The notes beneath the pieces were generated by a model. That model was given only the letters and a program-made list of their open reading frames with translations, was not told where the DNA came from and made no database searches. A stretch of DNA of 64,000 bases, taken from contig NZ_CVJQ01000001.1 in NCBI RefSeq assembly GCF_001375595.1, positions 930,001 through 994,000 on the forward strand, written 5' to 3'. The translations under genes and the position numbers were made by a program. Positions 1 through 64,000 of this stretch are shown here, one piece after another. Source of the stretch: Phenylobacterium immobile (ATCC 35973) (GTDB taxonomy: Bacteria > Pseudomonadota > Alphaproteobacteria > Caulobacterales > Caulobacteraceae). The first letter of the stretch is position 1; each line of letters opens with the position of its first letter.

Positions 1-824
1 ATCTGCTCACGCAGGACCCGCGGACCGATCTCGTCCACCTCGCCAGGTTCTAACGTGCCGAGCGCAAACGGTCCGTAGGAGAGGCGCAGCAGGCGGTTCA
101 CCTTCAAGCCGACGGATTCCAGCACGCGGCGGACTTCGCGGTTCTTGCCCTCGGCCAGGGTGATGGTGATCCACAGGTTGGCGCCGGCTGGGCCCTCTTT
201 GGCCTTGTCCAACGTAGCTTCGATCGGGCCGTAGTGGACACCTTCGACGGTGACGCCGGCCTTCAGGGTGTCGAGCTTGGCCTGGGTGATCCGGCCGTGG
301 GCGCGCGCTCGGTAGCGCCGCGGCAGGGCCGTCGCCGGCAGCTCCAGAGCGCGCGCCAGTTCGCCGTCGTTGGTGAGCAGCAGCAGGCCTTCGGTGTTGA
401 TATCGAGCCGGCCGACCGAGATCAGACGCGGAAGTTCGCCGGGCAGATTGGCGAACACCGTTGGTCGACCCTGCGGGTCCTTGTGCGAGGTCACCAGGCC
501 AACCGGCTTGTGATAGCGGAACAGCCGCGTCGGCTCGGCGTCGCCGACCACTTCGCCGTCCACCGTCAGGATGTCGCCGGGTTCAACCTTGACCGCCGGC
601 GTCGTCAGCGTCTGGCCGTTGAGCGCCACGCGACCCTCGGCGATCAGCCGTTCTACGTCGCGGCGCGAGGCGACTCCGGCGCGGGCGAGCGCCTTGGCGA
701 CGCGTTCGCCCTCGCCGCCGGCGGCAAGGATGACGTCGTCATCGCCGTCGTCTTCGCCATTGTCTTGATGAGGCCGGGCTTGACCTGGGCGATAGGCGCC
801 GGTTCGTAGGGGATCGTGGACCAT
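1..824 (-). CDS. rluB: RluB/RsuA-family 23S rRNA pseudouridine synthase (partial, C-terminus off the left edge)
   Basis: Converts a uridine in 23S rRNA to pseudouridine (RluB/RsuA family). Reading the minus strand from the ATG at 822-824 gives a short acidic leader (EDDGDDD), then an S4 RNA-binding domain (VAKALARAGVASRRDVERL), then the catalytic domain with the family motif GRLDINTEGLLLL, whose Asp is the catalytic residue. The conserved block EGKNREVRRVLESVG follows near the window edge. The frame is open at base 1, so the C-terminus is missing because of the window boundary, not because the gene is broken. Its first 9 bases overlap the start of the divergent tadA. RluB and RluE/RluF-like members are hard to separate on sequence alone, so the substrate position is inferred. 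Confidence 0.88.
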   Translation of the reverse strand, partial: MVHDPLRTGAYRPGQARPHQDNGEDDGDDDVILAAGGEGERVAKALARAGVASRRDVERLIAEGRVALNGQTLTTPAVKVEPGDILTVDGEVVGDAEPTRLFRYHKPVGLVTSHKDPQGRPTVFANLPGELPRLISVGRLDINTEGLLLLTNDGELARALELPATALPRRYRARAHGRITQAKLDTLKAGVTVEGVHYGPIEATLDKAKEGPAGANLWITITLAEGKNREVRRVLESVGLKVNRLLRLSYGPFALGTLEPGEVDEIGPRVLREQ

Positions 825-1283
825 GATCATCGCACCATGCGCATCGCCCTTGAGGCGGCGCAAGCCGCAGCCGACGCAGGCGAGACGCCCGTCGGCGCCG
901 TCGTCTTCGATATCGTCACTGGCGAAGTAATCGCTCAAGCCGCGAACCGCCCGATCGCAAGCCACGATCCGACCGCCCACGCCGAGATCTTGGCCTTGCG
1001 GGCGGCGGCCCAAAAGCTCGGCAACTACCGGTTGACCGGCCTAGGCCTGGCGGTGACCCTTGAGCCTTGCGCGATGTGCGCGGGCGCCGTCAGCCATGCG
1101 CGCATCGGTCGGCTGGTGTTCGGGGCGACGGACCCGAAGGGCGGCGCAGTGGTCTCCGGGCCGAAATTCTTCGACCAGCCGACTTGCCACTGGCGCCCGG
1201 AGGTTGTCGCAGGCGTGCTCGCTGAAGAGGCGTCCGTGCTGCTAAAAAGCTTCTTCCGGGCGCGTCGGGGGACTCGCATTTGA
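816..1283 (+). CDS. tadA: tRNA-specific adenosine deaminase TadA
   Basis: Deaminates A34 of tRNA-Arg(ACG) to inosine at the wobble position. The 155-residue protein has the zinc/catalytic motif HAEI (His and the proton-shuttle Glu) and the second zinc motif PCAMCAGA, in the usual spacing for the cytidine-deaminase fold. The start taken is GTG at 816, giving MDHDHRTMRIAL. A run AGGGG just upstream could serve as ribosome binding site, although it lies only about 3 bases from the GTG. An internal ATG at 837 is possible but would remove part of helix 1. The gene is divergent from the RluB-type gene, and the two 5' ends overlap. Confidence 0.93.
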   Translation: MDHDHRTMRIALEAAQAAADAGETPVGAVVFDIVTGEVIAQAANRPIASHDPTAHAEILALRAAAQKLGNYRLTGLGLAVTLEPCAMCAGAVSHARIGRLVFGATDPKGGAVVSGPKFFDQPTCHWRPEVVAGVLAEEASVLLKSFFRARRGTRI

Positions 1284-1317
1284 GATAGTTTGTTTTTCTT
1301 CGGCCGAGGCCTTGCAT

Positions 1318-1420
1318 CTGAGCGGGGGAGGATTATTTCCGCGGCTGCCCAATCTGGGCGTTTCCTCCCAAGGAAGAACAAACTTTAAGGCTGGGCTCAC
1401 GCCCGGCCTTTTTTGTTTTT
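1318..1420 (+). ncRNA. Candidate small RNA (or structured tadA 3' UTR) with C-rich loop and intrinsic terminator
   Basis: The gap between tadA and the groESL promoter is not empty. It holds a hairpin GCCCA-ATC-TGGGC (1346-1359 region), then TTCC-[TCCCAA]-GGAA at 1362-1375 presenting a C-rich loop, then a strong intrinsic terminator at 1387-1420. A GGGGGAGGA stretch at 1324-1332 is complementary to TCCTCCC at 1363-1369, giving an alternative fold. Exposed C-rich (anti-Shine-Dalgarno-like) loops are typical of several alphaproteobacterial sRNAs. I cannot assign a family and see no clear dedicated promoter, so a processed tadA 3' end is equally possible. The 5' end given is an estimate. Confidence 0.35.
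1387..1420 (+). terminator. Rho-independent terminator downstream of tadA / candidate sRNA
   Basis: Stem AAGGCTGGGC / GCCCGGCCTT (10 bp, one G-T pair) with loop TCAC, followed by TTTTTTGTTTTT. It is the strongest intrinsic terminator in the window and separates upstream transcription from the groESL promoter. Confidence 0.85.
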
Positions 1421-1430
1421 ATCAGCCTTC

Positions 1431-1496
1431 CTTGACTCCGAACCGACTGGAACCTACTTCCGCCTCGCGTTGGCACTCGTGGCTGGCGACTGCTAA
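1431..1496 (+). promoter_or_regulatory. groESL promoter region with CIRCE operator (HrcA site)
   Basis: The CIRCE element is TTGGCACTC-N9-GACTGCTAA at 1470-1496. This is one mismatch per arm from the consensus TTAGCACTC-N9-GAGTGCTAA bound by the repressor HrcA. Just upstream, CTTGACTCC (1431-1439) and CCTACTTC (1453-1460) have the spacing of a promoter and resemble a heat-shock sigma-32 or housekeeping promoter. In Caulobacter groESL is known to use both sigma-32 and HrcA/CIRCE. The operator sits about 55 bp before the groES start, in the expected leader position. Confidence 0.8.
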
Positions 1497-1550
1497 CGGC
1501 AGTCGCCAATGGCTAAGGCCATCGCAGCAAATTCGGATGGAGAATAATAA

Positions 1551-1838
1551 ATGGCGTTTCGTCCCCTCGGAGACCGCGTCCTCGTCAAGCGTGTCGAGGA
1601 AGAGGAAAAGACCAAGGGCGGGATCATCATTCCCGACTCCGCGAAGGAAAAGCCGCAGGAAGGCGAAGTGATCGCCACCGGCCCCGGCGCCCGCGATGAC
1701 AGCGGCAAGATCCAGCCCCTCGACGTTAAGACGGGCGACCGCATCCTGTTCGGCAAGTGGTCGGGCACCGAGGTTCGCCTCGAAGGCCAAGACCTGCTGA
1801 TCATGAAGGAAAGCGACATCCTGGGCGTGGTCTCCTGA
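1551..1838 (+). CDS. groES: Co-chaperonin GroES
   Basis: The 95-residue heptameric lid of the GroEL chaperonin. The sequence starts [14 protein letters not shown] and contains the mobile-loop region [10 protein letters not shown] that contacts GroEL. It ends in the usual [10 protein letters not shown]-type C-terminus. The ATG at 1551 follows a GGATGGAGAA ribosome binding region at the normal distance. It is the first gene of the CIRCE-controlled groESL operon, 59 bp before groEL. Length and motifs are standard. Confidence 0.98.
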
Positions 1839-1882
1839 TCGGCCGAGCCGACCTTTAGAGACCCCTCCCGGACATCCCCTAG

Positions 1883-3541
<1,659 letters not shown>

Positions 3542-3568
3542 GTCCGATCCACTCGAGCGAAATGAAGG

Positions 3569-3597
3569 GGGCGGGGCCGCGAGGTCCCGCCCTTTTT
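3569..3597 (+). terminator. Intrinsic terminator of groESL
   Basis: Stem GGGCGGGGCC / GGTCCCGCCC with loop GCGA (3569-3592), followed by a five-T run. It lies 28 bp after the groEL stop and directly before the convergent gene that ends at 3598. Confidence 0.88.
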
Positions 3598-4101
3598 CTA
3601 TGGCGCGCGCAGCTGGACGATGACCGCAGGCCAAGTGAGGACACCTTGCAGGGCGCGCAGGTCGCCGGCCTGGCGGGTGAGTTCCAGCGCCTGCTCATCG
3701 CGGGCGGCGGCTGCGTTCAAGGCGCACTCCGACGCCCAGGGCGCAAAGCGGCGATGGCCGCTCAGCGCCGCGCGCGCGGCGTGGACAACGGCGGCGAGGG
3801 CTGCGTCATAGGCGGTCTCGAAGGCGGGATCGTTGTCGCGCAGGATCCGGTCTGAGACCGCCTGCACGCGCGCCGGACCGAGGCGGTGCGGCTCGCCGAC
3901 AAGCGAAGCCCAGACATCATCCAGCAGATGGGACGCCTCTGACAGGCTCTCGTGCGGCGCGGCGGCGATCAGGCGTTGGGCGCAGGCCGCGGCGAAGGCC
4001 GCCCGCCCCGCGCGGTTGAGCCGCATGGACTGGCCCTGAATGCGCCGCGCCTCGGCCTTGGGCGTCCGGGGCCGCCGGCCAAGCCGAAGAGTCCAGTGCA
4101 T
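3598..4101 (-). CDS. Hypothetical protein, 167 aa
   Basis: Function not recognised. The protein is basic at its N-terminus and otherwise mostly helical and Ala/Arg-rich, with no signal peptide or membrane segment. A conserved-looking core (LSEASHLLDDVWASL, then FAPWASECALNAAAARDEQ) suggests a soluble helical domain. The start chosen is the ATG at 4099-4101, whose A overlaps the TGA stop of the upstream membrane-protein gene (TGATG). Translation of the two is therefore probably coupled. It converges on groEL and uses the other side of the same terminator region. An internal start at MRLNRAGRAAF is possible. Confidence 0.6.
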   Translation of the reverse strand: MHWTLRLGRRPRTPKAEARRIQGQSMRLNRAGRAAFAAACAQRLIAAAPHESLSEASHLLDDVWASLVGEPHRLGPARVQAVSDRILRDNDPAFETAYDAALAAVVHAARAALSGHRRFAPWASECALNAAAARDEQALELTRQAGDLRALQGVLTWPAVIVQLRAP

Positions 4102-4457
4102 CAGCGGCGGCCGCCGTCCTTCAGCAGGGCTGCGGCGATCCAGCTCGCGATGCCGGTGACGATGGCGGCGCCGATACCAGCCAGCAGACCATCGACGTAG
4201 AAGCCGCTCAGGAGGACGGCGACCAGACCGATCATGGCGGCGTTCACGACCAGCAGGAACAGGCCAAGCGTCAGCAGGGTAAGCGGCAGGGTCAGAAAGA
4301 AGACCACGGGCCTCACGAACGCGTTGACCACGCCAAGCAGGAGCGCGGCCGCCGCCAACGATGGGAACGAGGAATAACCCACGCCGGGGACGATCTTGGC
4401 GGCGACCCAAAGGCCGACAGCGGCGAAGATCGCGCGAACGAAAAATCTCATCAGCAT
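4101..4457 (-). CDS. Small four-helix membrane protein, phage-holin-IV/YvlD-like family
   Basis: A 118-residue integral membrane protein with about four hydrophobic segments and a short charged C-terminus (LLKDGGRR). The pattern NAFVRPVVFFLTLPLTLLTLGLF is typical of the bacterial 'phage holin family 4 / YvlD-like' proteins. Despite the name these are chromosomal proteins of unknown function, not lysis proteins, and nothing phage-like lies nearby. It starts at the ATG at 4455-4457 (a second ATG lies two codons in). It is coupled by TGATG to the next gene. Confidence 0.75.
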   Translation of the reverse strand: MLMRFFVRAIFAAVGLWVAAKIVPGVGYSSFPSLAAAALLLGVVNAFVRPVVFFLTLPLTLLTLGLFLLVVNAAMIGLVAVLLSGFYVDGLLAGIGAAIVTGIASWIAAALLKDGGRR

Positions 4458-4635
4458 GACGGCGGGCTCCTGCTCAAGCTTCGCCCCCTTTGTCCTCGCC
4501 TATTGTGCCGACTTCAAGCCGCTCGGCGCGCCCGCCGGGCTGACTTGACCCCGGGAAGGGTCGATCTCCGTCGCGGCTGCCGCGTCAATCGAAGCGCGGG
4601 CGAAGCGCGGCGTTCGCGGCGCTATGCCGCTGACA

Positions 4636-5466
4636 TCAGGCGCCCTGCGGCAGGGGCACGGTTTGCGAGAGGCGCCCGCCCATGCGGATCGGCTCGACCC
4701 GGCGGGCGAGGCCGGTTTTCGGGTCGGTCTCGACATACACGCCGCAAATGGTCGCCGGTCCCTCGGCGGGTCTGTAACGGCCGCCGGAGATGCGGGTGGT
4801 GAACCGACGTAGCGGTTCTTCCTTCTGGTTGCCGATGACGCTGTCGTAGTCGGCGCAGGCGCCGGCGTCGGTCTGGTAGGCGGTGCCGCCCGTCAGGATC
4901 TGGCAGTCGGCGGTCGGCACATGGGTGTGGGTGCCGACAACCAGACTGGCGCGGCCGTCGCAGAAGTGACCCATGGCCATCTTCTCGGACGTGGCTTCAG
5001 CGTGCATGTCGACGATGATCGCGTCGGACACCATGCCCAGCGGCGAGGCCTCAAGCGCCTTGTCCACGGCGGCGAAGGGATCGTCCAGGGCGTCCATGTG
5101 CACGCGGCCCAGCAGATTGATGACCACGACGCGATGGCCAGCCTGGGTCTCAAACAGCTGCACGCCGCGGCCGGGCGCCGAGGCCAGGACCGGATAGTTA
5201 AGGGGCCGGATCAGACGCGGCTCGCGGACGATGTAGGTCAGGGCTTCCTTCTGGTCCCAGGAGTGGTTGCCGAGCGTTAGGCAATCCGCTCCGGCGTCAA
5301 AAAGCTCCCGCGCGGTGGATTCGGTGATGCCGAAACCGGCGGCGGCGTTCTCGGCGTTGACGATCACAAAGTCGAGGCCAAGGTCGCGCTTCAGCCCAGG
5401 CAGGTGCTCCGCCACGCCGTCGCGGCCGGACCGGCCAACCACATCACCGAAGAACGCAAATTTCAT
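4636..5466 (-). CDS. ymdB: YmdB-family metallophosphoesterase (TIGR00282)
   Basis: A 276-residue dimetal phosphodiesterase of the YmdB family, with phosphodiesterase activity on 2',3'-cyclic nucleotides reported for Bacillus YmdB. Metal-binding motifs are visible in order: GDVVGRSGR at the N-terminus, VNAENAAAGFG, LGNHSWDQKE, VDMHAEATSEK and VGTHTHVPTAD. The length is normal. It lies 9 bp downstream of fau in the same direction, the common fau-ymdB order in alphaproteobacteria, so the two are probably co-transcribed. Confidence 0.92.
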   Translation of the reverse strand: MKFAFFGDVVGRSGRDGVAEHLPGLKRDLGLDFVIVNAENAAAGFGITESTARELFDAGADCLTLGNHSWDQKEALTYIVREPRLIRPLNYPVLASAPGRGVQLFETQAGHRVVVINLLGRVHMDALDDPFAAVDKALEASPLGMVSDAIIVDMHAEATSEKMAMGHFCDGRASLVVGTHTHVPTADCQILTGGTAYQTDAGACADYDSVIGNQKEEPLRRFTTRISGGRYRPAEGPATICGVYVETDPKTGLARRVEPIRMGGRLSQTVPLPQGA

Positions 5467-5475
5467 GAGGCTTCC

Positions 5476-6039
5476 TTACCCGACGACGATGTAGCCCGTC
5501 TCGGTCAGGATGGCGTCGAGGCGCTGGTCGTGGGCCTCCAGCGCAAGTTCCTCGACTTCCTGGCCCGCGTAAGCCAGGCCCAGCACGAAAACAGGGCCCG
5601 TCGCGCGCAAGGCCGCCAGGGCTCGATCATAGTGGCCGCCGCCCTGGCCCAACCGCCCGCCTGCGCGGTCGAAAGCGAGGAGCGGGCAGATCACCAGCTG
5701 GGGGACGACGAGCGTGGCGTTCTCGAGCGGCGCAGGCACGCCGAAGCTGTCGGGCGCCAAGGCTTCGCCCGGTCGCCAAGCGCGAAAGGCCAGAGGCGCG
5801 CCTCGGGTCGCGACGGGCAGGGTGCTGACCGCCCCCGTTTCCAGGAGGCGGGTCATCAGCGGCTGGGGATCCATTTCCGATCCGGCCGCGCGATAGCCGC
5901 TGAAAGTGGAATAGGCCGGCAGACGATCGAGGGGCATTCGCTCCGCCGCGCGGTCGCTGGCGCTGGGATCGGCGGCGGCGAGGGCGGCGCGCACCTTGCG
6001 CATCCGGGCGCGCAACAAGCGCTTGTCGTCAGGGTTCAC
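5476..6039 (-). CDS. fau: 5-formyltetrahydrofolate cyclo-ligase
   Basis: Converts 5-formyl-THF and ATP to 5,10-methenyl-THF, returning a storage folate to the one-carbon pool. The 187-residue product has the family signature GRLGQGGGHYDRAL (substrate/ATP loop) and PLLAFD. The start chosen is GTG at 6037-6039 (NPDDKRLL...), preceded by GAGGGCGG. Longer readings would run into the 6S RNA and are rejected. 6S RNA sits directly upstream on the same strand, the widespread ssrS-fau linkage. The gene also fits with the glycine cleavage operon elsewhere in the window, which feeds the same pool. Confidence 0.93.
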   Translation of the reverse strand: MNPDDKRLLRARMRKVRAALAAADPSASDRAAERMPLDRLPAYSTFSGYRAAGSEMDPQPLMTRLLETGAVSTLPVATRGAPLAFRAWRPGEALAPDSFGVPAPLENATLVVPQLVICPLLAFDRAGGRLGQGGGHYDRALAALRATGPVFVLGLAYAGQEVEELALEAHDQRLDAILTETGYIVVG

Positions 6040-6043
6040 CCGT

Positions 6044-6178
6044 CCGCCCTCAACGGGAAAGGGTGGCGGCGCCGCAGAGACCGTGAAGGACAGTTCAATT
6101 CCCTCGACCTGGCTAACCAGGTGGGCGCCGTGTGCCCAAGACCACGGTCCGGGGCAGGGACAGCTCCCTTTGAGTGAA
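6044..6178 (-). ncRNA. ssrS: 6S RNA (ssrS), RNA polymerase-binding regulator
   Basis: 6S RNA mimics an open promoter and binds sigma-70 RNA polymerase. On the minus strand the region folds as one long interrupted hairpin. The closing stem pairs CTCAAAGGG (6166-6174) with TTTCCC-GTTGAG (6049-6060). A middle stem pairs GACCGTG with CACGGTC. Within it lie GGGC-ACACGGC-GCCC and ACCTGG-TTAG-CCAGGT. The ACACGG(C/T)GCCCACCTGG block is the part I recognise from alphaproteobacterial 6S RNAs. Position directly 5' of fau agrees with the conserved synteny. Ends are estimated from the closing helix, and the true RNA may be somewhat longer. Confidence 0.8.
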
Positions 6179-6309
6179 TTAAGGTCGCTGGAATTAGTTT
6201 GCCTTCGACGTGAGCCGCAGCAGGACCCGCCGACGAAGAAGATAGGGATTGGCGAAGCGCATCTCAACCCGCGCTTTCATCCGACGGCGCGCCAGCCTAT
6301 CTGTCAGGC

Positions 6310-7350
6310 GTGCTTTCCGAACCGCCGCTCCCGACCCTGAGCCTTTCGCGCCAGGCCGCCGACCTCGCCGCTGACCTGATGCGGCCAAAGGCGTGGATCT
6401 ATTGGCTGGACCTCTGTGTCACCGCGACGGTGCTCTACGCCGCCCTTTGGCTGGCGATGACCCTGGCCGCGCCGTTCGCTTGGCCCGCGGGCCTCGTCGC
6501 TGCGCTCGCGCTCTACCGCGCGATCAGCTTCATACATGAACTAACCCATCAGCGCCGTGACCAGTTGCCAGGCTTCCACGCCGGCTGGAACCTCCTGATC
6601 GGCGTTCCTTTTTTGACGCCGTCGTTTCTTTACGAAGGCGTTCACCAGTTGCACCACGCCAAGGATCGCTACGGCACGGCGCGCGACCCGGAGTACCATC
6701 CCTTGGCCCGCCGGCCGCTGGGCGAGTTGGCGGCTTTCCTTGGCGTCGCTCTGCTGGCGCCGCTGGGTGTTTTCCTGCGCTTCGGAGTGCTGGCGCCGCT
6801 CGGGTTCGTCATTCCGCCGGTGCGTCGCTTCGCTATCGCCAAGGCCTCTGGCATGGTCATCAACACCGGCTTCGCCCGCGAGGACTTCGATCGAGCCGCC
6901 CGAGCGCCCTGGCTTGCCCAGGAGATCGCCTGCTGGCTCTGGAGTTGGACGTTGATCGCGATGGTGGCCGCCGGCGTCATGCCAGTGCGGGCCTTCCTGA
7001 TCGCGCTCGCGGTCTTCGCGGCCATGACGTTCATCAACCAGCTGCGCACGGCGGTGGCCCACTACTGGGAGAATGACGGAGAGCCTATGAGCTTCGAGGC
7101 TCAGTTCGCCGACACGGTGAACGTGCCGCCGCCAGCGCTCTTGCCGGTGATCTGGGCGCCGGTCGGGTTGCGCTACCACGCCCTGCACCACCTGTTGCCG
7201 CGGACGCCCTATCACAACCTGGGCGAGGCCCATCGCCGGCTGGTCGCCGCCCTGCCGCCGGGCGGCCTTTACGATCAAGTGGCCCAGCCCGAACTTGCGC
7301 CGGCCCTCGGCCGGTTGATCCGACGCGCGCGCGCATCCCAGGGCGCGTGA
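6310..7350 (+). CDS. Membrane fatty acid desaturase family protein
   Basis: A 346-residue integral-membrane di-iron desaturase/hydroxylase. Three histidine boxes are present: HELTHQ (around residue 76), HQLHH (around 115) and HALHH (around 294). Several hydrophobic segments lie between them. This arrangement fits acyl-lipid desaturases, although the substrate cannot be told from sequence. The start is GTG at 6310, in the 130-bp gap after the divergent 6S RNA. Its last codons overlap the start of the acetyltransferase gene by 4 bp, so the two are probably co-translated and may act on the same lipid or envelope product. Confidence 0.85.
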   Translation: MLSEPPLPTLSLSRQAADLAADLMRPKAWIYWLDLCVTATVLYAALWLAMTLAAPFAWPAGLVAALALYRAISFIHELTHQRRDQLPGFHAGWNLLIGVPFLTPSFLYEGVHQLHHAKDRYGTARDPEYHPLARRPLGELAAFLGVALLAPLGVFLRFGVLAPLGFVIPPVRRFAIAKASGMVINTGFAREDFDRAARAPWLAQEIACWLWSWTLIAMVAAGVMPVRAFLIALAVFAAMTFINQLRTAVAHYWENDGEPMSFEAQFADTVNVPPPALLPVIWAPVGLRYHALHHLLPRTPYHNLGEAHRRLVAALPPGGLYDQVAQPELAPALGRLIRRARASQGA

Positions 7351-7901
7351 GCGAGCGCACCGAAAAGCAGAAGATGCTGGCCGGCGAGCTCTACTACGCC
7401 GGTGATCCTGAGTTGCAGGCCGATATGGTCGCGACCCACGTTTGGCTCGCGCGCTTCAACGCGAGCCTCGCCCAGTCGGTCGCCGCGCGCCGCGAAATCC
7501 TTGCCGAACGGCTCGCCGTTGTGGGCGAGGGAGTCGATCTGCGCCCGCCGTTCCACTGCGACTATGGCTTCAACATCCGCCTGGGCGACGGCGTCTTCAT
7601 GAACTTCAACTGCGTGATCCTCGATGTGGCGCCGGTGACCATCGGTGATCGCACCGCGGTGGGTCCGGGCGTGCAGATCCTCACCGCCGATCATCCGCGC
7701 GATCCGGAGACTCGCCGCATGGGCCTGGAGTTCGGCCGGCCGGTGCGCATTGGCGCCGACGTCTGGATCGGTGGCGGCGCGTTGATCCTGCCTGGCGTGA
7801 CCATCGGCGACGGAGCAGTGATCGGCGCGGGCGCTGTCGTCACCCGTGATGTGCCCGCGGGCGCGACGGCGGTCGGCAACCCGGCGCGCGTCAAGGCTTG
7901 A
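7347..7901 (+). CDS. Sugar O-acetyltransferase, Maa/NodL (LbetaH) family
   Basis: A 184-residue acetyl-CoA-dependent O-acetyltransferase of the maltose-acetyltransferase/NodL family. The N-terminal Maa domain is seen in KQKMLAGELYYAGDPEL. It is followed by left-handed beta-helix hexapeptide repeats, catalytic His in the TADH block, and the C-terminal PGVTIGDGAVIGAGAVVTR and GNPARV motifs. The acceptor could be a sugar or a lipid-linked sugar. The GTG start overlaps the desaturase stop (GCGTGA), indicating translational coupling. Confidence 0.88.
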   Translation: MSERTEKQKMLAGELYYAGDPELQADMVATHVWLARFNASLAQSVAARREILAERLAVVGEGVDLRPPFHCDYGFNIRLGDGVFMNFNCVILDVAPVTIGDRTAVGPGVQILTADHPRDPETRRMGLEFGRPVRIGADVWIGGGALILPGVTIGDGAVIGAGAVVTRDVPAGATAVGNPARVKA

Positions 7902-7970
7902 CCGCAACGCCCCCGGGCCAACGAATGGCTGAAGGCGCCGCCAGAGCGCCGCAGAGCCTTGGGGGATGGA

Positions 7971-10019
7971 ATGGGTCGCTTCTTCACCACGCTGGCCATG
8001 ACGGCTGGCCTTTCAGCGCCGGCTCTGGCCGCCGACGGATTGTCTCTGGGCAAGCTGGCGCTGGAACCGCCGACGCTACGGGCGCTCGCCGTCGAATGGA
8101 CCATCGAGGGCGACGACAATCGCAACGCCGCCGTCCGTGTGCAGTATCGCGCGAAGGGCGCTTCGGCCTGGAAGGATGGCGCCCCGCTGTTTCGGCTGCA
8201 GGGCGAGCGGGTCCTCCCCGAGATGGGCCTGGCGCCGGACCTTGCGCAGTTCGATTACACCGCGCCCAATATGTTTACTGGCAGCATCTTCGACCTGACG
8301 CCGGGGCTGGACTACGAAATCCGCCTGACTGCGGGTGATCCGGACGGCGTCGCCGGCGTCGCCATCCAGACGCTGTCGGCGCGCACACGACCCGTGCCCG
8401 CGGCCTCGACGGACGGCCGGGTCTTCCACGTCTATCCGGCGGGTTACGCCGGGCCGAAGCAGGAGCCCGCCTTCGAAGGCCTGCTCCGGGCCTATAACAC
8501 CTGGTCCGAGCACGCCGACTGGAACCACGTCTACAATCCGCGGGTGCGGCCGGGCGACGTGATCCTGGTGCACGCCGGGGTCTATAGGGGCGACCGGCTC
8601 GAATATGGCAACTATAGCGTCGGCGGCCTGAAGCCCGGCGTGAAGGGGCCAGGCGTCGGCGGGCCGGGCTATGGAATTCCCTTCGACGGCATGTACCTGC
8701 TGCAGGGCAAGGGCACGGCGGAGCGGCCGATCACGATCAAGGCCGCCGGCGACGGCGAGGTCTGGTTCGACGGGGCCGGGGCGCACGAGCTGTTCAATGT
8801 CATGGGCGCCGAGTTCAACATCTTCGATGGGATCAACATCAGGAACATCGACATCGCCTATCGCGCCGGGCTGAAGCGGCTTGCCGGCGCCAAGGGCCTG
8901 ACGATCGTGAATTCCAAGATCGTCGATGTCGGCTCAGCGGTGATCACCGACTACGAGGGCTCGACCGACTTCTACATCGCCGACAACACCATCATCGGCC
9001 GCGCCAGCGCCGACCATCTGGTCGGCTGGGACGCGAGCATGATCTGGAAGGACACGCCCGGCTGGCCCGCGCCGCTGACCTCGTTCCGCGCCATCGAGCT
9101 CTATGGCCCGGGCCATGTGGTGGAATTCAACCGCATCGAGCGCTTCCACGACGGGATCACGCTGGCCACCTATGGCGAGCCCGACACCCTGGCCGAGATG
9201 ACCTATCCGGGCGACCGCGCACGGCTTGGCCTGAACCCCACCTATGCGCCGGGGCCGAACGCCGTCGACATCATGAACAACAACATCTCCAACATCGCCG
9301 ACATCTGCGTTGAGCCGGATGGCGGGGCGCGCAACATCCGGGTGATGCGCAACCGCTGCTTCAACATCGCCGGCAGCCATGGGCTGCGCTCGCAACCGTC
9401 CTTCGGCGGGCCGCACTACTTCATCCGCAATGTCGTCTACGGCGCGATCGGCGCCGGCGGCGGGCCAGCCGCCGACGGCTCGGGCGTGGTGTTCTGGAAC
9501 AACACGGTGTTCGCAGGCTCAGGCTTCGGCGGCGGACGCGGGGCGAACCTGCATCTCGCCAACAACCTGCTGGTGGGGACGTCGGCCAACACACCCGTCC
9601 TGAACATGGCGACCTTCACCGCCTATTCGACCAGCGACCACAACGGCTTCGTCGCGGCGGCTGGCGCCGCCAAGCCCTTCGCCTGGACCGCCCCCGCCAC
9701 AGGCGCCGCCTATGCATCGTCGGCCCTGGTGGCCAGGAACTTCCCCGACCTCGCCGCCTACCAGAAAGCGACCGGCCAGGACCGTCACAGCCGGATGGCG
9801 GGGCTGGAAGTCTTCCGCCGCGCGGCGGCGCCCGATCCGGCAGATCCGGGTCGCCTCTATGACCCCGCCGCCCTCGACCTGCGCCTCAGGCCGCGGTCCG
9901 CCGCGGTGGACGCCGGCGCCCGCATCCCGGGCGTCACGGACGATGCGACCGGCACGGCGCCGGATCTCGGGGCCTATGAGCTGGGCGTGGAGCCGCCGCA
10001 CTATGGCCCGCGGCCCTAG
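7971..10019 (+). CDS. Secreted right-handed parallel beta-helix repeat protein
   Basis: A 682-residue protein with a clear Sec signal peptide (MGRFFTTLAMTAGLSAPALA, cleavage after ALA). After an immunoglobulin-like N-terminal part (about residues 25-130) comes a long beta-helix region with short repeated N-rich turns such as NNNISNIADI and NIRVMRNRCFNIAG. This is typical of pectate-lyase-like, polysaccharide-acting or surface-binding proteins. The C-terminus (LDLRLRPRSAAVDAG, then DLGAYE) is common at the end of such beta-helix proteins. I start at ATG 7971, 5 bases after GGGGGA, rather than an in-frame TTG at 7959. Catalytic residues and substrate are not assignable. Confidence 0.85.
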   Translation: MGRFFTTLAMTAGLSAPALAADGLSLGKLALEPPTLRALAVEWTIEGDDNRNAAVRVQYRAKGASAWKDGAPLFRLQGERVLPEMGLAPDLAQFDYTAPNMFTGSIFDLTPGLDYEIRLTAGDPDGVAGVAIQTLSARTRPVPAASTDGRVFHVYPAGYAGPKQEPAFEGLLRAYNTWSEHADWNHVYNPRVRPGDVILVHAGVYRGDRLEYGNYSVGGLKPGVKGPGVGGPGYGIPFDGMYLLQGKGTAERPITIKAAGDGEVWFDGAGAHELFNVMGAEFNIFDGINIRNIDIAYRAGLKRLAGAKGLTIVNSKIVDVGSAVITDYEGSTDFYIADNTIIGRASADHLVGWDASMIWKDTPGWPAPLTSFRAIELYGPGHVVEFNRIERFHDGITLATYGEPDTLAEMTYPGDRARLGLNPTYAPGPNAVDIMNNNISNIADICVEPDGGARNIRVMRNRCFNIAGSHGLRSQPSFGGPHYFIRNVVYGAIGAGGGPAADGSGVVFWNNTVFAGSGFGGGRGANLHLANNLLVGTSANTPVLNMATFTAYSTSDHNGFVAAAGAAKPFAWTAPATGAAYASSALVARNFPDLAAYQKATGQDRHSRMAGLEVFRRAAAPDPADPGRLYDPAALDLRLRPRSAAVDAGARIPGVTDDATGTAPDLGAYELGVEPPHYGPRP

Positions 10020-10047
10020 AGAGGCGGCTTACCGGGAGATGGAAAGG

Positions 10048-10278
10048 CTAAGCGTCGCCCACCTGCTTCATGCCCTTCAACAAAGCGTAGATCGCCATGG
10101 CGTGGCCGCGGCCGAGATCGAAGTCCTTGGCCATCCAATCGACGATCTGGTCCGCCTTTACGCCCTTGGCGAGGGTCGAACCCTCGGTGAAACCCTTCTC
10201 GGCGGCGAGCGCTCGAAAATCGTCCGGCGTTTTGCCCGTCTTGGCTTCGATGTTGTCGAGATAGGCTTGGAAAGACAT
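10048..10278 (-). CDS. DUF4287 domain protein, 76 aa
   Basis: A small soluble protein beginning MSFQAYLDNIEAKTGKTPDDF and containing the typical DUF4287 pattern: KTGKTPxDF, then a KGF...G segment, then a C-terminal LGRGHAMAIYALLKG helix. Proteins of this family are found alone or fused to DUF5655 or SRPBCC domains. The biochemical function is unknown. The ATG at 10276-10278 is preceded by CCGGAGACGAG on the coding strand. It stands alone, convergent with the beta-helix gene and divergent from the cyclophilin gene. Confidence 0.8.
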   Translation of the reverse strand: MSFQAYLDNIEAKTGKTPDDFRALAAEKGFTEGSTLAKGVKADQIVDWMAKDFDLGRGHAMAIYALLKGMKQVGDA

Positions 10279-10354
10279 TGTCTCGTCTCCGGCGGTGGTT
10301 CGCTCTGCAAGACGTCCGACGCCGGCCCACGCCGACAGCCGACCACGAGGAATT

Positions 10355-10972
10355 ATGACCCACCGTCCGATCGATCGCCGCCACCTAATGCTGGGCGCGG
10401 GCGCTGGCCTTGCGCTGCCGGGAGTCGCCCTGGCGGCCGCCAAGCCGCGCGTCGTGATCCGGACGGCGCTCGGCAGCATCATCTGCGAGCTTGAAAACCA
10501 GAGGGCGCCGCTGACCACGGCCAACTTCCTCAAGTACGTCGACGCGAAGTCCTTCGACGGTGGCAGCTTCTATCGCGCGGCGCGCTCCGCCGGTCGCTTG
10601 GACAAGGACGGCACCATCGTCGGCCAGCCGCCGCCCAATGTTCGTCCCTTCCCGCCGATCCGCCACGAGAGCACGACCCGGACGGGGCTCAAGCACCTGA
10701 ACGGGACGATTTCGCTGGGCCGGTTCGCGCCTGGCACAGCGACCAACAATTTCTTCATCTGCGTCGGCGACCAGCCCTATCTCGATGCCCACCCGGAAGA
10801 CAAAAGCGGCGACGACAACCTGGGTTACGCCGCCTTCGGCCAGGTCGTCTCCGGCATGCCGCTAGTGGAACGCATCCTCGCCATGCCCACCGCCGGCGCC
10901 ACCAAGTTCAAGGACCAGCGCGGCCAGTGGCTGACCAAGCCGGTGATCTTCACGAGCGTTAGGCGGGGCTGA
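10355..10972 (+). CDS. Exported cyclophilin-type peptidyl-prolyl cis-trans isomerase
   Basis: A 205-residue prolyl isomerase that assists folding, probably in the periplasm. The N-terminus IDRRHLMLGAGAGLALPG is a twin-arginine-like signal (RR-x-L-M) followed by a hydrophobic stretch and a cleavage site near ALAAA. Cyclophilin blocks follow: FYRAARSAG, NGTISLGRFAPGTATNNFF and YAAFGQVVSGMPLVERI. The start is ATG 10355 with GAGG 4-8 bases upstream. An earlier in-frame codon was rejected because it lacks a ribosome binding site. The stop codon overlaps the ATG of the next gene (TGATG). Confidence 0.87.
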   Translation: MTHRPIDRRHLMLGAGAGLALPGVALAAAKPRVVIRTALGSIICELENQRAPLTTANFLKYVDAKSFDGGSFYRAARSAGRLDKDGTIVGQPPPNVRPFPPIRHESTTRTGLKHLNGTISLGRFAPGTATNNFFICVGDQPYLDAHPEDKSGDDNLGYAAFGQVVSGMPLVERILAMPTAGATKFKDQRGQWLTKPVIFTSVRRG

Positions 10973-11661
10973 TGAAGGTTTTGGATGAGGGACTGGTCCG
11001 CCTCGTCGCGTTGATAACGACATCGGTGCTATTCGCGGGATCTCACCCACCATCGGCGGTCGCGCAATTTCGCTACAACTATAGGACAGTGCCGAGCCGC
11101 GGCTCGATCGATGCTGTTTGGCCAATCGAAGCCCGTCGCGCCGGATTAACTGGCTCCGCTGCGATGGTCTGCGACATCGAACGTGATAAGCCGGCAAACT
11201 GCAAAATTATTAGCGAGCATCCCGCCGGACAGGGTTTCGGCGACGGACTCCTTCGTCTGGGCGTCGTGATGAGCCTCTGGCCCATGACGCCACGCGGGTG
11301 CATGGCTTACTTCAACCACATGGTCTTCTCTGTGGACTGGCCGTTGAATCCCGAGGCGCCCAGGGCGACGCGGTGGCCAAACGAGCGTGAGATGGGCGCC
11401 GCCTTTCCCGCTGCGGCGTGGAAAGCGCAGCAAAAGGGCGAGGCCGTCTTGGACTGCGCCGTATCTGAAAGCGGTGCGCTGGCCGACTGTCGCATCGCTC
11501 ATGAGGCGCCGGAGGGCTACGGCTTTGGCGCCGCGTTACTTTCGCTAACGCCGAAGATGGTGCTCCAACCGGCGAAGCCTGGAGCCGCGTTGCCCAAACG
11601 CATGGTTGTCCCCATGAACTTCGTGCCAACGATTGGCCCCTCGTTGAATTGCCGCCGGTGA
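10972..11661 (+). CDS. Exported protein with two TonB-C-like repeats
   Basis: A 229-residue protein with an N-terminal hydrophobic export signal (about residues 8-31). It has two repeats, about residues 50-120 and 143-220. Each follows the TonB C-terminal pattern: W/F-P-x-x-A, then G-x-A-x-x-x-C, an 'A-x-C-x-I' segment, and P-x-G-x-G-F-G. Cysteines at matching positions in the two repeats could form disulfides. It has no Pro-rich spacer, so it is unlikely to be an energy-transducing TonB. Translation is coupled to the cyclophilin gene by TGATG, suggesting that this protein could be a folding client. That is inference. Confidence 0.65.
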   Translation: MKVLDEGLVRLVALITTSVLFAGSHPPSAVAQFRYNYRTVPSRGSIDAVWPIEARRAGLTGSAAMVCDIERDKPANCKIISEHPAGQGFGDGLLRLGVVMSLWPMTPRGCMAYFNHMVFSVDWPLNPEAPRATRWPNEREMGAAFPAAAWKAQQKGEAVLDCAVSESGALADCRIAHEAPEGYGFGAALLSLTPKMVLQPAKPGAALPKRMVVPMNFVPTIGPSLNCRR

Positions 11662-12009
11662 CTAGGCGGGCCTTAGCGCACGCTTGATCTCAGCCTTCGG
11701 CAGCGCCTGCTCGAAGCCGATCTGCAGGGTTTGTTTGCCGGTCTTGTAGCCCTTGGCTTTCAACGCCGCGCGATCCTCGGCGCTAAGTGCGCCGAGGGGA
11801 AAGCCGAAGGTGACGTGGGCCTTGGCGACGGAGAGGCCGGTGAGTTCGCGACCATCCACCCAGTAGAAGGGCACGCGATACCAGATGCGCTCCTCCGCGT
11901 GGGGCAGGGTCGCGCGGATGAAGTCGCGCAGTTCGGCGAGCTTGGCCTGGGCGGCCTGCGGCGCGGCGGCGATGTAGGCGTCCACATTGGCGGGCGCCTT
12001 GTCGCTCAT
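11662..12009 (-). CDS. DUF1801 (YdhG-like) family protein
   Basis: A 115-residue soluble protein of the DUF1801 / YdhG-like superfamily. Recognisable features are the N-terminal NVDAYIAAAP...KLAELRDFIR helix, the GRELTGLSVAKAHVTFGF strand region and the C-terminal KGYKTGKQTLQIGF block. Bacillus homologues have been called intracellular iron chaperones, but the function here is unknown. It overlaps the zapA stop by 4 bp (ATGA), so it is the last gene of the zauP-zapA operon. Confidence 0.82.
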   Translation of the reverse strand: MSDKAPANVDAYIAAAPQAAQAKLAELRDFIRATLPHAEERIWYRVPFYWVDGRELTGLSVAKAHVTFGFPLGALSAEDRAALKAKGYKTGKQTLQIGFEQALPKAEIKRALRPA

Positions 12010-12335
12010 TCTTCGCTCGCCAGCTTCTCGATGCGCTTGGCGGCGGTCTCGAGAGCCTGGACGGCGCGCGTCTCGGCGCGGCTGCGGTCGGCCTGGAGGC
12101 GGGTGACCTCTGCCTGCAGACTGGCAAGTCGGGCCTTCGCCTCGGCCAGCTCGTCGGCCAACATCAGCGCGCCCATCAGGAAGAGGCGCGTCTCACCGAG
12201 TTGACCCATGGCCTCGGAGACGGATCGGACGTGCTTGTCGAGGATGGCCGAGAGTTCGATCAGGTGCTGTTCCTGGCCGTCCTCGCAGCCCACAGCGTAG
12301 GGCCGGCCGTTCACACTGACGGTGACCTGGCTCAT
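12006..12335 (-). CDS. zapA: Cell division protein ZapA
   Basis: A 109-residue FtsZ-ring-associated protein. The N-terminal ZapA head is MSQVTVSVNGRPYAVGCEDG. It is followed by HLIELSAILDKHV and a long C-terminal coiled coil (about residues 55-107), as in other ZapA proteins that bundle FtsZ protofilaments. The start overlaps the end of the upstream coiled-coil gene (zauP), and the stop overlaps DUF1801, giving a tightly coupled three-gene operon. In Caulobacter ZapA acts together with ZauP to focus the Z-ring, which supports both assignments. Confidence 0.93.
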   Translation of the reverse strand: MSQVTVSVNGRPYAVGCEDGQEQHLIELSAILDKHVRSVSEAMGQLGETRLFLMGALMLADELAEAKARLASLQAEVTRLQADRSRAETRAVQALETAAKRIEKLASEE

Positions 12336-12640
12336 TCCGACTTCCCTTCGTCGTTCGCCAGCGCGGCGCGAATCTCATCCATGGCGCGCGACAGCGCGGC
12401 CGAAGCCTCGGCGCCGGCGGCCTCCAGCTCCTTCTCGCGCGCGCGGGACTGGTCGAGCTCGGCGGCCAGGCGGTTGCGGTCGAAGTCGAACAGGCCGCCG
12501 GCCTCAGCTCGGGCTTCGCCGACCCGGTGGGTCAGGCGCTGCTCGAGGCCCAGGACGGCGCGTTCGAGGCGCTTGGCGGCGATCTCAAGGGCGCTTTCGC
12601 TGGCTGGCGAAAGGGTGGGCGGGGTGTTGGCGGTGGTCAG
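12332..12640 (-). CDS. zauP: ZauP-like coiled-coil protein (ZapA-upstream partner)
   Basis: An approximately 102-residue, almost wholly coiled-coil acidic protein (LEIAAKRLERAVLGLEQRL ... ELEAAGAEASAALSRAMDEI). It lies immediately upstream of zapA and overlaps it by 4 bp. Size, composition and position match ZauP, the partner of ZapA in Caulobacter crescentus. No ATG, GTG or TTG exists in frame near the expected N-terminus. The best start is a CTG at 12638-12640 placed 8 bases after a GGAGG. The 5' end is therefore uncertain. The gene is divergent from tkt. Confidence 0.72.
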   Translation of the reverse strand: MTTANTPPTLSPASESALEIAAKRLERAVLGLEQRLTHRVGEARAEAGGLFDFDRNRLAAELDQSRAREKELEAAGAEASAALSRAMDEIRAALANDEGKSE

Positions 12641-12793
12641 GGCGCGGCCTCCTGCGCGGGCTATCGGTGTGGCCGAAAAGCTTTGGCGCCATCTTAGCCC
12701 TGCGTCGGCCCGGTTGCGAAGGTCCGAACGCGGTTGACCCCTGCGGCATCGCATGCGAGGCGGGCCTCGACTTTCTGAAAGCTTAAGAAGCCG

Positions 12794-14764
12794 ATGCCCG
12801 CGCTCCAGACCACCATGGCCAATGCGATCCGAGTTCTGTCGATGGACGCCGTCGAACAGGCTAATTCCGGTCACCCTGGCATGCCCATGGGCATGGCCGA
12901 CGTCGCCACCGTGCTCTGGACCAAGTTCCTGAAGTACGACGCCAGCCAGCCCGCCTGGGCTGACCGCGACCGCTTCGTCCTGTCGGCGGGCCACGGCTCG
13001 ATGCTGCTCTACAGCCTGCTGGCGCTCACCGGCTTCAAGGGCTTCGGCCTGGATGACGTGCGGGCCTTCCGCCAGATGGGCTCCAAGACCCCGGGTCACC
13101 CGGAATATGGCCACACCCCCGGTGTCGAGACCACGACGGGCCCGCTGGGTCAGGGCCTGGCTACGGCCGTCGGCATGGCCATGGCCGAGCGCCGCATGGC
13201 CGCCCGCTTCGGCAAAGACCTGGTGGATCACCGCACCTGGGTGGTCGCCGGCGACGGCTGCCTGATGGAGGGGATCAGCCAGGAGGCGATCGCGCTCGCC
13301 GGCCGCCTGAAGCTCTCGCGCCTGACCGTGCTGTGGGACGACAACGAGATCACGATCGACGGTTCGGTCGCCCTGTCGGACGCCACCAACCAGCTCGCGC
13401 GCTTCAAGGCCGCGGGCTGGTCGGTCAAGGCTGTCGATGGCCATGACGTGGGCAAGATCAAGAGCGCGCTGGCCTGGGCGACCCGCCAGTCGCAGCCGAC
13501 GCTGATCGCCTGCAAGACTAAGATCGGCAAGGGCTCGGCCACGCTCGAGGGCCACCACGACACCCACGGCAAGGCGCTCGGCAAGGCCGAGATCGCCGCC
13601 ACCCGTGAGAAGCTGGGCTGGCCGCACGAGCCCTTCGTCATCCCTGACGACGTCGCTCGCGCCTGGAAGTCCGCCGGTCGCCGCGGCGTCAAGACCCGCA
13701 AGGCCTGGGAGGAGCACCTCGCCGCCTCGCCGGCCCGCGCCGAATTCGAACGCGCCGTCGCCGGCGAACTGCCGCCCCACGCCTTCGCCCAATTGGACGC
13801 CTTCATCGCCGAGGCGGAGGAAAAGGCGCCGGCCGCGGCCACCCGCCAGCACTCCGGTTCGGTGCTGGAGCGAATCTTCGGTGATATCGGCGATCTGGTG
13901 GGCGGCTCGGCTGACCTCACCGGCTCCAACAACACCTTCGTCAAGAACACCGCCGTGTTCGACGCCCCGGACTACGCCGGCCGTTATGTGAACTACGGCG
14001 TGCGTGAATTCGGCATGGCCGCGGCGATGAACGGCATGGCGCTGCACGGCGGGGTCATCCCCTACGGCGGCACCTTCCTGGTGTTCTCCGACTACGCCCG
14101 GCCGGCGATCCGCCTGGCGGCCCTGATGGGGATCCGGGTCATCCACGTCGGCACCCATGATTCCATCGGCCTCGGCGAAGACGGCCCGACCCACCAGCCG
14201 GTGGAGCACCTGGCCTCGCTGCGGGCCATGCCGAACCTGCACGTCCTGCGCCCGGCCGACGCGGTCGAGACCGCCGAATGCTGGAAGCTGGCCCTGGACG
14301 CCAAGACGACGCCATCGGTCCTGGCCCTGTCGCGGCAGAAGACGCCCGCCGTCCGCGTCACCGTGGCCGGCGAGAACCTCTCGGCTCGCGGCGCTTACCA
14401 GCTGGCGGGCGCCGGCGCGCCCGCCCAGGTGACGATCTTCGCCACCGGCACTGAAGTCGCCATCGCGCTCGCCGCTCGCGACCTGCTGGAAGCCGATGGC
14501 GTCGGAACGCGCGTCGTCTCCGTCCCGTCCTGGTCGCACTTCGCCGCCCAGTCGAGCGATTACCAGGCTCAGGTCATCGGGGAGACCGCCGTCCGCGTAG
14601 CGGTGGAAGCCGGCGTACGCATGGGCTGGGATCGCTTCATCGGCCCCGACGGCGTGTTCGTCGGCATGACCGGCTTCGGCGCCAGCGCGCCCGCCGAACA
14701 GCTCTACGAACACTTCGGCATCACGCCCGCGGCGGTCGCCGCGGCCGCCAAGGCGAAGCTTTAA
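12794..14764 (+). CDS. tkt: Transketolase
   Basis: A 656-residue thiamine-diphosphate enzyme of the pentose phosphate pathway that transfers two-carbon units between ketoses and aldoses. Seen in order: the N-terminal [14 protein letters not shown], the ThDP motif GDGCLMEG...[17 protein letters not shown] (GDG-N), the middle-domain [19 protein letters not shown] with its catalytic Glu, and [23 protein letters not shown]. Length is standard. The ATG at 12794 follows CTTAAGAAG. It is a single-gene unit bounded by a divergent zauP operon and a downstream palindrome. Confidence 0.97.
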
Positions 14765-14779
14765 GCTTCACTTTCTGAT

Positions 14780-14810
14780 CGTCATTGCCGGGACGAGCCC
14801 GGCGATGACG
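14780..14810. repeat. REP-like palindrome downstream of tkt
   Basis: Near-perfect 13-bp arms CGTCATTGCCGGG and CCCGGCGATGACG around ACGAG. The arms differ at one position (a G-T pair). This is the common alphaproteobacterial 'GTCATTGCCGGG' type of dispersed palindrome. It sits between the convergent ends of tkt and the glycosyltransferase gene, where it could act as a weak bidirectional terminator or mRNA 3'-end stabiliser, although no T-run follows. Confidence 0.7.
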
Positions 14811-14814
14811 TGAT

Positions 14815-15804
14815 TTACTGAACGCCAGAGGGCGGCGCCTGCGTCGCAGCCAACAACGCCTCGGCGGCGGCGACCACGCGGTCGACGCTCAGGTCCATCA
14901 TGTGGCACATCGCCTGGTCGAGGCCCGGATCGATGCGCCGGATGTCGTCCAGGCTGCGCGCGCCGCGAACGGCGCGGGCGGCGGCGCCCCAGGGCCCGTA
15001 TTGACGCTCATCCGACGGGCCGAACAGGCCGAGAGTCGGCGCTCCGGCGGCGGCCGAGAGGTGCATGGCGCCGGAATCGTTGCCGATGAACAGCCGGGCG
15101 CGCTTGAGGCAGGCGTAGGAGGTCAAAAGGTCCGCCTCGCCGGCCAGGTTGATGAACCGCGCGCGGGCCGTGATATCGCGGAACGAGGCGGCCAGTTCGC
15201 GGTCGCCGGGGCCGCCCAGGATCATCAGCCGGCCGCCTTCCAGCGCCCCGCCTGAACCCAGCAGCCGCATGGCCGTGCGGCTGAACCGCTCGACAGGCCA
15301 GGTCTTGCCGATCCAATTCGCCGCCGGGGCGAGCGCCAGGATGGGCGCGGAGCCGGCCGTCAGCTTGGCCGCGCGGGCTTCGGCCTCGGGGCCGGCGAAC
15401 AACCAGGGCGGCGCCGGATCGTCTTCGATGCGCAGGGTCCGGGCGGCCTCGAGCACCTTGTGGCCCGGCTCGCCGTGCGGCCGGTGGAAGATCGCGCGCC
15501 GTCGCGTCGACAGGAACCGCGTGATGGCCGAGCCGCGCATGTCGACCACCAGGCCCCAGCGACGCTTTCGCACCTTGCGCCACAGGTCGAACCAGTGGCC
15601 GCCGTCGCGCGACTTGGCGAAGGGGATGAGGGCGTCGAGGTTCGGCAGGTCGGCGAACAGCGGCGCGGCTTCGGGCCCGGCCACCACGGTGAAACGCGCG
15701 TGCGGAATCTCATCGCTCAGGCGTTTGATCAGCCCCGACGACAGCACGGCGTCGCCGATCCGCGTGGCGGTGATGAACAGAATGGGGAAGGACCCGGGCG
15801 GCAT
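14815..15804 (-). CDS. Glycosyltransferase family 9 (heptosyltransferase-like)
   Basis: A 329-residue GT9 enzyme, the family of ADP-heptose:LPS heptosyltransferases. The N-terminal GDAVLSSGLIKRL (the family's GD.. nucleotide-sugar fold start), LALAPAANWIGKTWPVERF and the C-terminal FIGNDSGAMHLSAAAGAPTLGLFGPS are characteristic of the donor-binding domain. It probably adds a sugar to lipopolysaccharide core at the inner membrane. The start chosen is ATG 15802-15804 (MPPGSFPILF); longer readings extend into the divergent ygfZ. Donor and acceptor are not determinable. Confidence 0.87.
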   Translation of the reverse strand: MPPGSFPILFITATRIGDAVLSSGLIKRLSDEIPHARFTVVAGPEAAPLFADLPNLDALIPFAKSRDGGHWFDLWRKVRKRRWGLVVDMRGSAITRFLSTRRRAIFHRPHGEPGHKVLEAARTLRIEDDPAPPWLFAGPEAEARAAKLTAGSAPILALAPAANWIGKTWPVERFSRTAMRLLGSGGALEGGRLMILGGPGDRELAASFRDITARARFINLAGEADLLTSYACLKRARLFIGNDSGAMHLSAAAGAPTLGLFGPSDERQYGPWGAAARAVRGARSLDDIRRIDPGLDQAMCHMMDLSVDRVVAAAEALLAATQAPPSGVQ

Positions 15805-15865
15805 CCCTAGGGTTATAGGCGCCACACGACTGGCGCTCCAACCGCAGACGCCCCAAATTGACGCC

Positions 15866-16699
15866 ATGACCGCAAGCTTCGCCTTCGCATCCCTCGAAAG
15901 TCGCGCCCTCATCGCCGTGTCCGGCCCGGATTGGCGCAGCTTCCTGCAAGGCCTCCTGACCCAGGACGTCGAGACGCTTGGGCCGGGCGAGGCCCGCTTC
16001 GCCGCGCTTCTGACCCCCCAGGGCCGGCTGCTCTACGACATGTTCGTGGTGGCCTGGCCGGACGGGATGGGCGTCTGGCTCGATGTGGCGGCCGAGCATC
16101 GCGCGGCGATCGCCTTCAAGCTCACCCTCTATCGGCTCCGCGCCAAGGTGGAGATCGCGGAGGCGGGAGAACTGGTCGCCGCCGCGCCTGCGCCTGGCGC
16201 AGACGGGCTATGGGTCGCCGACCCGCGCCTGCCGTCGCTCGGCTTCCGCGGCTATGGGGCGAGCGTGCCGGCCGAGACGCAAGGCGAGGACGCCTATGAG
16301 GCCCACCGCATGGCGCTGGGCGTGCCGGGCCCCGCCGACTGGGGTTCGGACAAGGCCTATCCCATCGAGGCCGATTTCGATCTCCTGAACGGCATCGATT
16401 TCAAGAAGGGCTGTTTCGTCGGCCAGGAGACGACCTCGCGGATGAAGCGCCGTGGCACGCTGAAGAACCGCATGGCGCCCCTGGAGTTCGACGGCCCGGC
16501 GCCCCGGCCCGGCGCCATGTTGATGGCCGGCGAGCTTCGGGCCGGCGAGGTGTTGTCCGGCCGAGAGGGTCGCGCCATGGCCCTGGTGCGCCTGGATCGC
16601 CTCGACGGTGACCTGAGTGTCGAGGGCAGGCCGGTGCGGGTCATTTTCCCCGAATGGCTGGAAGACGCCGCCAAGCTTGTGGAAAAGCCGCAAGGCTGA
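15866..16699 (+). CDS. ygfZ: YgfZ/GcvT-domain folate-binding protein
   Basis: A 277-residue tetrahydrofolate-binding protein that helps maintain certain Fe-S enzymes. The diagnostic motif K-x-C-F-x-G-Q-E is present as KKGCFVGQETTSRM (around residues 185-198). The N-terminal DWRSFLQGLLTQDVETLGPGEARFAALLTPQGRLLYDM resembles GcvT. The start is ATG 15866; upstream in-frame codons overlap the divergent glycosyltransferase. It is distinct from the true gcvT at 31.7-32.8 kb, which is longer and in the glycine cleavage operon. Confidence 0.9.
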   Translation: MTASFAFASLESRALIAVSGPDWRSFLQGLLTQDVETLGPGEARFAALLTPQGRLLYDMFVVAWPDGMGVWLDVAAEHRAAIAFKLTLYRLRAKVEIAEAGELVAAAPAPGADGLWVADPRLPSLGFRGYGASVPAETQGEDAYEAHRMALGVPGPADWGSDKAYPIEADFDLLNGIDFKKGCFVGQETTSRMKRRGTLKNRMAPLEFDGPAPRPGAMLMAGELRAGEVLSGREGRAMALVRLDRLDGDLSVEGRPVRVIFPEWLEDAAKLVEKPQG

Positions 16700-16738
16700 G
16701 CTTGCGCCGGCGGCCCGGCGCGGCCGAAACTGCCGACC

Positions 16739-17326
16739 ATGAGCGACCCGCTTTCCCGCTGCGCCTGGTACGGCATGGCGGGCTCCCCCGTCTACGAGGC
16801 CTACCACGACACCGAATGGGGCGTGCCGGAGTACGATTCGCGCGCTCTATGGGAAAAGCTGGTGCTCGACGGCTTCCAAGCCGGACTCTCCTGGATCACT
16901 ATCCTGAAGAAGCGCGAGGCCTTCCGCGCCGCCTTCGCCGGCTTCGACCCGGAGAAGGTGGCTGCCTTCGACGAAGAGGATCGCGCCCGGCTGATGGCTG
17001 ACGCGGGCATCGTCCGCTCCGGCGCCAAGATCGACGCGGCCATCAACAGCGCTCGCATCTACCTGGCCATGCGCGACTGCGGCGAGGACTTCTCGGACTT
17101 CTGCTGGGGCTTCGTCGGCGGCCAGCCGATCCAGAACAGCTTCCGCGCCGGCGAGGTGCCGGCCCAGACGCCCCTGGCGGTCGAAGTCTCCAAGGCTCTG
17201 AAGGCGCGCGGGTTCAAGTTCGTGGGGCCCGTGATCGTCTACGCCTGGATGCAGGCGACGGGCTTGGTCAACGACCATCTCAGCGACTGCTTCCGGCATC
17301 AGCCCGTCAAGGCGATGGCGCGATGA
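16739..17326 (+). CDS. tag: DNA-3-methyladenine glycosylase I
   Basis: A 195-residue base-excision repair enzyme removing 3-methyladenine from alkylated DNA. It begins with RCAWYG and YHDTEWGVP, containing the Cys/His zinc ligands and the Tyr/Glu/Trp pocket. It then has [21 protein letters not shown] and, near the end, [23 protein letters not shown] with the C-terminal zinc ligands. The stop overlaps the rnhB start (ATGA). Upstream ygfZ is 39 bp away in the same direction, so ygfZ-tag-rnhB may be one unit. Confidence 0.95.
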
Positions 17327-17987
17327 CCGCTAAGGGCCCGGACATGATGCTGGAGCGCGCCTTCATCGGCGGCCTGGTCTGCGGCGTCGACGAGGCGGGC
17401 CGCGGGCCCTGGGCCGGTCCCGTCTCGGCCGCGGCCGTGATCCTGAATCCCCGGAAGATTCCCAAGGGTCTCGACGATTCCAAGAAGCTGACCGCCAAGG
17501 CGCGCGAGGCCCTGGAGGTCGAGATCATGGACAAGGCGGCCGCCTTCGCCGTCGCCTTCGCCACGGTCGACGAGATCGCCGAGCTCAACATCCTGCACGC
17601 CACCGGCCTGGCCATGCGCCGGGCGGTCGAGGCTCTGACGCCCCAGGCGACCTACGCCCTGGTCGACGGCAACTACGCCTTCAAGCTGCCTTGCGAGGTC
17701 AAGACGGTGGTCGGCGGCGACGGCAAGTCCAAGTCCATCGCCGCGGCCTCGATCCTGGCCAAGGTCGCCCGCGACCGGCTGATGGTCGAGATGGACGACC
17801 TGCACCCCGGCTATGGCTTCGCCCGCCACAAGGGCTACGGCGCCCCTGTCCACATCGAGGCGCTCAGCCGCCTCGGCCCCTCGCCGATCCACCGGATGGC
17901 CTGGGCGCCGGTGAAACTCGCCCTGACGGGCGGGGATCTGACGGGGTTGCTTGTGGAAGCCGATGGTCTGGCCGAGGGCGAGCGGCT

Positions 17988-17991
<4 letters not shown>
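17323..17991 (+). CDS. rnhB: Ribonuclease HII
   Basis: A 222-residue endonuclease that removes ribonucleotides and RNA-DNA hybrids. The catalytic acidic residues are in [13 protein letters not shown] (DE), in VDGNYAF (D) and in the later [17 protein letters not shown]. The GRG motif used to sense the ribonucleotide 2'-OH is present. It is coupled to tag by ATGA overlap and lies 77 bp upstream of ccrM. The rnhB-ccrM order is the same as in Caulobacter. The CtrA-like site of the ccrM promoter begins inside its last two codons. Confidence 0.95.
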
Positions 17992-20206
<2,215 letters not shown>

Positions 20207-20255
20207 GTTCGCGTCTTAGCTTCGCGCGCGCCGACACGGCAGCTATAAATGCGCC

Positions 20256-20792
20256 ATGTCCCGCCGCCTGCCCACGATGGAGGAGGCCGCCCAGATTCTG
20301 GCGGCGCGCCGCACGCGGCCGCCGGCCCGTCCGCCGCCCCCGGCGGGACGCAAGCTGGCCGGCCTTATGCGCGAGCTTGACGCCCGCTTCGGCAAGGGCC
20401 CCGGCGCGCTCATCGCCCGCTGGCGTGAGATCGTCGGCCCCGACATCGCCCGGCGTACGGAGCCCGTGAAGCTGACCAAGGGCCGAGGCGATGCGCCGAC
20501 GATCCTGGAGATCCGTGTCGCCGGTGCGGCGGCCGCGATTATCCAGCACCAGGGCCAGGAGATCCTCGAACGGGTGAACCTGTTCCTGGGCGCGGGTTCG
20601 GTGGGGAAGCTGCGCATCGTCCAGGGACCCTTGCGTCGCGCGCCGGAGGCGCGGTCGATCGTCCGCCGCAGCCCGCCCCTCGACGCCGCCGCCGAGGCGG
20701 AGCTGGCGGCCAGCCTGGCGAACCAGCCGGATGGTCCCCTCAAGGAAAGGCTGGCCGCACTGGGCCGTGGGGTGCTGCGCCGACAGCGCTGA
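20256..20792 (+). CDS. dciA: DUF721 / DciA-family protein (probable replicative helicase loader)
   Basis: A 178-residue basic protein whose middle part (about residues 30-120; LDARFGKGPGALIARWREIVGPDIARRTEPVKL, with breaks in my reading only for length) shows the DUF721/DciA pattern W-x-x-(I/V)-V-G-x-x-(I/L)-A. DciA is the ancestral loader of the DnaB helicase in bacteria lacking DnaC. The C-terminal part is low-complexity and Arg-rich. It is followed by the thiol-disulfide lipoprotein and smc on the same strand. The family call is solid; the helicase-loading role is by homology. Confidence 0.75.
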   Translation: MSRRLPTMEEAAQILAARRTRPPARPPPPAGRKLAGLMRELDARFGKGPGALIARWREIVGPDIARRTEPVKLTKGRGDAPTILEIRVAGAAAAIIQHQGQEILERVNLFLGAGSVGKLRIVQGPLRRAPEARSIVRRSPPLDAAAEAELAASLANQPDGPLKERLAALGRGVLRRQR

Positions 20793-20875
20793 CGAAACGC
20801 CCTTGCGGCCGGGGCCTCGTCTGCGGCAGGAATCGCGCTTTACTGCCTCGTTCGTACGAAGAAGGTCGAAACGCC

Positions 20876-21493
20876 ATGTTCAGCCGCCGTCACATCGCCG
20901 CCGTCGCCGCCCTCGGCCTGGGTCTTGCGCTCGCAGGCTGCAACCAGGCCGGCGCCAAGGGCGGTCCCGCCGATGGCGACATGACCCTGGGCAATATGAA
21001 GGCCAAGGTTCAGCTCGTCGAATACGCCTCGGCCTCTTGCGTCCACTGCGCGACGTTCAACAACGAGGTCTTCCCAGCCTTCAAGGCTAAGTACATCGAC
21101 ACCGGCAAGGTCGGCTACACGATGAAGGAGTTCCTGACGCCACCCGCCGAAGTGGCCGCCGCAGGCTTCCTGATCTCGCGTTGCGCCGGCAAGGACAAGT
21201 ATTTCACTGTCCTGGACTCCGTCTACAAGAACCAGCAGGAGATGTTCACCACGGGCGACTTCCGCGGCGTGTTGCTGCGCATCGCCCAGTCGGCGGGCAT
21301 GACCGAGCCGCAGTTCAACGCCTGCGTCTCCGATGAAAAGGCGCTGACCGCCCTGCAGAGCCGCGTCGACCGCGCCGTAAAGCAGGACAAGATCAACTCC
21401 ACGCCGACCTTTGTGATGAACGGCAAGAAGATCGCCGAGGGCGAGATCAGTATGCAGCAACTGGATGCGGCCTTCGCCGCAGCCTCGAAGTAG
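20876..21493 (+). CDS. DsbA-family thiol-disulfide lipoprotein
   Basis: A 205-residue envelope protein. The N-terminus MFSRRHIAAVAALGLGLALAGC is a lipoprotein signal with lipobox LAGC. A thioredoxin-fold domain follows with active site C-V-H-C (ASCVHCATF, about residues 52-60) and a cis-Pro segment STPTFVMNGK. It is closer to the DsbA/DsbG-like 'thioredoxin_4' group than to classical DsbA, because the helical insertion (residues 85-165) is typical of these. Probably oxidises or isomerises envelope disulfides. It ends 20 bp before smc, likely co-transcribed. Confidence 0.88.
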   Translation: MFSRRHIAAVAALGLGLALAGCNQAGAKGGPADGDMTLGNMKAKVQLVEYASASCVHCATFNNEVFPAFKAKYIDTGKVGYTMKEFLTPPAEVAAAGFLISRCAGKDKYFTVLDSVYKNQQEMFTTGDFRGVLLRIAQSAGMTEPQFNACVSDEKALTALQSRVDRAVKQDKINSTPTFVMNGKKIAEGEISMQQLDAAFAAASK

Positions 21494-21513
21494 GAGGCCC
21501 CTGAAGGAGCACC

Positions 21514-24500
21514 GTGCGCTTCCAGCGACTTCGCCTTTCGGGCTTCAAGTCCTTCGTCGATCCGACCGAGTTCCGGATCGAACCTGGAATCACGGGCATC
21601 GTCGGGCCCAACGGCTGCGGCAAGTCGAACCTCCTGGAGGCGCTGCGCTGGGTGATGGGCGCCAATTCCGCTAAGGCCATGCGGGCCGGCGGCATGGACG
21701 ATGTCATCTTCGCGGGCTCCGGCGACCGGCCGCAGCGCAGCCACGCCGAGGTCACTTTGACCATCGACAACGCCGAGCGACGCGCGCCGCCCGCTTTCAA
21801 TGACACCGCGATCATCGAGGTGGTCCGCCGCATCGATCGCGGCGAGGGCTCGACCTATCGCGTCAATGGCCGTGAGGTCCGTGCGCGCGACGTGCAGCTG
21901 CTGTTCGCCGACGCTTCAACCGGGTCCAACTCGCCGGCCCTTGTCCGCCAGGGCCAGATTTCCGAACTGATCGCGGCGCGGCCGCAGAACCGCCGGATGA
22001 TTCTCGAGGAGGCGGCCGGCGTGTCCGGCCTGCACACGCGCCGGCACGAGGCGGATTTGCGCCTGCGCGCCGCCGAGCAGAACCTCGAGCGCCTCGACGA
22101 CGTGGCGCGCGAGCTTGAGAGCCAGCTGGGCAAGCTGCGGCGCGAGGCCCGCTCGGCGGAACGCTATAGGCGCCTATCGGCTGAGATTCGCGCCCTGCAG
22201 GGGGCTGTTCTTTATGCGCGCTGGGGGGAGGCCAAGGTCAGCGCCGAGCGGATCGCGAGCGAGGCCGCCGCCGCCGGTCGCGCTGTTGAGGAAACCGCGC
22301 GGCAAGCCGCCCACGCCACGACGCAGGCCGCGGCGGCCGACGCGGCCCTTGCCCCTTTGCGCGAAGCCGCCGCGGTGGCGACGGCGATCCTGCATCGCCT
22401 GGCTATCGAAAAGGATCGCCTCGACCGTGAGGCCGAGGCGCAGGCCGCCGAGACCGCCCGGCTCGTCGCCGACCTCGGGCGGATCGACGGCGACCGCGCC
22501 CGTGAGAGCCAGATGGTGGAGGACGCCGAGGCGGCGCTGTCCGGCCTCGCCGCTGAGCTTGAAGGCCTTGAGGTCGAGGTCGCCGCCGCGCCCGAACGCG
22601 CGCCGGAGCTTGAGGCCGCTGTGCTGGCCTCGGACGCGGCGCGTGCTCAGGCCGACGCCGCCGTCGAGATGCTGGCCGGCGAGGCCGCAGCCGAAGAGGC
22701 CGGGCGCCGCGCCGCAAGCCAGCGGTTGGAAGACGCCAGGAGCCGGATGTCACGCTCGACCCGGGCCCTCGACCAGGCGCGGCAGGAACGCGCGGCGCTG
22801 ACGGTCGCGCCCAGCGGCGAGGCGGCCGACGCCGAGGCTGAGGCGATCGCCGCCGAGGTCGGTCTGGCGGCGGCGCGGTCCGCGCTGGAAGTCGCCGAAG
22901 AGGCGCGCCACGCGATCCAGGAGCAGGAGCGCGCTACGCGCGCCGCCGCGCGCGGCGCCGACGATGCGCTCAGCCGCCTGACGGCTGAGGCCAGGGCGCT
23001 AACCAACCTGGTCGCCCAGGCCAAGCGCGGCGGCTTCTCGCCGGCCTTGGAGGCCGTGCGGCCCGCGCGGGGGTTTGAGACGGCCCTGGCCGCCGCGCTC
23101 GGCGACGATCTCGATGCGGCCCTCGACTCCGCCGCGCCGGCCTTCTGGCGTGGGGCGGACGCGCAGTCGCCGCAGTGGCCGGAGGGCGTCACGCCGCTGG
23201 GCGACGCCGTCGAGGCGCCGGCCGCGCTCTCCGCGCGCCTGGCGATGACGGGCCTGGTCGCCAGGGCGGATGGCGACCGCCTGCAGTCGGCCCTGGTCCC
23301 TGGCATGCGGCTGGTGTCGAAGGAGGGTGATCTCTGGCGCTGGGATGGTTTCACTGCCCGCGCCGATGCGCCCAAGCCGGCGGCCGTGCGACTGGAACAG
23401 CGGACACGGTTGGCTGAGCTGGAGGCCGAGATCGCCGCGCAGGAACCGGCCGCCAGGGCTTTGCGCGAGGCTGTGGCTGAGGCGACCCGCGCTTTGGCCT
23501 CGGCCGAAGAGGCCGCCCGCGCGGCTCGTCGCGCCCCGCCCGCCGCCGAGCAGCGGTTGGCCCAAGCCCGTGCGGCGCTTGAGCGCTTCGCGCGCGAGGC
23601 CGCCCGCCGCGAGGCCCACGCCGCCTCGCTGAACGATGTCATCGCCCGCTTTGATGTTGAGGCCGCCGAACACGCCGCGGCCCTGGCCGACGCGCAGGCG
23701 GCCTTTGAGGCTCTGCCGGCAGCGGGTGACCTGGCCCAGCGCCTCGCCGCAGCGCGCGCCGCCGCGGGGCCCGCCCGCGAGGCCGCCGCGGCCACTCGCG
23801 CCGCCCGCGACGCCGAGGCTCGCGAGCGGGAAGGGCGCGCCCGTCGCCTCGAGACCTTGCGGCGGGAGGCGGACGACTGGAAGCGCCGTGCGGCGGCGGC
23901 GGCGGCCCGGCTGGAGAGCCTGGCGGCTTCGCGCGAGGTTGCGCGGACCGCGCTCTCCATGGCCGAGGCTGCGCCCCTGGCGTTGGAGCAGCGGCGCGTG
24001 GCGCACGCCGGCGAGCTTCAGGCGGCCCAGGCGCGGCAAGCCGAAGCCGGTGACGCGCTATCCGGCGCCGAGCGCATTCGCGCCGAGGCCGATCGCGCCG
24101 CCCGCGCCGCGGACGCCCGCGCAGGCGAAGCCCGGGAGCTGCGCGCCACCTTCGCCGCCCAGGCCGAGGCCGCGGTCCAACGTCTGGCCGAGACCGCTCA
24201 GCAGATTCGCGAGACCGCCCGTGTTGAGCCGGAAGAGCTCGCCCAGAGCCTCGCTGACCAGGCCGTCGCCGTGCCGGTCGACGCCGGCGGGATCGAGTCC
24301 CATCTTTACACCCTGGAACGCCAGCGCGAGGCGATCGGCGCGGTTAACCTGCGCGCCGAGGAGGAAGCCGTGGAAACCGCGACGCGGCTGGCGGTCATGG
24401 AAGCTGAGCGCGCGGACCTTACCTCCGCCATCGCCCGCCTGCGCCAGGGCATTGACGAACTGAACAGTGAAGGTCGGGAGCGCCTGCTGGCGGCCTTCGA

Positions 24501-24957
24501 CATCATCAACGACCACTTCAAGACACTGTTCCTGGCCCTGTTCCAGGGTGGCGAGGCCGAGCTGCGTCTCGTGGAATCCGACGATCCGTTAGAAGCTGGC
24601 CTAGAGATTTTCGCCTGCCCGCCGGGTAAACGGATGGCGGTCATGAGCCTGATGAGCGGCGGCGAGCAGGCCTTGACGGCCGCGGCGCTGATTTTTGCGG
24701 TCTTCCTGGCCCAGCCTGCGCCGATCTGCGTGCTCGACGAGGTGGACGCACCGCTGGACGACGCCAACGTCGACCGGTTCTGCAACCTACTGGATGAAAT
24801 GCGCCGTCGCACCGCGACCCGCTTCATCACCATCACCCACAACCCGGTCACCATGTCGCGCATGGACCGCCTGTTCGGTGTGACCATGGCCGAGCGCGGC
24901 GTCTCCCAGCTGGTGAGCGTCGACCTCCATCAGGCCGAAGCGCTCGTCGCGCACTAG
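21514..24957 (+). CDS. smc: Chromosome segregation protein SMC
   Basis: A 1147-residue structural-maintenance-of-chromosomes ATPase that, with ScpA/ScpB, folds and segregates the chromosome. The N-terminal head has the Walker A motif [13 protein letters not shown]. Two long Ala/Glu/Arg-rich coiled coils (about residues 165-490 and 640-940) flank a hinge. The C-terminal head carries the ABC signature [14 protein letters not shown] and Walker [16 protein letters not shown]. The start is GTG at 21514 after GAAGGAGC. The very high Ala content makes several antisense open frames, which are artefacts. Confidence 0.96.
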
Positions 24958-25045
24958 CGGCGCGCTGGAGCGTGGTTCCGCGAAGGTCGCCCTCCCGGTC
25001 AATTTTCCCATTGAAATCAATGTTCTGACAAGATGCCGCCCAGCC

Positions 25046-25072
25046 TTGACGCATGGGCCTCGCGTCTATAGT
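25046..25072 (+). promoter_or_regulatory. Predicted promoter of the atpI-B-E-F'-F operon
   Basis: TTGACGC at 25046-25052 and TCTATAGT at 25065-25072, spacer 12 bp. This fits the Caulobacter housekeeping pattern TTGACGS-N11-14-GCTANAWC at most positions. It lies about 65 bp upstream of atpI in the 179-bp gap after smc. It is followed by a GC-rich GGGGGG-CC...GG-CCCCC inverted repeat near 25091-25107. Confidence 0.6.
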
Positions 25073-25136
25073 TTCCGCCGCGATCAAGCCGGGGGGCCTA
25101 TGGTCCCCCAAACTCGTAACGCACGTACATCAATAG

Positions 25137-25496
25137 ATGACCCCAGCTGACGACTCGCGTGAAGAGGCGATCAAACGCCTTGATGAACGGGCCGCGGCTC
25201 TCGGGGCCCGGACCCAGCGTCCGGTTGCGTCGCACGCCGGTGAACAGGCCGTAAGCCAGGCCTATCGCATCATCGCCGAATTGCTCGGCGGGGTGTTGGT
25301 GGGATTGGCCGCAGGCTTCATCGTCGATCGGGTCTTCAACACCACGCCGTGGGGGTTGATCGGGGGAGTCCTTATTGGCTTCGCCCTTTCGATCTGGATG
25401 GCGCGGCGAACGGCCAACCGCTTGATGGCGCTGGCGAAGCAAGGTTCGGAACCGCTCCCTTCGGTTCCGTTCGACGACGACGACGAGGAGTCTTAG
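25137..25496 (+). CDS. atpI: ATP synthase protein I (AtpI)
   Basis: A 119-residue membrane protein that assists assembly of the F0 c-ring. A charged N-terminal region is followed by two transmembrane hairpins (IIAELLGGVLVGLAAGFIV and WGLIGGVLIGFALSIWMA) and an acidic C-terminal tail (FDDDDEES). This is the usual AtpI/AtpR layout. It starts at the ATG at 25137 and lies 5 bp before atpB, first in the F0 operon. F1 genes are not in the window, as is usual in alphaproteobacteria, where F0 and F1 operons are separate. Confidence 0.9.
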   Translation: MTPADDSREEAIKRLDERAAALGARTQRPVASHAGEQAVSQAYRIIAELLGGVLVGLAAGFIVDRVFNTTPWGLIGGVLIGFALSIWMARRTANRLMALAKQGSEPLPSVPFDDDDEES

Positions 25497-25501
25497 GGCC
25501 G

Positions 25502-26293
25502 ATGGCGTCCACCGACCCGATCCACCAGTTCCAGATCACCAAACTCGTCGACTTCGGTGAGGTGACGCTGCCGCTGTTCGGCCGCACCGAGCTGGCTTTC
25601 ACCAATTCGCACCTGGCCATGACCCTCGCCTTCGTCGTGGTCGTGGGCTTCCTGCAGATGACGACGGCGCGCGCGCAAGTCGTGCCGGGCCGCTTCCAGG
25701 CGGTCGGCGAGACCCTGTTTGGCATGATCGACAACCTCGCGGAGTCGATCATCGGTCATGACGGCCGCAAGTATTTCCCGTTCGTCTTCACCACCTTCAT
25801 GTTCATCCTGGCGATGAACGTGCTCGGCCTCTTGCTTACCTTCACTGTGACCTCGCAACTCGCGATCACCGCGACCTTCGGCCTGATGACGATTGCGCTC
25901 GTCATCGCCATCGGCTTCGCCAAGCATGGCCTCGGCTTCTTCAAGCTGTTCGTCCCGTCGGGCGTGCCGTGGGTCCTGTTGCCGGTCATCGTGATCATCG
26001 AATTCGTGTCGTTCCTCCTGCGGCCTGTCACCCTCGCCCTTCGTCTGTTCGGCAACATGCTGGGCGGCCACGTGGCGCTGAAGGTGTTTGCGGGCTTCGT
26101 CGTGGCGCTGGGCGGGATGGCCGCCGCCGGCGGTCTGGGCCTGCTGGGCATTCCCGGCGCGGCGCTTTCGCTCAGCATGGTCGTGGCGCTGACGGCGCTG
26201 GAATGCCTCGTGGCTTTCCTGCAGGCCTTCGTCTTCGCCGTGCTGACCTGCATCTATCTCAACGACGTGGTCAATCTCGGCCACGGTCACTGA
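25502..26293 (+). CDS. atpB: ATP synthase F0 subunit a
   Basis: A 263-residue integral membrane proton-channel subunit. The essential Arg is in the fourth-helix motif LLRPVTLALRLFGNMLGGHV. The later helix carries ALECLVAFLQAFVFAVLTCIYLND. The start taken is ATG at 25502, 6 bases after the atpI stop. A longer in-frame reading overlapping atpI is rejected. It forms the stator half-channels against the c-ring encoded next. Confidence 0.97.
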   Translation: MASTDPIHQFQITKLVDFGEVTLPLFGRTELAFTNSHLAMTLAFVVVVGFLQMTTARAQVVPGRFQAVGETLFGMIDNLAESIIGHDGRKYFPFVFTTFMFILAMNVLGLLLTFTVTSQLAITATFGLMTIALVIAIGFAKHGLGFFKLFVPSGVPWVLLPVIVIIEFVSFLLRPVTLALRLFGNMLGGHVALKVFAGFVVALGGMAAAGGLGLLGIPGAALSLSMVVALTALECLVAFLQAFVFAVLTCIYLNDVVNLGHGH

Positions 26294-26335
26294 GCCCAAT
26301 CAACCTCCACCCTATTTCTCGACTAGGAAGAAACC

Positions 26336-26560
26336 ATGGAACTTGAAGCTGCTAAGCAAATCGGCGCGGGCCTCGCGACCCTCGGCATGATCGGCGCCGG
26401 CATCGGCGTGGGCAACATCTTCGGCAGCTTCCTGTCGGGCGCCCTGCGCAACCCGTCGGCCGCCGCCAGCCAGATCGGCAACCTGTTCGTCGGCGCGGCT
26501 CTGGCCGAAGCCCTGGGCATCCTGTCCTTCGTGCTCGGCATCCTGCTGAAGTTCGGCTGA
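26336..26560 (+). CDS. atpE: ATP synthase F0 subunit c
   Basis: A 74-residue two-helix hairpin that forms the rotor ring. Helix 1 is Gly-rich ([21 protein letters not shown]). The polar loop is RNPSAA. Helix 2 carries the proton-binding Glu in [15 protein letters not shown]. Length and motifs are typical. The ATG at 26336 follows AGGAAGAAACC. A stable hairpin follows in the gap before the b' gene. Confidence 0.97.
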
Positions 26561-26605
26561 TCCCGGCGGCTCGCCCTTCGCGGCGGGCGCCTGACGATGC
26601 TGACA

Positions 26606-26627
26606 GGGGCTCGTTCCGACGGGCCCC
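26606..26627 (+). other. Intercistronic hairpin between atpE and atpF'
   Basis: GGGGCTCGT and ACGGGCCCC can pair (9 bp with one G-U) around a short TTCCG-type loop. It is not followed by a T-run, so read-through is expected. A 3' hairpin after the c-subunit gene is a plausible RNA-stability element, since subunit c is needed in about tenfold excess. The role is inferred. Confidence 0.45.
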
Positions 26628-26654
26628 GCACGATTTGACGACGCGGAGCCCCTA

Positions 26655-27266
26655 ATGGCCGTAGAGACCGACCAAGCGACCACCCATTCCGTCGAGAACG
26701 CCGCCGAGGCGTCCGCGGCGAGCGTGGCCACGCCTGGTCATGAGGCTGTTCACGAGGGGACCGAGGCTGCGCATGGCGGCGGCGGTCTGCCCCAGTTCCA
26801 GTTCGAGCACTGGGGCGGCCAGATCGCCTACCTGCTGATCCTCTTCGCGATCCTCTACCTGTTGATCGCCAAGGTGTTCGGCCCGCGCATGCGCCGGGTC
26901 TTCGATGAGCGTCGCGAGACGATCGACGGCGCCCTGGCGTCCGCACGCTCGGTGCAGGCTCAGGCCGCGGCCCAGGCCGAGGCCGCCAAGCAGGCCCTGG
27001 CCGAGGCGCGCTCCAAGGCCCAGAAGACCGCGGCCGACGCCAAGGCCAAGGCCAATGCTGAATCCGCCGCTCGCGAAGCCGAGCTGGAGACCGAGCTTTC
27101 GGCCCGGCAGGCGAGCGCGGACGAGCGCATCCGCGCCGCCCGCGAAGCCGCGATGGCCCAGCTGTCGACTGTGGCGACCGATGCGGCCGAGGCGATGATT
27201 GAGAAACTGACCGGCGCGCCCGCGTCGCGCGAAGCGGTGGCGAGCGCCGTCAACCAGCAGGGATAG
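26655..27266 (+). CDS. atpF': ATP synthase F0 subunit b'
   Basis: A 203-residue stator subunit: an Ala/Thr/Glu/His-rich soluble N-terminal extension (about residues 1-50), a single membrane helix (IAYLLILFAILYLLIAKVF), and a long Ala/Lys/Glu coiled coil. The presence of two different b-type genes (this and atpF) is characteristic of photosynthetic-lineage and alphaproteobacterial F0. The His/Gly-rich N-terminal extension is on the long side. Its stop is 3 bp before atpF. Confidence 0.92.
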   Translation: MAVETDQATTHSVENAAEASAASVATPGHEAVHEGTEAAHGGGGLPQFQFEHWGGQIAYLLILFAILYLLIAKVFGPRMRRVFDERRETIDGALASARSVQAQAAAQAEAAKQALAEARSKAQKTAADAKAKANAESAAREAELETELSARQASADERIRAAREAAMAQLSTVATDAAEAMIEKLTGAPASREAVASAVNQQG

Positions 27267-27269
27267 TCG

Positions 27270-27785
27270 ATGCCCGCCTTCTTCACCGCTGAATTCTGGA
27301 ACCTGGCGAACCCCGAGCTGTGGGTCGGCGTCGGCTTTCTTTCATTCCTGCTGATCGTTTGGTTCGCCGGCGGGTTCAAGATGGCCGCCGCCGCGCTGGA
27401 CTCCAAGGCTGCTGTCATCCAGACCGACCTGGACGAGGCCGCGCGCATCCGCGCCGAGGCCGAAGCTCTGCTGGCTGATATCCAGCAGCAGCGCGACCAG
27501 GCCGAAGCCCAGGCCAAGGCCATGTTGGCCTCGGCCGAAGCGCAGGCCAGGCAGCTGGGCATCGACGCCAAGGTTCGCCTGGAAGAATCCATCGCGATCC
27601 GCACGCGCCTGGCGGAACGCAAGATCGCCGCAGCGGAAGCCGAGGCCACCGCCCAGGTCCGCGCCGCCGCCATCGACCTGGCCGCCAAGGCCGCCGAGAC
27701 GGTGCTCGCCGGCCAACTTGCGGCGAGCAAGTCAGACCCGCTCATCGACCGCGGCATCGCCCAACTGGCCGAGAAGCTGCAGTAG
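27270..27785 (+). CDS. atpF: ATP synthase F0 subunit b
   Basis: A 171-residue peripheral-stalk subunit. One N-terminal membrane helix (LWVGVGFLSFLLIVWFAGGF) is followed by the charged coiled coil (DLDEAARIRAEAEALLADIQ onwards) that dimerises with b' to hold F1. It is the last gene of the F0 operon and is followed by a strong intrinsic terminator. Confidence 0.94.
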   Translation: MPAFFTAEFWNLANPELWVGVGFLSFLLIVWFAGGFKMAAAALDSKAAVIQTDLDEAARIRAEAEALLADIQQQRDQAEAQAKAMLASAEAQARQLGIDAKVRLEESIAIRTRLAERKIAAAEAEATAQVRAAAIDLAAKAAETVLAGQLAASKSDPLIDRGIAQLAEKLQ

Positions 27786-27808
27786 GCGGATTTCTCCCGA
27801 CGAACACA

Positions 27809-27842
27809 AACGCCCCGGAATGATCCGGGGCGTTTTCGTTTG
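27809..27842 (+). terminator. Intrinsic terminator of the atp F0 operon
   Basis: Perfect 11-bp stem AACGCCCCGGA / TCCGGGGCGTT with loop ATGA, followed by TTCGTTT. It is 24 bp after the atpF stop. Confidence 0.9.
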
Positions 27843-27900
27843 GACCTTCAAATTTTCGCGCTCTGCCAATGAGCGTCGGCGCCCAATCTGAGTCCGCGCC

Positions 27901-27911
27901 GGGGGGGGGGG
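27901..27911 (+). repeat. Run of 11 G residues
   Basis: An uninterrupted G11 homopolymer lies in the non-coding gap between the atp terminator and the convergent membrane-protein gene that ends at 27961. It is outside any gene I accept. The exact length is the kind of feature sequencing errors affect. Confidence 0.9.
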
Positions 27912-27960
27912 CAGGCGATCGCCCTATGGCTCCCGATTTTCGCCGCGATGATCGAGGCGG

Positions 27961-28359
27961 CTAGCGAAATCGCCGCTTCAGGCTGCGGCGGGTGCTGACG
28001 CCGACGCGCCAGCGGCTGGGCAGGACGAAACGTTCGACCCGCAGGTACTGCTGCCACATCACCAGGACGATCTCGGGTTTGCGCCGCATCAGCCGCCGGA
28101 TCGGGAAGACGATCTTGGGGTGGGCCTTTTGCAGGCGCAGGAATCGCCGTTTCGCGCTGAACGACTGGCGCAGCACGATCATCAGGCCGACGACCAGGAG
28201 CGGGACGCCGATATGGCCGGGCAAGAGCGCCGTCGCCAGGCCAGCGACGATCACCACGCAGCCTACGGCGAACAGCAGCCAGCGCACGGCAAGGCTCGCC
28301 GCCCGATGGGCGGACGCGCGGGCGCGCTCGGCGTGTGAGGTCAGGTTGGCGAGGGACAC
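27961..28359 (-). CDS. Small membrane protein of unknown function (PGPGW-like)
   Basis: An approximately 132-residue protein with a helical N-terminus, then a hydrophobic hairpin (WLLFAVGCVVIVAGLATALLPGHIGVPLLVVGLMIVLR, about residues 17-55), then a strongly basic C-terminal tail (SLKRRFR). The turn LPGHIGVPLLVVGL resembles small PGPGW-type transmembrane proteins, but this is a weak match. The start used is GTG at 28357-28359. Longer frames reach back into gcvPB. It lies 59 bp downstream of gcvPB on the same strand and may be read through from the glycine cleavage operon. Confidence 0.65.
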   Translation of the reverse strand: MSLANLTSHAERARASAHRAASLAVRWLLFAVGCVVIVAGLATALLPGHIGVPLLVVGLMIVLRQSFSAKRRFLRLQKAHPKIVFPIRRLMRRKPEIVLVMWQQYLRVERFVLPSRWRVGVSTRRSLKRRFR

Positions 28360-28418
28360 ATCCGCGCATATGCGAACCCGCTGGGCCTGGGTAAAGGGCG
28401 GGCGGCGTGAACAATTGG

Positions 28419-29990
28419 TTATTCCGCGGCCAATGCTCCGGGCGCCACAGGTTTCCACACCAGCTTGGGCTTTCGCGCCGCCAGGGTCTCGTCCAGGCGA
28501 CCGAGCGGCGCCAGATGCGGGGCGCCGCGGAAGCGCTCGACGTCGCCAGCCTTCGCCGCCTGAGCCAGGGCGCGGAGCGCGCCGCAGAAGCGGTCCAGCT
28601 CGGCCTTGGATTCGGTCTCGGTCGGCTCGATCAGCATCGCGCCATGGACCACAAGCGGAAAATACATGGTCATGGGGTGGAAGCCCTCGTCGATCATCGC
28701 CTTGGCGAAATCGAGCGTGGTGATCTCCGTGCCCTTCAGCCAGCTGTCGTCGAACAGGGCCTCGTGCATGCAGGGCCCCTCCGGGAAGGCCGGGCTCATG
28801 ACGTCGCTGAGGCTGGCCTTGATGTAATTGGCGTTCAGCACGGCGTCCTCGGCCACCTGCCGCAGGCCGTCGGCCCCGTGGCTCAACATGTAGGCGTAGG
28901 CGCGGACGAACATGCCCATCTGGCCGTGGAAGGCGGTCATCCGGCCAAAGGTCTGGGCCGCCGGCCCTTCCGCCTCCTCGACCAGACGGAATCCGCCCTC
29001 GTCGCTCACGACCCAGGGCGTGGGCGCGAAGGCCGCCAGCGCGGCCGACAGAACCACGGGCCCCGCGCCCGGCCCGCCGCCGCCGTGCGGCGTGGAAAAG
29101 GTCTTGTGCAGGTTGATGTGCATGGCGTCCACACCCAGGTCGCCCGGCCGCACCCGACCCACAATGGCGTTGAAGTTGGCACCGTCGCAGTAGAAGTAGG
29201 CGCCGGCCTCATGGGTCAGCCGGGCGATCTCGATCACGTCGCGTTCGAAGAGGCCGCAGGTGTTGGGATTGGTCACCATGATGGCGGCCACGTCGGGGCC
29301 CAGCTTCTCCGCCAGGTCGGCCAGATCCACCCGTCCGTCCGCCGTCTGGGCGATCTCTTGCACCGAATAGCCGACGAAGGCCGCGGTGGCCGGGTTCGTG
29401 CCGTGGGCCGAGGTGGGGGTGAGCACCCGCTTGCGATGGCCGTTTCCCGCCGCCTCGTGCGCGGCCTTGATGGCCAGGAGGCCGCACAGTTCGCCGTGGG
29501 CCCCGGCCTTGGGCGAGAGCGCCACCGCCGGCATGCCGGTCAGGGTCTTCAGCCAGTGCGCGAGGCCGTCCATCAGCGTCAGCGCGCCCTGGGTGGTCGA
29601 TTGCGGCTGAAGCGGGTGGAGGTCGGCGAAGCCGGCCAGCCGGGCCAGCTTCTCGTTCAGCCGCGGGTTGTGCTTCATGGTGCACGAGCCCAGCGGATAG
29701 AGCGCCAAGTCGATGGCGTGGTTCTTCTGGCTCAGCCGCACATAGTGGCGCACGGCCTCCGGCTCGGAGAGCCCGGGTAGGCCGATAGGCGCTGACCGCA
29801 CCAGGTCGCCCAGGTCGGAGGCGTCTTCGCTGGCGGGCTCGATGTCGACGCCGGTCTTGTCCCAGCCGTCCAGCTCAAACAGTAGCGGTTCGTCCTGCAG
29901 CAGGCCGCGCGCGCCGGTCAGCGAGGTGAAACCCGCCGGGTCGTTGGCGCCTTGAGGTTGGGTGGGGCGGCCCACGGAATTCATGCTCAT
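28419..29990 (-). CDS. gcvPB: Glycine dehydrogenase (decarboxylating) subunit 2
   Basis: A 523-residue PLP-binding half of the split P-protein. The cofactor Lys is in HINLHKTFSTPHGGGGPG, and the LGSCTMKHNPR motif is typical. With GcvPA it decarboxylates glycine and passes aminomethyl to lipoyl-GcvH. The N-terminal LLQDEPLLFELDGWDKTGVD is the normal start of subunit 2. The ATG overlaps the gcvPA stop (TGATG). It is last in the gcvT-H-PA-PB order. Confidence 0.96.
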   Translation of the reverse strand: MSMNSVGRPTQPQGANDPAGFTSLTGARGLLQDEPLLFELDGWDKTGVDIEPASEDASDLGDLVRSAPIGLPGLSEPEAVRHYVRLSQKNHAIDLALYPLGSCTMKHNPRLNEKLARLAGFADLHPLQPQSTTQGALTLMDGLAHWLKTLTGMPAVALSPKAGAHGELCGLLAIKAAHEAAGNGHRKRVLTPTSAHGTNPATAAFVGYSVQEIAQTADGRVDLADLAEKLGPDVAAIMVTNPNTCGLFERDVIEIARLTHEAGAYFYCDGANFNAIVGRVRPGDLGVDAMHINLHKTFSTPHGGGGPGAGPVVLSAALAAFAPTPWVVSDEGGFRLVEEAEGPAAQTFGRMTAFHGQMGMFVRAYAYMLSHGADGLRQVAEDAVLNANYIKASLSDVMSPAFPEGPCMHEALFDDSWLKGTEITTLDFAKAMIDEGFHPMTMYFPLVVHGAMLIEPTETESKAELDRFCGALRALAQAAKAGDVERFRGAPHLAPLGRLDETLAARKPKLVWKPVAPGALAAE

Positions 29991-31333
29991 CAGCCGATCC
30001 TTCCGCGGAGCGCGTGGACAAGAGCCGCGATGTCGTCGCGGGTGGTGGTCTCGGTGGCGGCCAGTAGAAGGACGTCGTCCATGCGCGCCGTGGGATCCAG
30101 CCTGGAGAACGGCACGCCGGCCATGATCCCGTCGGCGGCCAGGGCCTCGACCAGGGCGGCGGCCTCGCCGGGCACGCGGACGGCCAGTTCGTTGAACATC
30201 CGCGGCGTCAGCACCTCGACGCCGTGCACGCCGTCGAGCGCGGTGCGCAGCTCCCGCGCCCGGCTGTGGTTGACAAGGGCCAGTTCGCGCAGGCCCGTCT
30301 CGCCCAGCAGGGTCATGTGGATCGTGAAGGCCAGCGCGCAGAGGCCGGAGTTGGTGCAGATGTTCGACGTCGCCTTTTCACGGCGGATGTGCTGCTCGCG
30401 GGTCGACAGCGTCAGGACGAAGCCGCGGCGGCCGTCGGCGTCCACCGTCTCGCCCGCGATGCGGCCCGGCATCTGCCGCACCAGCTTCTCGCGCGCGGCG
30501 AAGAGGCCGAGATAGGGGCCGCCGAAGTTCAGGCCGTTGCCGATCGACTGGCCCTCGGCCACAGCGATGTCGGCGCCCATTTCACCGGGCGATTTCAAAA
30601 GCCCGAACGCCAGCGCCTCGGTGGTCACGGTGACCAGCAGGGCGCCGGCGGCGTGCGCCGCCTGGGCCAGCGGCGAGGCGTCGGAAACGGCCCCGAACAC
30701 ATTGGGCGTCTGGACCACCACGCAGGCGGTGGCCTCGTCGATCGCCGCGGCCACCGCCGCGGCGTCATCAATGGCGGCCGGGAGGCGCACGATCATCATG
30801 CCCTCGGCGCGGGCGATGGTCTCGATGACGGCGGCGTAGTGCGGATGCAGGCCGCCCGACAGGATCGCCTTGTCCCGGCGGGTGACGCGCTGGGCCATCA
30901 TCACCGCCTCCGCCGCGGCGGTGGAGCCATCGTACATCGAGGCGTTGGCGACCTCGAGCCCGGTCAGGGCGGCGACCTGGGTCTGGAATTCGAACAGCGC
31001 CTGCAGGGACCCCTGGGTGATCTCCGGCTGGTAGGGGGTGTAGCTGGTCAGGAATTCCGAACGCTGGATCAGATGGTCCACGGTGGCGGGGACGTGGTGG
31101 CGATAGGCCCCGGCCCCGCAGAAGAACGGTCCCGCGCCCGCCGGCCGGTTCTGCGCCGCCAGCGCCGCCAGCGCCCGCTCCACCGCCATCTCGCTCTGGT
31201 GCAGCGGCAGGTCGAAGAGGTCGCGGGCGCGTGCGGCTTCAGGCACGTCCACAAACAGGGCGTCGATGTCGGGCGCGCCGATGGTCGCCAGCATGGCGGC
31301 GCGGTCGTCGGGCGTCAGCGGCAGGTAGCGCAT
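29990..31333 (-). CDS. gcvPA: Glycine dehydrogenase (decarboxylating) subunit 1
   Basis: A 447-residue partner subunit of the split P-protein. It begins [19 protein letters not shown] and contains [18 protein letters not shown] and [20 protein letters not shown], both standard for subunit 1. It lacks the PLP lysine, as expected. The start taken is ATG 31331-31333; a much longer open frame upstream runs through gcvH in another frame and is rejected. It lies 11 bp after gcvH. Confidence 0.96.
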
Positions 31334-31344
31334 GGTTGTCAGCC

Positions 31345-31710
31345 TCAGAGGGTCTGGAGGTAGGCTTCGTAGGCGTCGCGATCCATCAGGGCCTCGACCT
31401 CGGCGGCGTCGGCGATGCGCACCTTGGCGAACCAGCCGGCCGCTTCCGGCGCGGCGTTCACGGTCTCCGGCGCATCGACCACCTCGGCGTTGGTCTCGAC
31501 CACCTCGCCGCTGATCGGCGCATAGACATCGGAGGCCGCCTTGACGCTCTCGACCACGGCGAAGGCGTCGCCGGCCTTCACCGTCTTGCCGACGCTCGGG
31601 GTCTCGACGAAGACGACGTCGCCCAGCTGTTCGGCGGCGTAGGCGGTGACGCCGATGGTGGCGATGTCGCCAGAGAGTTCGACCCACTCGTGGTCCTTGG
31701 TGAAGCGCAT
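31345..31710 (-). CDS. gcvH: Glycine cleavage system H protein
   Basis: A 121-residue lipoyl carrier that shuttles the aminomethyl group between P, T and L proteins. The lipoylation site is Lys in [19 protein letters not shown]. The N-terminus [10 protein letters not shown] is characteristic. The ATG at 31708-31710 is preferred over one five codons upstream because it gives the standard MRFTKDHEW start. It lies 11 bp after gcvT. Confidence 0.96.
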
Positions 31711-31721
31711 GACGGGTCTCC

Positions 31722-32834
31722 TCAAACCTTGCGGGCGTAGCGATGGGGGACGAAGGGCGGTTCCACGACCTCGCAGGGCTGCGAGCGTCCGCGGACGATG
31801 ACATTGAGGCGCTGGCCCGCCTGGGCGAGGCCTGGAGGGGCGAAGCCGAGGGCCACGCCTTGCTTCAGGCAGGGAGAATGGCCGCCTGAGGTGATGCGAC
31901 CCACGACGGCGCCGGTCTCGTCAGCGATCTCGGCGCCTTCCCGTGCCGGCGCGCCTTCCAGCACCTTCAGGGCGACGCGGACGCGGGTGAGGTCGCCGGC
32001 CAACTCGCGGGCGATCCGCGCCGCGCCAGGGAAGTCACCCGCCGCCAGGCGCTTCTTCGAGATGGCGAAGCCCAGACCGGCTTCGATGGGGCTGACCGTC
32101 TCGTCCAGGTCGTGGCCATAGAGCGGCAGGCCCGCCTCCAGGCGCAGGGAATCGCGTGCGCCCAGGCCGATCGGGCGCACCCGTTGGTCCTCCAGCAAGG
32201 TCGCCCAGACGCGCTCAGCCTCTCTGGCCGGCAGGGAAATCTCAAACCCGTCCTCGCCGGTGTAGCCTGAGCGCGAAACGATCAGGTCGCAGCCGAACCC
32301 TGACAGCACGGCGGAGTCCATGAAGGCCAGCCGCAGGGCTTCGGGGACGTGGACGGCGAAGGCCTCTGCGGCCCTTGGCCCCTGCAGGGCGATCAGCGCG
32401 CGGTCCTCCAGGACCTGCAAAGCGCCTTCCGGACCCAGACCCTTCGCCAGGAGCGCGAAGTCGGCGTCCTTGCAGGCGCCGTTGACCACGACGAACAGGC
32501 CGTTGTCGTCCGGCCGCGCGGCCATAAGATCGTCGAGGACGCCGCCCGCCTCATTCAACAGCACCGAATAGCGCTGTCGGCCGACCTTCAGGCCCCGGAA
32601 GTCGCCAGGTGTCAGGCGTTCGAAAGCCCGGAAGGGATCGGCGCCCGTAATCCGCGCCTGACCCATGTGGGAGACATCGAAGAGGCCCGCGCTCTCACGG
32701 GTCCAGAGATGCTCCTTCAGCACGCCGTCGGCGTACTGCACGGGCATGTCGTAGCCAGCGAAGGCGACCATGCGCGCGCCAGCGGCCAGATGCGCGGCGT
32801 GGAGCGGCGTGGTCTTTAAATGGGTTTCGGACAA
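31722..32834 (-). CDS. gcvT: Aminomethyltransferase (glycine cleavage T protein)
   Basis: A 370-residue enzyme that transfers the methylene group from aminomethyl-GcvH to tetrahydrofolate, releasing ammonia. Visible are [52 protein letters not shown] (folate-binding) and the C-terminal [11 protein letters not shown]. The start chosen is TTG at 32832-32834 ([10 protein letters not shown]), with GGAG 8 bases upstream. No ATG or GTG exists nearby in frame. It is first in the operon, just below a tandem glycine riboswitch. Confidence 0.93.
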
Positions 32835-32870
32835 CAGACGGACTCCGGGCTGGCCGCGACGGAAACTCCG

Positions 32871-33080
32871 CCGCAAGCGCCCCCGCTGTCCTTGGGCCTG
32901 AGAGATTCCGGCCGGACCGATGGTGAGGCCCGACCTTGCTCCTTCGGCGAGCGGCCTTGCGGCCGCTGCTTTCCAGCGTGCATCAGCCCTCGCGGTCCTT
33001 TTGCCTGAGCGTTTCCGGGGCGGTTGCGCCTTCGGCTCCGGACGAATCCGGTCTCTCCCGCGAGAGTTGTCCAAGGCTGA
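32871..33080 (-). promoter_or_regulatory. Tandem glycine riboswitch controlling gcvT-H-PA-PB
   Basis: Two glycine aptamers read on the minus strand. Aptamer 1 starts near ACTCTCGCGGGAGAG (about 33070) and has GCCGAAGGCGCAA, then AAACGCTCAGGCAAAAGGACCGCG. Aptamer 2 has GCCGAAGGAGCAA, then AATCTCTCAGGCCCAAGGAC and closes near 32878. The CCGAAGG..GCAA and CTCAGGC..AAGGAC pairs are the hallmark of the class. It probably turns the operon on when glycine is abundant, as known for gcvT riboswitches. A TTGACTCC element about 25 bp upstream (33095-33102) may be the promoter -35. Confidence 0.93.
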
Positions 33081-33155
33081 GTGAAGCGAGAGGCGGAGTC
33101 AACGCGCAGAGTTCGGAACAGGCGCGAGTCCCTGAGGGTTCGACCTGCGCCCGAT

Positions 33156-33497
33156 CTAGCGCACCAGCTTGAGCGTCGCGGTGATCGCATCGACCTTGGC
33201 GGGAAGATCCGGGCCGATGCCGACGCAGGTCGCCGTGCCGGGCTTCAGCACCGTTCGGCCGGCGTCACGGACCAGCATGGTTGGCACGCCGGCCGCCTCG
33301 GCCTGGGCATGCAGGTCCAGAAGCGCGGCCTCATCGACGCAGCGCAACACGATTTTCGGCATGCCCTTCTGCAGCCAGCCGACCTGCTGTTCGCGGTCGG
33401 CCTGCAGGAAGCCGCCCACCGCGCCGTGCGCCACCTGCGCCGCCATCTTGCCGGGCGGCAGCTCCAGCGCCTGGTTGACGACGATGACCTGCTTCAT
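33156..33497 (-). CDS. Peptidyl-tRNA hydrolase, PTH2 family
   Basis: A 113-residue protein with the PTH2 fold rather than the usual bacterial Pth. The signature is KMAAQVAHGAV near residue 17, followed by MPKIVLRCVDEAALLDL, MLVRDAGRTVLKPGT and TCVGIGP. PTH2 enzymes recycle peptidyl-tRNA and are typical of archaea and eukaryotes, with scattered bacterial members. The ATG overlaps the stop of the upstream 54-residue gene. It is divergent in layout from nothing and lies upstream of the glycine riboswitch on the same strand. Confidence 0.85.
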   Translation of the reverse strand: MKQVIVVNQALELPPGKMAAQVAHGAVGGFLQADREQQVGWLQKGMPKIVLRCVDEAALLDLHAQAEAAGVPTMLVRDAGRTVLKPGTATCVGIGPDLPAKVDAITATLKLVR

Positions 33498-33658
33498 TTC
33501 TTGGCGAGGTCCGGCCGCGAGGCGAGGAACGCGGCCTTCTCAGCCGCGCTCAGCACCTTCGCCTTCTGCTGCCGCGACACCTTCGGCGTCGGCGGCGCGT
33601 AGGTCTTCGTCGGCGTTTTCGGCTTCAGATCGGCGAGGCTTTTGATCGGCGGTTTCAT
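33494..33658 (-). CDS. Small basic protein, 54 aa, upstream of PTH2
   Basis: Read from ATG at 33656-33658: MKPPIKSLADLKPK..., rich in Lys, Pro and Ala, ending ...ASRPDLAKK. It has no membrane segment. The stop codon TGA overlaps the ATG of the PTH2 gene (ATGA), so the two are translationally coupled. That coupling is the main reason to accept such a short gene. Lys/Pro composition suggests nucleic acid or ribosome binding, which is only a guess. Function unknown. Confidence 0.6.
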   Translation of the reverse strand: MKPPIKSLADLKPKTPTKTYAPPTPKVSRQQKAKVLSAAEKAAFLASRPDLAKK

Positions 33659-33762
33659 AGCTCCATCATCGCAGAGAACTACGATGGATGCGCGGATAAG
33701 CTTGGCTCTCGACGAAGCTTGCTTCTCCTGCCAGCATCGTCGGCGCTGTCGGGGGAGAGCAG

Positions 33763-34761
33763 ATGACGGACGCGACGACGCAGACTGAAGGCTCCATCAC
33801 ATTCGCAGAAGATTTCGACCTGAAATCTTTTTTCAAGCTCAGTCTCATCACGGGTTTTCTCACGGTCATTACCCTGGGAATCTACGCACCCTGGGGATTC
33901 ACGCGAGTTCTCAAGGCGCTTGCAGCCTCGGTGAGGATTAACGGTGACCCGCTGGCTTACGACGGAAAGGGCTTTCACCTGTTTCTTGGCGGGTGGGCGC
34001 TCCTGCTCGTATGTTACGGGCCGATCGTTTTCCTGATCGTCGGTTCAGGCGGGCGGCTCGCCCTTCCATGGGTCCTGCCGTGGATAGTGATCGCAAGTTT
34101 TCTGGCGTTCGCCGCTGGCTATGTCCTGCTGCGCTACCTTGCAGGCCACACACTCTGGCGCGGCGCGCGCTTTGCGCTGGCGGGTTCGCCGGTCGCCTTT
34201 GCGCTGAAGGCCTGGGTGCTGATGCTGCTCTCGGGGATCTCGCTTCTTTGGTACCTGCCAGCCGCGTACCGGCTGCTGTCTGAGCATGTGATCAGCCGGC
34301 TCTCGATCGGCGACCAGCCTTTCGCCTTCGATATGACGCAGGCGAAGAGCGTGCCGGTCTATCCCATGTTCGCCGTCTACTGGGCGGGGATGGTGCTGAC
34401 CAACGGCTTGCCGATGGCGTTCTCGAACGGGTCTGCGGCCGGCGCCAGCCTGGTCGGCATGATCGTCCTCGTGGCGATGGAGCAGCCCTTCGTCGCCGCG
34501 CTCGCCAAGGCCATAGCGCGCGGGACGAGCTTCGACAGCGCGCGCTTCAGCCTCAAAATCGATGTGGTGGAAATGATCGGTATGGCGCTGGCTTGCTTCG
34601 CACTCATCATTTTGTCGCTTGGCCTGTTCCTGCCCGTGGCGATGGCGATCGTCTTGCGGTTCTATGTCCGGCGGCTGCACAGCGAAGGCGCTGCGGATCT
34701 TGCGTTGATCCGCCCTGGCGGCCCGGCGCCGAACCTCAAGGCGCTGCTTTTCTCGGCCTGA
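33763..34761 (+). CDS. YjgN/DUF898-family membrane protein
   Basis: A 332-residue polytopic inner-membrane protein with about six to eight hydrophobic segments. It starts with a soluble stretch, then SFFKLSLITGFLTVITLGIYAPWGFTRV, a pattern typical of DUF898/YjgN proteins (F..N..L...TLGIY..W...R). A W-rich extracytoplasmic loop and a PxF-type segment recur mid-protein. Function of the family is unknown. The stop is directly abutted by the stop of convergent argS, with no intervening base. Confidence 0.8.
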   Translation: MTDATTQTEGSITFAEDFDLKSFFKLSLITGFLTVITLGIYAPWGFTRVLKALAASVRINGDPLAYDGKGFHLFLGGWALLLVCYGPIVFLIVGSGGRLALPWVLPWIVIASFLAFAAGYVLLRYLAGHTLWRGARFALAGSPVAFALKAWVLMLLSGISLLWYLPAAYRLLSEHVISRLSIGDQPFAFDMTQAKSVPVYPMFAVYWAGMVLTNGLPMAFSNGSAAGASLVGMIVLVAMEQPFVAALAKAIARGTSFDSARFSLKIDVVEMIGMALACFALIILSLGLFLPVAMAIVLRFYVRRLHSEGAADLALIRPGGPAPNLKALLFSA

Positions 34762-36546
34762 CTACATCCGTTCCGGCGTCGCGATGCCGAGCAGGTCCAA
34801 CGCCAGTTCCAACTGGCGCAGCATCGTCGTCGCCAGGGCCAGGCGTGAAGAGCGGACAGCGGGTTCAGCGCCCATGATCGGGCAGGCGGCGTAGAACTTC
34901 GAGAAGGCCTGGGCCAGGCGGAAGGCGTGTTCGGCCAGGGCGTTGGGCGCCTTTTTGTCGTAGGCCTCGGCAAGCGCCGCCTCGAAGGCGTCGAGCGTCA
35001 GCGCCAGGTCGCGTTCGGCCGGCTCGCCGATCGTGATCGGGCCCGGTGTCACGCCCTCCGCCTCGGCGCGGCGCAGCAGGGATTTCACCCGCACCGCCTG
35101 GTAGAGCAGGTAGGGGCCTGTCTTACCCTCGAAGCTCATGAAGCGGTCGAGGTCGAAGACGTAGGAGGTGCCGCGGTAGTTCTGCAGGTCGGCGAACTTG
35201 AGCGCGGCGACGGCGACCTTGGCGGCGATGTCCTCGAAGGCCTCAGGGCTCAGGTCTTCACCCAGCTTGGCCTCGTGCAGCCGCTCGCGCGCCTTCTCCC
35301 GCGTCATCTCGATCAGGTCGCCGAGCTTGAGCACGCCGCCCTCGCGGGTCTTGAAGGGCTTGCCGTCGGTCCCGTTCATGGTGCCGAAGCCGACGTGCTC
35401 CAGCGCGCCTTCCGGGGCGTAGCCGGCCATGTAGGCGGCGCGGAAGACGATCTCGAAGTGGTCGGTCTGGCGCTGGTCGACGGCGTAGATGGTGAACTGC
35501 GGATCGAAGCTTTGCTTGCGGTCCAGGATCGTCGCCAGGTCGGTGGTGCCGTACATGGCCGAGCCTTCGGAGGACACCACCAGCAGGGGCGGCAGCTCGC
35601 GCTTGTCGCCCTGGCGGGCCACGCGGATGATCCGCGCGCCCTGGTCGTCGACCAGCAGGCCCTTGGCGTCCAGGTCCTCGACCATCGCCGGGATCAGGGG
35701 GTCGGCGTCGCTCTCGCCCTTCCACAGGTCGAAGGTGACGCCCAGGGACGCGAAGTCGCGCTCCAGCGCCACCCGGGTGACGCGGGCGAAACGCCGCCAC
35801 AGAATGTAGGCGCCGGGCGCCTTGGCCTGCAGCTCGGCGGTCAGCTTGCGGGCGCGGTCGCGGTAGTCCGGGTCGGCCTTCCCCTTCGCCGCAGCCTCGG
35901 GATAGAGCCGGTCGAGGTCGGCCAGGGTGACGGTCTCGAAGGTCTCGACGATCTGGTCGAGGTCGGCGTCGGGCGCGGCGTTCAGCCGCGCGACCTCGGC
36001 GGCGATGGCGGGGTTCTCGTCGCAGACCGCGCCGATCAGCAGGCCCATCTGGTAGCCCCAGTCGCCGAAATGGGCGTCGCCCAACACCTCGTCGCCGCGG
36101 AACCGGTAGAGCCGCTTCAGGCTCTCGCCGAGGATCGAGGAGCGCAGGTGGCCCACGTGCATGGGCTTGGCTACGTTCGGCCCGGCGTAGTCGATCATCA
36201 CCCGGCGCGGCGCCGCCAGGCGCTCGGCGCCGGTGCGCGGATCGTCAGCGATCGCCTGAGCGCGAGCGGCGATGAAGGCGTCGGCGACCTTCAGATTGAT
36301 GAAGCCCGGACCCGCGATGTCGACGCCGGCCAGACGCGGATCGCCGGCCAGCCGCTCAACCACCGCCTGGGCGATGTCGCGCGGCGGCTTGCCCAGGGCC
36401 TTGGCGGCGGCCATGGCGCCATTGGACTGGAAGTCGGCGAGGTCCGGCCGGTCGGACACGGTGACCCGGCCCACGCCTGCAGGCGCGCCAACGGCGGCGA
36501 AGGCGGCCTCGACCGCCTCGCCCAGCTGCCGTTTGAGGTCGGTCAT
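34762..36546 (-). CDS. argS: Arginyl-tRNA synthetase
   Basis: A 594-residue class I aminoacyl-tRNA synthetase. It has the N-terminal Add1-type tRNA D-loop recognition domain, the HIGH motif as [15 protein letters not shown], and the ArgRS anticodon-binding C-terminus ending in LGIATPERM. The typical KMSK lysine is replaced in many ArgRS by a related loop; here the region reads [14 protein letters not shown]. The start overlaps the upstream gene's stop by 4 bp (ATGA). Confidence 0.97.
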
Positions 36547-37232
36547 TGCGGTGCGGCGGCGCTCGTCGTGCCGGTCACAGCGCCCGTGCCGGCGGCGGCG
36601 CGGAAGCGTTTGCCGAAGCGGTTGAACTCGGCCATTTCCGGCGTGACGTCAAAACCGATCAGGATCTCGAAATTCCCGCCCGAAGTCGTGTCCTTGGCGC
36701 GGGGAATGACGATGTTGCTGATCTTCTCTGTGACGTAGATGCGGTCCTTGTCGCCAAACTTCGCCGGCAGGTCGAAGTACTGCTTGGTGATGACCATGGT
36801 GTTGCGCTCGGTCACCGCGATCCAATAGCGGTAGGTCTTTGAATTGCTGGTCGCCTGGGGGCCCTTGCCCAGCTGGAACAGCACATCCATCACCACCTTG
36901 ATCGGCTCATCGCCCCGATAGCTGCAGCCGGCGGAGATGCGCTCGATCTCCCCGGAATAGGCGACCGACGCGGTGGCCTCGCGGTTGTCCTTGAACTCCA
37001 CGTAGCGCGCGGCGTCGTAAAGGCTCTTCACGAACGGGCAGGGACCTGAGTTGCGCATGCCCGGCAGCGGCGCCTGCACAACATCCCATTCCTTGGAGCG
37101 CTGCTTCTTGGCGGCCTCGTCGGCCTGGGCCTGGCCATCGTCGCCGCCTCGCTGCGCATAGGCCGACGGCGCGGCCACGAGGGCGGCGGCGGCCAGGAAA
37201 AGGGCGATGGCGGAGCGGGCCAGACGGCGCAT
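36543..37232 (-). CDS. Exported protein of unknown function, 229 aa
   Basis: It carries a Sec signal peptide ([24 protein letters not shown], cleavage after AYA) and a mature domain of about 200 residues. It contains [16 protein letters not shown] and two Cys (CPF, CSY) that could form a disulfide. The central strand-rich part ([23 protein letters not shown]) looks like a beta-sandwich. I recognise no named family. Its stop overlaps the argS start (ATGA), so translation of argS may depend on it. That is odd for an exported protein and a housekeeping synthetase. Confidence 0.75.
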
Positions 37233-37337
37233 GGACGGGGTCCTGGAGGAGATAGAGAAGCCTGCCCGTACTAAAGCCTAAAGAATGCGGCTGCAACGCG
37301 GCTGGAAACCGGGGCGTCGCGCGCCTATCCTTGGGCG

Positions 37338-38291
37338 ATGATCAAGCCCGCGCTGACCGTGCTTCTGGCCTCGCCGCGTGGCTTCTGCGCTGGCGTCGAC
37401 CGGGCCATCCAGATCGTCGAGCGTGCGCTTGAGACCTACGGCGCGCCGGTCTATGTGCGCCACGAGATCGTTCACAACCGCCACGTTGTCGGCCGCCTGC
37501 GCGCTTTGGGCGCGGTGTTCGTCGAGGAGCTGGACGAATGCCCGCCGGATCGCCCGGTGGTGTTCTCCGCCCACGGCGTGCCGAAGGCGGTCCCGGCGGA
37601 GGCGCGTGAACGCAAGATGCTGTTCCTCGACGCGACCTGCCCGCTGGTGTCCAAGGTCCATGTGGAGGCGCAGCGGCACTTCGAGGAGGGCCGCGAGATC
37701 GTCCTGATCGGCCACGCCGGCCATCCGGAGGTGGTGGGCACGCTGGGCCAGTTGCCGGACGGCGCCATCCACCTGATCGAGACCGTTGCGGACGCGCGCG
37801 CCTACGCGCCCAAGGATGGTGACAACGTCGCCTACGTCACCCAGACGACCCTGTCGGTGGACGACACTGCGGAGATCATCGAGACGCTGCGGGCGCGCTT
37901 CCCGGGGATCGCCGCGCCCTTCAAGGAAGATATCTGCTACGCCACCACCAACCGCCAGGATGGGGTGAAAGCGGTGGCCGCTCGGGCTGAGGTGCTGCTT
38001 GTGCTGGGGTCGGCCAATTCATCGAATTCCGTTCGCCTGGCCGAGGTCGCGCGCCGCGCCGGCGTGCGGGCTTCGCACCTGATCGACAGCGCCGACGCCC
38101 TGGATTTCGCCTGGCTGGAGGGCGCGCGCGTGGTTGGCGTCACCGCCGGGGCGTCAGCGCCTGAGATTCTGGTGGACGGTCTGATCGCCCGTCTCGCCGA
38201 GCGCTATGATGTGACCGTCGAGCACGTCGAGGTCGCCCGAGAGACGGTGAGCTTCAAGCTGCCGCGCGCTCTGGACGTGGCGGTCGGCTAG
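37338..38291 (+). CDS. ispH: 4-hydroxy-3-methylbut-2-enyl diphosphate reductase
   Basis: A 317-residue Fe-S enzyme catalysing the last step of the MEP pathway, making IPP and DMAPP. The three cluster cysteines are visible in [23 protein letters not shown] and [10 protein letters not shown]. The catalytic Glu/Thr region VTQTTLS and the SSNSVRL motif are also present. The ATG at 37338 follows the divergent exported-protein gene by 105 bp. It converges on the small DUF2093 gene. Confidence 0.97.
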
Positions 38292-38294
38292 GCC

Positions 38295-38513
38295 TCAGCC
38301 GTTGAGTTCCTGCCAGCGCTTCAGCGCCTCGGCCGGGCCGGCGTAGGCTTCCTGTTCGGCGGCGCTCCAGTATCGCAGGGCGTCCAGTGGAATCTGCTTG
38401 CCGCTGACGGCGCACAGGACGTGGCGACCCGGGCGCAGAATGGCGAACTCGCCGTCGCCATAGTGCAGGACGGCCAGGTCAGAGCTGGAGAGGTTGCGGT
38501 CGTGGGCGTTCAT
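38295..38513 (-). CDS. DUF2093 domain protein, 72 aa
   Basis: A small soluble protein: LAVLHYGDGEFAILRPGRHVLCAVSG then IPLDALRYWSAAEQEAYAGP. This is the DUF2093 pattern (YLxGxFxVLRPGxxVxCAVTGxxIPLxxLRYWS). The family is nearly confined to alphaproteobacteria and often follows xseA, as it does here with a 27-bp gap. Its function is unknown; the linkage hints at a role with exonuclease VII or its RNA. Confidence 0.85.
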   Translation of the reverse strand: MNAHDRNLSSSDLAVLHYGDGEFAILRPGRHVLCAVSGKQIPLDALRYWSAAEQEAYAGPAEALKRWQELNG

Positions 38514-38540
38514 GAACGCTATTTAGGCCCTCCCGCGGCG

Positions 38541-39986
38541 TCAGAACAGATCGCGCTGCGCCGGATTTTTCGGCTTAGGCTTTCCGACGACGCGCGGCGG
38601 GCTGGCCGACGCGTCGGACGCGGCGCCATCAATGACCGCGTGGCGGTCGACGCGGTCGGCGAAGGTCAGGGTCACCGCCTCACCGGAAACAAGGCTGGCC
38701 CCGGAGCGCACCAGGGCGCCGTCCGCCCGGCTGACGCGGGCGAAGCCGCGAGCCAAGGGCCGATCTGGATCGGCCGAGGCGTGCAGCTTGCCAAGGGACT
38801 CCAGGCGTTCCGACAGCCGCTCCAACCTGCGTTCAGCCGCCGGCTGCAGCCGCTCGACCAGGCGCGACAGCCGTTCGCTCTGCACCGCTTGCGGTCGACT
38901 GAGCAGGCCCGGCCCTAGACGTGATGAGATGCGAACCAGATCGCGCTCATGCAGCGCTGCGTTGCGCGCCAGCCCGGCCGTCAACCGGCCTGACACCAGC
39001 CCGAACCGCTGGGCCGCCAGCTCCACAATATCCTCCACGCGGCGGAGCGCGCGCTCGGCTGCGCCGATCCGGCTGCGCCGATCCTCCACCACACGGCCGC
39101 CGCAGCGATGCATCCGGCTGGCGAAGTCGGCCACTGCGGCCTTGAGCTCGGCGAGCACCGGCGTGGCCATCTCCGCCGCCGCTGTCGGCGTTGGCGCGCG
39201 GCGGTCCGAGACGAAATCAATCAGGGTGGTGTCGGTCTCGTGCCCGACAGCGCTGATTAATGGGATGGCGGAGGCCGCCGCGGTGCGCGCCAGGGCCTCG
39301 TCGTTGAAAGGCCAGAGGTCCTCCACCGAGCCGCCGCCGCGGGCGACGATCAGGATATCGGGGCGGGGCAGGGCGCCGCCCGCCGGCAGGGCGTTGAAGC
39401 CATTGATCGCCGCGCCGACCTGGGTCGCGGCGGCGTCGCCCTGGACGACGACCGGCCACACCACCACGCGGCAGGGCCAGCGGTCGCGGATGCGGTGGAG
39501 AATGTCGCGGATCACCGCGCCAGTCGGGCTGGTGATGACGCCGATAACCGAGGGCATCGCCGGCAATGGCCGCTTGCGGGCGGACTCGAACAGTCCTTCC
39601 GCGGCCAGCTTGGCCTTGAGACGTTCGAGTTGGGCCAGCAGCGCGCCCACGCCCGCGGCCTCCATGGTCTCAATTACGATCTGATAGCGCGAGCCCTGCG
39701 GGTAGGATGTGATCTTACCGGTGACCACCACCTCCATGCCCTGCTGGGGGCGGATGGCGAGACGGCCGGCCTGGCCCTTCCAGACGACGCCGTCGATGGC
39801 GGCGCGCTCATCCTTGAGCGTCAGATAGACGTGGCCGTTGGCGTGGTGCGTGACCTTGGAGAGCTCTCCGCGTAGTCGGACGAACCCATAGGCGTCTTCG
39901 AGCGTGCGCTTAAGGGCGAAAGCGAGTTCGCTGACCGAATAGGGTTGGGTGTTTGACGCTTGGTCTGCCGCCGCGGCTTCGCTCAT
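38541..39986 (-). CDS. xseA: Exodeoxyribonuclease VII large subunit
   Basis: A 481-residue nuclease subunit. It begins with an OB-fold ([29 protein letters not shown]) and has the catalytic domain motifs [23 protein letters not shown] and [24 protein letters not shown] plus [15 protein letters not shown] long coiled-coil stalk follows (about residues 270-420). It degrades single-stranded DNA from both ends with XseB, whose gene is not nearby. Downstream DUF2093 is probably co-transcribed. Confidence 0.96.
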
Positions 39987-40021
39987 GCGACCAACCTAGG
40001 GGTTCGCGCCAGGAGCGGAAA

Positions 40022-40056
40022 GGGCGCGCCGTCCGCCGAAGCAACCCGGCGCGCCC
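40022..40056 (-). terminator. Probable terminator of gcrA
   Basis: Perfect 10-bp inverted repeat GGGCGCGCCG (40022-40031) and CGGCGCGCCC (40047-40056) with a 15-base loop. On the minus strand it lies 20 bp after the gcrA stop and is followed by TTTCC, a weak T-run. Confidence 0.6.
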
Positions 40057-40076
40057 CCATCCCCAACGGATTCGGT

Positions 40077-40583
40077 TCAGATGTAGCGGCGCAGCGAGCG
40101 GGCGAGTTCCTTGGGACCCGCCCGCTTCTTCGCCGCGGCAGGCTGGTAGGCGACTTCGCTATGCTCGTGGCAGTAGGGGCCGATCTCGCCGGTCCGGCGG
40201 CCGCAGAATGTGAAGCTGTCCTGGGCCGGATCGCCGATTGGCCATTTGCACATGTGGGCGCCGAGCGTCAGCACCGTGGCTGATCCTGGCGCTTCTTCCA
40301 CATAGCGAGCGACCTGCATGGGCTGGGCGATCACCGCGGGCTCCGGCGCGCGGCGTGGGGCGGCGGCCACGGGTTGCGGCGCGGCGCGGGCGGGTCGGGG
40401 CGCCTTGAACACCGGGCGGGCCGGCTTCGACGGCGCGGCGCGCCCCGACAGACCCAGCCTGTGAACCTTGCCGATCACGGCGTTGCGGGTCACCCCGCCT
40501 AATTGTTTGGCGATTTGGCTGGCGGACAGCCCGTCCTGCCAAAGCTTCTTCAGCATCTCGACACGTTCGTCGGTCCAGCCCAT
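40077..40583 (-). CDS. gcrA: Cell cycle regulator GcrA
   Basis: A 168-residue transcription factor that binds sigma-70 and acts at promoters with methylated GANTC sites. The N-terminal HTH is MGWTDERVEMLKKLWQDG then SASQIAKQLGGVTRNAVIGKVHRLGL. A Pro/Ala/Arg-rich linker (about residues 50-105) leads to the C-terminal sigma-binding domain with CKWPIGD, FCGRRT and YCHEH. All three parts are intact. The ATG at 40581-40583 is supported by the invariant MGWTDERVE start. CcrM, which makes its preferred DNA mark, is encoded 21 kb away in the window. Confidence 0.97.
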   Translation of the reverse strand: MGWTDERVEMLKKLWQDGLSASQIAKQLGGVTRNAVIGKVHRLGLSGRAAPSKPARPVFKAPRPARAAPQPVAAAPRRAPEPAVIAQPMQVARYVEEAPGSATVLTLGAHMCKWPIGDPAQDSFTFCGRRTGEIGPYCHEHSEVAYQPAAAKKRAGPKELARSLRRYI

Positions 40584-40670
40584 GTCAGCCTCCTCCAGCG
40601 TCCGGCGCTCGGCCGGATCAACATCTTGTGGCGCCGCGATCCTCGCCGCTTCACCAACCACCACTAATCG

Positions 40671-40718
40671 TAACCAACTCCTTAAGAGCCACAATAGGCG
40701 CCCTCTCCTTCGTCCACA
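40671..40718 (-). promoter_or_regulatory. gcrA upstream region with DnaA-like and CtrA-like elements
   Basis: TCGTCCACA at 40710-40718 matches 7 of 9 bases of the DnaA box TTATCCACA. TAAC-N7-TTAA at 40671-40685 partly matches the CtrA pattern TTAA-N7-TTAA. In Caulobacter gcrA is activated by DnaA and repressed by CtrA, so both elements are in a sensible place, but each match alone is weak. No GANTC site was seen between gcrA and the divergent permease gene. Confidence 0.35.
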
Positions 40719-40812
40719 GGAACTAGATGTTGAGTGCCGGTTGATCAGCCGCGACCGCACTTGCGCCGTCAGCCTGGCGCGCGCACATGGGCGCTGGGCA
40801 GGAGGGCTCGGG

Positions 40813-41643
40813 ATGGACGATTCAGCATCAGCCGCATTGGTCGGTCGCGCAGCGACGCCGCCGCCGGCGAAGGTCTACACCGGCGTCAACTGGCGCGGCA
40901 TGACCACCCTCTACATGCGTGAGATCCGCCGTTTCTGGAAAGTCGGCGCCCAGACGCTGGCCGCCCCGGTGGTCACGGCTCTGCTCTACATGATGGTTTT
41001 CGTCGTCGCCGCTCAGGGCGCTCGGCCGATTCATGGCGTGGAGTATGGGGCCTTCGTCGCGCCTGGCCTGATCATGATGCAGGTGCTCAACAACGCCTTC
41101 GCCAACTCCTCATCGAGCCTCATGCAGGCGAAGTTCAGCGGCCTGATGGGCGATTTCCTGACGCCGCCGCTCACGCCCGGCGAGCACGTTTTCGGCTTCG
41201 GCATGGGCGCTGCGACCCGGGGCGTCGTGGTGGGTCTGATCACATGGGCGGTGGTCGCGCCCTTCGCCCATGTCGGCGTGGCGCACCTGTGGGCGCTACT
41301 CTACTTCGGGGCCGCCGCCTCGGTGATCATGGCGATGATTGGCATCTTCGCCGGTCTGTGGGCGGAGAAATTCGACCACATGTCAGTGGTCACCAACTTT
41401 ATCGTGATGCCCATGACCTTCCTGTCGGGCACCTTCTATCTGGTGGAGCGGCTGCCGGAGCCCTTCCGCACATTCAGTCATTACAACCCGATGTTCTACC
41501 TGATCGACGGCTTCCGCTACGGCATGCTGGGCCACGCGGAAGGCTCGCTGACGGTGGGGGTGCTGATGACCCTGGCGCTGAGCGTGGGCCTGACCATCTG
41601 GTGCCACCGCCTCTTCGCCGTAGGCTACAAGATCAAGACCTGA
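40813..41643 (+). CDS. ABC-2 type transporter permease
   Basis: A 276-residue ABC-2 permease with about six transmembrane helices. It has the family's conserved block in LIMMQVLNNAFANSSSSLMQAKFSG and the late motif MTFLSGTFYLVERLPEPFRTFSHYNPMFYLIDGFRYGMLG. Related proteins (NodJ-like) export polysaccharides or drugs. The start is ATG 40813 after GGAGGGCTCGGG. No ATP-binding subunit gene is adjacent on either side, so its ATPase must be encoded elsewhere. It is divergent from gcrA. Confidence 0.88.
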   Translation: MDDSASAALVGRAATPPPAKVYTGVNWRGMTTLYMREIRRFWKVGAQTLAAPVVTALLYMMVFVVAAQGARPIHGVEYGAFVAPGLIMMQVLNNAFANSSSSLMQAKFSGLMGDFLTPPLTPGEHVFGFGMGAATRGVVVGLITWAVVAPFAHVGVAHLWALLYFGAAASVIMAMIGIFAGLWAEKFDHMSVVTNFIVMPMTFLSGTFYLVERLPEPFRTFSHYNPMFYLIDGFRYGMLGHAEGSLTVGVLMTLALSVGLTIWCHRLFAVGYKIKT

Positions 41644-41707
41644 CGGTCGCGTCCCGCTTCGGAATTGACAGAGCCGCCCTTGCGGCGGAAAAACCCGACG
41701 CCTTGTT

Positions 41708-41732
41708 GTCCCCGTCGCCCCGCGGCGGGGAC
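41708..41732 (+). terminator. Hairpin between the ABC permease and argD
   Basis: GTCCCCGTCG and CGGCGGGGAC pair (10 bp, one G-T) around CCCCG, followed by GCTTCCGTTTG. Possible weak terminator of the permease gene, 65 bp after its stop and 25 bp before argD. It could also be a leader structure for argD. Confidence 0.45.
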
Positions 41733-41756
41733 GCTTCCGTTTGAAGGGCCCATTCC

Positions 41757-42986
41757 ATGAGCCAAGCCCCCGCGCCTGTTCCCGCCGACCACATCATGGG
41801 CGTCTATTCGCGCACGCCCCTGGCGTTCGAGCGAGGCGAGGGCTCCAAGCTCTTCACGACCGACGGAGTCGAGTACCTGGACTGCCTGGCGGGCATCGCG
41901 GTGAACGCGCTCGGCCACAACAACCCCAAGCTGGTCCAGGCGCTGAAGGATCAAGCTGACAAGCTCTGGCACGTCTCCAATATCTTCACGATCCCGGGCC
42001 AACAGGCGCTCGCGCAAAAGCTCACTGACAAAACCTTCGCCGACATGGTGTTCTTCACCAACTCCGGCACGGAGGCGATCGAGTGCGCCATCAAGACAGC
42101 GCGCAAGTACCACTGGGCCAAGGGTCAGCCGGAACGGATCGACATCATCGGCTTCGATGGCTCGTTCCATGGCCGCACGATCGCGGCGGTGAACGCGTCG
42201 GGCAATCCGTCCTACCTGGAAGGCTTCGGGCCCAAGCTGCCGGGCTTCCTGCAGGCGCCCTTCGGCGACCTCGACGCGATCAAGGCCCTTATGGGGCCGA
42301 CCACGGCGGCGATCATCGTCGAGCCTGTGCAGGGCGAGGGCGGCGCGCGGTCGGCGACCGAGGCGCACCTCCAGGCGTTGCGCCAGCTGTGCGACGAAAC
42401 CGGGACGCTCCTGATCTATGACGAAATCCAGTGCGGCCTGGGCCGGACCGGCAAGCTCTTCGCCTACGAGTGGGCGCAGGACGCCGCGCCCGACATCATG
42501 ACCATCGCCAAGGCTCTGGGCGGCGGTTTCCCGGTCGGCGCCTGCCTGGCCACCGCCGAGGCAGGCCGCGGGATGAGCGTCGGCTCGCACGGCTCGACCT
42601 ACGGCGGCAATCCACTGGCCATGGCCGTCGCCGGCGCGGCCATGGAGGAGCTGACGAAGCCCGAGCTGATGGAGCATGTGCAGGAGGTTTCGCGCTACCT
42701 GACTCAGCAGATCGCCGGCTTGAAGGCCCGCTTCCCCGACGTCGTCACCGACATCCGGGGCAAGGGCCTGCTCATCGGCATCCAGCTTCTGACCCCCAAC
42801 CGCGAGTTCATGCAGCACGCCCGCGACCAGCGCCTGCTGATCGCTGGCGGCAGCGACAACTGTGTCCGACTCCTGCCGCCGCTCACGCTCAGCCTCGATG
42901 AGGCCCGCCAGGCGATTGAGAAGCTGGAGGGCGCCTGCGAGGCCGCGCGGGCCAAGTCGCAGGCCAAGCTGAAGGCTGAGGCATGA
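41757..42986 (+). CDS. argD: Acetylornithine aminotransferase
   Basis: A 409-residue class III PLP aminotransferase converting N-acetylglutamate semialdehyde to N-acetylornithine (and often also acting in lysine synthesis). The PLP lysine is in [16 protein letters not shown]. Other conserved blocks are [25 protein letters not shown] and [15 protein letters not shown]. The stop overlaps the argF ATG by 4 bp (ATGA), giving an argD-argF arginine operon. An alternative is a succinylornithine aminotransferase, but the argF neighbour favours the biosynthetic role. Confidence 0.95.
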
Positions 42987-43930
42987 CCGTTCAGAGCGCG
43001 GCCGCCGTCCGGCACTTCCTCGACATCTGGAAGCTGGAGGCCGCCGACCTCCGCGCCATTCTTGACGACGCCCACGCTCGCAAGGCCGCCCGCCGCGGCT
43101 GGCCGAAGGGCATGGTCGATCCTGACCGCCCGGCGGACGGTCGTGTCCTGGCGATGATCTTCGAGAAGAACTCGACACGCACGCGCTTCTCCTTCGACGC
43201 GGCCATGCGTCAGCTGGGCGGCTCGGCGATCATCTCGAACAGCGCCGACATGCAGCTGGGCCGCGGTGAGCCGATCGAGGACACCGCGCGCGTGCTCTCG
43301 CGCATGGTCGACGCCATCATGATCCGCGCCAACGACCACGAGGATGTCGAGCGGCTGGCGCTCTCCGCCTCGATCCCGGTGGTCAACGGCCTGACCGATC
43401 GCAGCCACCCCTGCCAGATCATGGCGGACCTGTTGACCATCGAAGAGCATCGCGGGCCGATCGCAGGTAAGACGATCGCCTGGGTCGGCGACGGCAACAA
43501 TGTCTGCGCGAGCTTCATCCACGCCGCGCCCAAGCTGGGCTTCACTCTGAAGGTCGCGTCACCGGCGATCTATCACCCGGACCTGGTGGACCTGGCCCGC
43601 GCCGCCGAGCAGCAGGGCCGGATCTACACGACCCAGGACCCGCGCGAGGCTGTCGACGGCGCCGATTGCGTCATCACCGACACCTGGGTCTCCATGGGCG
43701 ACGTCGACCATGACGAACGACTGGACGCGCTGGAGCCCTATCAGGTCGATGAAGCTCTGATGGGCGTGGCGAACAAGGACGCAGTGTTTCTGCACTGCCT
43801 GCCCGCGCACCGGGGCGAAGAGGTGACGGACGCGGTGATCGATGGGCCGCAGAGCCTGATCTGGGACGAGGCGGAAAACCGCCTGCACGCCCAGAAGTCG
43901 GTCCTGGCCTGGTGCTTCGGCAAGATCTGA
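42983..43930 (+). CDS. argF: Ornithine carbamoyltransferase
   Basis: A 315-residue transferase making citrulline from ornithine and carbamoyl phosphate. The carbamoyl phosphate site is [13 protein letters not shown] (S-T-R-T-R). It is followed by [14 protein letters not shown] (HPxQ), and the ornithine-binding [11 protein letters not shown] is near the C-terminus. Length is standard. It is coupled to argD and followed by hslO, 38 bp downstream. Confidence 0.97.
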
Positions 43931-43959
43931 GGCTACCAAACCGCGGGATCGCTCCCTAT

Positions 43960-44922
43960 ATGGCGCCGATGTCTCGAACGCCCCCCGCCCCGTTTTCCGA
44001 CGATGAAGTGATCGCCTTCCAGATCGAAGGCGAGTCTGTCCGCGGCCGCCTGGCCAGGCTCGGCCCGGCCATCGACCAGATCCTGACCGGGCATGACTAC
44101 CCCGAGCCCGTCGCCAACCTGCTGGGCGAGGCCTGCGCGCTGGCCGCGCTTGTCGGTTCGAACCTGAAGTTCGACGGTCGGCTGATTGTCCAGGCGCAAG
44201 GCGATGGCGCGGTGCGCTATGTCGTGGCGGACTACGACACCAACGGCGGAATGCGCGGCTATTGCCGCTTTGACGCCGAAGCCTTGGGCAAGCTCGCCGC
44301 AGGCTTCGCCCAGCCAGGCGCCAAGTCGCTGCTAGGCCAGGGCGTGTTCATCATGACCGTCGACCAGGGCGCCGACATGGATCGCTACCAGGGTGTCACG
44401 GCGATCGAAGGCGAGACCCTGGCCCTGTGCGCCGAGCAGTATTTCGCTCAGTCGGAGCAGACTCCCACCCGCGTACGTCTGGCCGTCGGCCATACCGAGA
44501 CCGGCTGGCGCGCCGGCGGCGTGCTGATCCAGAACATCGCTGAGGACGAGGCCCGCGCCCCCACGGCCGAGGCCTGGATCCGCACTCAGGCGCTATTCGA
44601 AACTCTGGGCGAAGACGAACTGGTCGACGTCGACCTGCCCGGAAATCAGCTCTTGTTCCGGCTGTTTCACGAGGATGGCGTGCGCGTCTTCGGCGCTTCG
44701 CCCATGCGCGCCATGTGCCGCTGCAGCGCCGGCCGCATCGACGCCTTGCTGCGCTCCTTCAGCCCTGAGGAACAGGCCGACATGGTCGAGGCCGACGGCA
44801 AGATCCATGTGACCTGCGAGTACTGCGGCAAGGTCTATTCCGTTGACCCGTTCGAGGTGCTGGAGTCCGCCGCGCTGGAGCCGCCGACGGAGCCGAAGGC
44901 GGACGGCTCGACCCTGCACTAA
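43960..44922 (+). CDS. hslO: Redox-regulated chaperone Hsp33
   Basis: A 320-residue holdase chaperone activated by oxidation. The zinc/redox centre is a CxC in MCRCSAGR and a CxxC in TCEYCGKVY, separated by about 30 residues as usual. The N-terminal substrate-binding fold starts DDEVIAFQIEGESVRGRLARLG. I use ATG 43960 (MAPMSRT...), but the in-frame ATG at 43969 is equally possible. It follows argF on the same strand and may be read from the argD promoter. Confidence 0.95.
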   Translation: MAPMSRTPPAPFSDDEVIAFQIEGESVRGRLARLGPAIDQILTGHDYPEPVANLLGEACALAALVGSNLKFDGRLIVQAQGDGAVRYVVADYDTNGGMRGYCRFDAEALGKLAAGFAQPGAKSLLGQGVFIMTVDQGADMDRYQGVTAIEGETLALCAEQYFAQSEQTPTRVRLAVGHTETGWRAGGVLIQNIAEDEARAPTAEAWIRTQALFETLGEDELVDVDLPGNQLLFRLFHEDGVRVFGASPMRAMCRCSAGRIDALLRSFSPEEQADMVEADGKIHVTCEYCGKVYSVDPFEVLESAALEPPTEPKADGSTLH

Positions 44923-44951
44923 CAACCGCCTTCCGCGCGGAGCGGGAGCCC

Positions 44952-46136
44952 CTAGGCCGCGTCCAGCGCCCGCGTCACGTCGCGCACCAGATCGCCGGGG
45001 CCTTCGAGGCCCACGCTCATGCGAATCCAGCCGGGGGTCAGTCCGATCGCCAGGCGCTCATCTTCCGGCGTCGAGCGGTGGGTCGTCGTCGATGGGTGCG
45101 TCGCCATCGACTTGGCGTCGCCCAGGTTGTTGGAAATGTCGACGATCTCCAAAGCGTTCAGGAACCGCCAGGCAGCCTCCTGGCTGCCCAGGTCCAGCGC
45201 CACGACATTGCCGCCGCCGCTCATCTGGCGGGCGATGACCTCGGCCTGCGGGTGGTCGGCCCGGCCGCAGTAGGCGACGGCCTTGGCCTTGGCGTGGGCC
45301 GCCATGGCGTCGGCGACCTTGGCCGCGTTTTCCGACTGGCGGCGGACGCGGAGGTCCAGCGTCTCCAGGCCCTTCAGCATCACCCAGGCGTTGAACGGCG
45401 AAAGCGCCGGGCCGGTGTGGCGGACGATGTCCTTGTAGGCCTCGCTCATCAGCGGCTCATTGCCCAGCACCGCGCCGCCCAGGACGCGACCTTGGCCATC
45501 GATGTGCTTTGTCGCCGAATAGACGACAATGTCGGCGCCGAGTTGCAGCGGTTTCTGGAAGATCGGGGTCGCAAAGACGTTGTCGACAACCAGCTTGGCG
45601 CCGGCCGCGTGCGCGATCTCGGCGACGGCGGCGATGTCGGTGACTTCCAGTAGCGGGTTGGCCGGGCTTTCCACCAGGAAGGCCTTGGTGTTGGGCCGCA
45701 CGGCGTTGGCCCAATCGGTCAGGTCAGTGGCGTCGACAAACGTCACCTCGACGCCGAAGCGCGGCAGATACTCCGAACAGATCCAGCGGCAGGACCCGAA
45801 CAGGGCGCGGCCAGCGACGACATGATCGCCAGCACGCACCAGGCCGGTCAGGGCGAGCGTGATGGCGGCCATGCCCGAAGCCGTGGCCCGGCAGGACTCC
45901 GCGCCCTCCAGCAAGGCCAGGCGGTCCTCGAACATCTGCGTCGTTGGATTGCCGAAGCGTTGATAGATGAATCCCGGCGCGTCACCGGCGAAGCGCGCAT
46001 CGGCGGCTTCGGCGCTGTCGTAGGCGAAGCTTTGAGTTAGGAAGAGGGCTTCGGAAATCTCGCCATAGGGCGAACGGGCCAGCCCGCCGCGCACCAGCCG
46101 GGTTTCGACTTCCCAGTCGCGAGGGTCTTCGGACAT
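44952..46136 (-). CDS. metZ: O-succinylhomoserine sulfhydrylase
   Basis: A 394-residue Cys/Met-metabolism PLP enzyme forming homocysteine directly from O-succinylhomoserine and sulfide. The PLP lysine is in VVYSATKHIDGQGRVLGG. SEALFLTQSFAYDSAEAADARF and IYQRFGNPTTQMFEDRLA are typical of the MetZ group, more than of cystathionine gamma-synthase. The start is ATG 46134-46136 with AAGGAGCC upstream. The 101-bp leader before it was examined for a SAM riboswitch and no match was seen. Confidence 0.92.
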   Translation of the reverse strand: MSEDPRDWEVETRLVRGGLARSPYGEISEALFLTQSFAYDSAEAADARFAGDAPGFIYQRFGNPTTQMFEDRLALLEGAESCRATASGMAAITLALTGLVRAGDHVVAGRALFGSCRWICSEYLPRFGVEVTFVDATDLTDWANAVRPNTKAFLVESPANPLLEVTDIAAVAEIAHAAGAKLVVDNVFATPIFQKPLQLGADIVVYSATKHIDGQGRVLGGAVLGNEPLMSEAYKDIVRHTGPALSPFNAWVMLKGLETLDLRVRRQSENAAKVADAMAAHAKAKAVAYCGRADHPQAEVIARQMSGGGNVVALDLGSQEAAWRFLNALEIVDISNNLGDAKSMATHPSTTTHRSTPEDERLAIGLTPGWIRMSVGLEGPGDLVRDVTRALDAA

Positions 46137-46237
46137 CGCAGGGCTCCTTCGGTAGAGGGGGCGCTTGAACGCCTGAGCGGCGCCTCCGTCAAGCTTCGCT
46201 TGCAAAGCCTGCGTCGCGCCGCAAGTGTGCGCCCCCC

Positions 46238-47269
46238 ATGACTGGCATCAACACGCTCATCAACGCTCCGGGCATCTTGCCCTCCCAATCGATCGAAGCC
46301 CTGATCGCGCAGGGCGCGGTGGCGGCCGACACGCCCTTCGAGGCCGACCAGGTCCAGCCGGCGAGCCTGGACTTAAGGCTCGGCGCGCGCGTCTGGCGGG
46401 TTCGGGCCTCGTTCCTGCCGGGCGCAGGGCGCAAGGTGATGGATCGTCTGCCCGAAGTCGCCATGCATGAACTCGACCTGACCCGGGGCGCTGTGCTGGA
46501 GCGCGGCTGCGTTTACATCGCGGAACTCCAGGAAAGGCTGGCCCTGCCGGCCGGCATATCGGCCCGCGCCAATCCGAAGAGCTCGACCGGCCGCGTCGAC
46601 GTCTTCGTGCGCCTCCTGAGCGACGGCGGCGCCTTCGACGATGTGGCCGATGGCTATGTGGGCCCGGCCTATATTGAGATCGCGCCACAGACGTTCTCGA
46701 TCCTGGTGCGCAACGGCACGCGCCTCAACCAGCTGCGCCTCAAGGCCGGCCGGCCCGAGCACCTCGACACTCGCAACGTCGGCGTCGACTTGGGCGTTGG
46801 TATCGTCGGTTTCCGTGCGCGCCGTCATTCGGGCGTCATCGACCTCGACAAGGTCGATGGCCACGACCCGCGCGACTATTGGGAGCCGCTCTACGCCCAG
46901 CGCGGCCAGCTACTGCTCGACCCCGGGGAGTTCTACATCCTGGCCTCAAAGGAGCCGGTTGAGATCCCGGTCATGCAGGCCGCCGAGATGACCCCCATCG
47001 ACCCGTCTGTCGGTGAGTTCCGCGTCCACTACGCCGGCTTCTTCGATCCGGGCTTCGGGACCGACGAGGCGGCGGGCAAGGGCTCGCGCGGCGTGCTGGA
47101 AGTCCGCAGTCATGAGACGCCCTTCATCCTTGAGGACGGTCAGACGGTGGCGCGACTTGTCTACGAACCCCTCACCGAGCGGCCGCGGCGTCTCTACGGC
47201 GACCAGGGCTCCCACTACCAGCGCCAAGGCCTGAAGCTCTCCAAACACTTCCGACCCTGGGAGGGTTAG
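46238..47269 (+). CDS. dcd: 2'-deoxycytidine 5'-triphosphate deaminase (two-domain type)
   Basis: A 343-residue protein of the dCTP deaminase/dUTPase fold, nearly twice the length of the E. coli Dcd. The first domain has PASLDLRLGARVWRVRASFLPG and the second ARANPKSSTGRVDVFVRLLSDGG and later LEVRSHETPFILEDGQTVARLVYE. Such fused-domain forms are common in alphaproteobacteria. It makes dUTP from dCTP for thymidylate synthesis. The stop overlaps the convergent SRPBCC gene's stop by 4 bp. Confidence 0.9.
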   Translation: MTGINTLINAPGILPSQSIEALIAQGAVAADTPFEADQVQPASLDLRLGARVWRVRASFLPGAGRKVMDRLPEVAMHELDLTRGAVLERGCVYIAELQERLALPAGISARANPKSSTGRVDVFVRLLSDGGAFDDVADGYVGPAYIEIAPQTFSILVRNGTRLNQLRLKAGRPEHLDTRNVGVDLGVGIVGFRARRHSGVIDLDKVDGHDPRDYWEPLYAQRGQLLLDPGEFYILASKEPVEIPVMQAAEMTPIDPSVGEFRVHYAGFFDPGFGTDEAAGKGSRGVLEVRSHETPFILEDGQTVARLVYEPLTERPRRLYGDQGSHYQRQGLKLSKHFRPWEG

Positions 47270-47772
47270 GAGGGCCGACGGGCCGCCGCCCAGCCGAGCC
47301 GCCGGTCGAGTTTGGCCAGTTGGCTGTTGAAGCCTTCGATGGACATCTTGGTCCAGTGCGGGTCGAGGTGCGGATGCAAGGTGACAACCATGTGCGTCTC
47401 GTCGCCAGCCGGGATGAAGGCGACATCGATGATGGAATCGTAGGGCGCCACGCCGGGGATGAAGTCGATGATGTGCATGAGGCTCAGCCGCGCGGTGGGT
47501 TCGAACACGGTGTAGACCCCGTGGGTCCCGTGGCTGAGGGGTTGGTTCATGGACTCCATGGCGGCGATCGCCTCGGGGGCGTCGGCGATCATGTCATAAT
47601 CGAGCGCCCCGCCTTCGCGGGCCTCCAACACATGGACTTCGACGCGGAAGCCTTCCGGCCCCCACCAGGATTCAAAGCCCGCCTTGGTGGTCCAGAGCGC
47701 CCACAGGTCGTCGGCGGGCGCTTGATAGGTGCGTTCGACGACCACGGCGGCCTGCAGGGTTGCGTCGCTCAT
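47266..47772 (-). CDS. SRPBCC (AHSA1-like) domain protein
   Basis: A 168-residue START/Bet v1-fold protein. The N-terminal VVERTYQAPADDLWALWTTKAGFESWWGPEGF is the AHSA1 pattern. The C-terminal part (MVVTLHPHLDPHWTKMSIEGFNSQLAKLDRRL) forms the closing helix. These proteins bind hydrophobic ligands and are very often encoded after an ArsR-type regulator, as here with a 4-bp overlap. The ligand is unknown. Confidence 0.87.
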   Translation of the reverse strand: MSDATLQAAVVVERTYQAPADDLWALWTTKAGFESWWGPEGFRVEVHVLEAREGGALDYDMIADAPEAIAAMESMNQPLSHGTHGVYTVFEPTARLSLMHIIDFIPGVAPYDSIIDVAFIPAGDETHMVVTLHPHLDPHWTKMSIEGFNSQLAKLDRRLGWAAARRPS

Positions 47773-48101
47773 CTCGGGGTTTTCTCACTGGATGTCGTTT
47801 GTGCTTCGAGCGCCGCGCCGAACCGGTCGAGTCGCGCCTCCCACAGGCGACGGTAGTCGGCGAGCCAAGCCTCAAGTTCGGCGAAGGGCTCCGGTCGCAG
47901 CGAATAGAGCCTGCGCTGGCCCTCTGGCCGAGCGGCGACGAAGCCGCGCTGCTCCAGGATCCCCAGGTGCCTCGACACCCCGGACTGCCGTATGCCGGCT
48001 TCACGCACAAGGTCGCCCACGGGACGTTCGCCATCGCGGAGCGCGGCCAGGATGCGGCGGCGCGTCGGATCGGCAAGCACATCGAAATTCGTTTCATTCA
48101 C
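47769..48101 (-). CDS. ArsR-family transcriptional regulator (SRPBCC-linked)
   Basis: A 110-residue winged-helix repressor: NFDVLADPTRRRILAALRDG, then the recognition helix GIRQSGVSRHLGILEQRGFVAARPEGQRRLYSL. There are no metal-binding cysteines, so it belongs to the non-metal 'ArsR + SRPBCC' type. The start chosen is GTG at 48099-48101. It probably binds the AT-rich palindrome just upstream and so could control both this operon and the divergent oxidoreductase gene. Confidence 0.85.
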   Translation of the reverse strand: MNETNFDVLADPTRRRILAALRDGERPVGDLVREAGIRQSGVSRHLGILEQRGFVAARPEGQRRLYSLRPEPFAELEAWLADYRRLWEARLDRFGAALEAQTTSSEKTPR

Positions 48102-48107
48102 ACACAC

Positions 48108-48131
48108 ATATATATTCAATGATGTATATAT
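48108..48131. promoter_or_regulatory. AT-rich palindrome, likely ArsR-family operator
   Basis: ATATATA (48108-48114), ten-base spacer TTCAATGATG, TATATAT (48125-48131). It lies 7 bp upstream of the ArsR GTG start in an otherwise GC-rich region. This is the usual size and AT-rich character of an ArsR/SmtB operator, and it sits between the divergent ArsR and oxidoreductase genes. Confidence 0.6.
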
Positions 48132-48240
48132 CCGCAAGCGCCTTGGGGACTCGCGAAAGGGCTTGAGGACTCCGCGTGTCGAGGTGATGGTCGGCCCAGA
48201 GCGCAGCATCCACCAGACTTGCGCCGGGGACAGGAAACAC

Positions 48241-49209
48241 ATGAAAGCCTATCGCCTGCACGCCTTCGAAGGCCTCGCTGGTCTGCGCTTTGAGGATGTT
48301 GAGGTCCCCACGCCGGGGCCCGGCGAAGTTCTGATCCGTCAGACCGCCATCGGTGTTAATTTCTCGGAAGTCTCCCGGCTGGTCGGTCGCTATCCTGGCC
48401 CGCCCCTGCCGTCCGGCATCGGTATGGAAGGCGCCGGGGTGGTCGAGGCGCTGGGTGAGGGCGTAACGCGGTTCGCGCTCGGCGACCGGATCGTCGGCCT
48501 GGGCGGCCCGTCCTATTCGGAAAAGCGCGTCGCCGCCGCCGACCGGGCGGTGATCATCCCGCCTGAAGTGTCCGATGACGTCGCGGCGGCCGCCTTCGGC
48601 AAAGGGCTGACCGCCGCCTATCTCGTTGAAAAGGCCTACGCGATCCGGCCGGGTGACACCGTGCTGGTGCACGCCGCCGCCGGTGGCGTCGGCCAGGTTC
48701 TTTGCCAATGGGCCAAGGCTTTAGGTGCTCGAGTCATTGGCACAGCCGGGTCGCCTGAGAAGCTCGACTTCGCTTTGGCTCACGGTTGTGACGCGGCTAT
48801 CGACTATCGCGAAGACGACTTCGTCGCGCGGGTCAAGGAACTGACCGACGGCCAGGGCGTCGAGGTCGTCTACGACTCAGTCGGGAAGGACACGTTTATG
48901 GGTTCGCTCGATTGCCTGAAGTTGCGCGGCACGATGGTCAGCTACGGCTCCGCCTCGGGGCCAGTGCCGCCGCTCGACATCGCCCTGCTCGGGCAGAAGG
49001 GCTCGCTCACGGTCAAGCGCGCGAGCCTGCCACACTATCTGGTCACCGGCGCCGACATCCAGGCCGCCGCCGCGGCCTTGATGGCGAGGCTGGTGGACGG
49101 CTCGATCACCGTGCGCATAGACAAGGTCTACCCCCTTGCCGAGGCGCCCCAGGCCCTGGCCGACATGGGCGGCCGCACGACCATCGGCTCGCTGGTCCTG
49201 CGGCCTTAG
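48241..49209 (+). CDS. Quinone oxidoreductase (zinc-independent MDR family)
   Basis: A 322-residue NADPH:quinone reductase-like protein. It has the MDR N-terminal GroES-like fold (EVPTPGPGEVLIRQTAIGVNFSE), NADPH-binding VLVHAAAGGVGQVLCQWAKALGARVIGTAGS (G-G-x-G-x-x) and VVYDSVGKDTF. It lacks zinc-binding cysteines. The start is ATG 48241. It is divergent from the ArsR/SRPBCC pair and may be under the same operator. Substrate unknown. Confidence 0.87.
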   Translation: MKAYRLHAFEGLAGLRFEDVEVPTPGPGEVLIRQTAIGVNFSEVSRLVGRYPGPPLPSGIGMEGAGVVEALGEGVTRFALGDRIVGLGGPSYSEKRVAAADRAVIIPPEVSDDVAAAAFGKGLTAAYLVEKAYAIRPGDTVLVHAAAGGVGQVLCQWAKALGARVIGTAGSPEKLDFALAHGCDAAIDYREDDFVARVKELTDGQGVEVVYDSVGKDTFMGSLDCLKLRGTMVSYGSASGPVPPLDIALLGQKGSLTVKRASLPHYLVTGADIQAAAAALMARLVDGSITVRIDKVYPLAEAPQALADMGGRTTIGSLVLRP

Positions 49210-49285
49210 GCTCAGTCTGGCGTCATTCACCTGCGCGTCTTAGACTCCTGAAGCGGCGACGCTGAGATCGCCGAGGAGGAAGACA

Positions 49286-50125
49286 ATGGCTTTGACCGCC
49301 GAGCATACCAGCCGCTTCGTGCGGGCTGGCGATGTGAAGGTTCACTACCACGAGGCGGGCTCCGGCCCGGCGTTGGTGTGCATCCACGGCGGCGCGCCTG
49401 GCGCCTTCGGCTGGGGCAATTTTGGGCGCAACATGGACGCCCTGTCGGCGCATTTCCGGACAATTATTGTCGACCTGCCCGGCTACGGGAAATCCGACAA
49501 GCCGCCGATCGAGGGCGGCCAGTACGGATTCTACGCGAAGATCTTTATCGACATGTTGGACGCGCTCGGCATCGACAGGGCGCACATCATGGGCATGGCC
49601 ACGGGCGGTGGCGCGGCGATCAAGATGGCGATCGACTACGCTGATCGGGTCGACAAGTTGGTCTTGGTGAGCTCCGTCGGCGGGGTGATGCAGTTCGCCC
49701 CACAGCCGACTGAGGGCATGAAGACCATCCGCGGCTACTACGGCGGAGATGGTCCATCACCGACCAAGATGCGCCGCTATCTCGAGACGATCATGTACGA
49801 CGCCAGCCTCATCACAGAAGACCTGGTGATGGAACGCTACGCGGCCAGCATCGACCCGGCGTTCATGAGCCAGGCGCCTGAGGGCCGGCCGGGCAGCGTC
49901 GCGGCGCAGGAACCCGTTTGGAAGGACCTCGATCGGATCAAGGCGCCGACCTATGTCCTCTGGGGCCGCGACAATCGCGTCCAGACTTACGAAAACGCAC
50001 TGTTCATGTTGAGCCGCATCCCCGATGTTCAACTGCACATCTACGGTCAGACCGGCCTATGGGTGCCCTTTGAGCGCGCCGCCGCGTTCAATCGCCAGGT
50101 GATCGACTTTCTGACAGAGGACTGA
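49286..50125 (+). CDS. Alpha/beta-hydrolase-fold protein with all three catalytic residues replaced
   Basis: A 279-residue protein of the meta-cleavage-product (MhpC/BphD) hydrolase type: VCIHGGAPGAFGWGNFGRNMD and VDLPGYGKSDKP are normal. The nucleophile elbow reads GMATGG where the family has GNSMGG, so Ser is Ala105 (GCC at 49598-49600). The acid position reads GRDN rather than GRND, placing Asn230 in the Asp column, with Asp229 one residue earlier. The catalytic His position is Leu258 (CTA at 50057-50059) in GLWVPFE versus GHWAQWE. It is otherwise full length with an intact frame and a GAGGAGG ribosome site, so it is a maintained pseudoenzyme or has a different chemistry. Confidence 0.85.
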   Translation: MALTAEHTSRFVRAGDVKVHYHEAGSGPALVCIHGGAPGAFGWGNFGRNMDALSAHFRTIIVDLPGYGKSDKPPIEGGQYGFYAKIFIDMLDALGIDRAHIMGMATGGGAAIKMAIDYADRVDKLVLVSSVGGVMQFAPQPTEGMKTIRGYYGGDGPSPTKMRRYLETIMYDASLITEDLVMERYAASIDPAFMSQAPEGRPGSVAAQEPVWKDLDRIKAPTYVLWGRDNRVQTYENALFMLSRIPDVQLHIYGQTGLWVPFERAAAFNRQVIDFLTED

Positions 50126-50139
50126 GGCTTAGGTGACGG

Positions 50140-50158
50140 AAAACCCCTTTACAAGGGG
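50140..50158 (-). terminator. Intrinsic terminator of arsR
   Basis: On the minus strand CCCCTT-GTA-AAGGGG is followed by TTTT. It lies about 40 bp after the arsR stop, in the gap to the convergent hydrolase-like gene. Confidence 0.7.
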
Positions 50159-50198
50159 CTGACGTCAAGTTCACCCGCGGGTCGATGTGCTGTGCGCA

Positions 50199-50552
50199 TC
50201 ACACCGGATCCAGTGCGGCGCATTGGCTGCGCAACACCATTTCGGCTAGCGACCCACAGATTTCCGGAGCCCCCCCGCAGCAATCCTGCATGAGGTATCC
50301 AAGAAGATCTGTCATCTTGTCGAACCGCGCAGAGTAGATGATGGACCGGCCATTGCGCCTGCTCTCGACCAGTCCCGCATTGGCGAGAATGGAAAGCGAG
50401 GCGGAGAGCGTATTGGCCGGTACGTCCAGTCGCCGAGCCAACGCGCCGGCGGGAAGGCCGTCTTCCCCGGCCTGGATCAATAGGCGAAAAGCTGACAGCC
50501 GGCCCTGGTGAGCTAAGGCGGACAGAGCGGTCACCGCGTCTTTCATTTCCAT
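50199..50552 (-). CDS. arsR: ArsR-family arsenic-type repressor
   Basis: A 117-residue winged-helix regulator: ALAHQGRLSAFRLLIQAG, then LARRLDVPANTLSASLSILANAGLVESRRNGRSIIYSA. C-terminal cysteines (DCCGG near residue 91 and QCAA near 111) are candidate As(III) ligands, unlike the classical ELCVCDL position. Its place beside arsH and arsC supports an arsenic role. ATG at 50550-50552, with GGAGGAA upstream, lies in the loop of an inverted repeat described separately. Confidence 0.85.
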   Translation of the reverse strand: MEMKDAVTALSALAHQGRLSAFRLLIQAGEDGLPAGALARRLDVPANTLSASLSILANAGLVESRRNGRSIIYSARFDKMTDLLGYLMQDCCGGAPEICGSLAEMVLRSQCAALDPV

Positions 50553-50575
50553 AGTTCCTCCATATCGGAAATGAA
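50542..50575 (-). promoter_or_regulatory. Inverted repeat over the arsR ribosome binding site and start codon
   Basis: TTCATTTCC (minus strand) and GGAAATGAA form perfect 9-bp arms 16 bases apart. The second arm is inside the arsR codons for Met-Glu-Met-Lys, and the loop holds GGAGGAAC. It could be an ArsR operator (it contains TTCCGATAT, like the arsH site) or an RNA hairpin that presents the ribosome binding site. Confidence 0.5.
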
Positions 50576-50608
50576 CGAACCAGCAATGCCCCGCCCCGTG
50601 AAGTTGGC

Positions 50609-50968
50609 CTACCGTCCTTTGGAGATGGGAACTTTGAATGTCCCTCTCGCGCCCGGTGCGGCTACCAGGCTGCAGGCCGCCCCGTCCGGGACAATGGGAA
50701 ACGGGCAGCTTTCCGCGCCTGAGACGGCGATCGTAAGCGCGGTCTTGGCGTTCACCTTGTAGTCACAGCTCGCGCGCCGGAGTTTTGGATCGTTGTAGGT
50801 GGGGATAGCCCGATCCAGCAGGACCATCTTCACCCCTCCGTCGTTGAGCACCTCACATTTCATCGCCCAACGCCCTTCGCCGACGCCTGAGATAACGACT
50901 GCTGGCTTGTCTGCCCCAAACGCCGGCGCGGCCAGCAGCGCCACCATTCCCACCCAATGAGCCTTCAC
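50609..50968 (-). CDS. Small exported protein of unknown function
   Basis: A 119-residue protein with a Sec signal (MKAHWVGMVALLAAPAFG, cleavage after AFG) and a mature domain of about 100 residues. It has three or four Cys (KCEV, ASCDY, ESCPF, AACSL) that could form two disulfides. The start is GTG 50966-50968 with GAGG 8 bases upstream. It lies between arsH and arsR on the same strand, 57 bp before arsR, with its own inverted-repeat-bearing leader. No family recognised; a link to arsenic is only by position. Confidence 0.65.
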   Translation of the reverse strand: MKAHWVGMVALLAAPAFGADKPAVVISGVGEGRWAMKCEVLNDGGVKMVLLDRAIPTYNDPKLRRASCDYKVNAKTALTIAVSGAESCPFPIVPDGAACSLVAAPGARGTFKVPISKGR

Positions 50969-50985
50969 GTCGCTTGCCTCTTAAA

Positions 50986-51021
50986 GTTTCATTATTTCGT
51001 GAATACAAGAAATAATGAAAC
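50986..51021. repeat. Perfect 13-bp inverted repeat upstream of the exported-protein gene
   Basis: GTTTCATTATTTC (50986-50998), ten-base spacer, GAAATAATGAAAC (51009-51021), no mismatch. It begins 18 bp upstream of the GTG start of the small exported protein and 45 bp after the arsH stop. It is very AT-rich against a GC-rich background. It may be an operator overlapping a promoter, or a weak terminator for arsH, although no T-run follows on either strand. Confidence 0.85.
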
Positions 51022-51065
51022 GAAGAAAGGGAATTTCGACTCAAGGCTCAGGTCTTGGCGTGGCT

Positions 51066-51794
51066 TCAGGTCTGCTCGTGGCTCATGGCTACGGCGGCTA
51101 AGGCCGCTGGCTCATTGACCTTGCCCACGGCCTTGCGCTCGCTGTAGCGGTCGACGAGGTAGTCGGCCCGGTCCCGAGTGAGCAGGGTGAATTTCACAAG
51201 CTCCTCCATCACATCGACCACGCGGTCATAGTAGCTGGACGGCTTCATGCGACCGTCAGGGTCAAACTCCTGATATGCCCGGGCGACCGAAGACTGATTG
51301 GGGATGGTGATCATCCGCATCCAACGTCCTAACAGTCGCAGGGTATTGACGGCGTTGAAGGATTGCGAGCCGCCACTCACCTGCATGACGGCAAGGGTTC
51401 GTCCCTGCGTGGGCCGCACGCTGCCCACTTCAAGAGGAATCCAATCGATCTGAGCCTTCATGACGCCTGAGATCGCGCCATGGCGCTCCGGACTGCACCA
51501 CACCTGACCTTCAGACCAGGCAGAGAGTTCGCGCAGCTCTTGGACTTTTGGATGATCCGGGGGCGTCGCGTCGGGGAGCGGCAGGTCCCGGGGATCAAAA
51601 ATCCGAACTTCGCAGCCAAGTCTCACGAGAATCCTCGCCGCCTCTTCAGTCAAGAGCCGGCTGTACGACCGCTCTCGCAGCGAGCCGTAGAGCAGCAGGA
51701 TGCGGGGCGGGTGCAGGGCGCGGCCTTTCGGCTCAAGTGCGGAAGGGTCTGGGGCTTCGAGGAACTCGGATTCAAGCGCGGGGAAATCGACCAT
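51066..51794 (-). CDS. arsH: ArsH, NADPH-dependent FMN reductase / organoarsenical oxidase
   Basis: A 242-residue flavodoxin-like reductase that oxidises trivalent methyl- and aryl-arsenicals. The FMN-binding motif is [15 protein letters not shown]. It is followed by [29 protein letters not shown] (GxxxxxxKxxxDW) and [26 protein letters not shown], all typical of ArsH. ATG 51792-51794 ([11 protein letters not shown]) is preferred to longer in-frame starts because the operator palindrome lies at 51831-51854. No good ribosome binding site precedes it. Confidence 0.92.
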
Positions 51795-51830
51795 GGAGGT
51801 GGGAGCTTCACTAAAGGTTTTCACATTGCA

Positions 51831-51854
51831 TCTATTCCAGAAATATCGAATAGA
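51831..51854. promoter_or_regulatory. ArsR-type operator between divergent arsH and arsC
   Basis: TCTATTC (51831-51837), ten-base spacer, GAATAGA (51848-51854). The minus strand reads TATTCGATATTTCTGGAATA. The palindrome is in the 145-bp divergent region, where it can control both arsH (minus) and the arsC-aqpS-arsC2 operon (plus). The motif TTC-GATAT recurs in the arsR leader, supporting one ArsR acting at both. Confidence 0.65.
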
Positions 51855-51939
51855 CGTGTTTGTCGTCAACCTTCGCCGCCTGACCCGTGTTGGTCGAGTG
51901 GCTTAGTCGCCAACAATTCTGACCGCCCCTGAGAGTCGC

Positions 51940-52452
51940 ATGAGCACCAGACTGGCCGCCATTCTCATCCTCTGCACAGGCAACTCCGCGCGTTCCATCC
52001 TTGCGGAAGCGATACTCAACAAGAAGGGCGCAGGTCGCTTAGTCGCCTACTCCGCGGGCTCATTTCCGAAGGGTCAGGTTCATCCGCAGGCGTTGGCGCT
52101 ACTTGCCCGCCTCGGATATTCCACAGAGGGCTTGCGTTCAAAGTCGTGGGATGAGTTCGCAGGCTCGACCGCGCCCAGCCTCGATTACATCATCACGGTT
52201 TGTGACAACGCGGCGGGCGAAGTCTGCCCGATATGGCCAGGCGCCCCGATCACGGCCCATTGGGGCGTGCCTGATCCTGCTGGGGCGACAGGCTCTGACA
52301 CAGAGGTCGCCGCAGCTTTTGCCGAAACCTACAAGCGGCTTGAACGACGCATCGACGCCTTCTTAGCTGCTCCCTTCGAGGGGTCGGATCGTGCGGCGCT
52401 AAAGTCGAAACTCGATGAGATTGGCGAGATCGAAGACGGCGATGGCCAATGA
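51940..52452 (+). CDS. arsC: Arsenate reductase, low-molecular-weight phosphatase type
   Basis: A 170-residue enzyme reducing arsenate to arsenite. The P-loop C-T-G-N-S-A-R-S (ILILCTGNSARSILAE) gives the catalytic Cys and Arg, and the late DYIITVCDNAAGEVCPIWPG carries the resolving Cys pair. PDPAGATGSD is the general-acid loop. It is thioredoxin-coupled by family. It is the first gene of the plus-strand ars operon, with a 4-bp overlap with the channel gene. Confidence 0.92.
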   Translation: MSTRLAAILILCTGNSARSILAEAILNKKGAGRLVAYSAGSFPKGQVHPQALALLARLGYSTEGLRSKSWDEFAGSTAPSLDYIITVCDNAAGEVCPIWPGAPITAHWGVPDPAGATGSDTEVAAAFAETYKRLERRIDAFLAAPFEGSDRAALKSKLDEIGEIEDGDGQ

Positions 52453-53153
52453 CGGCTGATCCTGCTGAAGCACCGCCTTGGAGAGAAAGTGGCCTTGCAA
52501 GAAAGCTGGTGGCCGAAGGCGTTGGTTCCGCCATGCTCCTCGCCGTCGTTGTTGGGTCTGGCATCATGGGCGAGCGGCTGTCGGGCGGGAACGCAGCCAT
52601 CGCCCTTCTTGGCAACACAGTTGCGACGGGGGCCGGGCTTGTTGTGCTGATCAGCATCTTCGGCCCCATCTCCGGCGCACACTTCAACCCCATCGTCACC
52701 GCCATGTTCGTGGCGAGACGAGGGACGCCATGGGTCGTGGGCCTAGGCTACGCCCTGGTCCAGTTTGTCGGCGCTGTCTTAGGCGTCTTCACCGCCCACG
52801 TCATGTTTGCAATGCCGACGGTTCAGGTGTCCGAGAAGGTCCGCGAAGGCCCGCATCAAGCATTCGCAGAGGCTGTCGCGACCTTCGGTCTGATCGCCGT
52901 CATCTTGGGCGCTCTGCGGTTTCGGCCCCAGGCCGCGCCGATGTTGATCGGCCTCTACATCACCGCGGCGTACTGGTTCACAGCCTCGACCTCCTTCGCG
53001 AACCCTGCTGTCGCGGTCGCCAGAAGCTTCACCAACACTTTCACCGGCATCGCGCCGACATCCGTCCCTGGGTTTATCCTTGGAGAATGCCTCGGGGGCG
53101 TCCTTGCCGTGGCGACGTTTGGTTGGCTGTTCGCGCAGGAGCACAAGCCATGA
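52449..53153 (+). CDS. aqpS: AqpS-like aquaglyceroporin (MIP family)
   Basis: A 234-residue six-helix channel. The two pore motifs are HFNPIVT (NPI in place of NPA) and FANPAVAVARS (NPA). Sinorhizobium AqpS sits in an ars operon and lets arsenite leave the cell down its gradient after ArsC makes it. Here the gene lies between two arsenate reductase genes, overlapping both by 4 bp, so the same role is likely. No ArsB or Acr3 pump is encoded nearby. Confidence 0.88.
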   Translation: MTADPAEAPPWRESGLARKLVAEGVGSAMLLAVVVGSGIMGERLSGGNAAIALLGNTVATGAGLVVLISIFGPISGAHFNPIVTAMFVARRGTPWVVGLGYALVQFVGAVLGVFTAHVMFAMPTVQVSEKVREGPHQAFAEAVATFGLIAVILGALRFRPQAAPMLIGLYITAAYWFTASTSFANPAVAVARSFTNTFTGIAPTSVPGFILGECLGGVLAVATFGWLFAQEHKP

Positions 53154-53566
53154 GCGACCCAGAATTTCCCATCGTGATTTTTCACAACCCCGACTGCGGA
53201 ACCTCCCGCAATGTCCTCGAGATGATCCTGAGCGTCGGCTATGCGCCGGATGTCGTCGAGTACCTCAAGGCTGGATGGACGGAAGATCAGATTATCGACC
53301 TCGCCGCCCGAGCTGGCTTGTCTCTGCGCGAGCTGTTGCGCGAGAAGGGAACGCCAGCGGCCGATTTGGGCCTGCTCGATGATGCGGTGGACGACAGGCG
53401 GCTGATCGAGGCCATGCTCGCCCATCCGATCCTGGTCAATCGCCCCATCGTCGTTACGCCGAGGGGCGTCGGGCTTTGCCGGCCCTCTGAGACAGTATTC
53501 GATCTCCTCGACCGCAAGCCAGCAACCTTCACGAAGGAAGATGGAGCGGTCGTGAGGCTTGAGTAG
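53150..53566 (+). CDS. Arsenate reductase, glutaredoxin-coupled (ArsC/Spx fold) type
   Basis: A 138-residue thioredoxin-fold reductase: IVIFHNPDCGTSRNVLEMI carries the catalytic Cys (NPDCGTSRN). The arginine positions that bind arsenate are in later segments such as HPILVNRPIVVTPRGVGLCRPSE. It belongs to the E. coli R773-type ArsC family, unrelated to the LMWP-type ArsC two genes upstream. The ATG overlaps the aqpS stop. The cluster therefore has two independent arsenate reductases. Confidence 0.92.
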   Translation: MSDPEFPIVIFHNPDCGTSRNVLEMILSVGYAPDVVEYLKAGWTEDQIIDLAARAGLSLRELLREKGTPAADLGLLDDAVDDRRLIEAMLAHPILVNRPIVVTPRGVGLCRPSETVFDLLDRKPATFTKEDGAVVRLE

Positions 53567-53767
53567 GCTGTTCTGGAGAGACGAACTATTCACCCGTGCT
53601 CTGCGCCAACGTCCGGTGAGCGCGGGTTGCGTCGCCGCACAACCTTGCTTGAGGCGCGCGGGGAGAACGGCTATGGGAACGCGGTCGGAACTTCAGTTTG
53701 GCCGGTGATGTAATCCGCACGTGATACGGGCGTCACATCTCACCAAGTGACTGAAATAATTGACAAT

Positions 53768-53842
53768 GCGGGCGTAGTTCAGAGGTAGAACGTCAGCTTC
53801 CCAAGCTGAATGTCGTGGGTTCGATTCCCATCGCCCGCTCCA
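53768..53842 (+). tRNA. tRNA-Gly (anticodon CCC)
   Basis: The acceptor stem GCGGGCG pairs with CGCCCGC. The anticodon arm TCAGC-TTCCCAA-GCTGA gives anticodon CCC. The T arm is GTGGG-TTCGATT-CCCAT (one-off pair), and the 3' CCA is encoded (53840-53842). It stands alone between the ars cluster and a Crp/Fnr gene. Confidence 0.96.
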
Positions 53843-53858
53843 GCGCGCCAGGTTGCGT

Positions 53859-54575
53859 CTAGCCGTCTTTCACGGGCAGCAAGCGCTCGTAGGTGCCGTG
53901 CACCACGCCGTAGCACTCGCAGGTCAGCTGCTGCAGCACTTGACGGTCGAGAATCTCGACGATGCCGCGGCGATAGCGGATCGCACCCTTTTCCTGGAGC
54001 GCGCGGGCGACGGCGGTCACGGTGGTGCGCTGAACCCCAAGCATGTCGGCCAGGAACTCCTGGGTGAGCGCAATGGTGTCCGAAGAGATCCGGTCGTGAC
54101 AGGTGAGCAGCCAGCGGCAGAACCTGGCCTCCACCGAATGCAGCGCATTGCAGGCGACCGACTGAATGGCGTGCCCAAACAGAGCCTCGGCGTGGCGATC
54201 GACCAGGTCGCGAATCCTGGCGCTGCGCGTCCAGGCGTCGTGCAAGGCCGAGGCGCTGATGCGGCTGGCGCGCACCGGTGTCTGAATGATCGCGCGGCTG
54301 AGCGACTGGCGCGGCGAAATGGCGGCCGACAGGCCCAACGCCCCTTCACGGCCGATGGTGGCGCTCTCGATGGCCGCGCCATTCTCCATCAGCGTCATCA
54401 AGGAGACGACGCCATCGTGTGGAAAGTAGACCGTGTCCATCGGGTCGCCGGGGTCATAGAGCAGGCGGCCCCGCTCAAGATCCACCTGCGCCAGCTGGGG
54501 GGCGATCAGCCCGTAATCCTCCGCCGGCAGGGCGACAAGCAGTCGGTTTTGCACCTGTAGTGTTCGCCTTATCAT
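53859..54575 (-). CDS. Crp/Fnr-family transcriptional regulator
   Basis: A 238-residue regulator with an N-terminal cyclic-nucleotide-type beta-barrel (ERGRLLYDPGDPMDTVYFPHDGVVSLM). A long dimer helix follows, then a C-terminal HTH, LTQEFLADMLGVQRTTVTAVARALQEKGAIRYRRG. It lacks the Fnr cysteine cluster, so it is not an oxygen sensor of the 4Fe-4S type. A CRP-shaped palindrome lies 63 bp upstream. It stops 17 bp after the tRNA, convergent with it. The effector is unknown. Confidence 0.9.
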   Translation of the reverse strand: MIRRTLQVQNRLLVALPAEDYGLIAPQLAQVDLERGRLLYDPGDPMDTVYFPHDGVVSLMTLMENGAAIESATIGREGALGLSAAISPRQSLSRAIIQTPVRASRISASALHDAWTRSARIRDLVDRHAEALFGHAIQSVACNALHSVEARFCRWLLTCHDRISSDTIALTQEFLADMLGVQRTTVTAVARALQEKGAIRYRRGIVEILDRQVLQQLTCECYGVVHGTYERLLPVKDG

Positions 54576-54637
54576 CGGTGGAGGAAACGTTGCCGTAGCG
54601 CTTGGGTTTCAAGTTATCGATTGGTGCGGCTTAAGAC

Positions 54638-54653
54638 TGTCGAGAACTCGACA
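54638..54653. promoter_or_regulatory. Palindrome with CRP/FNR-site geometry upstream of the Crp/Fnr gene
   Basis: TGTCGAG-AA-CTCGACA is a perfect 16-bp dyad. It has the 5-6-5 layout of a CRP/FNR-superfamily site (TGTGA-N6-TCACA), reading TGTCG-AGAACT-CGACA. It lies 63 bp from the regulator's start, so autoregulation is likely. The rest of the 364-bp gap to the prolyl oligopeptidase gene (54576-54939) is AT-richer than average, with a TTAACGCCAAG element near 54717, and I see no gene in it. Confidence 0.6.
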
Positions 54654-54939
54654 CACCTTTGCAAAGCCTAACAAAAAATTTCGCGCAGAACCGAGTCCGC
54701 GGCAAACTGCAGTTGGTTAACGCCAAGAAAACGAAGCTGGTCAGCGCTCGGATTTATAACTTGGCGGATTCAACCGGGAGTGGCGGCTCGCCTCTATTCA
54801 TCTGCTCGACCGGCAATGCCCGCATCATCTGTCTTTCACCGTAATTTCGCCACGTCGCCACGGTTCCGCCGCGATATCGCCGGTTGCCATGCGCCCTGCG
54901 GCGCTGCTGAATGGGCGTTGCGCAGACGGAGAGGTTGAG

Positions 54940-57072
54940 ATGCATCGAACCGGGCCGAGGGCGGCATGGGCTGGCGTAGTCCTCGGCGCCACAATGCTTT
55001 TGGCGGGAGGCTCAGGCTTGGCTCAATCAATCGCCCCGGCGCCCGCCGACCCCTATGTGTGGATGGAAGAAATCGAGGGCGCGCGCGCCCTGGATTGGGC
55101 CAAGGGCGAGAATGCGCGATCCTTGCCGAAGCTGCAGAGCGATCCGCGCTATGCGGGGCTTTACGCGGACGCCCTGGCGATCGCCACGGCCAAGGACCGC
55201 ATCCCGGCTGTCAGCTTCGCCGGCAAGTCGGCCTTGCGCGATTTCTGGCAGGACGCGGAACATGTCCGCGGTATCTGGCGGACCGCCAGTCTGGAGAGCT
55301 ACCGCGCGGGCGCGCCGGATTGGCGGACGATTCTCGACATGGACGCTCTGGCCAAGACGGAGGACGCAAACTGGGTCTGGGAAGGGGCGATGTGCCTCGC
55401 GCCCGAAGAACGCTATTGCCTCGTCAGCCTGTCGAACGGCGGCAAGGACGCGGTCATCGTCCGCGAGTTCGACACCGAGACGCGGCAGTTCGTTGACGGC
55501 GGTTTCAATCTGCCGGAAGGCAAGCACAGGTTCGACTGGATCGACCGCGACACCCTGATCGTCGTCACCGACTGGACGCCGGGCGATGTGACCACCTCCA
55601 GCTACCCGTTCATCGCCAAGATCGTGAAGCGCGGCCAGCGGCGCGAAGCCGCCGTGGAGGTGTTCCGCGGGACCAAGACCGATGGCGGCTATGGCGTCTC
55701 GCCGATCGTGCTGCGCGACGCTGAGGGTCAGGCCCAGGCGGTGATCATCCAGCGCCCGCTCGATACCTACAACGCCGAATATCACCTGCTGCTCGGCGAC
55801 AAGACGGTAAGGCTGGCGCTGCCCCTGAAGTCCACGATCCAGGGCTATGTGGCGGGACGCGTGCTGGCGACGCTGGAGGACGATTGGAGCGAAAAGGGCC
55901 TAAAGGCGGGCGACCTCGTCGACTTTGACATCGCCGCCCTGAAAGCCGCGCCTTCCGCCCTCGCGCCCACCGTGGTCCTGCGCCCGACTGAGAGCCAAAG
56001 CGTCGAGCAGGTGGCGACCACCCGCGACCGTCTGGTCGTCGCGCTCCTCGACAATGTGAAGGGCCAGATCCTCAGCTTCGCGCGCGAAGGCGCGGGCTGG
56101 AAAAGCGCCCGGCTCGCCTTGCCGACCGACTCGACCATCGTCATCGCCGCTGCGGCCGACGCGGACGACAGCTTGATCCTCAACATTTCCAGCTATCTGC
56201 AGCCCAATAGTCAGTGGCTGGCCGACGCCTCGGGCGGCGCGACGGCGACATTGCGCCAGTTGCCGGCCCGCTTTGACGCCGGCCCCTATGTCACCGAGCA
56301 GATGTGGGCGACGTCCAAGGACGGCACGCCGGTGCCCTATTCCGTGATCCGGCGGAAGGACATCAAGTACGACGGGACCAACCCCACCGTACTCTACGCC
56401 TATGGCGGCTTCCTGGTCAGCATGACCCCGGCCTATTCCGGAACCATCGGCAAACTCTGGCTCGACAAGGGCGGGGTCTACGTCGTGGCCAACATCCGCG
56501 GGGGCGGGGAATTTGGTCCGCGCTGGCACAACGCGGGTCTGAAGCTCGACCGCATGCGAGTCTATGACGACTTCTTCGCCGTCTCCCGCGACCTGATCGC
56601 CAAGAAGATCACCAGCCCGGCGAAGCTGGGCATCATGGGCGGCTCCAACGGCGGCCTGCTGATGGGCGTGGCGCTCACCAAACATCCTGAGCTCTACAAG
56701 GCCGTCGTGATCCAGGTGCCGCTGTTCGACATGATCGCCTATGATCACATCGGCGCAGGTTCGTCCTGGATCGGCGAATATGGCGACCCCAAGGTCCCGG
56801 CCGAGCGGGCGATGCTGATGACCTACTCGCCCTATCAGAACCTGAAGCCTGGGCAGCCCTACCCGCAGGTCTTCATTGAGACCTCGACCAAGGACGACCG
56901 CGTTCACCCGGCCCACGCCCGCAAGGCGGCGGCCCGCCTCAAGGAATATGGCTACGATTTCCTCTATTATGAGAACATCGACGGCGGTCACGCGGCGGCG
57001 GCCAACCTGAACGAACGCGCCATGCGTCAGGCGCTGGAGTTCACCTATCTCGCCCAGCGATTGATGGACTAG
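54940..57072 (+). CDS. Exported prolyl oligopeptidase (S9A family)
   Basis: A 710-residue serine peptidase. The N-terminus has a signal peptide (WAGVVLGATMLLAGGSGLAQ, cleavage near GLAQ). The beta-propeller is about residues 60-440. The catalytic domain has the nucleophile in GIMGGSNGGLLMG, Asp in TSTKDDRVHPAHA and His in NIDGGHAAAA. ATG 54940 is preferred over 54889 because GAGAGG precedes it and it gives a better signal. It cleaves after Pro in short peptides, probably in the periplasm. Its stop overlaps that of convergent putA by 4 bp. Confidence 0.92.
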   Translation: MHRTGPRAAWAGVVLGATMLLAGGSGLAQSIAPAPADPYVWMEEIEGARALDWAKGENARSLPKLQSDPRYAGLYADALAIATAKDRIPAVSFAGKSALRDFWQDAEHVRGIWRTASLESYRAGAPDWRTILDMDALAKTEDANWVWEGAMCLAPEERYCLVSLSNGGKDAVIVREFDTETRQFVDGGFNLPEGKHRFDWIDRDTLIVVTDWTPGDVTTSSYPFIAKIVKRGQRREAAVEVFRGTKTDGGYGVSPIVLRDAEGQAQAVIIQRPLDTYNAEYHLLLGDKTVRLALPLKSTIQGYVAGRVLATLEDDWSEKGLKAGDLVDFDIAALKAAPSALAPTVVLRPTESQSVEQVATTRDRLVVALLDNVKGQILSFAREGAGWKSARLALPTDSTIVIAAAADADDSLILNISSYLQPNSQWLADASGGATATLRQLPARFDAGPYVTEQMWATSKDGTPVPYSVIRRKDIKYDGTNPTVLYAYGGFLVSMTPAYSGTIGKLWLDKGGVYVVANIRGGGEFGPRWHNAGLKLDRMRVYDDFFAVSRDLIAKKITSPAKLGIMGGSNGGLLMGVALTKHPELYKAVVIQVPLFDMIAYDHIGAGSSWIGEYGDPKVPAERAMLMTYSPYQNLKPGQPYPQVFIETSTKDDRVHPAHARKAAARLKEYGYDFLYYENIDGGHAAAANLNERAMRQALEFTYLAQRLMD

Positions 57073-60000
57073 AGGTTGAGCAAGGCTGGATCGCCGCCCT
57101 GGGCGGCGATGTTGACGCTGACGGCGCGCTCCACGGCGTATCGGAGAAGGGCGTTTGGGCCACCAGCCTTCGGGCCGGTGCCGGACAGGCCTTCTCCGCC
57201 GAACGGCTGTACGCCAACAACGGCGCCGATCATGGATCGGTTGACGTAGGCGTTGCCGGCGGGGACGGCGGACTGCACGGCCGCGGCGAAGGCGTCGATG
57301 CGACTGTGCACGCCAAGAGTGAGGCCGTATCGGGCGGCGACGAGGGGAGCCGCCGCCGCCTCCAGCCGCGCCGGATCGTAGCGAACCACGTGCAGCACGG
57401 GGCCGAACACCTCGCGGGTGAGGAAACCCGCGTCAGGGATCTCCGCCAGCACGGGCCCGAAGAACCAACCGCCGTCCGGCGCCGGCAGGCGGGCGACGAC
57501 GCGGGCCTCACGTTCCAGGCGTTTCAGGTGCGCAATGAGCGTCGCCTGGGCGTCTTCATCGATCACCGGGCCTAAATCGACGCGCGGGTCTGCAGGATCT
57601 CCTAAGGTCAGCTGCGCCATCGCGCCGGCCAATCCCTCGATCAGCAGGTCCGCGGTCTCGTGCGGCAGGAAGAGCATCCGCAGCGCCGAGCAGCGCTGGC
57701 CAGTCGAGCCGAAGGCCGAGGCCAGCACGTCGTCGATCACCTGCTCCCGCAGCGCCGTGGTGTCGACGAACATGGCGTTCAACCCACCGGTTTCGGCGAT
57801 GAAGGGGACGATGGGGCCGTCCCTGCCCGCCAGGCTGCGGTTGATCGCCCACGCGGTTTCGGTCCCCCCAGTGAAAGCGACGCCGTCACATCCGGGATGG
57901 CTCACCAGCGCCGCGCCCACCTTGGAGCCATCGCCCGGCAGCAGGTGCAGGACGCCTTCGGGGACGCCGGCGCGGTGAAACAGCCGGATCGCGGCCGATG
58001 CGATCAGCGGCGTCTGTTCGGCGGGCTTCGCCAAAACAGCGTTGCCGGCGGCGAGCGCCGCGGCGATCTGGCCGGTGAAGATCGCCAGGGGAAAATTCCA
58101 GGGGCTGATGCAGACGAAGGCGCCGCGGCCGTGCAGGGTCAGTTGGTTGGTCTCGCCGACCGGCCCATGGAGGATCTCCGGCGCGCCGAACCGGGTTTCC
58201 GCCAACTGGGCGTAGTAGCGGCAGAAGTCGGCGGCCTCGCGCACTTCGGCGACGGCGTCGGCGAGGGTCTTGCCGGCTTCGACGACACAGAGAGCGATCA
58301 GGTGGTCGCGCTCTCCTTCCAGCGCCTCGGCCATGGCGCGCAGGATCGCCGCGCGGTCAGCGCCGCCCAGCCGGTCCCACGGCCTCTGCGCCGCTCGGCT
58401 GGCAGCGAAGGCGCGGTCGATATCGTGGGCCGTGGAGTCGTGAGTGTCGCCGATCGTCCGGTTGAGCGCGGCAGGGGACACCACCGGCCTCGGCGGCGCT
58501 GTCAGGATCTCCCGGCCTGAAACGATCGGCGCCGCGACAAGGCGCGAGAGGCCGCGAGCGGCGTCCGTCAGCCGGTCGCGTTCGGCCGCGATGGTCAGGT
58601 CCGCCCCTTCGGAGTTCAGCCGCGCCAGCCCATAGAGGCGGCGAGGCGCGGGGATGCGCGGATGCGGTGCGGCGCCTGCCCGTTCAACCGCGGCGAACGG
58701 GTCTCGCACCACCTCTGCCGGCGGGGTGTCTTCGTCCAGCAGGCTGTGGACGAAGGACGTGTTCGCGCCGTTCTCCAACAGCCGGCGCACCAGGTAAGGC
58801 AGCAGGTCTTCGTGACTGCCGACGGGCGCATAGACCCGTAAAGGCCACTGATCCTCACCCTCAATCGCCGCATAAAGCGGCTGGCCCATGCCGTGCAGCC
58901 GCTGATGTTCGATGGCGATGTCGGCCTTGCGGGCCATCAGCCTGACAGCCGCCAGGGTGTGGGCGTTGTGGGTGGCGAATTGGCCATAGAGCCACGGCGT
59001 GGCGGCCAGCAGTGTACGCGCGCAAGCGAGATAGGCCACATCCGTCGCCGCCTTGGTGGTGAACACCGGATAGCCCGGCAGCCCGCCTTGCTGGGCGCGC
59101 TTGATCTCGCTGTCCCAGTAGGCGCCCTTGACCAACCGCACCATCAGCCGGCGGCCCGACGTCTCGGCGACCTCCCGAACCGCGCCGATCACCGCGGAGC
59201 CTCGGGTCTGATAGGCCTGGACGGCGAGGCCCAGCCCACGCCAAGAGCCAAGGGCCGGCTCGCCCGCCAGCCGGTTGAGCACCTTCAGGGAGATGACCAG
59301 CCGGTCGGCTTCCTCGGCGTCCAGGGTCAGGTTGATGTTGGCATCCGCGGCCATCCGCACGAGGCCGAGCAGCCGGGGATACAGCTTGCTGAAGACCCGA
59401 TCTTCCTGGCGCGCCTCATAGCGCGGCGACAGGGCCGACAGCTTCACCGAGATCCCATGGCCTGCCTCGGGGCCCTGACGCCCGGCGCCGTGGCCCGCGA
59501 TTGTGCTGATGGCCCGTGCATAGGCCGCCTCATAGCGATCGGCGTCGGCGGCGGTCCGCGCGCCTTCGCCCAGCATGTCGAAGGAGCAGATGAAGCCCTC
59601 CGCGGCGGCCCGCGAAATCGCAGCTTCGATGGTCGCGCCCAGCACGAACTGCTCGCCCATGATTTTCACCGCCGCGCCGACGGCCTGGCGGATCACCGGT
59701 TCGCCCAGGCGTCCAGCCAGCCTGCGGATGAAGCCCGCGACATCTTTGTGGGCGGTCTCGTCAGGGTCCACCAAGCGGCCGGTCAGCATCAGGCTCCAGG
59801 TCGAAGCGTTGACCAGCAGGGAGTCTGACTGGCCGAGGTGGGCGGCCCAATCCGCCGAGGCGATCTTCTCAGCGATCAAACGGTCGCGGGTCTCGGCGTC
59901 CGGCGTGCGCAGCAGGGCTTCGGCCAGGCACATCAGGGCCAGGCCCTCGGGCGTCGACAGACTGAACTCCTGCAGGAAGCTTTCGACCACGCCCTGGCGT

Positions 60001-60152
60001 CGCGCGCGGCGCCGGGCGGCGACGACCAGGGCCTCGGCCTCGGCGGCGACGGCGCGTCGCTCGGCGGCGTCGAGCGCTGGGGTCGCCAACAGGCCGCCGA
60101 GGACCGTGCGCTCGTCGGCGAACTTCACAGCGTCCAGCAGATCGAAGTCCAT
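57069..60152 (-). CDS. putA: Bifunctional proline dehydrogenase / L-glutamate-gamma-semialdehyde dehydrogenase PutA
   Basis: A 1027-residue enzyme oxidising proline to glutamate. The N-terminal part (about residues 60-450) is the FAD proline dehydrogenase with [17 protein letters not shown] and the GMGQPLY barrel segment. The C-terminal part is the aldehyde dehydrogenase with [31 protein letters not shown] (Glu) and [12 protein letters not shown] (catalytic Cys). No N-terminal ribbon-helix-helix domain is seen, so it is not the self-repressing type. ATG 60150-60152 ([11 protein letters not shown]) is used. It opposes a prolyl oligopeptidase gene, which fits proline supply. Confidence 0.95.
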
Positions 60153-60243
60153 GAGGTCATGTTGCCACGGATCGGCGGTGGGGTCAGGCCCGCCATTGCC
60201 CATCGCGGCGTGCGCGCGTAAGGGCCGCTGGCAGGGGGAAATC

Positions 60244-61536
60244 GTGACCGACCGCACCGCGCGCAAGCGGGCCGGGGACACTGGCGTTGATAGCGGCATT
60301 TCCCGCTTTTCGTTCGGCCTCGTCTTCGCCAGCTATTTCATCCTGGCCGTCGGCAACATGGGGCTGATTTCGGTCCTGCCGGGCATCGGCCGCGAGATCG
60401 GGCTGCCGGATCCGTTCATCGCCGCGGCTTTCGCGATCTCCGGCATCTTCCTGGCCTCTGTCGCGCCCTTCTGGGCCCGCACCGCCGACCGGATCGGCCG
60501 CAAGCCCGTGCTCATCACGGGGCTCGCCGGCTACACGGTCTCCATGGCCCTCGTCGGCGTGGTCGTCGCCTGCGGCCTGCACAAACTGGCGGCCTGGTTC
60601 ATCATCGCGCCTTGCCTGATCGCCGCCCGCTCGATTTTCGGCCTGGTGGGTAGCGCGATCCTGCCGTCGGGCCAGGCCTACGTGGCTGAGCGCACCCCGC
60701 GCGAGACGCGCACCCGGGCGATCTCCAGCCTCGCGGGCGCGCAGGGGCTGGGCACCATCATCGGGCCGCTGATCGCGCCCCTGTTCATCCTTCCCCTCGT
60801 CGGACTGTCCGGACCCATGTTCGGTTTCGCGGCGATCGCAGGGATCACCTTGGTGCTCGTGCTCCAGTTTCTGAACGAGGGCCCGAAGATCAACTTCGAC
60901 GATGAGGTCGAGACCGCGGCCTCTGTCGCCGAGGCGGAGGCCGCGCCAGCGCGCGCCTGGCGCGATGCGCGGATCATGCCCTTTGTTCTGTTCGGCGCCG
61001 GCATGGGCGTGGCCCAGGGGGCTCAGGCTCAAATCCTGCCCTTTCTGATCATCGATACCCTTGGCGCGCCTCCCATGCAGGCCCAGGCGTCAGTCACGCT
61101 GGCCATGATGCTTGGCGCAGCCTCAGGCCTCGTCGCCCAGTGGGGTCTGATCCGGCTGTTCAAAATGAAGCCGAAGGATCTGATGAAGTGGGGTGCGAGC
61201 GTGGCTCTGCTTGGCCATTTGCTGATCCTGACCTCGACCAACATGTGGGGGATCATGGCGGGATACGCCGCCTCCTGCATCGGCTTCAGCTTCGGTCGCC
61301 CAGGCTACACGGCCGGTCTGTCGCTATCCGTCACCCAGCGCGAACAGGGCCGGGTCGCGGGCATCATCGCCATGTTGGCGGGGATCAATGTCCTCGCGCC
61401 CTTCTTCGTCCTCATCTATCAGCACGATCGCAACGCGCCGTTTGCGCTGAACGCCGCCTTGATCGCAGGGGTCCTAGTCTACGCCGTCGTCCAGCCGCGC
61501 TTGAAGCATTCGGGCGTCGCGGCCCGGGTCAGCTGA
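60244..61536 (+). CDS. MFS transporter
   Basis: A 430-residue twelve-helix major facilitator. The loop 2-3 motif is seen in ARTADRIGRKPVLITGLAGYTVSM (D-R-x-G-R-K/R). The middle loop is charged (INFDDEVETAASVAEAEA). It begins at GTG 60244 after GCAGGGGGAA. It is divergent from putA (91 bp), so a role in import of a proline-related compound or in drug export is possible. The substrate is unknown. Its last 8 bases overlap the end of the convergent ATPase remnant. Confidence 0.87.
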   Translation: MTDRTARKRAGDTGVDSGISRFSFGLVFASYFILAVGNMGLISVLPGIGREIGLPDPFIAAAFAISGIFLASVAPFWARTADRIGRKPVLITGLAGYTVSMALVGVVVACGLHKLAAWFIIAPCLIAARSIFGLVGSAILPSGQAYVAERTPRETRTRAISSLAGAQGLGTIIGPLIAPLFILPLVGLSGPMFGFAAIAGITLVLVLQFLNEGPKINFDDEVETAASVAEAEAAPARAWRDARIMPFVLFGAGMGVAQGAQAQILPFLIIDTLGAPPMQAQASVTLAMMLGAASGLVAQWGLIRLFKMKPKDLMKWGASVALLGHLLILTSTNMWGIMAGYAASCIGFSFGRPGYTAGLSLSVTQREQGRVAGIIAMLAGINVLAPFFVLIYQHDRNAPFALNAALIAGVLVYAVVQPRLKHSGVAARVS

Positions 61537-63254
61537 GCTCGGCGAGGGCGTCGCGGGCCTGCCGTTCGGCCGGCGCAGCGCCCGCCGCCCGGGCAATGGC
61601 CTCGGCCACGGCGAAGGCCTCGCGCACCGCTTCACGCTCGCCGTGGAGCGCCGCCAGGGACCGGGCGCGGATCAGCAGGGCCTGCGGCTCGAAGACGCGC
61701 TGGCCGGTCTGGTTGACGTCTTCAAGCGCCAGTTCCGCCTCATTGAAAGCCTCCTCGCCGTCGCCCTGGCGGAGCAGCAATTCCGCCAGCACAAGACGGA
61801 AAAGGCACAGCCCCAGCTTGTTGCCTGCGGACGCCGCGCCCATGGCCTCGCGCACTTGGGCGACGCGGTCCTTGCGTCCCTCAAGCCGGCCACGGGCCCA
61901 CAACGCAAACAGCCGACAGTGGGGACGCCAGGAGCCGACATTGTGCTCAATGCAGTAGGCTTCGCCTTCCTCAGCCAGGCCCAGCGCGCCGTGCGGATCG
62001 TCCGCGAAATAGCGCACGTAGCAGGCCGCGGCGTAGGCCCAGCCCAGCGAGGCCGGATGCTGCAGGGTGAGCGCGAAGTGAAGGTTCTTTTCGGCCCGCG
62101 CGATCGCGCCAGCCGCGTCGCCGGTCACCGCTTGGCTGACAGCATGGAAGCCTTCGCCCGCCACCAGGCAGTCGGCCCCGAAGTGATAGGCCCGGGCGCC
62201 GTGGTCCTCCGGATGATAGGTATCGGCGAGCGCTGTGAAACGCCTTCGCGCCTCGGCGTGTTCGCCGCGGAAGAAGGCGACGTAGCCCAACATTCTGTAG
62301 CCTTGGCATAGGTCGCCGCGCCGGTTCTCGCGCATCGCCAGTTCCAGCATCAGCCGGGCCGGAGGTTCGGCGAGATCGAGCTTCGAGGCGAAGTGGTAGC
62401 CCGAGAAGATGCCGTAGAGGACCCGGCCGCGCAGTTCCGGATCGCCGACCGCTTCGACAAGATCCTGGGCGCGCGCATAGGCCTCCACCGTGCGGGGGTG
62501 TGCGGGCCCGTGAAGGACGTAGGCCGCCTGGCCGAGCGCAAGCTGCAGCTGGAATTCCAGCGCTTCGCCATCGGTCCACTCTCGAGCCTGGGCGATGGCC
62601 TCGAGGCCTCGGCCGAGGTGAGCGATGGCTTCCAGGTTAGCGGCCCGGCTCTGCGCCCGCTGCCCAGCCATCAGCCAGTAGCGCGCGGCGGTCAGAGGGT
62701 CCCCGCCCAATTCATGGTGTTGCGCGAGGATCTCCGGCTCGGCGGCCACCAGGTCAGGGCGCAGGGATTCCAGCGCCAGCGCCGCGCGCGCGTGCAGCGT
62801 GCGTCGGGTATTGCGCAGCAGCCCGTCGTAAGCGGCTTCCTGCAAAAGGGCGTGGGTGAAGGCGTATTCGCGTCGGTCGCCGCGATCGACGGGGGCGATC
62901 AGATTGGCCGCCTCCAAGGTGGAGAGATCGGCGGTCACGGCGGCGGGATGGCGTTGCGCGATCTCGGCGACGGAGTCGGCGGCGAACGTTCGGCCGAGTA
63001 CGGCGGCGACCTGGGCGGTCAGCTTGGCGGCGCCAAGCCGGTCGAGCCGTGCGGCTAGCCCGTCGTGCAGGCTGAGCGGAATGCCGCCGGCGGGGCGGGC
63101 CTCGCCGTCCGCGGCCACGGCGCGCGACAGCTCCTTCAGATAGAGGGGCACTCCGTCGGATCGCGCGAGAATCTGTTCGATCAGCGGCTGCGCGATATCG
63201 CCGCCGGTTTGGCGGATGATGCGGCGGGCCTGGTCGGGCCCGAGGCGGTCTAGG
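61529..63254 (-). pseudogene. Truncated ATPase/TPR-type regulator (class III cyclase-linked AAA family), cut by an IS481 element
   Basis: The remaining 574 codons match the C-terminal part of large proteins that join a class III adenylate cyclase or other sensor to an AAA ATPase and TPR repeats. Visible are LDRLGPDQARRIIRQTGG, QILARSDGVPLYLKELSRAV and, after about residue 150, helical TPR-type repeats. Reading upstream, the frame hits TAG inside the IS, 10-12 bp past the junction. The N-terminal sensor and Walker motifs are absent and may lie beyond the IS, outside the window. An internal GTG at 63151 could still start a short product. Confidence 0.82.
63249..63254 (+). repeat. IS481-type target site copy (TCTAGG)
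   Basis: TCTAGG fits the NCTAGN target known for IS481 and is immediately followed by the TGT of the element's end. Its second copy would lie beyond the right edge. Confidence 0.55.
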
Positions 63255-64000
63255 TGTCGAAGCTATGAAGGTTGTTCACCCGGGACAGGGCTGAGAGGCT
63301 GGGGTTGCAAAGCTCCAACTCCTAACCCGGAAGGTCCCGGATGAACGTCCACCAGAATGCCCGTCTGACGCCTGGGGGTCGAGCGCTGCTGGCGCGGCGC
63401 GTGTCGCAAGGCTGGACGGCGAAGGCGGCGGCGGAGGCGGCAGGGGTGTCGCTGCGGACAGCGCGCAAATGGATCGCCCGGCATCGTCGCGGCGGCGAGC
63501 GAAGGCATCACGACCGCAGCTCGGCGCCGCGACGATGTCCGCGCAAGGTGGCTGCGGCTCGTGTGGCTGAGATCGAGCAACTGCGGCGTCAGCGGATGAC
63601 CGGTCCGGCGATCGCCCGGACGCTGGGCATGGCCCGCTCGACGGTGGGGGCTATCCTGCGCCGGCAGGGGCTGGGCAAGCTGGCCGCGCTCGATCCGAAG
63701 CCGCCGGTGATCCGCTACGAGCACAGCCGACCGGGCGCGATGATCCATCTGGATATCAAGAAGCTCGGCCGCTTCGACGTCGCCGGCCACCGCGTCACCG
63801 GCGACCGCCAGCTCGGCCGCTCGCGCCGCGCTGGCTGGGACTTCCTGCACGTCTGCGTCGATGACGCTTCGCGCCTGGCCTACACCGAGATCCTGTCTTC
63901 GGAAGGCCAACTCGACACCACCGGCTTCCTCGAACGCGCCCTGGCCTGGCTCGGCCGTTGCGGCGTCCGCGTCGAGCGGGTGATGACCGACAACGGCTCG
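63255..64000 (+). mobile_element. IS481-family insertion sequence (left part, runs off the window)
   Basis: Begins TGTCGAAGCTATGAAGGTTG, next to a TCTAGG target copy, and contains a plus-strand transposase starting 86 bp in. The right end is not in the window. It interrupts the ATPase/TPR gene. Confidence 0.8.
63341..64000 (+). CDS. IS481-family transposase (partial, 3' end off the window)
   Basis: Read from ATG 63341: MNVHQNARLTPGGRALLARR, the standard opening of IS481 transposases, then an HTH (TAKAAAEAAGVSLRTARKWIARH). A second HTH follows (MTGPAIARTLGMARSTVGAILRRQG), then the DDE domain starting HLDIKKLGRF (first Asp) and reaching VERVMTDNGS (second Asp). The frame is open for 220 codons to the window edge with no stop. 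The copy looks intact so far. Confidence 0.92.
   Translation, partial: MNVHQNARLTPGGRALLARRVSQGWTAKAAAEAAGVSLRTARKWIARHRRGGERRHHDRSSAPRRCPRKVAAARVAEIEQLRRQRMTGPAIARTLGMARSTVGAILRRQGLGKLAALDPKPPVIRYEHSRPGAMIHLDIKKLGRFDVAGHRVTGDRQLGRSRRAGWDFLHVCVDDASRLAYTEILSSEGQLDTTGFLERALAWLGRCGVRVERVMTDNGS

Follow-up and report, generated by a model that had tools for sequence, protein, structure and literature searches.

Within the window, i.e. the whole 64-kb (64,000-nucleotide) stretch of Phenylobacterium immobile DNA analysed here, lies an intact gene for a homologue of the meta-cleavage-product (MCP) hydrolases in which all three residues of the catalytic triad have been replaced, and the same replacements are fixed in orthologues from a second phylum. 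The best explanation of the data is a clade of MCP-hydrolase descendants that lost the triad once and is now present in both the Proteobacteria and the Actinomycetota. The triad-less protein probably has a different job in aromatic-breakdown pathways; at a rough probability of 0.4, it is a non-hydrolytic protein that acts on or holds a ring-cleavage product, probably in an isomerase- or tautomerase-like step.

The open reading frame runs unbroken from its ATG to its stop with no internal stop codons, and it is preceded by the Shine-Dalgarno-like sequence GAGGAGGAA (Table 1), so the coordinates, frame and ribosome site given in an earlier note on this DNA are upheld. Pfam assigns the protein a single alpha/beta-hydrolase domain (PF00561, E 1.8e-21) and the closest PDB sequences by phmmer are HsaD, BphD, CumD and MhpC. 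The nearest curated models are also those of HsaD and BphD, albeit with scores under the cut-off for each: 269.5 bits against 400 for the HsaD equivalog NF045632 and 193.8 bits against 462 for BphD TIGR03343.

Loss of the triad in the window ORF is confirmed. In the phmmer alignment with HsaD from the PDB, M-A-T stands opposite N-S-L (N-A-L in the S114A entry), D-N opposite E-D and G-L-W opposite G-H-W. The multiple alignment, which included the annotated references BphD (P. putida KF715), HsaD (Tsukamurella) and MhpC (E. coli K-12), places A105, N230 and L258 at S112, D237 and H265 in BphD numbering. The three substitutions that the earlier note had read by eye, Ser to Ala105, Asp to Asn230 and His to Leu258, occupy the same columns by both methods, and neither pairwise HMMER nor MAFFT yielded an alternative alignment with a Ser or His at the catalytic sites. 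The alpha/beta-hydrolase fold also allows an acidic residue where strand 6 ends (PMC7034887); such a compensating acid was rejected here, as window residues 127-130 are Leu-Val-Ser-Ser, with no Asp or Glu.

The further statement that everything else is well kept was too strong. In the triad-less clade Asn111, immediately before the nucleophile, has become Met or Leu. Thr replaces the Met or Leu that follows the nucleophile (113), Ala replaces Gly43, and Pro replaces a Gln lying two or three positions beyond the His (Gln268 of KF715); each of these last three changes is invariant in all 14 triad-less proteins. Kept in the same 14 are the equivalents of Arg190, Asn51 and Trp266, which in BphD and HsaD we take to be contacts of the dienoate end of the substrate, Asn111 presumably being the fourth such contact. 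The distal positions Ile153, Leu156, Phe175 and Leu213 of BphD, presumably the lining of the far end of the pocket, are poorly conserved in the clade, so different members may have different ligands. Invariant residues were only marginally enriched at 17 presumed pocket positions, the three triad positions among them (9 of 17, compared with 89 of 286 in the whole alignment; p 0.045), and no weight is placed on this. Glu199 is a candidate new functional residue: each of the 14 triad-less rows has Glu there, and not one of the 20 triad-bearing rows does.

Table 1. Window coordinates of the triad-less gene, its putative ribosome-binding signal and the residues discussed.
Feature	Position in window	Strand	Basis or remark
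Triad-less MCP-hydrolase homologue, 279 aa	49286..50125	+	Intact ORF; ATG at 49286, stop ends at 50125
Shine-Dalgarno-like GAGGAGGAA	49273..49281	+	4 nt between its end and the ATG; read from the sequence
Asn45 (BphD Asn51)	49418..49420	+	Kept in 14/14
Ala105, codon GCC, nucleophile position (BphD Ser112)	49598..49600	+	Alignments
Arg184 (BphD Arg190)	49835..49837	+	Kept in 14/14
Glu199, lid loop Ala-Pro-Glu-Gly, candidate new functional residue	49880..49882	+	Alignment
Asn230, codon AAT, catalytic acid position (BphD Asp237)	49973..49975	+	Alignments
Leu258, codon CTA, catalytic base position (BphD His265)	50057..50059	+	Alignments
Trp259 (BphD Trp266)	50060..50062	+	Kept in 14/14

The predicted structure retains the fold of the MCP C-C hydrolases; Ser, Asp and His are absent in 14 of 14 members, and the three residues with a presumed dienoate role are present in 14 of 14. 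AlphaFold2, run with 29 aligned sequences, gave a model with pLDDT 93.8 and pTM 0.93, with lower confidence around the Glu199 lid loop (block means 77 and 68). Its best PDB match is BphD 2og1 (Z 40.9, rmsd 1.6 over 275 residues, 38% identity), and the other top matches are MhpC and HsaD, including Ser to Ala mutants. Two of these mutant entries are titled with a ligand, i.e. 2puh (BphD S112A) with its substrate and 2wue (HsaD S114A) with HOPODA, and the natural Ala105 occupies the place of the engineered Ala in both.

Residual hydrolysis, in which another residue or directly activated water stands in for the triad, is improbable, even though Glu199 offers a clade-wide candidate. Mutation of the MhpC serine lowers but does not abolish activity in PMC3097144, where a general-base mechanism is assigned, so MhpC without its serine is still partly active and loss of Ser alone would be insufficient to end hydrolysis. 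Here, however, the acid and the would-be base are also gone. Among conserved histidines, His22 alone is enriched in the clade (14 of 14, against 3 of 20 relatives), and it is distant from the triad positions in sequence. No general acid or base of known role takes the place of the lost His, and Glu199 itself lies in the loop predicted with lower confidence.

The replacements are not peculiar to the window. Ala, Asn and Leu are found in all 14 full-length orthologues, the window's included, and Ser, Asp and His in all 20 relatives compared, a hand-assembled set that left out the own-genome paralogue L003 (triad kept) and the near-duplicate L013. The full-length members are the window protein, its orthologue in a second Phenylobacterium genome (G074), 11 contig loci and a Caballeronia plasmid (L043), and they are 56-76% identical to the window protein. 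Within the genus, the G074 orthologue is 75% identical over 277 residues, and a fifteenth member (G073), present as two contig pieces of 73 and 80% identity, reads ATGG, GRDN and GLW where covered. Outside it, the 11 full-length loci (56-64%) come from Paraburkholderia/Burkholderia, Cupriavidus, Limnohabitans, Arthrobacter, Granulicoccus and two actinobacterial MAGs, and the Caballeronia plasmid copy (58.5%) is the twelfth non-Phenylobacterium member. In a maximum-likelihood tree of 38 proteins with the triad columns dropped, the 14 triad-less proteins group together as a single clade (support 100/100); how the triad-bearing groups branch more deeply, and where the long-branched L032 neighbour belongs, is unsure in this tree. 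The sharing of Ala, Asn and Leu is far beyond chance.

Nei-Gojobori dN/dS was 0.04-0.18 in nine full-length pairs, indicating purifying selection, although dS exceeded 1 (1.02-1.75) in four of the nine and makes the ratio rough. On a piece of 154 codons, two further comparisons came to 0.12 and 0.21; between the window and L025, dS was saturated. A decaying or mis-sequenced single copy, which the missing triad and the missed HsaD cut-off (269.5 against 400) might suggest, is therefore very improbable indeed: the residues are common to 14 of 14 orthologues, dN/dS is well below 1, the frame is intact and the fold is confidently predicted. As a single decaying copy the gene was rejected on the fixed orthologues and low dN/dS, and neither of the marks of a pseudogene, a broken frame or relaxed selection, was found. 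The earlier note had proposed fixation, dN/dS and structural modelling as checks; with fixation in 14 of 14, purifying selection and a confidently predicted intact fold, its reading of a pseudoenzyme or new activity rather than decay stands, joined by fixation across phyla and the 100/100 clade. It had also reasoned that homologues within the genus with Ser-Asp-His would point to a single decaying copy. Such homologues do exist, but they belong to other clades at 31-41% identity, and the close orthologues share the loss.

Matches at E 1e-60 occur in 7 of 101 genomes of the genus, namely the window's own, G074, G073 and four whose proteins, at 38-41% identity, keep the triad. Altogether nine loci of the genus or family, two of which are almost the same sequence, and five of five aligned own-genome paralogues keep the triad. 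At E 1e-3 the window genome gives 17 hits to the window protein, counting the gene itself. The five closest paralogues, at 32-41% identity, have Ser-Asp-His throughout; L007, L008 and nine weaker places lie outside the alignments.

The triad-less gene is rare. A scan with a two-sequence alignment of the genome contigs of 84,980 species gave 14 loci, of which L037 was dropped as a 33% partial match and L035 was left unaligned as a fragment of G073. With the window protein alone there was no relative among 17 pattern matches in genome contigs. A search of viral contigs gave none among 27 pattern matches. A family profile separates members (about 490-538 bits) from the best triad-bearing relatives (275-308 bits). 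Large sampled searches, in which six to seven first-look candidates per genome were scored so that counts are lower bounds, found members in at least six of 398 Burkholderiaceae genomes (L027, L028, L029, L033, L036 and L043), all already known. In the window's own class, the Alphaproteobacteria, at least five of 337 genomes pass E 1e-75, one with a member (the window's own) and four with Ser/Asp/His, and in the class of the Arthrobacter genome the count is at least one of 394, this being the source of the query. Among plasmids, 132 records match at E 1e-30, with Caballeronia at 58.5% and the others listed at 40% or less; of these 132, triads were read in Caballeronia, with the BphD and HsaD references. 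Such a scattered occurrence over the phyla suggests horizontal transfer. Searches of an open-licence literature library turned up no account of the clade.

Sixteen sequences, i.e. the window, three Phenylobacterium contigs and 12 other loci (10-25 kb), were searched with 13 query proteins, and outside Phenylobacterium the link with ring cleavage is strong. An HsaA-like flavin monooxygenase is present in 8 of the 12 non-Phenylobacterium loci, and an extradiol dioxygenase likewise in 8 (six BphC-type two-domain VOC, two LigB-type), while the other four have a small VOC protein, the L031 match being weak (27%, E 5e-7). A dioxygenase-like neighbour is thus found in 12 of 12, one by a weak match. 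Neighbour families were checked on representatives with NCBIfam and Pfam, the NCBIfam matches falling below the curated cut-offs. Small single-domain VOC proteins of about 178-198 aa lie near the triad-less gene in L028, L029, L030, L031, L036 and L043, and may represent the ring-cleavage dioxygenase in loci with no visible two-domain enzyme. On the annotated Caballeronia plasmid the route can be followed through an acyl-CoA dehydrogenase-type (HsaA-like) gene, flavin reductase, VOC, porin, MFS, the triad-less protein, a second hydrolase, hydratase, acetaldehyde dehydrogenase and aldolase. On the same plasmid (L043 5993-8644) the extradiol dioxygenase gene of the cluster, one of the six BphC-type, is interrupted by an annotated IS3 transposase gene. 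An mhp operon adjoins the cluster in L029 (by reading) and L043 (annotated). Immediately past mhpT there is one more homologue in the L029 genome (202 bits) and, on the L043 plasmid, a gene annotated as an alpha/beta fold hydrolase.

Ten of the 12 loci encode a second alpha/beta hydrolase near the triad-less gene. In eight of them the two genes are immediate neighbours that overlap or stand about 12 nt apart; in L025 the hydrolase is one gene away and in L030 two. L031 (Granulicoccus) has none within 8 kb, and none was seen beside the gene in L034, where the contig edge is about 1.4 kb off. Such tight coupling could mean that the triad-less protein is a non-catalytic partner, which joins the neighbouring enzyme in a mixed oligomer and stabilises, regulates or feeds it. 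The adjacency itself and the 4-nt overlap of the two genes in L026, L027, L029 and L033 would fit, as would the occurrence of the second hydrolase at E 1e-80 in at least six of 398 Burkholderiaceae genomes, which are also the six with the triad-less gene; these genomes have related clusters and represent linkage rather than six independent events. MCP hydrolases also assemble as dimers or larger, MhpC having a homotetramer entry (9ijk) and being described as a dimer in PMC3097144. A partner role is nevertheless unlikely, as the neighbouring hydrolases fall into three lineages (beta, Arthrobacter and L025) only 24-32% identical to each other, and no second hydrolase stands beside the gene in L031, L034 or the Phenylobacterium stretches. 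The three hydrolase lineages speak for a shared metabolite rather than for a complex that depends on one particular partner; that dioxygenase lineages vary too, while the triad-less protein is constant, likewise favours a metabolite function over a fixed subunit.

The neighbouring hydrolases from Arthrobacter and L025 have Ser, Asp and His. The beta second hydrolase keeps Ser and His and has Ala at the Asp column with an Asp one residue earlier, reading A-x-D-A-P-N in 8 of 8 (L026, L027, L028, L029, L030, L033, L036 and L043); an Arthrobacter homologue of it at 35% (L062) reads G-K-D-H there. Since Asp is missing at the usual column, the activity of the beta enzyme is itself not certain.

For the window copy the pathway link is one of homology only. 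Apart from a distant aldehyde-dehydrogenase match (33%), the 13 queries found no cluster genes in the 64-kb window, no ring-cleavage genes in the stretches read from three Phenylobacterium genomes and no second hydrolase in the Phenylobacterium stretches; the earlier note mentions neither a catabolic cluster nor a second hydrolase. The upstream neighbour in the window, 76 nt off on the same strand, is a zinc-type alcohol dehydrogenase/quinone-oxidoreductase-like gene with relatives of only 44-46% in two other Phenylobacterium genomes and its own, and none in G074 at E 1e-60. In two other Phenylobacterium genomes (MAGs), an aldo/keto reductase lies 2 nt upstream of the triad-less gene (L021 8779-9765). 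The window genome keeps a 76% orthologue of this reductase, but away from the triad-less gene (G000:C1:2812241) and with no pathway genes seen around it. As the Phenylobacterium gene stands outside such a cluster, its role in this genome is the weakest part of the reading. Downstream in the window, 50199-53566 holds an arsenic-type group comprising an ArsR-like HTH_20 gene, an ArsH-like FMN reductase, a LMW-phosphatase-type arsenate reductase, a major intrinsic protein channel and, by reading, a frame like glutaredoxin-type ArsC. The GC3 of this group is 0.66-0.72 against 0.83 in the triad-less gene, the arsenic roles being assigned by reading.

The retained substrate-end residues, the selection and the ring-cleavage linkage together point to a ring-cleavage product as the ligand. 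The data show loss of the triad and its fixation, selection, the predicted fold and genomic linkage; substrate binding, absence of hydrolysis and the identity of the step are what we infer for the clade. With the fold and Arg184, Asn45 and Trp259 kept, the protein most likely can still bind a ring-cleavage product or something close to it, and with the triad lost it would not hydrolyse it by the mechanism of the family. Both tautomerisation and C-C hydrolysis take place within one active site in MCP hydrolases, as described for BphD and MhpC. The nearby Ser/His-bearing hydrolase, in most clusters, could perform the C-C cleavage, and the triad-less protein would carry out tautomerisation or geometric isomerisation of the dienol/dienone on the same metabolite, in an active site made up of the kept pocket end and the clade-typical Thr106, Glu199 and Tyr185. 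Tentatively, this may amount to an undescribed non-hydrolytic step in meta-cleavage, in which the ring-cleavage product is isomerised, tautomerised or converted before or after a separate true hydrolase acts.

A kept pocket end without catalytic residues might instead belong to a protein devoid of catalysis that binds ring-cleavage products or aromatic acids as their sensor or carrier. The fold is used in this way by the plant receptors KAI2/D14 and GID1. Such a role is improbable for a protein to which Pfam gives hydrolase-domain models only, with no signalling domain, and several clusters carry regulator genes of their own (LysR by annotation; LysR, IclR and PucR-like frames by reading).

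The triad-less proteins resemble HsaD (NF045632, 4,5:9,10-diseco... hydrolase) and BphD (TIGR03343) in fold (Z 39-41, rmsd 1.6-1.7), in length and in the kept Arg, Asn and Trp, and elsewhere in the clade the genes are linked to those for an HsaA-like monooxygenase, flavin reductase and extradiol dioxygenase. Unlike HsaD and BphD, the clade has no Ser, Asp or His, and the Asn before and the Met/Leu after the nucleophile are altered. With MhpC, the E. coli 2-hydroxy-6-ketonona-2,4-dienedioate hydrolase, the window protein shares fold and meta-cleavage context, but identity in the structural alignment is 32% and the triad is lost. The laboratory mutants S112A and S112A-H265A of BphD and S114A of HsaD (2puh, 2pu7, 2wud and 2wue) likewise have Ala at the nucleophile and keep the fold, yet these were engineered, whereas here three residues were lost in nature and are fixed. 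In plants, GID1 and the catharanthine and tabersonine synthases have also lost hydrolytic residues and kept the alpha/beta-hydrolase fold, but those are carboxylesterase-like and not bacterial ring-cleavage proteins.

The label 'alpha/beta hydrolase', as on the Caballeronia record, conceals a clade that is unable to use the mechanism of its family. A natural, fixed, triad-free relative beside a separate hydrolase lets the splitting of tautomerisation and hydrolysis between two proteins be tested; alternatively, the triad-free clade would show whether the fold has found another chemistry.
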